Positions 1 through 37,540 of a stretch of 37,540 nucleotides of DNA are shown here, in pieces. The notes below the pieces were generated by a model. It was not told the origin of the DNA and did no database searches. It worked only from the letters and a program-made list of their open reading frames with translations. The position numbers and the translations under genes were made by a program. Origin of the DNA: Fibrobacter sp. (GTDB taxonomy: Bacteria > Fibrobacterota > Chitinivibrionia > Chitinivibrionales > Chitinispirillaceae); the NCBI GenBank assembly GCA_012515615.1, contig JAAYYB010000169.1, forward strand, positions 1-37,540, in the 5' to 3' direction. The stretch's first letter is position 1; every line of letters starts with the position of its first letter.

Positions 1-2
1 CA

Positions 3-2060
3 AGCGGTCTGATTCTGATTGTAATCGGTGGAAGTACTGAACTCATACTGCTTCTGATTCTGCTCTGTGGAATAATTCTTCTATTCACCGCTGCCCGAAT
101 ACGGCGAACATACAGTGCATCACTTATTCCAGTGAATAAAAGATATCTGGATTCTCAAACAGTGTTTAGAGAGCTTGGAAACTGGGGGGATGAGCGGCTG
201 TGGCCTGTTATAGAGGAGTACTCAAGCTCCCGGAATGCGGATATGAGAATGATGTCTGTCAAACTGTTGGCGTCGACTGGCAGCGGAAGGTCATTTGAAG
301 AGCTGGTGAAATTGTACGATAGAGAAGCAGACACGGCATTAAAAGAGCTCATAGCCCGGTCTATGGGAAGGTTTTACGCTTATAATACCAGGCCTTTTAT
401 CGAGAAATTGTTGAAAGAACCCAACCAGAGGGTTCGGGCAAATGCACTTTATTCGCTAAACAGAATGAACTGCAACTGGAAGAGGCATTTGAAACCTCTG
501 GTCAAGCAATTCCTGTTTGAAAACAGTATTCGGGTGCAGATAGAGGCGGCCTGTTTTTTGTGGGAGGCGGGGGAAACTCATGACCGGGAAAATGTGACGG
601 CCTTTTTAAATGGGCTGCTTGGAAGTACTAATCCAAACCGGCGCTCTGCAGGCTTATACCTGATAGGGCTTTTAAAGCCTGCTGATTGGGGGGAAGTTCT
701 TGTTGAAAATCTGACGTCAACCTCTCTTCAGGTATTCAGAAAAAGCATCGAGATAATTCTCCGATCGGCAGCTCCGGCGGTTAAATCAAGAGCGTTGCAG
801 AAGGTGCAGACACTTGGCCGGGAGCATATTGCAATAACAGGGAGAACCATTGACGTGATAGGAAGCTCTCTGTGGGATACTCTTGTCGGTTTTCTTCCGC
901 AGGCCTCAAACAGAAGAATGGTTTTTGAGCTGGTAAGATCATTGAGGTTGATAGCTGATTCGATCCGTTCTTCAGGGCATAAATGGTCCTTATCTGAGGA
1001 CACGGCAGTAACGATCAATAATTGGATCATAAATGAGCTGGAGAATGTGTACAGAGATGGTTTTATCTGGTACAAATTCACTGAGGCCAATCGTAGCAGA
1101 GAGATCACAGGGGTGCTTGAGAATGCCCTTCGTGAGAATATCATCCGCACCTGTGAGTGGGCGGTAAACGCGATGGTTTTACTTGATAAAAAGGGAGTTT
1201 TATCCTGGCGTCATAATGATATCAACATCAAAGAACGTGCTCAGAGGCATGATCTGATAGAGATAATTGAGAGTACGTCGTATCAGCGGATCGGATCACT
1301 GGTTTTACCGCTGTTGAAAATAAACTCATGGGAATATATCTACAAGGCAGGGAAAAGTAACTTCCATTTTAAAGATAAGGCAGCACAGAATGGATTGTTG
1401 TATTTTATCAGTTCAGATAACAGGTGGCTCTGTTTTTGTGGACTATATACGTATGCACTTTTATCAGTGGAGAAAAAACCGGATCCGGCGGTTACTGAGG
1501 TGCTCAGGATGCTAGTGAATGATCCCAGCCCCCAGATTTCCCTTGCGGCCCGCGATATCCTTGAAAATCAGGCTCAGACCGACATCAAAAAGAGTCTCGC
1601 TTTTGAATATCTGGAGAGGGTACTGCTTTTTAAAAAGTGTTCCCTGTTTAAAAACGTGGGTGCTGAAAAACTCCTGGAACTGGCTGAAATTGCTCAGGAA
1701 GCGGCTTATGAAAAAGATTCTGTTATTTCGGCTCAGGGACAGATTTCAGATCATCTTTATCTTGTTAAAAAAGGAAGTATACGAGTCGTTAAAAGCAACG
1801 GACCTGTAGAGAGGGTTCTTTCAACTGTAAGGGAGGGAGAGACTTACGGTGAGATAGGACTCTTCACTCAGGCAACCCGTTCCGCGAGCGCTGTAGCGAA
1901 CGAAAATTGTGAGCTTTATATAATTAAAAGGGGACCGTTTAAAAAACTGCTCCTGGAGATTCCTGATATCGCTTACAGCCTTCTTGAGGTGCTCAGTGAA
2001 CGGTTGAGAAAAAGCGGGGAGGAGATGGTGGAAATCAGGAGTGCGCTAAGGGATTCCTGA
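3..2060 (+). CDS. HEAT-repeat / cyclic-nucleotide-binding membrane protein, 5' truncated by the window
   Basis: The ORF track starts at a GTG at 132, but the same frame is open back to base 3 with no stop. It encodes a long hydrophobic stretch (LILLLILLCGIILLF-like) followed by a basic R-R turn, so this is the last membrane helix of a longer protein. The middle (track residues about 10-480) is helical and repetitive like HEAT repeats. The C-terminus (about 500-630) is a cNMP-binding domain with the phosphate-binding cassette GEIGLFTQATRS, which keeps the Glu and Arg that bind the nucleotide. Membrane transporter plus HEAT plus cNMP domains is known for some bacterial ATP/ADP-carrier-like (NTT/MFS) proteins. 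That assignment is inference, because the transport domain lies outside the window. It ends 94 bases before the ABC operon. Confidence 0.8.
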   Translation, partial: SGLILIVIGGSTELILLLILLCGIILLFTAARIRRTYSASLIPVNKRYLDSQTVFRELGNWGDERLWPVIEEYSSSRNADMRMMSVKLLASTGSGRSFEELVKLYDREADTALKELIARSMGRFYAYNTRPFIEKLLKEPNQRVRANALYSLNRMNCNWKRHLKPLVKQFLFENSIRVQIEAACFLWEAGETHDRENVTAFLNGLLGSTNPNRRSAGLYLIGLLKPADWGEVLVENLTSTSLQVFRKSIEIILRSAAPAVKSRALQKVQTLGREHIAITGRTIDVIGSSLWDTLVGFLPQASNRRMVFELVRSLRLIADSIRSSGHKWSLSEDTAVTINNWIINELENVYRDGFIWYKFTEANRSREITGVLENALRENIIRTCEWAVNAMVLLDKKGVLSWRHNDINIKERAQRHDLIEIIESTSYQRIGSLVLPLLKINSWEYIYKAGKSNFHFKDKAAQNGLLYFISSDNRWLCFCGLYTYALLSVEKKPDPAVTEVLRMLVNDPSPQISLAARDILENQAQTDIKKSLAFEYLERVLLFKKCSLFKNVGAEKLLELAEIAQEAAYEKDSVISAQGQISDHLYLVKKGSIRVVKSNGPVERVLSTVREGETYGEIGLFTQATRSASAVANENCELYIIKRGPFKKLLLEIPDIAYSLLEVLSERLRKSGEEMVEIRSALRDS

Positions 2061-2071
2061 GATGCCGGTTA

Positions 2072-2100
2072 TTGCTGTACCCGTGATTTTAACATATAAT
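2072..2100 (+). promoter_or_regulatory. sigma-70-type promoter of the ABC transporter operon
   Basis: TTGCTG (2072-2077), a 17-base spacer and a perfect TATAAT (2095-2100) lie 55 bases before the ATG of the binding-protein gene. The -35 box is weak (3 of 6) and the -10 is consensus. Confidence 0.6.
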
Positions 2101-2154
2101 TAAGAGTCTGATTAATTTTTAAATAAACACATTTTTGAAGGGAGGACTGCTGGT

Positions 2155-3648
2155 ATGAGGTTTCGATCTGCTTTGAAATTAATAGCCTGTTTGTCCGTTT
2201 TAGCTTTTGTGATCGGGTGTTCGCAAAAGACAGAAAAAAGAGAGATTAGTGTGCTTCTTCGAATGATGCCGTCTCAGGAAAGATTTTTCAGAGAACTGAT
2301 TATTCCTGAATTCGAGAAGCAGAATAGCTGTAAAGTATCCATCACCACATTCACAAATGAATGGGATATTGAAAGGATTCTGAAGCTTGAGGAATCCAAG
2401 AAAGATCGCCAGCGCTCCATTACCCTGGTAAAGACCCCGTTTGAGATGGCGCGTGTTCTGGTAACAAAGGGATATATGAAGGATCTATACTCTGTTACCG
2501 ATTCCGCAAAGGTGCTTCAGGATCTTGCTGAGTATCATCAGCTGGCTTCCGGTCTGGGATATTTCAATGGCAAGCCTTATTATATTCCCCGTAAACTTGA
2601 AACAAGAATTCTTTTCTACCGCAAATCCAAAGTAGCGGATGCGGTTTCAAAATTTGAATCACACCGCAAGAGGATAAATGCGGAGCTCAAAAAACAGAAC
2701 GGGATTGGACTTCCTGCGCAGTATGTTCTGGAGAGTGATCCGGGCCAGTGGGACTTTTATGATCTCTATGTCGCAGGTTCAATCTGGGCAAATGAGGAAT
2801 ACAATGGCGTAAAGATGGGCAGAATGGCACATCGTGGGGCACGGTATGCCGGTACCGCGCTTGACCTTGTTGACAAGTCTTTACAGCTTGGAGCATCACG
2901 AGAGGATATTCTTCGGTTAACTTCAGATAAGACCGTTGAAACATACCTGTGGGAAAGAATCTTTGTAAAGAACGGCTTGTATAATCCCGGTATGTGGCAG
3001 GATCCCTGGAAAGGCGCAAATATTTACACGGCTGTAAAGGATGGAAAAGTATTCCTGGCGTCGATGCAGCAGATTGACGTGTTTTTGATTCATGGCTGGA
3101 AAGATGATCCATCAATGCCCAGTTATCTGCCGGATGAAGGAGACATGGGCCTTTCTGTAGTTCCCAAAGCTGTCGCTTTTGAGCTTGATGAAGCCGGGAA
3201 ACCGGTTTATGAAGGCAGCAGAGCAATTTCTACTGGCGGCTGGTGGTGGGGAATTCCCAAAACCAGTCCGCATGCAGAACTGGGATATGCTCTGGCAAGA
3301 TTCATAACCAGCAGGGAGAATCAGGCAAAGGAGTGCTCGCGATTCGGAATGGTTCCTGTAAGAAAGGACATCATCAATAATCTTCCTCAGGTTTTTGATC
3401 AGGGTTGGGTAGGTGAAATTTTCCAGACTTCAATCAAGCAGATCGGAATAAATGAGCTTACAACGGTTCCGCTTGTCAAAAGTTATGCTGAAATGAGCCA
3501 GAATCTCATTGATGCCTGGTACAGTCTCTGTATTGAGTATGAGGAGATCGACGGGGAACAGATGAATTTCTCGACAATGAAGATGAGGCTGGCAAGCGAT
3601 TATCTTGAAAAGCAGAAGAAGCTTCTGGGAGAAGACTATCCGGAATGA
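2155..3648 (+). CDS. ABC transporter solute-binding lipoprotein (family 1, sugar type)
   Basis: This is the extracytoplasmic receptor of a carbohydrate-type importer. The first 21 residues form a lipoprotein signal ending in V-I-G-C, so Cys22 is the predicted lipid anchor. The remaining 475 residues read like a bacterial family-1 solute-binding protein, with tryptophan-rich ligand-site stretches such as STGGWWWGIPKTS and a C-terminal segment including FITSRENQAKECSRFG. At 497 residues it is longer than the usual 400-450. A GGGAGGA ribosome-binding site precedes the ATG. Permease and ATPase genes follow in the MalEFGK order. The substrate cannot be read from sequence; a sugar or oligosaccharide is the family expectation. 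Confidence 0.88.
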   Translation: MRFRSALKLIACLSVLAFVIGCSQKTEKREISVLLRMMPSQERFFRELIIPEFEKQNSCKVSITTFTNEWDIERILKLEESKKDRQRSITLVKTPFEMARVLVTKGYMKDLYSVTDSAKVLQDLAEYHQLASGLGYFNGKPYYIPRKLETRILFYRKSKVADAVSKFESHRKRINAELKKQNGIGLPAQYVLESDPGQWDFYDLYVAGSIWANEEYNGVKMGRMAHRGARYAGTALDLVDKSLQLGASREDILRLTSDKTVETYLWERIFVKNGLYNPGMWQDPWKGANIYTAVKDGKVFLASMQQIDVFLIHGWKDDPSMPSYLPDEGDMGLSVVPKAVAFELDEAGKPVYEGSRAISTGGWWWGIPKTSPHAELGYALARFITSRENQAKECSRFGMVPVRKDIINNLPQVFDQGWVGEIFQTSIKQIGINELTTVPLVKSYAEMSQNLIDAWYSLCIEYEEIDGEQMNFSTMKMRLASDYLEKQKKLLGEDYPE

Positions 3649-3652
3649 GGGA

Positions 3653-4549
3653 ATGAATTCTCCTGTAAAGAGCCTTTCCGAATTTGTAAAAAAAGCGTGG
3701 CCGTTATTTCCGGCCGCGCTTTACCTTATAGGGTTTTTGATAGTAGTTTTTGTTTACCTGCTGGGCTTGAGTCTTTCAGATCCTGCTGCCGGGATAGAGT
3801 TCCCTTCCTTCAAACTGTTTCAGATCCTCTTTGCTGACAGTCAGTTTCAGAGTGCACTGATCAACACGTTGCTTTTCACCATTGCCGGAACACCGCTTGA
3901 GCTTCTTATCGGCTTTCTGCTGTCATTAATGCTGTACCAGAGTTTTATGATGAGAGGTATAGTGCGCAGCATTTTCCTTATCCCGTTGGCTGTGCCGGCT
4001 CTGGTTACGGCAATGCTGCTTTATATCCTGTTTGATTTTCCGGGCGGTCACATAAACCATCTGCTTTCAGGAAATTACTGGTCATTGCCTGCAATAATCA
4101 GTGAGCCTGTAAACTGGAGAGGATCGCAGTTCTTCGCGATGGGAATCTCTTTACTTGGAAAAGTGTGGAGAGATATGCCCATTTCGATGCTGATACTTTT
4201 AAGTGGACTCAACAGTATTGATCCGGAACTGTTTGATGCAGCAAAAACGATGGGGGCATCATTATGGAAAAGGATCTTTTCGATCATCATACCACTGATT
4301 ATTCCATCTATGTCTATAGTGGTACTGCTGCGTTCCGTTGAGATGTGGAAAGAGTTTATCTTTCCTTTTGTACTTGCAGGCAGATATGATCTTTTGGGTA
4401 CATTGATAGACTTTTTCTATAATGAAATCGGAAATTCCAACAAAGCTGCCGCTGTAGCCATAATAATGGTGGCGTGTATTGTGCTGACAACGATGATTTT
4501 AATGAAAATTATGGATATGCTGCAGAAATTACTGCTGAGGCGCGCATAG
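3653..4549 (+). CDS. ABC transporter permease, MalF/UgpA type
   Basis: This is an inner-membrane channel subunit of the importer. It has several hydrophobic helices and the cytoplasmic coupling (EAA) motif ELFDAAKTMGASLWKRIFSIIIPL, which docks on the ATPase. The track start at 3605 would overlap the binding-protein gene by 44 bases. The ATG at 3653 is preferred because it follows the upstream stop by 4 bases and has AGGGA just before it, giving 298 residues. It is followed after one base by its partner permease, as expected for a heterodimeric pair. Confidence 0.9.
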   Translation: MNSPVKSLSEFVKKAWPLFPAALYLIGFLIVVFVYLLGLSLSDPAAGIEFPSFKLFQILFADSQFQSALINTLLFTIAGTPLELLIGFLLSLMLYQSFMMRGIVRSIFLIPLAVPALVTAMLLYILFDFPGGHINHLLSGNYWSLPAIISEPVNWRGSQFFAMGISLLGKVWRDMPISMLILLSGLNSIDPELFDAAKTMGASLWKRIFSIIIPLIIPSMSIVVLLRSVEMWKEFIFPFVLAGRYDLLGTLIDFFYNEIGNSNKAAAVAIIMVACIVLTTMILMKIMDMLQKLLLRRA

Positions 4550-4550
4550 A

Positions 4551-5402
4551 ATGGCCATAGAGAGAAGACAGGCACCGATGACACCGGGAAAGAAGGTGAT
4601 CTGGGGGACCGGAATACTAATAGGCCTTTTTATAGTAATGGGCCCGGTGTATTTGCTTGTAAAGTACTCGATCAGCGACATTCAAAGTATTAACACCGGA
4701 GGGGACCCGATACCATGGTGGCCATTTGATCCAACCCTGCAGATTTTCCTTTATTTATTCAAAGACCAGCATTTTTACCATGTCCTGCTCAACAGTGTTA
4801 TTGTTGCATTTTCTACAGTCATGTTATCCATGGCTCTGGGTATACCTGCTGCTTATGTTCTTGGCAGATACAGAGTGCCGGGGAGAAAGGCTCTTCTCCT
4901 TGGAATAATCTCTGTCCGCCTGTTCCCTGATATTGCTTCTGTAATACCGGTTGTGGAGTTTTTTATCCATATTGGAGCCCATCAGACATACTGGGGGGTA
5001 GTGCTGGCGCACACTCTGTTAGCCTTACCATATGTGATTTTTATCGGGATCGGTGCTTTTGAATCTATCCCTTCTGATTTGGAACAGCAAGCCTGGGTCA
5101 TGGGTGCAGGTTCATTTCAGACTTTTTTCAAGATTCTGCTTCCATTGGCTGTTCCCGGGCTTGCTGCAGCTGCGATCTATACATTTTTACTCTCATGGGA
5201 TGAGTTTATCTTTGCATATTTTCTCATGCTGGGAAAGCAGGAAATTTTCACACTGACATTATACCTCAACGGAATAAAATATGCAGAGCCCCAGAACCTT
5301 CTGGCTGCAATTTCTGTCTGTTTGAGTGTGCCGGTTGTAATTTTCAGTCTTATGGTTCAGAAGTATATGATAGCCGGTGTTTCTACCGGTTCTGTGAAGT
5401 AG
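4551..5402 (+). CDS. ABC transporter permease, MalG/UgpE type
   Basis: This is the second channel subunit. About six membrane helices are visible, and the EAA coupling loop reads DLEQQAWVMGAGSFQTFFKILLPLAVPG. At 283 residues it matches the MalG size class. The ATG lies one base after the stop of the first permease, with GAGG about ten bases upstream inside that gene, so the two are probably translationally coupled. The C-terminal end lacks any extra domain. The pair with the preceding MalF-like gene and the following ATPase makes the assignment secure, while the imported solute stays unknown. Confidence 0.9.
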   Translation: MAIERRQAPMTPGKKVIWGTGILIGLFIVMGPVYLLVKYSISDIQSINTGGDPIPWWPFDPTLQIFLYLFKDQHFYHVLLNSVIVAFSTVMLSMALGIPAAYVLGRYRVPGRKALLLGIISVRLFPDIASVIPVVEFFIHIGAHQTYWGVVLAHTLLALPYVIFIGIGAFESIPSDLEQQAWVMGAGSFQTFFKILLPLAVPGLAAAAIYTFLLSWDEFIFAYFLMLGKQEIFTLTLYLNGIKYAEPQNLLAAISVCLSVPVVIFSLMVQKYMIAGVSTGSVK

Positions 5403-5411
5403 AGGAAACAG

Positions 5412-6521
5412 ATGGCTGATGTGATCTTACAGTCAATAGTCAAGAAGTTCGGAAACAGCACCATTATTGACAATCTCAGTATGAGCATTAATGATGGTGA
5501 GTTTGTTACATTGCTGGGACCATCGGGCTGTGGCAAAACGACTCTTCTGCGGATGATTGCAGGACTTGAGACAATTGACAGCGGTGACCTTATGGTAGCG
5601 GGGAAGAGATACAACTCGCTTCCTGCCCAGAAACGTCGTATAGCGATGGTGTTTCAAAGCTATGCACTGTTTCCACATATGACTGTACAAAAAAATATCC
5701 TTTTCGGTCTGCAGATAAACGGCGTTTCCAGGCTTAAAATGCAGCAGAAGCTTAAATGGGCTGTTGGTTTTCTTCATCTCAATGGGCTGGAGGACCGGTT
5801 TCCGCGCGAGATCTCAGGCGGTCAGCGCCAGAGGGTTGCACTTGCAAGAGCGCTGGTTCTGGATCCTGATGTGCTGCTTCTTGACGAGCCGTTGAGCAAT
5901 CTTGACGCGGCGTTAAGGGAAACCGCTGTTGAGGAGCTTAAGCGCATCCACAGGCATGTGGGGAAAACCATCATCTATGTCACCCACAATCAGGTAGAGG
6001 CAATGAGCATGAGTGAGAGGATAGCGCTCATCAATAACGGCCGCATTGTTCAATATGATTCCCCGACAATTCTCTATGACTCTCCTTCAAATATCTTTGC
6101 AGCTGAGTTTATCGGCAGTCCACCCATCAACATCTATGACGGGGAGATTCAGGCGGAAGGAGATGTCACGGGAATAGTAACTGATATTGGATTCCTGAGA
6201 ATTGACAAGGAGAGGGCTTCCAGATTGAGGGACTTTGGCGGAAGGAAGGTACGGATAGGTATCCGTCCCCAGTGCATCTGTTTTTCCGGGCACAAAGACA
6301 GCAGAAGGTCCACGGATTCAGAGATCGATGTTTCTGTAGAATTGGTGGAGAACCTTGGAGATAAGTATCTTGTAATAGGAAGGAATATCAGCGGGGCGGT
6401 TGTCCGTTTTCTGATAACCCGTGATGAGGATATCATTCCTGAGAGAAAAATGAAAGTTTTTGTTGACGGACGAAGAATCCATATCTTTGATACATCAACG
6501 TTGTTGAACATTTTAAGTTAG
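5412..6521 (+). CDS. ABC transporter ATPase, MalK/UgpC type
   Basis: This is the cytoplasmic motor of the importer. It is complete: Walker A GPSGCGKTT (36-44), Q-loop Gln82, signature ISGGQRQ (134-140), Walker B VLLLDEP (154-160) with catalytic Glu159, and switch His192. Residues from about 235 onward form the TOBE/OB-type regulatory region seen in MalK, UgpC and related sugar ATPases (369 residues in all). AGAGGA stands 6 bases before the ATG. An operon-encoded ATPase suggests a dedicated transporter rather than one sharing a common MsmK-like ATPase. Confidence 0.93.
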   Translation: MADVILQSIVKKFGNSTIIDNLSMSINDGEFVTLLGPSGCGKTTLLRMIAGLETIDSGDLMVAGKRYNSLPAQKRRIAMVFQSYALFPHMTVQKNILFGLQINGVSRLKMQQKLKWAVGFLHLNGLEDRFPREISGGQRQRVALARALVLDPDVLLLDEPLSNLDAALRETAVEELKRIHRHVGKTIIYVTHNQVEAMSMSERIALINNGRIVQYDSPTILYDSPSNIFAAEFIGSPPINIYDGEIQAEGDVTGIVTDIGFLRIDKERASRLRDFGGRKVRIGIRPQCICFSGHKDSRRSTDSEIDVSVELVENLGDKYLVIGRNISGAVVRFLITRDEDIIPERKMKVFVDGRRIHIFDTSTLLNILS

Positions 6522-6532
6522 AATGTTAGGAT

Positions 6533-6910
6533 ATGAACTGGATAAAATTTAGTGCGTTAACTCTGTTGATTCTTGTAGTTCCGCTGTCTGGAATCAGCTG
6601 CAGCGGAGAGAGTGATGAGGCGGCAAAGAAAAAGCTTGAGGTAATACTTGAGGATGACCTGAAGGCCATTCTTGAAGGAATTCCCGATACGGCTCTTATA
6701 GAGAAGCCTTATTACAATCTGTTTTCTTATAAGCAATACGATAAAGGAAACTACTCCAAGAAAGCTGAGGCTGACTTTTTTTTCATGAAGAGTGTGCATG
6801 TTAAGATAGTCAGAAAATACCGGTATCACAGATCGAAGCGGATGTGGGAACGATACTATAATGAGTATGGGTTCATTTCTGAAAAAGCTGATTCTGCGGG
6901 GGATAAATAA
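6533..6910 (+). CDS. small exported protein, possible lipoprotein, function unknown
   Basis: I do not recognise this 125-residue protein. It starts with a hydrophobic signal segment ending G-I-S-C. This could be a lipobox, but the -3 residue is Gly rather than Leu, so lipidation is uncertain. The mature part is charged and Tyr-rich (KYRYHRSKRMWERYYNEYG). It begins 11 bases after the ATPase stop behind a TTAGGA site, and its end overlaps the next gene. It therefore probably belongs to the transporter operon and may act at the membrane with it (inference). Confidence 0.6.
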   Translation: MNWIKFSALTLLILVVPLSGISCSGESDEAAKKKLEVILEDDLKAILEGIPDTALIEKPYYNLFSYKQYDKGNYSKKAEADFFFMKSVHVKIVRKYRYHRSKRMWERYYNEYGFISEKADSAGDK

Positions 6911-7946
6911 CCTTGCAGTTGTCCTCTGCTATATTTTCTGCCTGACCTTTTCTGGTTCTGCAGCACCACCTCTTCCAGAAGACCTCCACAAATGGGCTCT
7001 GTCATCCCTGGACAATGTTTACAATGAAGAACTAAAAGAGGCGGAAGAGGTTGCACGCAGAATAATCAGAAAATATCCTGATCACCCGGCCGGTTATTTC
7101 ATTCAGGCTGTTGTGATTGATGCCTGGATGTTAAAATTTCAATCAAATAAGAAGGAAAATGAGCTTTACCGATACTGCGATCTGGCAATTGAGAAAGGAG
7201 AAAAACTGCTCAGCAAAGAACCCGGTAATGAATGGGCAAAGTTTTTTATCGGAGGAGCAGATGGATATAAAGGCACATATGAAGCCAGATATGAGCGTTG
7301 GATCACTGCCTTCAGGTTTGGATGGAAAGGTGTTTCTGTGCTGCTGGAACTTCAGGATTCAAAAAGTGATATAATTGACATTAACTACGGTGTGGGTAGT
7401 TATGATTACTGGCGCAGTGCACTGATGAAAACTCTGTGGTGGATGCCGGGAATAGAAGACAAACGGGAGAGTGGAATTCAAAAACTTTATAAAGCCCGTC
7501 AGAGGGGAGTTTACACAAAAAACTTCGCTTCATCTGCGCTTGTTGATATTCTGTTAAATGAAAAGCGTTTCGAAGAAGCCCTGAAGATTGCCGATGAGAT
7601 GCTTGAGAGATACGGCAGTTCTACAGTTTTTCAATGGGGAAGAGCCCGGTCGCTTTTTGGGTTAAAGAGGTATGATGAAGCATCCAAAAGTATTCAGGTT
7701 ATTTTAAGTAGAGTAGAAGCAGATCCGCAGGATAACCATTATAATGCTGCTTTGTGCCATTTGTGGCTGGCAAAGATCGCGCTTGAATCAGGACAATTTG
7801 ATCAAGTCATTGCAGAGTGCAACAGAATCGGGCATTATGTTTTTAATGATGAGATAAAGAAAAGACTGGATAAGCCGTTCTCTGAAGCCAGAGATCTTAG
7901 AAAACGGGCTCTTTCTGCACAGCAGAAAGCGGAAGAAAAGCAGTGA
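6861..7946 (+). CDS. exported TPR-like helical-repeat protein, function unknown
   Basis: This 361-residue protein has an N-terminal signal-like segment (LAVVLCYIFCLTFSGSAA). Helix pairs with the alanine/leucine spacing of tetratricopeptide repeats follow, for example EELKEAEEVARRIIRKYPDHPAGYFIQ and EALKIADEMLERYGSSTVFQWGRA. It is likely periplasmic. The start at 6861 overlaps the previous gene by 50 bases; ATG 6867 is an alternative. It is the last gene of the run that begins with the ABC binding protein. No catalytic motif is visible, so a scaffold or protein-binding role is the family expectation. Confidence 0.7.
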   Translation: MSMGSFLKKLILRGINNLAVVLCYIFCLTFSGSAAPPLPEDLHKWALSSLDNVYNEELKEAEEVARRIIRKYPDHPAGYFIQAVVIDAWMLKFQSNKKENELYRYCDLAIEKGEKLLSKEPGNEWAKFFIGGADGYKGTYEARYERWITAFRFGWKGVSVLLELQDSKSDIIDINYGVGSYDYWRSALMKTLWWMPGIEDKRESGIQKLYKARQRGVYTKNFASSALVDILLNEKRFEEALKIADEMLERYGSSTVFQWGRARSLFGLKRYDEASKSIQVILSRVEADPQDNHYNAALCHLWLAKIALESGQFDQVIAECNRIGHYVFNDEIKKRLDKPFSEARDLRKRALSAQQKAEEKQ

Positions 7947-7994
7947 AAACAGGCTGCTGTTGCTCTGTGTGCAGGTGCATGATTTTACCTGAAT

Positions 7995-8050
7995 ACCGGG
8001 ATAGTTCAGCTGGTAGATAGCACAGAATTTGGTAGGGGCCGTGTCCTGGC
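7995..8050 (+). pseudogene. degenerate tRNA-like relic
   Basis: ACCGGGATAGTTCAGCTGGTAGA matches the acceptor-5'/D-arm half of the intact tRNA at 8449, and TCCTGGC at 8044-8050 could close a seven-pair acceptor stem with one wobble and one mismatch. Only 56 bases lie between the ends, and no anticodon or T-stem can be folded. This is therefore a decayed or internally deleted tRNA and not a working gene. Confidence 0.5.
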
Positions 8051-8099
8051 ATACGTGTTAAGTTAAGCTACAATCTATATAATTAAGCAGATTTTTTCT

Positions 8100-8127
8100 A
8101 AAAAGTGGTTAAACGCCACTTTTTTTC
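8100..8127 (+). terminator. Rho-independent terminator
   Basis: AAAAAGTGG and CCACTTTTT pair around a seven-base loop and continue directly into a T-run. It fits termination of the ABC/TPR operon or of whatever reads through the tRNA relic. The A-run before the stem makes it potentially bidirectional. Confidence 0.8.
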
Positions 8128-8136
8128 TTGCTATAA

Positions 8137-8161
8137 CCGATAGCATGATATATGCTATCGG
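8137..8161. promoter_or_regulatory. perfect 10-bp inverted repeat, operator-like
   Basis: CCGATAGCAT, five bases, then ATGCTATCGG: a perfect dyad 15 bases before the start of the 93-codon ORF at 8177. No T-run follows, so it is not an ordinary terminator. A dimeric repressor site or an RNA hairpin near the ribosome-binding site are both possible. Confidence 0.4.
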
Positions 8162-8176
8162 ATAAAAGGATATCCT

Positions 8177-8458
8177 ATGAACCCAAAACAACGTATCTCC
8201 TGGCCCCTAAAACCCCCACTGAAAGTGACGAATTATTATCCATGCCGGAAGACCGTCATGGGCAAGACTTTCTACGTGTCAGATTCTTATTACAAGCAGC
8301 ATTTTTTTCTTCCACGTCTCTTATGGAGTATTTCTCTGGGGCTAACACAAGTAAAGTCAGACAGGCCTGCAAAATATAGAGAATTATGTAAGATAGTAGA
8401 ATGTCGCACCGGGCAAAAAGTGGCGGAATTTATATTAAAAACGCAATCGCCGGGATAG
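8177..8458 (+). CDS. doubtful small ORF, 93 codons
   Basis: This ORF is unrecognised. AAAGGA sits six bases before the ATG, and the perfect inverted repeat at 8137-8161 lies just upstream. The product is basic with several Tyr and Cys and no known motif. The ORF runs 10 bases into the tRNA-Thr gene, and an overlapping ORF (8152-8379) exists in another frame, so it may be spurious or a fragment of a decayed element. Confidence 0.25.
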   Translation: MNPKQRISWPLKPPLKVTNYYPCRKTVMGKTFYVSDSYYKQHFFLPRLLWSISLGLTQVKSDRPAKYRELCKIVECRTGQKVAEFILKTQSPG

Positions 8459-8521
8459 CTCAGTTGGTAGAGCAATTGATTCGTAATCAGTAGGTCAGGG
8501 GTTCGAGTCCCCTTCCCGGCT
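8449..8521 (+). tRNA. tRNA-Thr(CGT)
   Basis: A full 73-base cloverleaf can be drawn by hand. The acceptor GCCGGGA/TCCCGGC is perfect, the D stem is GCTC/GAGC, and the anticodon stem ATTGA/TCAGT has loop TTCGTAA. The T stem is AGGGG/CCCCT with loop TTCGAGT. Anticodon CGT reads ACG (Thr), and the loop resembles other bacterial tRNA-Thr(CGT). The discriminator base is T and CCA is not encoded, so it must be added enzymatically. A TATATT box at 8431-8436 could be the -10 of its own promoter. Confidence 0.95.
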
Positions 8522-8534
8522 TTGTTCTTTCAAG

Positions 8535-8554
8535 GATACGGAGTCTCTCGTATC
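8535..8554 (+). other. hairpin downstream of tRNA-Thr
   Basis: GATACG and CGTATC pair around eight bases, 13 bases after the tRNA end. There is no T-run, so it is more likely a processing or stability element than a terminator. The rest of the 8522-8708 gap shows only a short GCCC/GGGC hairpin near 8583 followed by a loose T-rich stretch. Confidence 0.3.
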
Positions 8555-8708
8555 GAGGTTTGAGAAATCATGGGGAATAGATGCCCTTATCGGGCTTGAT
8601 CTTTTTCGCCAAAGCCGAATCACGATTGATTATGAAAGTTCAAACATCATTTCTGAACCGTATAATGTAGAGAAATGAAACCAAATGCCGGCCTGGAGTT
8701 AGGGTTTT

Positions 8709-9470
8709 TTATAAAACGATAAACCTTATTCCAAACCTGATCTGCCAGTTGGAACCTGGTACTTTCGGCGGAGCTTCCAGATTAGTGGCATCTTTTTCGT
8801 AAACCGCAGTGTATCCTTTTTCCTCGATGCGTTTTTTCCACGTGAAACTCATCTGTTCGAAGGCGACTTCGCCAAAAACAGCAGTCAAATCAGAAAGCGG
8901 GATGTCAATTCCGATCAAACCGAGCAGTCCTAAGGCGGGTGTAGATTTGATTTTACCTTCACGGTTATCTACATCTGTCCCGGTTACAGTTACAGTCTCG
9001 TATACAGCCTCGTAGGAAAGGGAATTCCAGAAAAACCCTATGCCCACCCCTGTATACATGTTAAGCAGTTCGAGAATTTCAAATCTTGGTACCACAAGCG
9101 CTTTGATTCCGAACAGCTGTGCCTTATACTCGATACTGCTGTCAGTAACAGTGGCTCCTGCCAGTGTACGGACGTTCCTGGTTTCCAGACCGGGTATTTT
9201 TCCTGAATATCCGAATGCGGCCTGGAGTGCCACGTTTTCCATCATGAAATACTGTACTCCTGCATCGAGTTTTATACCCTGCCCGTAATTGAAGTATTTG
9301 TCTTCTCTTTCGGAAAGAATCTGGTTATCAAATGTATGTGATGAAAACGTTAGTCCTCCGGTGGGGAACCCGAATCCCAAAGAGGTAAAGATGTTAAGTG
9401 TTTCATTAGTTTGTGCCAGTGTAAAAGAAACCGCCGCGAGTACTATAAGTAAGATTTTTCTGCAATTCAT
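8709..9470 (-). CDS. outer-membrane beta-barrel protein, function unknown
   Basis: This 253-residue protein has a clear signal peptide (KILLIVLAAVSFTLAQ). Alternating hydrophobic/polar strands end in WQIRFGIRFIVL, the pattern of a small OmpA/OmpW-like eight-stranded barrel, so the outer membrane is the likely location. AAGGAGG stands just before the ATG. It is the last gene of the minus-strand operon, 26 bases after the branching-enzyme gene. No specific function can be read from the sequence. Being co-transcribed with another barrel and a lipoprotein suggests an envelope role (inference). Confidence 0.72.
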   Translation of the reverse strand: MNCRKILLIVLAAVSFTLAQTNETLNIFTSLGFGFPTGGLTFSSHTFDNQILSEREDKYFNYGQGIKLDAGVQYFMMENVALQAAFGYSGKIPGLETRNVRTLAGATVTDSSIEYKAQLFGIKALVVPRFEILELLNMYTGVGIGFFWNSLSYEAVYETVTVTGTDVDNREGKIKSTPALGLLGLIGIDIPLSDLTAVFGEVAFEQMSFTWKKRIEEKGYTAVYEKDATNLEAPPKVPGSNWQIRFGIRFIVL

Positions 9471-9496
9471 ATTACCTCCTTAGTGAGGAACCCTGT

Positions 9497-11092
9497 TCAG
9501 GAATAGACTCTGTAATCTATCTCAGGGAAAATATTATTGTGCGATTCAAGAAGTGAAATAAAGTCGAAATCGTATCTGTTATTCTGTAAATCTTCATAGA
9601 GCCGCAGGAAGTTTGCGATGTGTTCTTTTGTGCGCCTCTGTGCATATTGAACCATCGTGCCTGTTTTCATGATGAATGCCCAGTCGCTTGACTCGGCAAG
9701 AAGCAGTTCGCGCGCCATCTGATTAAGTAACCGCTTCAGGTTCTGATCTGGATCGGGGAATTTCCTGGCGCAGTCAATCATCCGCTCTTCCATCCGGTGC
9801 AGATGACGGTAGATCCAGCTGTTGCACTCCTGAAGCCAGACCTCAGAGTAGCCGCCCTCGCCCCAGGATGAGAATGCCGGCTGACAGTGCTGGTTTGAAG
9901 GATAGATTTTAAGGTAGTCTGAGGGTGTTGCAAGGGAGATGGTATCCTGTTCGAAGGAGATTTTACGAATAAGAAAATTCAGCCATTCAGGGCCCTCATA
10001 CCACCAGTGCCCGAACAGTTCAGCGTCGTATGGGGCCACGATAATCGGCTTGCGGTCCATCATGGAACTCAGATGTTCGACCTGTTTCTGGCGGTTGAAC
10101 ATGAAATTTCCAGCATGCAGGGCAGCGGTTCTGATCCCCTCATCCCGGTTATAGGGCTGTTTCTCGTTTCCTTGCCCTGTTACTTTATGGTACTTGATAG
10201 ATGTACTGGTTCTTGTGCCGATAGGGTCGATATAGGGCGCTATGTAATCCATGTCAAGATCAAAGCCGATGTCACGATAGAAGTCACGGTAGGATGGGTG
10301 GCCCGGGTAGCCTTCCTGGGCACTCCAGACTGATTTTGATGATTCAACATCCCGCCCGAAAGCCGCCACTTTTGTGTCTTTACAATTAACAGGTGCGTAG
10401 ACTCCATGTTTGGGCAGTGGATCGGCATGGAGAATTCCATGGGTTTCCAGAAAAAAATATCCTATACCCGCTTCGTCAACAAATTTCTCGACACCGGGGT
10501 AGTATCCGCATTCAGGAAGCCAGATACCTGGAGGATTTCGGCCGAAAAAACGCTGATAAGAATTGACAGCGGTCAAAATCTGTGCCCGTACAGCATTTGG
10601 GTTTACCTGCATGTTAGGCAGGTATCCATGAGTTGCGGCGCAGGTGATGATCTCCAGAAAACCAAGATCCTGGAATTTCTTGAAGCCCTTTGTGGCATCA
10701 GCCCCGTATACATTGTTAAAAAGATTCCGGCAGAGCGTAAACCTGCTCAGATACATCTCTGCTATAGTATGGAACTTTGTGTTTTGTGTTCGGTTGAGTT
10801 CTTTTTCTGTCAGCTCAATAAGATTATTTAATCTTTTCTGATAGCGCTCCTGCAGCAGCCCGTCAGCCATCATTGAGCAGAGTGTAGGTGTAAGCGACAT
10901 AGTGATTTTAAACGGGACACCGTCGGAAACCAGGTTGTCAAATATTGCAAGCAGAGGCAGATAGCACTCGGTCATGGCCTCATAAAACCAGTTCTCTTCC
11001 AGCATGTAGTCGCATTCAGGATGCCTTACATAGGGAAGATGGGCATGAAGCACAAGACTCAGGTAACCTTTTGTAGTGTTATGGCTGTCCAT
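9497..11092 (-). CDS. GH57-type 1,4-alpha-glucan branching enzyme (DUF1957-like)
   Basis: This enzyme is expected to cut alpha-1,4-glucan and rejoin it by alpha-1,6 links to make glycogen-like polymer. GH57 landmarks are visible: HAHLPYV (16-22), the nucleophile motif GIWLPECGYYPG with Glu194, and the acid motif APYDAELFGHWWYEG with Asp356. The C-terminal helical part (about 400-530) fits the DUF1957 branching-enzyme subfamily at the usual length. No signal peptide is seen, so it should be cytoplasmic. A DUF4912 gene lies 20 bases upstream, a pairing known from other genomes. No strong ribosome-binding site precedes the ATG, so translation may depend on coupling. Confidence 0.88.
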   Translation of the reverse strand: MDSHNTTKGYLSLVLHAHLPYVRHPECDYMLEENWFYEAMTECYLPLLAIFDNLVSDGVPFKITMSLTPTLCSMMADGLLQERYQKRLNNLIELTEKELNRTQNTKFHTIAEMYLSRFTLCRNLFNNVYGADATKGFKKFQDLGFLEIITCAATHGYLPNMQVNPNAVRAQILTAVNSYQRFFGRNPPGIWLPECGYYPGVEKFVDEAGIGYFFLETHGILHADPLPKHGVYAPVNCKDTKVAAFGRDVESSKSVWSAQEGYPGHPSYRDFYRDIGFDLDMDYIAPYIDPIGTRTSTSIKYHKVTGQGNEKQPYNRDEGIRTAALHAGNFMFNRQKQVEHLSSMMDRKPIIVAPYDAELFGHWWYEGPEWLNFLIRKISFEQDTISLATPSDYLKIYPSNQHCQPAFSSWGEGGYSEVWLQECNSWIYRHLHRMEERMIDCARKFPDPDQNLKRLLNQMARELLLAESSDWAFIMKTGTMVQYAQRRTKEHIANFLRLYEDLQNNRYDFDFISLLESHNNIFPEIDYRVYS

Positions 11093-11112
11093 ATTTATTC
11101 TAAATCTGAAAC

Positions 11113-11769
11113 TCAGAAGGAGGATGATCCCAAATAGGGCGTATTGTCCGAAATCTCACTGTGAGCTTTAACTGTGGATCTCTTTACCATAGATGATTTT
11201 GCGGAGAACTGAATCAGCTGTTCTGTTTTTTCTGAAAACCATTTCTGATCGATCGTTTTACTGACGTCTGTTTGTGGTGGAGGTAATGTACCTGTTTCGC
11301 TGATGAATGAGTAGTTGCCATGTGAATTAATGGTGCCAAATTCAAACCGGTGCGGTTCTCCGGGTCCGGGCACATTTATGAATTGCTCGAAGCTGTTCCG
11401 GCAGATGTCAAAATGATGACTGGCAGGCTGTCTGTCTTCCTGTCTGCCCTTAACGGTAAGTACTATTTTGGATCCAAGCTGAGATTCTGATGTTTTTCTT
11501 TTAAGAGTTTCGGGGGTGAATTCCCAATATACAAAAGAGGTCAAGGGATCTCTGGGAATAGCACATACATAATCCTGATCATACTTCTGGGGGATATCGG
11601 TGCTGAATTTATAGCGTGGACCGTTGTTTGATGATTTCTTTACTTGTGGCACAGCAGAGGCGTTTCCGGATCTGGTCGAATCCGGATTTCTGCTTTTTCG
11701 GCCTTGACTGGAGTTTTTCCGCACGCTTTTGGTTTCAGGTTTGGAAACTTTGTTCAGCCTGGATCCCAT
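11113..11769 (-). CDS. DUF4912 domain protein
   Basis: A basic, low-complexity N-terminus (Lys/Ser/Arg-rich, about 1-60) leads into a DUF4912-like domain. Its signs are DYVCAIPRDPLTSFVYWEF, a VKGR strand and FINVPGPGEPHRFEFG-type strands, as in the family's carbohydrate-binding-like fold. The track start is 11781, but the internal ATG at 11769 has GGAG six bases upstream and is preferred (218 residues). DUF4912 proteins are commonly encoded next to GH57 glucan enzymes, as here, and may help bind or target glucan; the biochemical role is not established. No signal peptide is present, so it probably works in the cytoplasm with the branching enzyme. Confidence 0.8.
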   Translation of the reverse strand: MGSRLNKVSKPETKSVRKNSSQGRKSRNPDSTRSGNASAVPQVKKSSNNGPRYKFSTDIPQKYDQDYVCAIPRDPLTSFVYWEFTPETLKRKTSESQLGSKIVLTVKGRQEDRQPASHHFDICRNSFEQFINVPGPGEPHRFEFGTINSHGNYSFISETGTLPPPQTDVSKTIDQKWFSEKTEQLIQFSAKSSMVKRSTVKAHSEISDNTPYLGSSSF

Positions 11770-11811
11770 TATTTTCTCCATAGAGTCTCGAAAAAGAGCG
11801 CGCTGAACCGG

Positions 11812-13056
11812 TCAATAGCTGTCCTGAGCGGATTGATACCATTTCCTGCCGGCGTTTATTCCCAGATAAATTCCTGCAAACTCTTCTGTAAAGTTCTTGA
11901 AATTGCTGTCCCATCTTCGGCCGTATTCCAATACAATGTCAAAAAGTCCTCCACCGTCCCTGAGCGGAAGACCTGTGCCAAGAGTAAAGGCGAATTCAGC
12001 CGCATCGGGAGTCGGGAGCTGGGAGTACCTGAATCCTGCGCGGTACTGCATTATCTCGTAATACTTCGGAGTAAGGAGGTTTGGGGCGGGTATATACTCA
12101 GTTCCGATAGAGAAATTGTAGGCTCTGTCATATTTATCTGATTTTTTGCTTATTTCAGAATAGAATCTCTCCCACAGCGTAGCCCCGATTTCCATAGCAG
12201 CAAACCATTCTGGCGATATCCTGTAAGATGCTCCCAAAGCCATGGAGGGAGCAGGTTTAAGATCGTAGCTTGATTTCCTTGTGATTATCGAGTCTTTGAA
12301 GGGGGAATCTGCCTTTACTCTTGTACCTTTGATGGTTCTGATGTCTGTGGCGGTGCCGGAAAAGACATACTGTCCTGAGATACCCAGTGTAAAATCTTTG
12401 AGTGATGTCTGAACTCCGGCTCTGATACCATTACTAGTAAAAGCGGTGCGTGTTGAATCAATCAGTGTGTCGCTCAGGAGTCCTTCTGTTTTCCTGATCA
12501 GGGAAGAGTTGCTTTTGTAATAAAGCCGCTGATAGGCGATTCCGACTGTGGCCCATTTCCTGATTGGTATACCCCATCCGGCCTGCCAGTTGGCAGTCCC
12601 ACCGTTTCTGACCAGGGCCAGATCTTCTGTTTCTTCAAGATTTCCGATACGGTAATCTCTTGACAGTCTGAAGTTAAGCTCTGTATCGGTTTGCTGAGAA
12701 TAGGAGAAGCCAAGGGATCCGATGATTCCCAGTGGAAATGAAAAGGACAGAACCCTTGGACTGAAACCCATATGGCTTGTCCTGTCACCGTTGTCAAGAA
12801 TATTCAGCAGATCCAGCGCAAAGACCGCACTGAAAACAGCTCTGTTCACATTGCCCAGATTTGCCGGATTGTCGCCCATCCCGTAGTAATCATCGGCTAC
12901 ACCTGTTCCCGCTCCGCCAATGGCAAGTGATGGTCCATTGGAGTTCTGCAGAGGAAGACCGAACGGGTATTGAAGCCCCAGAACCGACTGGGAATAGATA
13001 ATCGCTGCACTGAAAATCAGAAGCAGGAACGTCAAGAACATTTTATTATTTGACAT
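11812..13056 (-). CDS. PorV/FadL-like outer-membrane beta-barrel protein
   Basis: This 414-residue protein has a signal peptide (FLTFLLLIFSAAIIYSQ). Its N-terminal motif, GPSLAIGGAGTGVADDYYGMGDNPANLG, is typical of FadL/PorV/UPF0164-type barrels, where a small plug segment contains a G-rich turn and an NPA motif. The rest is alternating beta strands with aromatic girdles. PorV proteins act in type IX secretion in the FCB group, but many relatives are transporters of unknown cargo, so I assign only the family. It lies 14 bases after the upstream lipoprotein gene and 42 bases before the DUF4912 start. Confidence 0.72.
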   Translation of the reverse strand: MSNNKMFLTFLLLIFSAAIIYSQSVLGLQYPFGLPLQNSNGPSLAIGGAGTGVADDYYGMGDNPANLGNVNRAVFSAVFALDLLNILDNGDRTSHMGFSPRVLSFSFPLGIIGSLGFSYSQQTDTELNFRLSRDYRIGNLEETEDLALVRNGGTANWQAGWGIPIRKWATVGIAYQRLYYKSNSSLIRKTEGLLSDTLIDSTRTAFTSNGIRAGVQTSLKDFTLGISGQYVFSGTATDIRTIKGTRVKADSPFKDSIITRKSSYDLKPAPSMALGASYRISPEWFAAMEIGATLWERFYSEISKKSDKYDRAYNFSIGTEYIPAPNLLTPKYYEIMQYRAGFRYSQLPTPDAAEFAFTLGTGLPLRDGGGLFDIVLEYGRRWDSNFKNFTEEFAGIYLGINAGRKWYQSAQDSY

Positions 13057-13070
13057 GTTAAACTTTTCTG

Positions 13071-14351
13071 CTACTTAAAGGTTGATAGGACAACATTGAA
13101 AACCGGTTTTCTCCACTCCACTCTTTCCCAACTGATATTTTTTACATCATCAAACTTGTTGACCTGGATGTAAAGGTAAACTGTGGAAGGACGGGTGGAT
13201 CTTAAGCTTTGAAGGTGTCTGTCTACGAAAAGAATGATGGAGTTGGTCATTTTACCTGATTTGTCATATTCAGCTTCTATGTTTAATTTTCCGGACCCGA
13301 TCAGAGAATCCAGTACAATTCCATCCTGAATCAGTTCATCAGAGAGGTAATGGCGAACAGAAAAAAGGGAATCCTTTTTGTCTAAATTCTCATATGAAAG
13401 TGGTCTTAATTCCAGACCTGCAGAAAGAATTTCGTTGAACCCGGTTGTACTCATCGTGTCCCAGAGTGATGAGATGTCGATCTGGAAGACTGCGGTGCGT
13501 TCAGATGCGCTTGAAGAAAGCGGCTTGTCTTTGACTTCACCGATATCATCTTCGAAGGCTATGTAGTTGCTGTAAGAGGCGCCAGTCAGAGAATCTATGC
13601 GGGTGATGACGGAATCCTTCTTGTTTATTTTCTGGGTTCTTTTGTGTGCAATTTTCATTACAGGTGAACGGAGTCTGACAAAACTTGAGTCATTTTCGTT
13701 GAAAAGACAAAAACTGAAGGTTGATTTTAAAGAGTCGCAGGGGTTGGTACATGAAGGGTCTTTTTTATCAGGACAATCGTCAAGACATTCCTGATAAGCC
13801 AGACAGGCATCAAATATTGATTGTGCCAGATCAGAGTCCTCGATTTCAACATTGAGTTTTTTGCTGCTTGTGTCCCGGACAAGTTTTCCGATGAGCATAC
13901 CGGTCGGGTCTGAAGTACGGGAATATTTCTTATTCTGGGAGCATGAATAAAGAGTCAGATTATGAGTTTCAAGAGATCTGGTACCAAAAGAGATCGTGTC
14001 GAAGGAAAGGGAGATGGCAACCAGCTTATCTTTGGTTTGAAAACGCCGGCCCACATTTTTCCCTATGACAAATTCCGTGAAACCAGTTGTTGTGTATCCC
14101 TCTTTAGAGCCGGCAGCAATGACACCTGTGTGTATACCAAATCGGGTATTATTTTGGTCGGGGATGCTGAAGGCGTCTGTTACGATGCTGTTGTTTCGGT
14201 AAAAAGTCTGAAAGTTCTGGTCAATATTTACTGCAGAAGGATTATAACTGCTGACAATATCTCTGCCTAGACCGGTTGAATCTTCAAGATCCGAGCATGC
14301 CAGGATTAATGGCAGCATCGTTATTAATAATCTGGTAATTTTCTTTATCAT
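13071..14351 (-). CDS. large exported lipoprotein, function unknown
   Basis: This 426-residue protein begins with a lipoprotein signal ending I-L-A-C, so Cys19 is the predicted lipid anchor. The mature part is beta-rich and Ser/Asp-rich, without a motif I recognise. A cysteine cluster near the middle (about residues 180-220, including CLAYQECLDDCPD and CTNPC) contains at least seven Cys, likely disulfide-bonded in the periplasm or at the surface. It is the promoter-proximal gene of the minus-strand operon, 14 bases before the PorV-like gene, so it may be a surface partner of that barrel (inference). Confidence 0.7.
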   Translation of the reverse strand: MIKKITRLLITMLPLILACSDLEDSTGLGRDIVSSYNPSAVNIDQNFQTFYRNNSIVTDAFSIPDQNNTRFGIHTGVIAAGSKEGYTTTGFTEFVIGKNVGRRFQTKDKLVAISLSFDTISFGTRSLETHNLTLYSCSQNKKYSRTSDPTGMLIGKLVRDTSSKKLNVEIEDSDLAQSIFDACLAYQECLDDCPDKKDPSCTNPCDSLKSTFSFCLFNENDSSFVRLRSPVMKIAHKRTQKINKKDSVITRIDSLTGASYSNYIAFEDDIGEVKDKPLSSSASERTAVFQIDISSLWDTMSTTGFNEILSAGLELRPLSYENLDKKDSLFSVRHYLSDELIQDGIVLDSLIGSGKLNIEAEYDKSGKMTNSIILFVDRHLQSLRSTRPSTVYLYIQVNKFDDVKNISWERVEWRKPVFNVVLSTFK

Positions 14352-14421
14352 TACACCTGCCGGGAGATTGTTAAAAGTGAGTTCTGGTACAGCGGATAAG
14401 TACCTCTGATATGAATAGATA

Positions 14422-14451
14422 AAAATAGGTTTGAGAGCTCAGGTAAGTCAA
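14422..14451 (-). promoter_or_regulatory. promoter of the minus-strand lipoprotein-GH57 operon
   Basis: On the minus strand, TTGACT (14451-14446), an 18-base spacer and TATTTT (14427-14422) lie about 70 bases upstream of the lipoprotein start. Confidence 0.5.
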
Positions 14452-14540
14452 ACTCTTCATTGTGTTTCCATAAGATTAAATTTTTACGGAATCGGCTTTC
14501 AGTTCAGCTGATTTTTAAGTATTTTCGTTTAAGAGGTGAA

Positions 14541-14571
14541 CGCTGCTTAAAAAGGCAGCGGCCGATTTTTT
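14541..14571 (+). promoter_or_regulatory. hairpin plus T6, possible attenuator
   Basis: CGCTGC and GCAGCG pair around eight bases, followed after five bases by six T's, all 51 bases before the diguanylate cyclase gene. No + strand gene lies directly upstream, so a leader attenuator is possible. The stem is short, and chance cannot be excluded. Confidence 0.35.
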
Positions 14572-14621
14572 GACCTATATCGATAGATCTGCCTTTCAAA
14601 TCTCATCCTGTCTGGAATTTT

Positions 14622-16082
14622 ATGAATAATCACCAGATTAAACGGGCTTCCGAATGCAGCATCCTTGTGGTGGACGACGAGGAGATTATCTGTGATGTTC
14701 TCAAAGATGCTCTTGAGCCTTTTTACAAAGTCACCGCCTGCAACAGCGGCAAAGAGGCGCTGAATCTGATAGGTCAGAATGATTATGATATTGTTATTAC
14801 CGATCTGAAGCTGCGGGATATTTCCGGGATTGATGTTCTGAATTTTATTAAAAACAGGGATGAGTATGCGGAGGTTATTATAATCACCGGTTATGCATCC
14901 CTGGATACAGCGACAACGGCGATAAATCAGGGCGTTAATTCATACCTGTTAAAGCCGCTGGATATTTCAGATTTTCTCATTCAGGTGGAAAAAGCGGTGG
15001 CATCAAGGCTTTTTCACCTTAAGAGCCTGAGTATTATGCATCAGTCCGAAGGTATTTCCACAGAGGTCAAGGAACACCTGTTTGATCTGTCATCGCTTTA
15101 CTTCTTTACAAGAAAACTGATGCTTTCCCTTGAGGTTTCGGAGATAATGCGCATAACTCTTGAGGAAGCGAATCAGAAGATGGGATCTGTTCTTTCTGTG
15201 ATAAGTGTAAACCTGTTCGGGTTTACGGAAGTTTTCGCTATGCCCTCATCGGGAGAGATAGATCCAAAGGAGGTCAGCAGGCTTCTTCTGGGCATGCATC
15301 AGAAGACAATGCCTCTTGTGGACAAGGAGAGGTTTTCAGAAGGCGAAGTGCCGTTATTTGTTTACAAGGGCAAGAAGGGTAAAGCTCCCGGGATCAATAC
15401 ACTCTATCCATTGAGCGTTCCAATGATGGTGGGGGGCAGGGCGGTCGGGTCTCTTACGGTGTTCTACGATAGTCAATCAAAGATCAGCACCGATCAGAGC
15501 CAGTTTCTTTATGTTTTCAGCTCCATGGTTTCATCTGTGGTTGAACACGGATACACAGCTTTGCAGGCACGGCGACAGGCGAAAACAGACAGCCTCACCG
15601 GGATAGCCAACCACAGGCTTTTTCAGGAAACTCTGGACAGGGAAATCGCGCGGGCAAACCGGAAAAATGGTTTGTTTTCGCTTCTTTTGATCGATATCGA
15701 TGATTTCAAGAAAATAAATGATACTTACGGTCACCAGGTTGGTGATGCTGTATTGATAGATTTGACAAGAAGGCTTTCTGCGATGATCAGGGCCTGTGAT
15801 CTTTTCGCAAGGTACGGAGGGGAGGAGTTCGCCCTGGTGCTTCCCGATACAGATCTGGCCGGAGCAGAGATCCTTGCTTCAAGAATTATACAAACCGTTT
15901 CTTCAAAACCTTATTCTTCTCCTCAGAACCTGATCTATTACACGATCAGTATCGGGCTGGCTGTATTTGACTGGAATGACAACATTAAAAAAGACAGGCT
16001 GATCGAAGTCGCTGACAGGGCACTTTACACATCAAAAAGAAATGGAAAGAACAGGTTTACAATTGGCAGTATTTCAGTATGA
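14622..16082 (+). CDS. response-regulator diguanylate cyclase (REC-GAF-like-GGDEF)
   Basis: This protein is expected to make c-di-GMP under phosphorylation control. The receiver domain (12-125) keeps the acidic pair Asp18/Asp19, phosphoacceptor Asp61, Thr89 and Lys111. A middle region (about 150-310) resembles a GAF-type sensor, less securely. The GGDEF domain (317-480) has an intact GGEEF active site (399-403), preceded at the right distance by RACD (390-393), an RxxD inhibitory site, so product feedback is likely. The final four bases (ATGA) overlap the waaA start. The partner kinase is not in the window. Confidence 0.92.
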   Translation: MNNHQIKRASECSILVVDDEEIICDVLKDALEPFYKVTACNSGKEALNLIGQNDYDIVITDLKLRDISGIDVLNFIKNRDEYAEVIIITGYASLDTATTAINQGVNSYLLKPLDISDFLIQVEKAVASRLFHLKSLSIMHQSEGISTEVKEHLFDLSSLYFFTRKLMLSLEVSEIMRITLEEANQKMGSVLSVISVNLFGFTEVFAMPSSGEIDPKEVSRLLLGMHQKTMPLVDKERFSEGEVPLFVYKGKKGKAPGINTLYPLSVPMMVGGRAVGSLTVFYDSQSKISTDQSQFLYVFSSMVSSVVEHGYTALQARRQAKTDSLTGIANHRLFQETLDREIARANRKNGLFSLLLIDIDDFKKINDTYGHQVGDAVLIDLTRRLSAMIRACDLFARYGGEEFALVLPDTDLAGAEILASRIIQTVSSKPYSSPQNLIYYTISIGLAVFDWNDNIKKDRLIEVADRALYTSKRNGKNRFTIGSISV

Positions 16083-17350
16083 AAATAAAATATGCTCTGA
16101 TTTCATCCTTTATAGTTGGCTACAGCACAATTCTGGAACTGGTACGATGGCTCATTTTTCCCTTTTTAAAAGGAATCAGTGAGAGAAAGGGCTGGGATCT
16201 TGCTGCCAGGCAGCGTTTCCCATATTCGATTAAGGATCACAGGAACAGGGCGGTTGTGTGGGTTCATGCTGCATCTTTAGGCGAAGCAAAACTTCTGCAC
16301 AAATTTCTTGAGATTCTCGAGCAGCGTCATCCTGAAGACCTCTACCTCGTAACTGCCGCAACACGCAACGGCGTCCAGTTTCTTCAGGAAAGGCCCACCA
16401 ACACCATTTGCGCGACGGGTTTTCTGCCGATAGATACAATTCCGCTTATAAAAGGGGTGATTGAGCATTTCCGGGTATCCCGTGTCTGGCTGCTTGAGAC
16501 TGAGCTATGGCCATCCATGCTCTGGACCTGCAAGCGTAAAGGAATCCCGGTAGGTATTGTGAATGCACGGATAGAGGAAAAGTCTTTTGTCAATTACCGG
16601 CGGCTCAAAGGGGTGCTGCAGTATCTGTTTGAATGTTTTGATGTGGTTCTGGCGCAGAACGAGACATACGCGGCCCGATTTACACAGCTAGGTGTGAAGA
16701 GCGATAATATTCACATCGTTGGAAATTTAAAGAGCCACATAATGATAAAACGCCCGCCCAGAAAAGAGTGGCTGGCGCTCAGAAAGGGGCTTAACCTCAA
16801 CGACAGCCAGTTTGTGATTACAGCAGGATGTGTGCATGCACAGGAGGGCAAGGCGCTCAAAACATGCTTTGATATTCTGAAAAACAGCAATATGCCCTGC
16901 AAACTTATCATAGTTCCCCGTTATCTTGAGGAAGTTCCGGAGCTGCTTGCTCAGATGGATGGAAATGTGGTCCATATCCGGGACATTACCACTTCAAGTA
17001 AATGGGAAATCTGCCTGATTGAAAAAATCGGTATACTTGACGATATGTACAAAATCGCTGATGCTGCGATTGTGGGCGGAACATTCGATTCCACAGGCTG
17101 TCATAATGTCTGGGATCCCGCAAAGTACGGCATTCCCGTATTTTTCGGTCCCAGCTACCACACCCAGAAAGACGGATGTGAAAAATTGATGAATGCAGGT
17201 GTTGGCTTCAGGGCAGAAAGCCCTGCGGAACTGGCCTCGGCTATCATCAGAGTCATGAAGACTGATGCAAAGAAGTTCGTAAATGCTCAGATCATGTTCA
17301 AGGAAACAATTAACAAAAGCCAGTCGGTTCTGGAGCCGCTTATCCCATGA
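16079..17350 (+). CDS. waaA: 3-deoxy-D-manno-octulosonic acid (Kdo) transferase
   Basis: WaaA/KdtA (GT30) adds Kdo from CMP-Kdo to the lipid A precursor at the inner membrane. The N-terminal hydrophobic segment (about 5-25) is the membrane anchor. Family stretches include VVWVHAASLGEAKLL, FLPIDTIPLI, WLLETELWPSMLW, PVGIVNARIEEKSF and, in the donor-binding half, VGGTFDSTGCHNVWDPAKYGIPVFFGP. At 423 residues it is the usual length. It overlaps the cyclase gene upstream and holA downstream by ATGA, giving tight translational coupling. It shows that the organism makes LPS, hence an outer membrane. Confidence 0.92.
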   Translation: MKIKYALISSFIVGYSTILELVRWLIFPFLKGISERKGWDLAARQRFPYSIKDHRNRAVVWVHAASLGEAKLLHKFLEILEQRHPEDLYLVTAATRNGVQFLQERPTNTICATGFLPIDTIPLIKGVIEHFRVSRVWLLETELWPSMLWTCKRKGIPVGIVNARIEEKSFVNYRRLKGVLQYLFECFDVVLAQNETYAARFTQLGVKSDNIHIVGNLKSHIMIKRPPRKEWLALRKGLNLNDSQFVITAGCVHAQEGKALKTCFDILKNSNMPCKLIIVPRYLEEVPELLAQMDGNVVHIRDITTSSKWEICLIEKIGILDDMYKIADAAIVGGTFDSTGCHNVWDPAKYGIPVFFGPSYHTQKDGCEKLMNAGVGFRAESPAELASAIIRVMKTDAKKFVNAQIMFKETINKSQSVLEPLIP

Positions 17351-18462
17351 CTGAGAGTATTGCAAAGGTTTATATCCTTGCCGGTAATGACAGTGTGGGA
17401 AGAGAATACACACGAAAAGGTATAATTGAAAAGATCGGCAAGCTGCATGATCCGGTTTTGACCGAGAGATTTGATACCGGAAATGGTGATTTTTCCCTTT
17501 TCATACAGAATATCCTGACCCCGTCGCTTTTCCAGGAGACCCGGATTTTTCTTGCCGGTCATGCTCAGGAATTGAGCGACCCTGATATACGGGAGCTTAA
17601 CAAACTGCTTGACAATCCTCCACCTGACTGTTACCTGATAATCGAAATTGATGAAGATAAGAAGGGCAAGGAGCAGGAATCTAAAACCGCAAAGAAACTC
17701 AGCGCATCCAAACGTGCCGCCAGTCCTGAGATCCGGTTTATGGAATTTCCGAAGCCACCGGATTACAAGATAGGGCAGTGGCTTACAACACAGGTTCCAC
17801 AGCTTTTTGGAAGGAGTATTTCCAAGGCCGATGCCGATTACCTTTCTGATCTGGCAGGCTCAGATATCGATACGCTATACTCTGAGCTGCAGAAAATCGA
17901 TATTCATTTACCCGCCGGACAGCGGATCGACCGGAATGCCATCGAGCTGATAGTAGGAGCATCGAGGCAAATGACTGTTTATGAACTGGCGTCTGTACTT
18001 TCGCAAAAACAGTTTCCCAGAGCTCTAACTATTTTAGATTCCCTGTTTTCAACCGGTTTTTATGCTCCCCTTATGATATCGGCTCTTTTCAGGCATTACT
18101 GGGCTCTTTTCAGGATACGCCGTTTTGCAGAAGCAAATCCGCAGGTTATCAAGACATTTCTGAACTCCCGTGGATTTAACGATCCGGAGCAGAATGCCGC
18201 GGCCTTTGCGATCGGGAGGGCGAGTGGACTTCTTGCGGCTGGTGAACAGAGAAAGGTTTATCCTGTTATCATTGCATCGGGAATTGTGCCGCTGGCCAGG
18301 AAATTCAGCGATGAAGAGCTGACGGTTGTGCTTAAGTGGCTTCTGGAGTTTGATGCTGGGGTGAAGAGTGGAAGGGTTGAGGGAACAGAGCAGGAAGTGC
18401 AGATTTTTTGTTTCAAGATCGCCAGAGTTTCAGAGCTGATCAGGAGTGGTATTGCTGCGTGA
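17347..18462 (+). CDS. holA: DNA polymerase III subunit delta
   Basis: HolA is the clamp-loader subunit that opens the sliding clamp. The 371-residue protein has the expected layout: an N-terminal AAA-like domain without a working Walker A (YILAGNDSVGREYTRKGIIEKI), a middle region with DYLSDLAGSDIDTLYSELQKI, and a helical C-terminal collar with a YELASVLSQKQFPRALTILDSLF-like stretch typical of this family. An unusual Lys/Glu-rich insertion (about 100-120) is present. It overlaps waaA by four bases and truA by four bases. Delta subunits diverge strongly, so the call rests on overall pattern. Confidence 0.82.
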   Translation: MTESIAKVYILAGNDSVGREYTRKGIIEKIGKLHDPVLTERFDTGNGDFSLFIQNILTPSLFQETRIFLAGHAQELSDPDIRELNKLLDNPPPDCYLIIEIDEDKKGKEQESKTAKKLSASKRAASPEIRFMEFPKPPDYKIGQWLTTQVPQLFGRSISKADADYLSDLAGSDIDTLYSELQKIDIHLPAGQRIDRNAIELIVGASRQMTVYELASVLSQKQFPRALTILDSLFSTGFYAPLMISALFRHYWALFRIRRFAEANPQVIKTFLNSRGFNDPEQNAAAFAIGRASGLLAAGEQRKVYPVIIASGIVPLARKFSDEELTVVLKWLLEFDAGVKSGRVEGTEQEVQIFCFKIARVSELIRSGIAA

Positions 18463-19193
18463 GGTATTTTTTCAGGGTTGAGTATGATGGGAGCCGCTAT
18501 GGAGGCTGGCAGCGTCAGCCTGACACGGAGAGTATTCAGGGGCATATAGAGAAGGCCTTTACGGTTGCGCTCAGGGCTCCGGTTTCTATTACCGGCGCAG
18601 GCCGAACCGATGCGGGGGTACATGCAAAGAGACAGGGTGCCCATCTTGATTTTTATGGAGCAATAGACCCGGGAAGATGTCAGTTGTCGGTAAATGCGCT
18701 TCTTCCTCCAGAAATTGCCATTTACAATCTGCAGCAGGTGGATCCGTCTTTTCATGCCAGGTTTTCTGCAGTGAGCCGTCTTTACCGTTACTATATCTGC
18801 TTTAAAAAGCAGCCGCTGTGGTTCAATCGGGTCTGGAGGCTTAATCACAGGGTTGACTGGGATAAAGCGCGTTCTCATCTTCCTGCAATCGAGGGAAAAC
18901 ACGATTTTGCGGCTTTTATGGCTTCCGGCTGTGGAACGGAAAATTCGATCTGCACAGTGAAGCAGGTATCGCTTGAAAAAGATGATGATATTTTGTTATT
19001 TACAATTGAAGCAGACAGATTTATTTATAAGATGGTAAGATCTATTGTCGGCACTCTGGTTGATATCGGCAGAGGCAGACTGGGTATCACAATGGAAGAA
19101 ATAATTAAACGCAAAGACCGCAGGCTGGTTGGCGAAACTGCTCCGCCTTTCGGGCTGGTTCTGGAAAACGTTCAGTACCAGGGGGTGGACTGA
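18459..19193 (+). CDS. truA: tRNA pseudouridine(38-40) synthase
   Basis: TruA isomerises uridines 38-40 in the anticodon stem. The track start at 18408 adds 17 residues that do not fit the family. The GTG at 18459 is preferred because it gives MRYFFRVEYDGSRYGGWQRQ, the standard TruA beginning, overlaps the holA stop as GTGA, and has AGGAG 12 bases upstream. Catalytic Asp51 sits in GAGRTDAGVHA. The later RFIYKMVRSIVGTLVDIGRG stretch is also family-typical. The protein is 244 residues, the usual size. Its stop overlaps the protease start by one base. Confidence 0.93.
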   Translation: MRYFFRVEYDGSRYGGWQRQPDTESIQGHIEKAFTVALRAPVSITGAGRTDAGVHAKRQGAHLDFYGAIDPGRCQLSVNALLPPEIAIYNLQQVDPSFHARFSAVSRLYRYYICFKKQPLWFNRVWRLNHRVDWDKARSHLPAIEGKHDFAAFMASGCGTENSICTVKQVSLEKDDDILLFTIEADRFIYKMVRSIVGTLVDIGRGRLGITMEEIIKRKDRRLVGETAPPFGLVLENVQYQGVD

Positions 19194-20431
19194 TGCGCCG
19201 GGTTGAAGAAAAGACATCGGTTTATTTTCTCTTTCTTATACTGGGAATAGGTGCCGGTCTCATTGCGGGTGGGGAATTCATGCGCCGTATATATAACGGG
19301 GATCTGCCGTTTATTTCCAGAAGCAAAGCTTCTTCCGATACAGTCTACGTGGAACCGCAGAGATCTCCGGTTTCAGATCAGCAGACCACCGGAACAGTTG
19401 ATGATAACCTCAGTCTGTCAAGGAAAAATGCCATAGTGGCATCAACAAAACTTGTTGCCCCATGTGTAGTAGGTATAGTTGTCACTCAGATTCAGGTGGT
19501 TAAAAACCGGTACAGTAACGATGACTTTTTTGATTTTTTCTTCGGCCCGGAGCTCATGCCAAGATACCGCCAGGTAGAGAGCATCGGGTCCGGTTTTGTT
19601 ATCCGCAAAGACGGCATGATCCTGACCAATTATCATGTGGTGCAGAACGCCGCGAAATTGTATGTAAATTTTTCTGACGGTCGGCGCATTGAGGGAGTTG
19701 TTGTGGGAGCCGATGAGAGGTCGGATCTGGCTGTAATAGCGGTCAAGGGTGAGAATTTCAGATGCGTGAAGTTCGGAAATTCCGATGAAGCTATGATCGG
19801 GGAATGGGCCATAGCAATAGGTAATCCGTTTTTGAATTTTATCAACGATGCACATCCGACAGTCACGGTCGGTGTAGTAAGCGCACTTGACCGCAACTTC
19901 GCCCCAACGGAAGGGGTTTACTATCAGGGAATGATTCAGACTGATGCCGCTATCAATCCGGGCAACAGCGGAGGGCCCCTGGTCAATGCGCTTGGAGAAG
20001 TGATCGGTATAAATACTTTTATTTACACCGGATCAAACGCAAACAAGGGATCCATAGGTATAGGTTTCGCCATTCCGATAAACCGGGCAAGGAAAGTTGC
20101 CGGAGAGCTTATCGAATATGGCAAACGCAGGCAGGTATGGACCGGCATATCTGTTCAGGACTTGAACCGCTCGATAGCGCTCTCACTTGGCTACGATGGT
20201 ACCGATGGAGTAGTGATAGTCAGTGTTCAGCCTGAGAGTCCGGGTCACAAAGCCGGACTGCGTCCGGGAGATATAATCCGCCGGATGGGCAACAGGCACA
20301 TTCAGACACATGCTGATATTGATGGTTTTTTTCTCGATTATTTTGTTGATGACAGGGTTAAGATGATGATTGTCCGAAAAAGCAAACCTGTTGAGATCAA
20401 TCTGACACTGAGTGAGTATATCGGGAAATAA
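19193..20431 (+). CDS. htrA: HtrA/Deg-type serine protease with one PDZ domain
   Basis: This is an envelope quality-control protease (S1C). An N-terminal hydrophobic segment (about 9-27) anchors or exports it. The trypsin-like domain holds the triad His148 (TNYHVV), Asp178 (RSDLAVI) and Ser259 (NPGNSGGPL). One PDZ domain follows (about 315-405), giving a DegS/HhoA-like layout rather than the two-PDZ DegP layout. A long linker rich in Ser and Phe lies before the protease core. It starts on the last base of the truA stop (TGATG). Whether it senses misfolded outer-membrane proteins, as DegS does, is inference. Confidence 0.9.
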   Translation: MRRVEEKTSVYFLFLILGIGAGLIAGGEFMRRIYNGDLPFISRSKASSDTVYVEPQRSPVSDQQTTGTVDDNLSLSRKNAIVASTKLVAPCVVGIVVTQIQVVKNRYSNDDFFDFFFGPELMPRYRQVESIGSGFVIRKDGMILTNYHVVQNAAKLYVNFSDGRRIEGVVVGADERSDLAVIAVKGENFRCVKFGNSDEAMIGEWAIAIGNPFLNFINDAHPTVTVGVVSALDRNFAPTEGVYYQGMIQTDAAINPGNSGGPLVNALGEVIGINTFIYTGSNANKGSIGIGFAIPINRARKVAGELIEYGKRRQVWTGISVQDLNRSIALSLGYDGTDGVVIVSVQPESPGHKAGLRPGDIIRRMGNRHIQTHADIDGFFLDYFVDDRVKMMIVRKSKPVEINLTLSEYIGK

Positions 20432-20463
20432 CATTTTCAGGGCATTTTGCAGAAAGGGCCTGT

Positions 20464-20760
20464 ATGGCTGTTCCTTTAAAAGAAAAACGGACTACCACAA
20501 TAGTACTTGTGGTGCTGGTTGGAATTTTGATCGGGTCGTATCTTAACAGTATTGTCGCCATGCTGCCGGGAGGCCAGAGTGTGGTAAAGACATTCTTTAC
20601 ATACAGCATCCCGTTCGGTATAGGTGACTTTGTCAATAACAAACCAGTCTTGATAGACCTGTACGCAATAAAGTTTCAGTTTGGTTTTATGATAAAATTC
20701 AGTTTGTTATCTATAATAGGGATATTTATCAGCCTTTACTTTTTCCGCTGGTACAGATAA
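20464..20760 (+). CDS. small membrane protein, DUF4321-like
   Basis: This 98-residue protein has two hydrophobic helices, TIVLVVLVGILIGSYLNSIV near the N-terminus and FSLLSIIGIFISLYFF at the end. Between them is a short GIGDFVNNKPVLIDLYAIKFQFGF segment that resembles DUF4321 small membrane proteins. An AAAGGG site stands before the ATG. It sits between htrA and gatA in the same direction, 32 bases after the protease. The function of this family is unknown to me. Size and topology suggest an accessory of the cell envelope. Confidence 0.7.
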   Translation: MAVPLKEKRTTTIVLVVLVGILIGSYLNSIVAMLPGGQSVVKTFFTYSIPFGIGDFVNNKPVLIDLYAIKFQFGFMIKFSLLSIIGIFISLYFFRWYR

Positions 20761-20809
20761 AAAAACTACCGGGTCCATATGCCCGATCAGTTTACAGGAA
20801 GGTAATAAG

Positions 20810-22243
20810 ATGGCGTTTTTAAACATGAGTGTTTCCGGGTTGGCCGCCAAGACCCGAAAAAAAGAGATCGGGTGTGTTGAAGCCCTGAAACAGTCGCTCG
20901 ATTTGATAAAAAAAGAGGACAGCAGCCTGCATTCATTCATCTCAGTGCAGGAAAAAGAGGCCCTTGAGAGGGCTGAGATGCTGGATTCCTTACCTGATGA
21001 ACGCAGAAAGCAGATGCCGCTTTTTGGCGTTCCTGTAGCCGTGAAAGATAACATCTGCACCCAGGGCGTTGAGACAACCTGCGGTTCGCGAATGCTTCGG
21101 GGATTCAAACCGCCCTACAACGCAGCCGCGGTGGAAATGCTTCTCGATGCGGGGGCAGTGATTGTAGGTAAGACAAATCTTGATGAGTTTGCGATGGGAT
21201 CGAGTACCGAGACTTCCGATTTCGGGCCCACCAGAAATCCTGCCGACAGGGAGAGAATTCCCGGGGGGTCAAGCGGGGGAAGCGCCGCGGCCGTCGGAGC
21301 CGGACTGGTTCCTGCCGCTCTGGGGTCAGACACGGGGGGATCAATCAGGCAGCCCTGCAGCCATTGCGGTGTTGCGGGCCTGAAGCCGACTTACGGCAGA
21401 GTTTCCCGTTACGGTCTTGTCGCGTTTGCGTCGTCGCTTGATCAGATCGGGCCTATGGCTTCTGATGTACGGGATCTGGGCCTTGTTCTTTCCGTTATTT
21501 CACGTGAAGACAAACGTGACTCCACTTGTGCAGGTAAACCGTTCAGGGAACCGGATGATCTCTATAGCGGTGACATCAGAGGCTTGAGAATCGGTCTGCC
21601 CCGGGAATATTTCGGGGACGGGTTGTCAGATGAAGTAAGAAGGCCCCTCATGGAAACTCTACAGCGGCTGAAGGATGCCGGAGCCGAGGCTGTTGACATA
21701 TCTCTTCCCAATGTTTCTTTTGCCATAGCCGTTTATTACATCATCTGCACCGCTGAAGCGTCCTCAAATCTTGCCCGGTACGACGGGGTAAAATACGGTT
21801 ATCGTGACCTGAACAGTTCCTCTCTTACCGATATGTACAGCGAAACCCGAAGACAGGGGTTTGGTGCCGAAGTAAAGAGGCGAATAATGCTTGGAACATA
21901 TGTGCTAAGCTCAGGGTATTACGATGCCTACTATCTGAAGGCAGCAAAAGTAAGAACACTTATCAGAAATGATTTCAGCAACGCATTTGAAAAATGTGAT
22001 GTTCTGATGTCACCGGTGACACCTTCACCTGCCTTCAGGATCGGGGAGAAAGTGAATGACCCTTTACAGATGTATCTGACCGATATCTACACCGTGTCGG
22101 CAAATCTGGCTGGAATTCCGGCATTGAGTGTACCATGCCCGTTCGCGGGGAAACTTCCGGTCGGGGTTCAACTGATGGCACCGCATTGGCGGGAAGACAC
22201 GCTTCTCCGTTCGGCTTTTGCGGTTCAGGAGATGAAGGCCTGA
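20810..22243 (+). CDS. gatA: Asp-tRNA(Asn)/Glu-tRNA(Gln) amidotransferase subunit A
   Basis: GatA hydrolyses glutamine and passes ammonia to GatB for making Gln-tRNA(Gln) or Asn-tRNA(Asn). The amidase catalytic set is present: Lys79 (AVKDNI), Ser154 in GGSSGGSAAA, and Ser178 in SDTGGSIRQP. At 477 residues it is full length. AGGAAGG stands seven bases before the ATG. gatB and gatC are not in the window, so the complex is scattered in this genome. Its stop shares one base with the possible start of the NlpC gene (TGATG). Amidase-family enzymes with other substrates are possible but less likely given the motifs. Confidence 0.93.
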   Translation: MAFLNMSVSGLAAKTRKKEIGCVEALKQSLDLIKKEDSSLHSFISVQEKEALERAEMLDSLPDERRKQMPLFGVPVAVKDNICTQGVETTCGSRMLRGFKPPYNAAAVEMLLDAGAVIVGKTNLDEFAMGSSTETSDFGPTRNPADRERIPGGSSGGSAAAVGAGLVPAALGSDTGGSIRQPCSHCGVAGLKPTYGRVSRYGLVAFASSLDQIGPMASDVRDLGLVLSVISREDKRDSTCAGKPFREPDDLYSGDIRGLRIGLPREYFGDGLSDEVRRPLMETLQRLKDAGAEAVDISLPNVSFAIAVYYIICTAEASSNLARYDGVKYGYRDLNSSSLTDMYSETRRQGFGAEVKRRIMLGTYVLSSGYYDAYYLKAAKVRTLIRNDFSNAFEKCDVLMSPVTPSPAFRIGEKVNDPLQMYLTDIYTVSANLAGIPALSVPCPFAGKLPVGVQLMAPHWREDTLLRSAFAVQEMKA

Positions 22244-22806
22244 TGGCAGGGATCCACCTGATGAGGAATCCTTTCAGACTGCTTTCCAGACCACATGTAG
22301 CATTTGCAATTATAGCCTTTTTTTTTGTCGGATGTGCCCCATCTGTCAGGTATAGCCGGAATTCCGCTCAGCCTGCGGTCTCATCGAAACAGTATCTTGT
22401 CCCCGGGGACTGGGATTACAGGAAAAACTATAGAATACCTCAGTCCCGTCTTACCGCAGTTATCTCTTCTTACATCGGAACACCTTACCGGTACGGCGGG
22501 ATGAGCAGAAAGGGATTAGACTGCTCGGGCCTTGTGTGTCTGGTGTATCGGGAGGTCAGTCACGTGAAGCTTCCGCATTCGACAAGGAGACTCAAGAATT
22601 ACGGAAGGGCGGTTCCACTGTCACAGGCCAGTCAGGGGGACCTTGTGTTTTTCAAAGGTTCTTCAGGCAGGGTTAATCATGTCGGTATTTTTCTTGGCAA
22701 CGGGAAATTCGCACATGCAAGCAGCAGTAATGGCGTGATTTACAGTAATCTGAGTGAAAAATATTATGAACAACGTTTCTGGGGTGTACGGAGGTTATTT
22801 AAATGA
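22243..22806 (+). CDS. NlpC/P60-family lipoprotein, probable murein endopeptidase
   Basis: This is predicted to cleave peptide links in peptidoglycan at the envelope. The track start at 22135 lies deep in gatA; the ATG at 22243 (overlapping the gatA stop) or ATG 22261 is likelier. A hydrophobic signal ends F-V-G-C, so Cys31 is a probable lipid anchor, with Phe at -3 being non-standard. The NlpC/P60 domain (about 70-185) has nucleophile Cys94 in LDCSGLV, His146 in VNHVGIFLG and His158 in FAHASS. This is the Spr/MepS arrangement, 187 residues in all. The end overlaps pheA by four bases. Confidence 0.88.
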   Translation: MAGIHLMRNPFRLLSRPHVAFAIIAFFFVGCAPSVRYSRNSAQPAVSSKQYLVPGDWDYRKNYRIPQSRLTAVISSYIGTPYRYGGMSRKGLDCSGLVCLVYREVSHVKLPHSTRRLKNYGRAVPLSQASQGDLVFFKGSSGRVNHVGIFLGNGKFAHASSSNGVIYSNLSEKYYEQRFWGVRRLFK

Positions 22807-23651
22807 AAATAGCTTTTCAGGGTGAGCGCGGGGCTTTCAGTGAATTGGCTGCTATTGAGCATTTCGGGCCTTCTGCTAAACTGCGGGCTCAACCTGAATT
22901 CCCGGATGTTTTTAAAGCCGTTGCAAGCGGCGAGTGCCACTACGGTGTTGTGCCTATCGAAAACTCTCTGGCAGGGAGTATTCATCAGAATTATGATCTT
23001 CTTCTTGAGAGTAATCTTTTCATTGCCGGAGAGGTTCTTTTACGCATCGGACATTTTCTTATCTCAAACAGAGGTGTAAAGAAATCACAGGTAAAAAGGG
23101 TTTTCTCTCATCCGCAGGCGCTTGCTCAATGCAAAAAATATCTCAATGCCTTTACCGGTACAGAAAAGATTCCTTTTTCCAATACAGCTCTGGCTGTAAA
23201 GAAAATCAGGGAGGAAGGGCTTAAAGATGCCGCTGCAATAGCCTCTATTCAGGCTGCGATCGACTTCAAGATGGATGTGCTTGCCTCTAATATTGAGGAC
23301 AATAAATGGAATACCACCAGATTTCTGGTGGTGGCCAAAAAGTCAGTAAAGCCCTCGGGCAATCTGCCTCTCAAGTCCTCGGTTGTTTTTTCGATGAAGA
23401 ACATTCCAGGGGCCCTGTTCAAATGCCTTGGCGCGTTTGCGTTGAGAGACGTAGATCTCTTTAAAATTGAATCGCGCCCGGTGCATGGAAAAGGATTCAA
23501 GTATCTCTTTTATCTCGATTTTGAAGGGTCCCCGACAAGTGAGGTCCAGCGTAATGCACTTGCCAATTTACAAGAAATAACCCAGTTTTACCGTTTCCTG
23601 GGCTCTTATCCACAGGGAAAACCGGTGCAGCCAAAATACGGGAAAAGGTAG
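22803..23651 (+). CDS. pheA: prephenate dehydratase
   Basis: PheA converts prephenate to phenylpyruvate in phenylalanine synthesis. The N-terminal catalytic domain shows AFQGERGAFSE, GVVPIENSLAGSI and the NTTRF motif (170-174) with the catalytic Thr. A C-terminal ACT domain (about 192-265) includes the ESRP motif (223-226) that binds phenylalanine, so feedback inhibition is expected. It is a monofunctional 282-residue enzyme without a chorismate mutase domain. It overlaps the NlpC gene by ATGA and ends the long plus-strand operon. Confidence 0.93.
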   Translation: MKIAFQGERGAFSELAAIEHFGPSAKLRAQPEFPDVFKAVASGECHYGVVPIENSLAGSIHQNYDLLLESNLFIAGEVLLRIGHFLISNRGVKKSQVKRVFSHPQALAQCKKYLNAFTGTEKIPFSNTALAVKKIREEGLKDAAAIASIQAAIDFKMDVLASNIEDNKWNTTRFLVVAKKSVKPSGNLPLKSSVVFSMKNIPGALFKCLGAFALRDVDLFKIESRPVHGKGFKYLFYLDFEGSPTSEVQRNALANLQEITQFYRFLGSYPQGKPVQPKYGKR

Positions 23652-23711
23652 GTCTTTTCTCTGTATCTGATCAGGATTAAACGCAGAGTCCCTGCGTCTG
23701 CTCTACTTTAT

Positions 23712-23736
23712 GCCCCCGGTTATTTTCATCCGGGGC
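23712..23736 (+). terminator. GC-rich hairpin after pheA
   Basis: GCCCCCGG and CCGGGGC pair with one bulged C around a ten-base loop. There is no real T-run, so it is a weak intrinsic terminator or an mRNA 3' stabiliser. The next promoter's -35 box starts on the following base. Confidence 0.45.
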
Positions 23737-23771
23737 TTGTTACCGGCAGGTATGAGGGATATAATTATAAT
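23737..23771 (+). promoter_or_regulatory. promoter of the secreted-protein gene, likely leaderless transcript
   Basis: TTGTTA (23737-23742), 17 bases, TATAAT (23760-23765), with a second TATAAT at 23766-23771 touching the ATG. A start site about seven bases after the first -10 falls on the ATG at 23772, implying an mRNA with no 5' leader. Confidence 0.6.
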
Positions 23772-25079
23772 ATGGGTAACAAACCGGCAATTCTGTTTTT
23801 GATCCTGATAGTCTCTTTTATTGCAGATGTCAGAGCCGTGGTTCTGTTTGAAGATTATTTCAGCAATGAATCTCAATCGATTCTCAACTGGACCGGCGTG
23901 ATTAATAATGGTGGAAGTATTGGCTACGGTGGTGGCTGTGCAGCGATTGACAATTCAGGATCTGTAAACTCGGCAATGGCAATTCATAATATGCCTCTTA
24001 AACCACCGGACTTTACATTTTCAGGAAGAGTAGTGACAGATGATCCCGGCGCGGGGATAATTTTTTGTTTGAGCCGTTCCAGCGTGGGGACCAGCGGCTA
24101 TGCAGTTGTGACCGGTGAAGGCGGTGTTTATGCTTACAAATACAGTCCGGGGGAGATTAGTGAGCTGCATTCGGAGAGTAGCCCTTTTGTCAGAAAAAAA
24201 GACAATCTGATCTCTGTGAGCAAAAAAAAGGAACGGATGACTGTTTTCTGTAACGGGTACTTTGTTTTTACATTCATCGATTCCGCTTACAATACTGGTG
24301 ATATCGGTCTTCTGGTTCAGCCTTACACATCGGCGGATTTTGATGATATTCAGTTCAGGGAAGAAACGTATGATTCTACCAGATATGCCTGTTTCAGTGA
24401 TGATTTTTCGGTTCCTGGTAATTATGGTTGGATTTTCAGCGGGAGTGGAAAGCTTGAACGGGAAGAGGGTTTTCTCGGCATAGTTACATCAACTCATCAG
24501 AAAGCCTACTACGGGCTTCATATCCCATTGACAGATTTTACCCTGAAGACGGATGTAAGCTTCAGTGGAGGTGACAGCAGTATTCTTTGCGGTTTTTTTG
24601 TTCTTTCAGATTCAGTCCGGCAGTTCTTCTGTATAAATCGCAGGGGAGAATGTGCTTCTTACAGTGACGGCGGGGATACAGTTACCGGTTACCTTGACAA
24701 GGCAGGCCCGGACGGGTGGAATAATCTGGAGCTGAATAAAGAAAGCGATTCGCTGATATTTTCTGTCAACGGGACTATCATGGGGAAAGCAGACGGAAAA
24801 TCTTTGTATGAGGAAGCAGGACTGTTTGTTTCTTCAGGTGCGGCGGTGATGTTTGATAATTTCAGGTTAACTGATCCGCTGGGATGTAATAATGTGACCG
24901 CAGTCAGAGTTTACAGGCAGATAAGCGGTGTGCAAGAATCGATAGCCGGTCTGAATGCAGATATGCTGGGAAGAAAGCTTCTTTCCGGCAAGGCATCAAT
25001 GCTTCTGGTAAAAACGGGTAAATCAGGAAGCCATAAGAGGATGAGGCTCCGCGCCTTTGGGGCGCGGAGTATAGATTGA
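23772..25079 (+). CDS. secreted protein with two concanavalin A-like domains, function unknown
   Basis: This 435-residue protein has a signal peptide (ILFLILIVSFIADVRA). Two similar modules follow: VLFEDYFSNES...NWTG (about 24-200) and CFSDDFSVPGNYGWIFSGSG (about 207-375). Both have the DDF start and the late phi-D-D/N-phi-R strand (ADFDDIQFRE, VMFDNFRLTD) of LamG/DUF1080-like jelly rolls, suggesting carbohydrate binding. The last 60 residues (LNADMLGRKLLSGKASMLLVK) faintly resemble type IX sorting tails, which is inference. No good ribosome-binding site is visible, and a hairpin lies inside the last codons. Its TGA abuts the convergent L28 stop with no gap. Confidence 0.7.
   Translation: MGNKPAILFLILIVSFIADVRAVVLFEDYFSNESQSILNWTGVINNGGSIGYGGGCAAIDNSGSVNSAMAIHNMPLKPPDFTFSGRVVTDDPGAGIIFCLSRSSVGTSGYAVVTGEGGVYAYKYSPGEISELHSESSPFVRKKDNLISVSKKKERMTVFCNGYFVFTFIDSAYNTGDIGLLVQPYTSADFDDIQFREETYDSTRYACFSDDFSVPGNYGWIFSGSGKLEREEGFLGIVTSTHQKAYYGLHIPLTDFTLKTDVSFSGGDSSILCGFFVLSDSVRQFFCINRRGECASYSDGGDTVTGYLDKAGPDGWNNLELNKESDSLIFSVNGTIMGKADGKSLYEEAGLFVSSGAAVMFDNFRLTDPLGCNNVTAVRVYRQISGVQESIAGLNADMLGRKLLSGKASMLLVKTGKSGSHKRMRLRAFGARSID
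25047..25069. terminator. strong hairpin inside the 3' coding end, shared by convergent genes
   Basis: CTCCGCGCC and GGCGCGGAG form a nine-pair stem around five bases within the last codons of the secreted-protein gene, 11 bases past the L28 stop on the other strand. A T6 run comes only 14 bases later on the plus strand, so termination is plausible but not textbook. Confidence 0.5.
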
Positions 25080-25262
25080 TCAGTTTTTTGCCATTGCTTT
25101 AAGGCACTTCATACAGATCTTGATCTTTTTAGATGTTCCGTCAATGGTCTGTTTGATGGTGCGCAGATTAGGATAGAAAATTCTCTTACTGACATTGTGC
25201 GCATGTGAGATAGTGTTCCCTGATTGTGGGTGTTTTCCGCATATTTCGCAAGTTTTGGACAT
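25080..25262 (-). CDS. rpmB: 50S ribosomal protein L28, zinc-binding form
   Basis: This is a large-subunit ribosomal protein. The 60-residue sequence begins MSKTCEICGKHPQSGNTISHAHN and continues RIFYPNLRTIKQTI, both L28 hallmarks. Two Cys pairs, Cys5/Cys8 and Cys50/Cys53, indicate the zinc-ribbon (C+) form. GGGAGGAATT precedes the ATG. The gene stands alone on the minus strand rather than with rpmG, and its stop directly touches the stop of the convergent gene. If a C- paralog exists elsewhere, zinc-dependent exchange is possible; the window shows only this copy. Confidence 0.95.
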   Translation of the reverse strand: MSKTCEICGKHPQSGNTISHAHNVSKRIFYPNLRTIKQTIDGTSKKIKICMKCLKAMAKN

Positions 25263-25297
25263 AATTCCTCCCGATATTTATTTCAGAGTAATTTTTA

Positions 25298-25325
25298 AAT
25301 ATACTTTTTGACGGGGGGCTGTCAA
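25298..25325 (-). promoter_or_regulatory. L28 promoter with an internal dyad
   Basis: On the minus strand, a perfect TTGACA (25325-25320), 16 bases and TATATT (25303-25298) lie about 35 bases upstream of the L28 start. TTTGAC and GTCAAA form a six-base dyad that begins at the -35 box and extends into the spacer, which could bind a regulator. Confidence 0.6.
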
Positions 25326-25484
25326 AGAAATACCGGAGAGATCGGAATATCTGTCTTTGAGAAGAAATTCTGAGAGCTGTGCTGAAAATGACTGCGTTGT
25401 TTTTTTCTCGCAATTTGGGAGATGAATAGTTATACTATGTATTTGCGCCATTTTGAAAATTGCCAATAGTGACGAGGAGAAGTG

Positions 25485-26324
25485 ATGCTTGTTCGTTGCT
25501 GGGGATCCAGAGGTTCCATTCCCGTAAGTGGCCCTGAATATTGCCGGTATGGCGGGGATACCACCTGTGTAGAGGTACGGTCCAGGGAAGGTGATCTGAT
25601 CATACTTGATGCAGGCACCGGAATCAGGAATCTTGGGGACAGGCTGATACGGGAGAAGACCAGGAAGGTTAACATCCTTTTCACGCACCTTCACCTCGAT
25701 CATATCATGGGCCTTCCTTTTTTCAATCCGATTTATAACCGGAAATTCAGTATCAACATTTACGGATGTCCATTCAAGGTGTCCAGTTTTGAAACCGCTC
25801 TGCATGGAATAATGAAGTCACCCTATTTCCCGGTGGACCTTCGGCAGCTTCCGGCCAGAGTGCGTTTCAAGGATATCATGACCAAGTCTTTCAATATTGG
25901 GTCCGTGAAGATAAAGCCGATTTACCTGAATCACCCAAATGGCGGACTGGGTTACCGGCTTGAGGAGAACGGAAAGGTATTTGTTTTTCTAACGGATAAT
26001 GAACTGGGGTATGATCTTCCGGGAAGTCAGCCATTTGAGTACTATCAGGACTTCTGCAGAGGTGCGGATCTGTTGATTCATGATGCGGAATTTGACAGGG
26101 AAGAGTACAAAAAGTTCAGGGCCTGGGGACATTCCATGTATACGGAAGCAGTAGAGCTGGGGATAAAGGCTGGTGTGAAGAGGCTTGGGCTTTTTCATAT
26201 ACACAACCGGCGTACCGACACTCAGCTTGAATCCTTCCTTAAAGATTCAAAACGGATAATTGACAAAAACGGTTGCGGGATGGAATGTTTTATTGTAGGA
26301 AATCAGTTTGAAATCAATGTGTAG
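25485..26324 (+). CDS. MBL-fold metallohydrolase
   Basis: This is a metallo-beta-lactamase-fold enzyme with the metal motif THLHLDH (His68, His70, Asp72, His73). Further likely ligands are NHPNGG, the Asp in LIHDAEF and the His in FHIHN. The family includes PhnP-like phosphodiesterases and cyclic-nucleotide phosphodiesterases; nothing fixes the substrate here. The track begins at GTG 25482, but the next codon is an ATG (25485) with GAGGAGA upstream and is preferred, giving 279 residues. It is transcribed divergently from rpmB. No signal peptide is seen, so it is cytoplasmic. Confidence 0.85.
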   Translation: MLVRCWGSRGSIPVSGPEYCRYGGDTTCVEVRSREGDLIILDAGTGIRNLGDRLIREKTRKVNILFTHLHLDHIMGLPFFNPIYNRKFSINIYGCPFKVSSFETALHGIMKSPYFPVDLRQLPARVRFKDIMTKSFNIGSVKIKPIYLNHPNGGLGYRLEENGKVFVFLTDNELGYDLPGSQPFEYYQDFCRGADLLIHDAEFDREEYKKFRAWGHSMYTEAVELGIKAGVKRLGLFHIHNRRTDTQLESFLKDSKRIIDKNGCGMECFIVGNQFEINV

Positions 26325-26465
26325 CAAATTCGGTTTAAGTCTTGTCTGTTTCTCAAAATGTATTTCCGGATGTGTACTGCGCGCAGGAATTGTGCTAAAG
26401 TTCTTTATATCTGCTTACCTTAATGATACAATCAAAAATGATTTAGTTGAATCCTCAAAGCCGGA

Positions 26466-26494
26466 TTGCACTTAAAAGTTGGATTTGCTATATT
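26466..26494 (+). promoter_or_regulatory. promoter of the sigma factor gene
   Basis: TTGCAC, a 17-base spacer and TATATT give a good sigma-70 promoter about 70 bases before the ATG. The rest of the 242-base gap (26325-26566) shows no other structure. Confidence 0.6.
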
Positions 26495-26566
26495 TTATCA
26501 TTTTTTCCAGAGTACCGGAACAAGATTATTATAGCTGGAATTTTATATATGAGGTGAAACGAGAGT

Positions 26567-27415
26567 ATGGAAAAATCGCAATTTCTTCCTGAGGAGGGAT
26601 CGCTTGCACTTTATCTTAAAGAGATCGGGAAAAACAGGAGTCTGACGATTGAAGAGGAATCCAAACTGGCGGTCAGGATACGCAAGGGTGACCGGAAGGC
26701 TTTGGAGAGACTGGTAAAGGCAAATCTCCGGTTTGTAGTAAGTGTGGCCCGTAATTATCAAAATCAGGGGCTTCCCTTAAGCGATCTTATAAACGAGGGA
26801 AATCTTGGTTTGATAAGGGCGGCAAAGCGTTTTGATGAAAAAAAGAATTTCAAGTTTATCTCTTATGCGGTCTGGTGGATCAGACAGGCGATACTTCAGG
26901 CCCTGGCAGAGCAGTCTCGTATTATCAAGCTGCCGTTGAACCGGGTCGGCACAATTCATAAAATCGGCAAGATGCGCAGCAAGCTGGAGCAGAAGTACCG
27001 CAGGCTGCCCAATGTTGAGGAGCTTGCGGCAGAGCTGAATATTGATGAGGCTGAAGTGCAGGAGACAATAAAGATCGGCAACAGCCACATGTCTTTAGAC
27101 GCCCCGCTTCAGCAGGGGGAAGACTCAAGGCTGATAGATATACTGCAGGATGAAGATCAGGAGCAGCCCGATGACGGCTTGATGGAGATCTCTCTGCAGG
27201 AGGAGATTAACCATACACTTGAGACTCTCAGTGAGAGGGAAAAAGAGGTCGTGCGGCTCTATTTTGGAATAGGCGAGGAGACCTCTCATACTCTGGAGGA
27301 AATTGGCCAGCGTTTTAATCTGACCCGGGAAAGAGCCAGGCAGATAAAGGAGAAGGCTCTCAGGCGGCTGAAGCACTCATCACGCAGCAAGCGCCTTCTT
27401 GCATACAGATCATAA
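26567..27415 (+). CDS. rpoD: RNA polymerase sigma factor, RpoD/SigA family, short form
   Basis: This sigma-70 protein has regions 1.2 (about 11-45), 2 (46-115, with [16 protein letters not shown] and [14 protein letters not shown]), 3 (about 120-200) and 4 (about 215-275, with [28 protein letters not shown]). At 282 residues it lacks region 1.1 and the non-conserved insert of the E. coli protein. That size is usual for primary sigma factors of the Bacteroidota/Chlorobiota/Fibrobacterota line. It could instead be a RpoS-like group 2 factor. Strong conservation of the -10 and -35 recognition helices favours consensus-promoter use, which fits the TTGACA/TATAAT-like promoters seen here. Confidence 0.85.
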
Positions 27416-27490
27416 AAAGATCTGCAGAAGAGTGATTATTTGTTATATTAAATAGTAGTGCATTGATAGTGTACCCCATTGGAGGCCGAA

Positions 27491-27838
27491 ATGTTACGGT
27501 CATTTGGCTGGTTGCTGTTTGCAGTACTCATACAGTTTGCGGTATCATCGGTAGATGCTTCGGAACCGGTACGGGATAATAAGAATTCTTCGAAATTAAA
27601 GAATTCCTTTCAGTCCAGACCTTATACCAGCAATCAGGATATCGCATTTATCTCTGTCATGGGAAGTCGTCCGGACGCAAAAAAACTGCAGGGTTTCCGG
27701 CGCGCGGTTCTTTTCAATGCACAGGGTGAAATTGTGCAGAAAGTAGACATGGGGACAGACTCCATTTATTCATTAGACAAGATGATTCAGGATAACAGTA
27801 AAAAGGGCCCGCTCTTTATACGCATGTACCGGAAGTAA
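27491..27838 (+). CDS. small secreted protein, function unknown
   Basis: The track begins at a TTG (27479), but the ATG at 27491 with GGAGG six bases upstream is clearly better, giving 115 residues. It starts with a signal peptide (FGWLLFAVLIQFAVSSVDAS). The mature part ends in RRAVLFNAQGEIVQKVDMGTDSIYSL...GPLFIRMYRK. That beta-strand pattern recalls the short C-terminal tail of type IX-secreted proteins (inference only). It stands alone 75 bases after the sigma factor gene. Confidence 0.6.
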   Translation: MLRSFGWLLFAVLIQFAVSSVDASEPVRDNKNSSKLKNSFQSRPYTSNQDIAFISVMGSRPDAKKLQGFRRAVLFNAQGEIVQKVDMGTDSIYSLDKMIQDNSKKGPLFIRMYRK

Positions 27839-27841
27839 TTT

Positions 27842-28066
27842 TCATTTTAGATCTTTAAAATTCATTTGACAGTACCCTCCCCTTCTTTTTCGGCGAGGCA
27901 AACCCCTATTCTTATTGGCGTACCAACCGTAATAGCGAATCTGGTGCTCACCTTTATCCGGTATATGTTGCGTAGCTGTAGCAAGAAAATCCAAATGGTA
28001 GGGACCAGAAGTTTTGCAAGTAAAATTAAAATGGGTGAAAATATGAGTAATCCTGATAGAGCTCAA
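27842..28066 (-). pseudogene. IS91-family (Y2) transposase remnant
   Basis: The minus-strand ORF contains LDFLATATQHIPDKGEHQIRYYGWYANKNRGLPRRK. The HIPDKG...RYYGWY-N--RG core is the hallmark C-terminal motif of IS91/IS801-type rolling-circle transposases (PF04986). The recognisable part is about residues 22-61 (27884-28003); the flanking residues do not fit and the catalytic domain is missing. This is a short fragment of an old insertion just upstream of the rplM promoter. Confidence 0.75.
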
Positions 28067-28143
28067 AAGGGCGGGAAAGGAAAGATTGTTTAAATCTGGC
28101 GTACGCTGTTTTTCCGTCTTTCTCTTTTTTCATATCAAGAGTG

Positions 28144-28172
28144 TTGACTTTTTCTTAATCTCTGTTTTATAT
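28144..28172 (+). promoter_or_regulatory. rplM-rpsI promoter
   Basis: TTGACT, a 17-base spacer and TTATAT (or TATATT with 18) lie about 50 bases before the L13 start. This is one of the best consensus promoters in the window, as expected for ribosomal protein genes. Confidence 0.7.
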
Positions 28173-28221
28173 TCAACAGACTTATCCATAAATCGAAATT
28201 TGTATTTCAGGATGGAATGAC

Positions 28222-28650
28222 ATGAAAACTGTTGTTGTGGACACAAAATCAATTGAGCGTAAGTGGTTTGTGCTCGATGCTACCAATCAGGCCCTCGGAA
28301 GGCTTGCATCAAAGGCTGCTCAGGTTTTGATCGGGAAAGATAAGGTTGCTTATTCTCCCAATCAGGATCATGGGGATTTTCTGATTATTCTTAATGCAGA
28401 AAAGGTAATGCTGACTGGAACGAAAGCGGAGACCAAAGAGTACTTCCGTCACTCCCGGTATCCCGGTGGAGGGAAGTTTCGATCTTTCCAGGAGCAGATG
28501 AAGCTTGATCCGACAAAGGTTCTGATTCATGCAATTCATGGCATGGTTCCCAAAAATGCACGTGGCAGGGCTATAATGAAAAAGCTCCATGTGTATTCCG
28601 GGTCAAATCATCCCCATACTGCACAGCAGCCCACTGCCTTAAACATCTAG
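28222..28650 (+). CDS. rplM: 50S ribosomal protein L13
   Basis: This is a large-subunit protein, 142 residues, the standard length. Landmarks are KWFVLDATNQALGRLASKAAQVLIGKDK near the N-terminus, then VMLTGTKAETKEYFRHSRYPGG and, towards the end, HGMVPKNARGRAIMKKLHVYSGSNHPH. A GGATGGAA site stands before the ATG. It pairs with rpsI 19 bases downstream, the almost universal L13-S9 operon. Nothing is unusual in the protein itself; the sequence upstream contains a transposase relic. Confidence 0.97.
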   Translation: MKTVVVDTKSIERKWFVLDATNQALGRLASKAAQVLIGKDKVAYSPNQDHGDFLIILNAEKVMLTGTKAETKEYFRHSRYPGGGKFRSFQEQMKLDPTKVLIHAIHGMVPKNARGRAIMKKLHVYSGSNHPHTAQQPTALNI

Positions 28651-28669
28651 AAAAAAGGAGCTGGTCATT

Positions 28670-29059
28670 TTGGAAAACAGGTATTCTGCGACCGGTAAAC
28701 GTAAAAACGCAATTGCGACGGTAATTGTCCGGCCCGGCAAGGGTGAGCGGATTATAAATGGCAGGACTATTCAGGAATATTTGATGAGCGATGTTCTTGT
28801 GAAGGACACGGAACAGCCTTTGCAGTTACTGCAGGTTGCCGAATCTTTCGACGTAGTCGCAAGTGTCAGAGGCGGTGGACTCAGTGGTCAGTCCGGTGCT
28901 ATTCGTCTTGGAATTGCCAGAGCGTTGGCTCTTATAAGTGAGGAGAATCGTAAGGCTCTGCGTAAAAGCGGATTTCTTACCAGAGACTCCCGTGTAGTTG
29001 AACGTAAGAAATATGGTCAGGCAGGAGCCCGCAGAAGGTACCAGTTCTCTAAGCGATAG
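28670..29059 (+). CDS. rpsI: 30S ribosomal protein S9, TTG start
   Basis: This is a small-subunit protein whose C-terminal tail reaches the P-site tRNA. The 129-residue sequence shows RYSATGKRKNAIATVIVRPGKGERIING, VRGGGLSGQSGAIRLGIARAL and the invariant end KKYGQAGARRRYQFSKR. The start is a TTG at 28670, supported by AGGAG nine bases upstream; no in-frame ATG exists near it. The protein sequence requires this start, since residues right after it are conserved. Confidence 0.96.
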   Translation: MENRYSATGKRKNAIATVIVRPGKGERIINGRTIQEYLMSDVLVKDTEQPLQLLQVAESFDVVASVRGGGLSGQSGAIRLGIARALALISEENRKALRKSGFLTRDSRVVERKKYGQAGARRRYQFSKR

Positions 29060-29104
29060 TTCCTATTCCTACTGTAAGATATTTCCGCTTATTCGGGAAA
29101 ATTC

Positions 29105-29142
29105 CGTTCGTGCCGGGTTCGCCAGACACGAACGTTTTATTT
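29105..29142 (+). terminator. hairpin plus T-rich tract between rpsI and rpsB
   Basis: CGTTCGTG and CACGAACG form a perfect eight-pair stem around 14 bases, followed by TTTTATTT. It probably ends the rplM-rpsI transcript or attenuates readthrough into rpsB. The rest of the 210-base gap holds no recognised S2 leader motif. Confidence 0.6.
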
Positions 29143-29269
29143 GGAAAATTCAGGTCAGTTTTCACAATAATTTCACACGGCGGGAGCGGAAGACGGGTGC
29201 TGATCCGGGTGGACAGTAATCTTTCCGTTATGAGACGTCGTGGAAGTTTAACCCAATTAAGGAGTTTGT

Positions 29270-30121
29270 ATGTCTAATTTATCTGTGCAAGATCTGCTTG
29301 ATGCGGGCACTCATTTCGGTCATCAGACAAAGCGCTGGAATCCCAAAATGAAGCGCTTTATACTCTGCCCCAGAAACGGCATCTATATCATTGATCTCAA
29401 TAAAACTCTTCTTACAGTCGAGAAATTCATTCAGCGTGTTCGCAAGGAAGTGTTAAAGGGTGGAAAAGTGCTGTTTGTCGGCACAAAGAAGCAGCTTAAA
29501 GACTGTATCAGGGAGGAAGCTGAACGCTGCAAGATGCCCTATGTGACTGAGAGATGGCTGGGTGGAATGCTTACAAATTTCCAGACAATCCGCCAGAGTG
29601 TTGCCAAACTGGAAAAAATAGAAGCGATGGAAACAGACGGCACAATTGAAGCTCTTCCTAAAAAAGAGCGGGGACTTCTTGCTAAAAGAAAAGAAAATCT
29701 TATCTCTGTGCTCAGCGGTATCCGTGATATGCGCAAACCCCCAAGCATCATATTTGTGGTTGACACAATAAAAGAGCATATTGCAATCGCAGAAGGACGC
29801 AGGCTTCATATTCCTATCGGTGCCATTGTAGATACAAACTGTGACCCGGACGTAGTCGATTATCCTATTCCAGGCAATGATGATGCAATTAAATCGGTGC
29901 AGCTGATTGCCCGTGCGGTTTCTGATGCAATTCTTGAGGAAAATGTCAATATTTCAGCTGCCGAGATGATGGAGCAGGAGGCCGCAAAGTCTGAAGCTGC
30001 GGCTCAGAAAGATTCTGTCGTGGAGAGCGAAACAGAAGAAGTTTCTGAGGGAGCCGAGGGTGCAAAGAAAAAGCCCCGCGTCATCCACAAGAAAATCGTA
30101 AAGTTTACTGAAGAAGAATAA
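29270..30121 (+). CDS. rpsB: 30S ribosomal protein S2
   Basis: This is a small-subunit protein. Conserved stretches include LLDAGTHFGHQTKRWNPKMKRFI, KVLFVGTKKQLKD, ERWLGGMLTNFQTI and PIGAIVDTNCDPDVVDYPIPGNDDA. The core ends near residue 230. It is followed by an acidic, Ala/Glu-rich tail (about 50 residues, with EVSEGAEGAKKKPR) seen as variable extensions in many bacteria. AAGGAG stands six bases before the ATG. It heads the usual rpsB-tsf-pyrH-frr cluster. Confidence 0.97.
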   Translation: MSNLSVQDLLDAGTHFGHQTKRWNPKMKRFILCPRNGIYIIDLNKTLLTVEKFIQRVRKEVLKGGKVLFVGTKKQLKDCIREEAERCKMPYVTERWLGGMLTNFQTIRQSVAKLEKIEAMETDGTIEALPKKERGLLAKRKENLISVLSGIRDMRKPPSIIFVVDTIKEHIAIAEGRRLHIPIGAIVDTNCDPDVVDYPIPGNDDAIKSVQLIARAVSDAILEENVNISAAEMMEQEAAKSEAAAQKDSVVESETEEVSEGAEGAKKKPRVIHKKIVKFTEEE

Positions 30122-30162
30122 GACTGGGTCACCGGATCAAAAGGAAAAAGGAGATTAATAAA

Positions 30163-31038
30163 ATGGAAATATCAGCCGCACAGGTAAAAGAGCTCAGGGA
30201 AAAGACCGGGCTGGGAATGATGATCTGCAAGAAGGCTCTGATCGAGTCAAATGGCGATATGAATCTGGCCATCGAGAACCTTCGTAAACAGGGTCAGGCC
30301 ACTGCTGCACGCCGTGCAGGCAAAGCCGTAAAAGAGGGAAAGGTCACAATTGTTACAGAGCCCTCATGCGGAATTGTTTTTGAGGTTAATTCCGAAACAG
30401 ACTTTGTTGCCAGAAATGAAGATTTTATCGATTTCGTTGCTAAGCTTGGAAAACTTCTGATTCAGGAAAAACCGGCAGATATCGAAGCTGCCAGGAACCT
30501 GACATCTCCGGTTTTCGGCGGTCAGACTGTCGAAAACAGACTTACAGAACTTATCGGTAAAATCGGTGAGAACATTACTTTCCGCAGATACTCTAAGATG
30601 GAGGCCAATCCTGCAAATGAACGTCTGTTCTCATATCTTCACGGAAACGGAAAAATCGGAGTGTTCGTAAAAGTATCAGCTGACAAGGAACTTGACAGCC
30701 AGGCAATGGCCGATCTGGGAAAAGATCTGGCAATGCAGGTAACGGCTGCCAATCCTATGGCGGCAAACAGGGAATGTATCAGCGCTGATGTTATAGCTAA
30801 AGAGAAAGAAATTTATTTTACCCAGGCACAGAGTTCGGGGAAACCGGAGAAGATCTGGGACAAAATTGTCGAGGGCAAGCTTGTGAAGTTTTACCAGGAA
30901 GTGGTTCTTACAGAGCAGGCCTTCATAAGGACTCCCGACATCAGTGTTACTGACCGGATCAAAGAGGTTGAGAAACAGACTGGTGCAAAGATCAAAGTTC
31001 TTGACTTTGTGCGGCTTGAACTTGGCGCAGAGGAATAA
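30163..31038 (+). CDS. tsf: elongation factor Ts
   Basis: EF-Ts recycles EF-Tu by nucleotide exchange. The N-terminal UBA-like region reads KELREKTGLGMMICKKALIESNGD, and the exchange core includes the SETDFVARNEDF motif. The 291-residue length is typical. The C-terminal half has KVLDFVRLELG. An AAGGAG site precedes the ATG by about ten bases. It lies 41 bases after rpsB and 8 bases before pyrH. Nothing unusual is seen. Confidence 0.97.
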   Translation: MEISAAQVKELREKTGLGMMICKKALIESNGDMNLAIENLRKQGQATAARRAGKAVKEGKVTIVTEPSCGIVFEVNSETDFVARNEDFIDFVAKLGKLLIQEKPADIEAARNLTSPVFGGQTVENRLTELIGKIGENITFRRYSKMEANPANERLFSYLHGNGKIGVFVKVSADKELDSQAMADLGKDLAMQVTAANPMAANRECISADVIAKEKEIYFTQAQSSGKPEKIWDKIVEGKLVKFYQEVVLTEQAFIRTPDISVTDRIKEVEKQTGAKIKVLDFVRLELGAEE

Positions 31039-31046
31039 GAGTTTAC

Positions 31047-31760
31047 ATGGAATCCAGGTTCAAAAGGGTACTTTTGAAGCTGTCCGGCGAGGCATTGGCC
31101 GGTGGAAGAGGGTTTGGCATTGATCCGCCGGTTATTTCTTCAATAGCCGGCGAAATTGCTGAAGTGCATGCAGCCGGTGTTCAGATCGGGATTGTTATCG
31201 GTGGAGGAAACTTCCTTCGCGGTGCAACCACTCAGGGTGTTTCACGGGTAGCCGGGGACACGATGGGAATGCTTGCAACGGTGATAAACTCTATCGCCCT
31301 CAAAGAGTACCTGAACAAACATAATTGCCCATCCAGAGTTCTTAATGCGGTCAACATAGACCGGGCAGGGGGGTATTTCACTCCTTCCGGAGCAGTTGAG
31401 TGCATGCAGAATGGTGAAGTGGTGATAATTGCGGGCGGGACCGGAAATCCATTCTTTACAACTGATACTGCCGCGGCTCTCAGATGTGCCGAAATCGGTG
31501 CTGAGGTTCTCCTCAAGGCTACAAAGGTTGACGGGATCTACGATAGTGATCCTGTAAAGAATCCATCGGCGGTACGGTTTGAGAGTATCAGCCATGGAGA
31601 GGCTCTGGCAAAAGGTTTGAAGGTTATGGATGCTACAGCGTTTTCTTTTTGTCAGGAGAATTCAATCCCTATTATCATCTTCAAGCTGCTTGAAAAAGGT
31701 AATCTCCGCAGATGTTTAGAGGGTCAGGCTGTAGGGTCAATTATTAAAACAGGAGAATAG
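31047..31760 (+). CDS. pyrH: uridylate (UMP) kinase
   Basis: PyrH phosphorylates UMP to UDP. The amino-acid-kinase fold is seen in RVLLKLSGEALAG, VIGGGNFLRG, GGTGNPFFTTDTAAALRCAEIGAEVLLKATKVDGIYDSDP and the closing VMDATAFSFCQENSIPIIIF stretch. The 237 residues match the bacterial hexameric enzyme. It is 8 bases after tsf and 3 bases before frr, so translation is likely coupled. Allosteric control by GTP/UTP is a family property, not visible here. Confidence 0.97.
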   Translation: MESRFKRVLLKLSGEALAGGRGFGIDPPVISSIAGEIAEVHAAGVQIGIVIGGGNFLRGATTQGVSRVAGDTMGMLATVINSIALKEYLNKHNCPSRVLNAVNIDRAGGYFTPSGAVECMQNGEVVIIAGGTGNPFFTTDTAAALRCAEIGAEVLLKATKVDGIYDSDPVKNPSAVRFESISHGEALAKGLKVMDATAFSFCQENSIPIIIFKLLEKGNLRRCLEGQAVGSIIKTGE

Positions 31761-31763
31761 CAG

Positions 31764-32327
31764 ATGAGTGCTTTGGATCTTATCCAGTCGGAAACTACAC
31801 AGAGAATGCAAAAGGCAATAGAGAGTCTTAAAAAAGATCTCTCAAGAATCAGAGCTGGAAGGGCCAGTCCGGCGCTTCTGGATGGATTGACTGCTGATTA
31901 TTATGGCTCTCCTATGCCGATTAACCAGATTGCAAATATTTCTGTTCCAGACCCGCGTATGATCGTTGTTCAGCCGTGGGAAAAAAAGATGCTTACACCC
32001 ATTGAGAAAGCGATTCAGACATCAGATCTGGGGTTAAATCCTCAGAATGACGGAAATATGATTCGCCTTCCGATTCCGCCGCTTTCAGAAGAGCGCCGCA
32101 AGGACCTCTTCAAGAACTGCAAAAAAGTCGGTGAGGAGAGTAAGGTTGGTATCCGGAATATCAGGCGCGATTCAAATGAAAAGCTCAAGAAAGCGGAAAA
32201 GGATAAGGATGTCACTCAGGATGAATCAAAGAAGGGTATGGATGATATCCAGAAATTGACTGATAAATTTATTAAAACGGTCGATGAGCTTCTTATCAAC
32301 AAAGAAAAAGAGATAATGGAACTCTGA
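31764..32327 (+). CDS. frr: ribosome recycling factor
   Basis: RRF releases ribosomes from mRNA after termination, with EF-G. The 187-residue sequence shows RIRAGRASPALLDGLTADYYGSPMPINQIANISVPDPRMIVVQPWEKKML and LPIPPLSEERRKDLFKNCKKVGEE, both diagnostic. GGAGAA stands just before the ATG. It closes the rpsB operon. A textbook terminator begins 36 bases after its stop. Confidence 0.97.
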   Translation: MSALDLIQSETTQRMQKAIESLKKDLSRIRAGRASPALLDGLTADYYGSPMPINQIANISVPDPRMIVVQPWEKKMLTPIEKAIQTSDLGLNPQNDGNMIRLPIPPLSEERRKDLFKNCKKVGEESKVGIRNIRRDSNEKLKKAEKDKDVTQDESKKGMDDIQKLTDKFIKTVDELLINKEKEIMEL

Positions 32328-32362
32328 TCTGAAAAGTCGTTTATAAGATTTTGATACCAGAA

Positions 32363-32396
32363 ATGCCGGAGAACTAAAAAACTCCGGCATTTTTTT
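32363..32396 (+). terminator. Rho-independent terminator of rpsB-tsf-pyrH-frr
   Basis: ATGCCGGAG and CTCCGGCAT form a perfect nine-pair stem around ten bases, followed by six T's. This is the clearest terminator in the window. Confidence 0.92.
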
Positions 32397-32846
32397 GTGT
32401 GTGGTGAATTTTGAAGGTTACGATACCAACGCCGATGCTGATTCCGGCCCGGCAAGGAAAAACACTGGTGTTTGTAAAGGGAATCTGTGTGGCATGGTCG
32501 CCTCGATCGTGTTTTGCATTGCCCTTGCCACGTGGAAGCAGGCTTGTGTATATGGCTCATACCTGACTTATGCACCCGGATCAGGGCGAATTGCACTTAT
32601 CCCTTGTGCATAAAGGCTTTCACAAATCTTGATGTACCACCGGTGTGGTGCACCTGCGATTTGTTCAAGCCTTTCTACTACAAGGCCTAAACGTACTTCG
32701 CCCTTCCCGGATGCATAAGTTAGGTCATATCATCTTTTTTCGCAGAACGTATATTTAAAAATCTATATTCGTTAAATTACGTCACCAGCCGGAATCTACG
32801 GCAACTTGTAAAAGCGTTCCGTATATCAGGAAAAAATACTCAAGAG
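32397..32846. other. noncoding gap between frr and uppS
   Basis: About 450 bases hold the 165-bp palindrome (32561-32725) and, near 32755-32790, AT-rich sequence that may carry the uppS promoter. The ORFs offered here (32395-32613 and 32487-32690 on plus, 32216-32596 on minus) look like chance. Confidence 0.6.
32561..32725. repeat. 165-bp imperfect palindrome, MITE-like
   Basis: The two halves (about 82 bases each) are reverse complements at roughly 70% by hand alignment. The best blocks are the outer ACCTRACTTATGCA, then AGGGCGAA, CCTTG, AAAGGCTT and ACAAATC, and a central CCACCGGTGTGG. The trinucleotide CAT flanks both ends directly, as a possible 3-bp target duplication. A T-run follows the right end. 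It may be a miniature inverted-repeat element or a long structured RNA. Confidence 0.65.
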
Positions 32847-33554
32847 ATGAACATTCCCACGCATATTGGAATTATAATGGATGGTAATGGACGGTGGGCC
32901 CGGCAGAGGGGTCTGCCCAGATCAGCCGGGCATCGTGCAGGAACTGATGCGACGCGGGAGATAGTACGTGCCTGCGGGGAGCTGGGGGTTTCTTATCTGA
33001 CCACATATGTCTTTTCTGCAGAAAACTGGGGCCGACCCAGCACAGAAGTTTCCTTACTGATGGATCTTCTGGTGGAGATGACAAAAAAAGAGATCTCCAA
33101 CTTGAATGCAAACAATGTCCGGTTAAGGGCAATAGGTGACCTCTCGCGTGTTCCTTCAAAGACCCGTAAAGCCCTTCTGAATGGAATTGAAGAGACAAAG
33201 AATAATACCGGCCTGAATCTTAATCTGGCTATAAGCTACGGGGGGCGATCCGAGATTATTTCTGCAGTCAGGGAATTTGCCAGAGATGCAGTCCGGGACC
33301 CATCCCTGATTGATAAACTTGAGGAATCATCATTCGGAAAATATCTCTATACAAAAGATATCCCGGATCCGGAGCTTATTATCAGAACAGGCGGAGATAA
33401 GAGAATAAGCAATTTTCTGCTTTGGCAGGCTGCATATTCAGAGCTTTATTTTACTGATGTCTTATGGCCTGATTTCAACAAAGACAGCCTGGTTAATGCG
33501 ATAGAAGATTTTAACAGACGCGATCGCAGGTTTGGAAAGGTAAAAGAGTCATGA
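32847..33554 (+). CDS. uppS: undecaprenyl diphosphate synthase
   Basis: UppS builds the C55 lipid carrier for peptidoglycan and LPS by cis-prenyl transfer. The substrate-binding start HIGIIMDGNGRWA (Asp12) is intact. It is followed by GHRAGTDATREIVRACGELGV, TTYVFSAENWGRP and, near the end, DPELIIRTGGDKRISNFLLWQAAYSELYF. The usual RTSGE reads RTGGD here, a mild change. The 235 residues are the normal size. Its end overlaps cdsA by ATGA. The ribosome-binding site is weak (AAGAG). Confidence 0.95.
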   Translation: MNIPTHIGIIMDGNGRWARQRGLPRSAGHRAGTDATREIVRACGELGVSYLTTYVFSAENWGRPSTEVSLLMDLLVEMTKKEISNLNANNVRLRAIGDLSRVPSKTRKALLNGIEETKNNTGLNLNLAISYGGRSEIISAVREFARDAVRDPSLIDKLEESSFGKYLYTKDIPDPELIIRTGGDKRISNFLLWQAAYSELYFTDVLWPDFNKDSLVNAIEDFNRRDRRFGKVKES

Positions 33555-34441
33555 GGCTTTCTAATTTAGGAAAGCGGCTTTTGTTTGTCCTGTGGTCAGT
33601 ACCACTTGGGTGGTGGCTGATAAATTCTACTCTTACTGTTCTTCCCAAGTCTGTTGCGATTGTTTATCCGGCTCAGGTTGCGATAATAGCTATAATTCTG
33701 ATAGCCTGCTTCGAGTATACCCGGATGCTGGGTATTTTTTATCCCCGAAATGCGTTCTGGCTCGGCTATATATGGCTTGGGGCGTATTTTGTGCTTTATT
33801 TTGACCGGGAAAACATAATTCCATCGGATCTGAGCATCTATACACTTTTGATGCTGGTAGCATTAGAGGCGTTTATCTGGGGGAAAAGAAACCAGAGGAA
33901 GCGCTGGGTGAGGGCGAGTCTGTTTTTCAGTGGAATAGCATTCCTTTCTATTGCGGGTACATCATTGCTGAGCTTGTACAGGGAACCTTTTCAGTCGCTG
34001 TTTATTCATCCGGACCACCAGATGCTTTCCCAGGTTGGCATAGTCATAGTAATAGCGGCGATATTTATGTGTGATTCTGCTGCTTACATTTTCGGATCTC
34101 TTTTCGGCAAAACGCATTTCAGCAGTATAAGTCCGAATAAAACGGTTGAAGGCAGTGTTGCCGGCCTTACAGCGTCAGTGCTGGTCAGCGGTATAGGGTG
34201 GTGGTATCTTGCCAACCCTTCCTATCCTCCATGGCTGGGTATAGTGCTGGGTGTGTTTATCGGGGTTTTCGCACAGGTTGGGGATCTTCTGGTCTCTTTA
34301 ATGAAGAGGTATTTCCGTGTAAAGGATGCTTCAGACATAATTCCAGGTCATGGGGGCATTCTTGATAGATTCGATTCAGTTTTTTTTACCGCTCCTGTAC
34401 TTTCGCTTTTTGCTTATCTGGTAAGCAGATTCTTCGGGTAA
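33551..34441 (+). CDS. cdsA: phosphatidate cytidylyltransferase
   Basis: CdsA makes CDP-diacylglycerol, the branch point of phospholipid synthesis, in the inner membrane. Multiple hydrophobic helices cover most of the 296 residues. Signature stretches are SISPNKTVEGSVAGL and the closing VKDASDIIPGHGGILDRFDS, which carries the metal-binding Asp residues. It overlaps uppS by four bases and lies three bases before dxr, the standard order uppS-cdsA-dxr-rseP. Confidence 0.94.
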   Translation: MRLSNLGKRLLFVLWSVPLGWWLINSTLTVLPKSVAIVYPAQVAIIAIILIACFEYTRMLGIFYPRNAFWLGYIWLGAYFVLYFDRENIIPSDLSIYTLLMLVALEAFIWGKRNQRKRWVRASLFFSGIAFLSIAGTSLLSLYREPFQSLFIHPDHQMLSQVGIVIVIAAIFMCDSAAYIFGSLFGKTHFSSISPNKTVEGSVAGLTASVLVSGIGWWYLANPSYPPWLGIVLGVFIGVFAQVGDLLVSLMKRYFRVKDASDIIPGHGGILDRFDSVFFTAPVLSLFAYLVSRFFG

Positions 34442-34444
34442 CAA

Positions 34445-35602
34445 ATGGATATTTCACAGTCTAGAATATTGCTGCTGGGGTCTACCGGCTCTATCGGGAC
34501 AAGCGCACTTAATTGTATCAGAAGGTTCGGAAGCCGTTTCAAAGTAAACGGGTTAGCTGCCGGAAAAAGAGTTGATGAACTCATTTCTCAGATAAGAGAG
34601 TTCAAGCCCCAGAATGTTTACTGTGCTGATCCCCGGGGAGCTGAGAGGATAAGAAACGAATTCGGATCATCTGTGCGTGTGTGGGGCAGTCTTGAAGAAA
34701 TAGTGAAGGAAACTGATTGCGAAATCGTACTCAATTCTTTAGTGGGGGCAGTCGGTTTCAGGCCCACGGTAGCTGCGCTTGAGCTTGGAAGACGGGTGGC
34801 GCTGGCAAATAAGGAGAGTCTTGTAATCGGAGGTGATTATATAAGGAGTCTTCTTGCGAAGGGAAAAGGAGAACTGCTTCCGGTGGACAGTGAGCACAGC
34901 GCGATACTTCAGTGCCTGTCGGGAGTAGAAAGATCCACAGTTGAAACAATAATTCTTACAGCATCGGGGGGGCCATTCCGTAATCTTCCGGTTGAGGGTT
35001 TTGAATCAATAACACCGTCTCAGGCATTGAATCATCCTACCTGGTTGATGGGACCCAAGATAACGATAGACTCATCAACATTGATGAATAAGGGTTTTGA
35101 GGTAATCGAGGCGCATCATCTGTTCTCTCTTCCTTATTCGCGTTTGCGGGTCTGGATACACCCTCAGTCAATTATTCATTCACTTGTAGAGTTTCATGAC
35201 GGTGCGATAATGGCGCAGTTGGGACTTCCGGACATGGAGCTTCCGATCCAATATGCTCTTGGTTATCCCGAGAGGCTTCCGATAGGCGGCAGGCGTTTGT
35301 CGCTTCCGGAAATAGGGAGGCTGGAGTTTGCGGATCCGGATCTGGGCCGTTTTCCCTGTCTTAAGCTTTGTATTGAGGCGGGTGAGGCAGGCGGGACAGC
35401 TCCGGCTGTGGTGAATGCGGCAAATGAGATGGCGGTGGAGGCGTTCTTAAATGGAATGATTACTTTCAAGCAGATAGCAGAGATCGTGGCATACTCATTG
35501 CACAGCCATAAGCCTGAACCTGCTGATTGCTGTGAAATAATAGAAGAGACAGACCGGAAGATCCGGAAAACAGTTTTAAACGAATTTCTATCAAAAAGGT
35601 AA
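34445..35602 (+). CDS. dxr: 1-deoxy-D-xylulose 5-phosphate reductoisomerase
   Basis: Dxr performs the second step of the MEP isoprenoid pathway, which feeds UppS. The NADPH-binding start ILLLGSTGSIGTSAL, ALANKESLVIGG, LLPVDSEHSAILQCL, TASGGPFRNLP, HPTWLMGPKITIDSSTLMNKGFEVIEAHHLF and VNAANEMAVEAFL are all family landmarks, including the metal and substrate residues. Length 385 is standard. No strong ribosome-binding site precedes the ATG, so it probably depends on coupling to cdsA. Confidence 0.96.
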   Translation: MDISQSRILLLGSTGSIGTSALNCIRRFGSRFKVNGLAAGKRVDELISQIREFKPQNVYCADPRGAERIRNEFGSSVRVWGSLEEIVKETDCEIVLNSLVGAVGFRPTVAALELGRRVALANKESLVIGGDYIRSLLAKGKGELLPVDSEHSAILQCLSGVERSTVETIILTASGGPFRNLPVEGFESITPSQALNHPTWLMGPKITIDSSTLMNKGFEVIEAHHLFSLPYSRLRVWIHPQSIIHSLVEFHDGAIMAQLGLPDMELPIQYALGYPERLPIGGRRLSLPEIGRLEFADPDLGRFPCLKLCIEAGEAGGTAPAVVNAANEMAVEAFLNGMITFKQIAEIVAYSLHSHKPEPADCCEIIEETDRKIRKTVLNEFLSKR

Positions 35603-35605
35603 GAA

Positions 35606-36943
35606 ATGTTAGTTAGCGCATTATCAGTAGTTCTGGGTTTGCTAGTTTTAGGCGTACTGGTCTTTGTTCATGAACTTGGTCATTTTCTGGCGGCCAAGTC
35701 ATTCGGGGTAAAGGTGCTGGCTTTTTCTCTGGGGTTTGGCAATCCCATTCTGAAGAAAACCTGGAAAGGTACAGAGTATCGTATAAGTTCTATTCCCTTT
35801 GGTGGATATGTGAAGATGGCCGGTGAGAACCCGGAGGAGCCCAGATCTGGTGAACCTGGGGATTTTACATCAAAGCCGGTTTGGCAGAGGGCAATTGTGG
35901 CTGTTGCAGGACCGGCAGCGAATTTTGTAACCGCAATACTTATGCTCTGGGTTGTTTACATGTGGGGAATCGACAAGCCTCTTTATTACGATCGTCCGGT
36001 GATAGGGGCCGTTTCTGACAGCTCTGCGGCCAGGAACGCCGGTCTTATGGCCGGTGACAGTGTTATCTCGATTAACGATAAAGTTGTAAAATCCTGGGAA
36101 GATATCGAGACAGCATTTGCACAGCAGGAGCAGGAGTACAGTTTTAAATATTTTAGAGGAGGCGATCAGGGTACAGCGGTGCTGCAGATGGACAACAGCA
36201 GCGGTGCACTGCCTAAAAACCCTACCGGAGGAGTTCTTCCACCGCTTCCGGCCATCGTAGCGGATGTAAATAAAGGATCACCGGCTGCTGAAGCAGGCAT
36301 GAAGTCCGGAGATACTGTAGTTTCCATAGATGGTCAGAAGATCCATTCATGGTTTCAGCTGATGGAGATTGTTTCAAAGAACAATGCAGAAACGCCGCTT
36401 CTTTTTCAGGTCAAGCGTGGCGGTGACTTTGTCTCCATGGAAATGACCCCTGAATTTGATAAGGAGACGAAGCGCTACCTTATAGGAATAAGAGTAAGTG
36501 AAGGGGAAGCAAGGAAAGTCAGGTACATGCCTGCAGTTGCGATGCAGAAGGGGCTGGACAAGTCATGGGAGTATACAACCATGATTTTTGATGTAATCGG
36601 GAAGCTGGTATCACAGAAGGTTTCTGCTAACAATCTTTCAGGGCCCCTGGGCATAATTCCTGCATCTGGTTTCATGGCGCTTCAGGGTCTCTCTCCCATA
36701 CTGAACTTTATGGCACTTATCGGGATAAACCTGGCTGTGCTGAACCTTCTTCCGCTGGTTATTACAGACGGAGGTTTGCTGCTGTTTCTTATACTTGAAG
36801 CGATCCGCAGGAAACCTTTGCAGGTAAAAACACAGATGGTAATAAACAAGATTGCCATCCTGTTTTTCCTGATGCTGTTTCTTTTTGTCACATTTAATGA
36901 TGTAAAGAGACTGCCGGATTATTTCCGGCTTTTCGGAAAGTGA
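35606..36943 (+). CDS. rseP: RseP-type site-2 zinc metalloprotease
   Basis: This is an intramembrane protease that cuts anti-sigma factors or signal-peptide remnants. HELGH (22-26) holds the zinc ligands and catalytic Glu. The second metal motif reads NLLPLVITDGG, with the Asp kept but a non-standard ITDGG in place of the usual LDGG. Two PDZ-like regions lie between (about 125-195 and 205-300). Several membrane helices flank them (445 residues). It starts 3 bases after dxr. A terminator-like hairpin lies inside its last codons. With htrA in the window, a DegS-RseP-like envelope stress pathway is conceivable, but no anti-sigma gene is seen. Confidence 0.92.
   Translation: MLVSALSVVLGLLVLGVLVFVHELGHFLAAKSFGVKVLAFSLGFGNPILKKTWKGTEYRISSIPFGGYVKMAGENPEEPRSGEPGDFTSKPVWQRAIVAVAGPAANFVTAILMLWVVYMWGIDKPLYYDRPVIGAVSDSSAARNAGLMAGDSVISINDKVVKSWEDIETAFAQQEQEYSFKYFRGGDQGTAVLQMDNSSGALPKNPTGGVLPPLPAIVADVNKGSPAAEAGMKSGDTVVSIDGQKIHSWFQLMEIVSKNNAETPLLFQVKRGGDFVSMEMTPEFDKETKRYLIGIRVSEGEARKVRYMPAVAMQKGLDKSWEYTTMIFDVIGKLVSQKVSANNLSGPLGIIPASGFMALQGLSPILNFMALIGINLAVLNLLPLVITDGGLLLFLILEAIRRKPLQVKTQMVINKIAILFFLMLFLFVTFNDVKRLPDYFRLFGK
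36913..36933 (+). terminator. intrinsic terminator nested in the rseP 3' end
   Basis: GCCGGA and TCCGGC pair around TTATT and are followed by TTTT, all 10-30 bases before the rseP stop. It is short but the layout is right. No other terminator is seen after the gene. Confidence 0.5.
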
Positions 36944-36970
36944 CAACCACAACCATTTCGAAGTAATTCG

Positions 36971-37053
36971 CAAGATTAAGGAATTTCAGGAAGAGGGCGT
37001 TCCCAATACAAGCAATACACAAGATTAAGGAATTTTAAGAAGAGGGCGTTCCC
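36971..37053. repeat. 34-bp direct repeat, two copies 49 bp apart
   Basis: Copies at 36971-37004 and 37020-37053 share CAAGATTAAGGAATTT and AAGAGGGCGTTCCC and differ at only two of 34 positions. Confidence 0.85.
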
Positions 37054-37107
37054 TCTTTCGCTCCAGCCCGTCGAAGACGCCGGTCTTCCGCTATCACCCC
37101 GTGTTGT

Positions 37108-37179
37108 CCACCAGTTATGCAGGCAGGAATGACTATCACATTTGCAAACGTCCTTGCGGCCGCAGTAGCGAACTGGTGG
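37108..37179. repeat. spaced 9-bp inverted repeat
   Basis: CCACCAGTT (37108-37116) and AACTGGTGG (37171-37179) are perfect reverse complements enclosing 54 bases. This could be the ends of a tiny element or a structured RNA. Confidence 0.45.
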
Positions 37180-37427
37180 TAGATTAAAACTTATTATAGC
37201 CTCGAAGAATTCAAGCATGTTGGATTCAATAAAAAAATAAGGACTCTGTTTTAAGACAAAAATATTTGTTAATGGGCTCTGTGTACCATGGTTGCCCTGG
37301 ACCGTGCCTGGCGCAAGGTAGGAAACCCTGTGCTGACAGACGTAAGCCCTTTCGGGATAAGGAAAAAGAGTGGTGTATTTGCAGAATTCGTTACTTTCTT
37401 ACGAAACCACCAAAGATTCCTTTAAAA

Positions 37428-37540
37428 CTTTCTACTTTCTACTTGTGATTTGCGACTTGTGACTTGTGACTTGTGACTTGTGACTTGTGACTTGTGACTT
37501 GTGACTTGTGACTTGTGACTTGTGACTTGTGACTTGTGAC
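37428..37540. repeat. heptanucleotide tandem array (CTTGTGA)n, running off the window
   Basis: Seven-base units begin with two CTTTCTA, then CTTGTGA, TTTGCGA, and then 12 perfect CTTGTGA copies to the last base. The array end is outside the window. The left edge is degenerate and the right part perfect, as in an actively expanding repeat. Confidence 0.95.

Follow-up and report, generated by a model that had tools for sequence, protein, structure and literature searches.

A promoter placed at the start codon predicts a leaderless mRNA for an exported jelly-roll protein gene in a Fibrobacter-type genome

Leaderless genes and the setting of X

Leaderless mRNAs are a recognized and unevenly mapped mode of translation. 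In bacteria, leaderless (TA-led) genes carry a TANNNT or TATAAT element about 10–12 bp upstream of the start codon and form a scattered minority of the genes (Zheng et al., 2011; PMC3160421). A related arrangement is described as the "-10 adjacent to ORF" mode of Deinococcus-Thermus, where a -10 element located a few bp before the ORF results in a leaderless mRNA, and about one third of the genes of D. radiodurans are estimated to be leaderless (PMC12340547). The main text of the former study does not mention Fibrobacter, and a full-text literature search returned no paper that, judged by title and abstract, addresses leaderless genes in this group. Little transcript mapping has been reported so far for Fibrobacter-type bacteria.

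The gene analyzed here, called X, is found in a stretch of 37,540 nt (the window), which is contig C154 of a 5.05-Mb genome in 430 contigs. X (23772–25079, forward strand) encodes an exported protein of 435 aa from an uncharacterized family. It is preceded by an NlpC/P60 gene and pheA (prephenate dehydratase), and followed by rpmB on the opposite strand and a gene for a metallo-beta-lactamase-fold protein. Our preferred reading, to which we assign a probability of about 0.74 with the start of transcription predicted from sequence, is that the mRNA of X is leaderless, with a leader of 0–3 nt. X would have its own sigma-70-type promoter with the -10 element 6 nt before the start codon, and RNA polymerase would start on the A of the ATG or no more than about 3 nt away from it. 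The mRNA would thus have neither a leader nor a Shine-Dalgarno (SD) site, and ribosomes would presumably initiate directly on the AUG at its 5' end, a mode known from other leaderless mRNAs.

Across several families of the order (loci L003, L005, L008, L034 and L036–L040), the family of X adjoins rpmB, which encodes ribosomal protein L28 (25083–25262), often in convergent orientation. At the junction with the convergent rpmB, a strong hairpin is located inside the last codons of X (25046–25070, forward strand; z -2.6). The sister genome has a hairpin of different sequence in the same place, also within the coding region (z -3.0), and the C-terminal extension of X apparently results from translation through a terminator-like element.

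Promoter and start region

The first-pass annotation had described a TTGTTA-17-TATAAT promoter with an expected transcription start at or next to the ATG of X, and our sequence scan confirms this. The -35 element TTGTTA (23737–23742, forward strand) matches the consensus at 4/6 positions and the -10 element TATAAT (23760–23765, forward strand) at 6/6, giving 10/12 matching positions with a spacer of 17 nt. The first base of TATAAT is 12 nt upstream of the ATG at 23772, and 6 nt separate the end of the hexamer from the ATG. Position 23772 lies 7 nt past the last base of the hexamer, which makes the A of the ATG the predicted transcription start. The base before this A is a T, and a pyrimidine-purine step is a favored context for transcription start. 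Position 23772 is also the only nearby in-frame ATG and the first possible start past the upstream stop codon.

No SD match was found at normal spacing from this ATG, as the first-pass annotation had also stated. Within the normal window, nothing better than GGA at a spacing of 12 was seen, and the only SD-like run is GAGGG (23754–23758, forward strand), 13 nt from the ATG. Because GAGGG is located upstream of the -10 element, it would be absent from a transcript made from this promoter. The accompanying remark that good sites are present for most genes of the window is broadly correct, if somewhat optimistic: an SD match of at least 4 nt is found for 26/36 called genes and one of at least 5 nt for 14/36. 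The 16S rRNA, and with it the anti-SD, was not found in the fragmented genome, and SD use was therefore judged from the genes themselves.

The same features could be read differently if X has a leader, because transcription reads through from pheA or begins at a promoter farther upstream, and the match to a promoter at the ATG arose by chance. Translation would then proceed without a proper SD, relying either on the distant GAGGG or on a start region that is AT-rich and has little structure. A GC-rich hairpin (23712–23736, forward strand) separates pheA from the -35 element. It is only weakly terminator-like, and read-through is possible because it is not followed by a full T tract. Weak SD matches are also common here, with 10 of the 36 called genes in the window having a match of 3 nt or fewer. 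However, the 13 nt between GAGGG and the ATG is too distant for normal SD pairing. We consider a leadered X unlikely, mainly from the ortholog comparison below.

Two further alternatives keep a promoter in this region and move one of the start points. A second TATAAT (23766–23771, forward strand) abuts the ATG, and as a perfect hexamer it could be the working -10, with the transcript starting inside the gene. Its -35 is poor (3/6), it is not conserved in the ortholog, and its use would give a transcript without the start codon; it is probably not a working -10 and we regard this as the least probable reading. Alternatively, the promoter could be real while translation begins from the in-frame TTG at 23799, which would leave a 27-nt leader. 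Both orthologs do have TTG codons a few codons in, but no SD precedes the TTG at 23799, starting there would delete the N-region of the signal peptide, and the members of the family begin with a basic N-region at the position of the ATG. This start is thus very improbable.

Among the 36 genes of the window, a single promoter-at-ATG match is only mildly unusual and on its own weak evidence. The expected rate of an exact TATAAT with a fair -35 located 5–8 nt before a start is about 0.0002 per start under a first-order Markov model. An exact TATAAT at this distance with a -35 of at least 4/6 was observed at 3/543 starts in the genome of X and at 0/209 starts in the sister genome, as counted with a simple custom gene caller in about 0.74 Mb and 0.26 Mb of the two genomes, respectively. 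The case for a leaderless X is convincing because of the ortholog comparison rather than the match in the window alone.

Conservation and direction of change

One further genome of the genus, the sister genome, was examined. Its ortholog of X has 48% protein identity, starts with ATG like X, and is found in the same gene order (NlpC/P60, pheA, X, rpmB in reverse, metallo-beta-lactamase-fold gene). Upstream of the ortholog the sequence reads TTGTCC-17-TATAAT-7-ATG, so that TATAAT begins 13 nt before the ATG, and the spacing from promoter to ATG is 6 nt in X and 7 nt in the ortholog. The intergenic stretches upstream are 120 nt in X and 126 nt in the ortholog, and they align no better than shuffled sequences (score 18 against a null mean of 16; 122/300 shuffles as good). 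As the intergenic regions are unalignable, the kept promoter motif is not leftover similarity. Neither GAGGG nor the hairpin at 23712–23736 is kept in the ortholog. Taken as sequence, both the promoter and its spacing from the ATG are kept while the surroundings have drifted, which argues against a leadered X with a chance promoter match; at genus level this conservation rests on one comparison, of two genomes. Among 72 ortholog-like pairs from sampled stretches of both genomes, X is the only one with TATAAT and a -35 of at least 4/6 located 3–10 nt from the start in both.

The family of X is present in 32/41 related genomes, and 37 of its members have assigned starts. A -10 accompanied by a -35 that matches at 4/6 or more positions occurs within 10 nt of the ATG only in the two X members of the genus. 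SD matches of 4 nt or longer precede about 30 of the other 35, among them the paralogs present in the two genomes (AAGGAGG and AAAGGAGG). By sequence, the lack of an SD combined with a promoter at the ATG is specific to X and its ortholog within the family. The leaderless reading of the first-pass annotation is thus supported by the spacing kept in the ortholog, the missing SD and the restriction to this pair. Because most other family members, paralogs included, have SD sites, SD-led initiation is probably ancestral in the family and the leaderless layout derived. Along the lineage of the genus, SD-led initiation of X would then have given way to the leaderless arrangement.

A search of the named genome collection for further orthologs gave one match only, a contig of a Fibrobacter sp. 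MAG. One homolog, in genome G010, has TATACT adjoining an ATG and was set aside, as its signal peptide is encoded upstream of that ATG. In genome G008, an X paralog occurs twice in inverted orientation on one contig (G008:C187; L021:2098–3459, with the reverse copy near 3747–4838). The two copies have the same match scores and the same ends as displayed, and this is possibly an assembly palindrome.

Over 728 starts, high-scoring promoters peak 5–9 nt before the start, with 6 in this bin compared to a mean of about 1.7 in each other 5-nt bin. All six are located at an ATG, and none has an SD match of at least 5 nt. Weaker -10 matches (5/6) are not enriched at the leaderless position, which means that the leaderless class must be small, and we rejected a genome-wide leaderless mode since only the high-scoring promoters peak. 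A scan of the genome with the exact pattern gave 15 sites compared to 5 in a reversed control, and 5 of the 15 open plausible genes.

The layout, a sigma-70-like promoter with its -10 located 6–9 nt before the ATG, is kept in the sister genome by three of four further candidates tested, whose identities as glycosyltransferase, TIGR02147-type and HD-GYP were assigned by eye from the sequence. The glycosyltransferase candidate (L071:386; sister locus L154) has TGTTATAAT, with 8 and 9 nt from the -10 to the ATG in the two genomes. This pair is 94% identical across the N-terminus, and because it is so close, the conservation of its layout says less. The TIGR02147-type candidate (L090:740, reverse; sister locus L157) has TTGAAC/TTGATT and TATACT/TATAAT about 6 nt from the ATG, while the HD-GYP candidate (L085:9035, reverse; sister locus L153) has TTGATA/TTGATT-17-TATATT at 7 and 9 nt. 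A flagellar-rod-like candidate (L078), likewise named by eye, was dropped as its copy in the sister genome is SD-led. The candidate at position 6533 of the window has TAGAAT, which is kept in the sister genome; it was rejected, with a weak -35 (3/6), an overlap with the end of the preceding ORF and a TAGGAT preceding the ATG.

These data make a small leaderless class in the genus likely. The chances seem about even that, in a genus whose genome otherwise uses SD sites, a conserved gene for an exported protein has gone over from SD-led to leaderless initiation together with a small conserved set consisting of the glycosyltransferase, TIGR02147-type and HD-GYP genes and perhaps lpxB. TTGNNN-17-TATAAT is also found 5–8 nt before the ATG of an lpxB-like gene (L168:1536) and an HTH-type gene (L161:1537, reverse), both candidates from the exact-pattern scan, and of a short exported gene (L165:1537). 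A family that is mostly SD-led and appears leaderless in one genus would offer a before/after comparison of a change in initiation mode. Gene finders that rely on SD sites may misplace the starts of such genes.

The X protein and its comparison with known systems

X had been called a secreted lectin-like protein, which fits its signal peptide and the pair of concanavalin-type jelly rolls, arranged in tandem, in a confident structure model (mean pLDDT 85, and above 90 across most of residues 21–370). The signal peptide covers residues ~1–22 (MGNKPAILFLILIVSFIADVRA; 23772–23837, forward strand), with the cleavage site placed by eye and a helix at residues 5–17 in the model. The first jelly-roll domain (residues ~22–197; 23835–24362, forward strand) is supported by the model and by fold match, and is CBM66-like by the family profile. 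This profile matches a levanase chain at profile positions 75–196 (E 2e-10), which we take to be CBM66 (PDB 4azz, 4b1l, 4b1m). The second domain (residues ~205–367; 24384–24872, forward strand) follows from the model and fold match.

The best fold match of X is 4jqt (E 6e-15), which spans both domains at ~12% identity, and the remaining fold matches, laminin G and galectin among them, are unspecific folds of the concanavalin type. The model of X does have the jelly-roll fold by which a concanavalin-like protein is recognized. X itself (P0001) has no match in Pfam or NCBIfam. The Pfam profiles 3-keto-disaccharide hydrolase and Laminin_G_3 match 18 and 3 of 38 family members, respectively (E up to 0.1), and X is not among them. 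From the modeled fold, the likeliest role of X would be binding of glycans at the cell surface or as a secreted protein.

The C-terminal tail of X (24954–25052, forward strand) is degenerate, reading D-x-LGRK... in the alignment, and is modeled with low confidence. In the family, the tail D-x-x-GRK...GxY gives a weak match to a type IX sorting domain in 3–4 of 38 members (E 0.002 or worse). The GxY part is lost in the two X members of the genus, and X shows no match to a type IX C-terminal sorting domain. The genome of X does encode SprA of the type IX secretion translocon, seen as SprA_N in a 2093-codon frame (G000:C338:36251–37516).

Compared to known proteins, X shares the jelly roll with the CBM66 of levanase (4azz, 4b1l, 4b1m) and with the two-domain BT3469 of Bacteroides (4jqt). 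It differs in its identity of ~12% to 4jqt and in having no Pfam match. At the level of initiation, X resembles the TA-led genes in having TATAAT ~10–12 bp upstream of an ATG start without an SD, and differs in that X is predicted from sequence and its layout is conserved for few genes only (PMC3160421). X and the Deinococcus-Thermus mode have in common a -10 located a few bp before the ORF, whereas the strong signature is found here at ~1% of the sampled genes. Collectively, leaderless initiation is known from other bacteria, and X would be a further case, likely a lineage-specific switch from SD-led to leaderless initiation.
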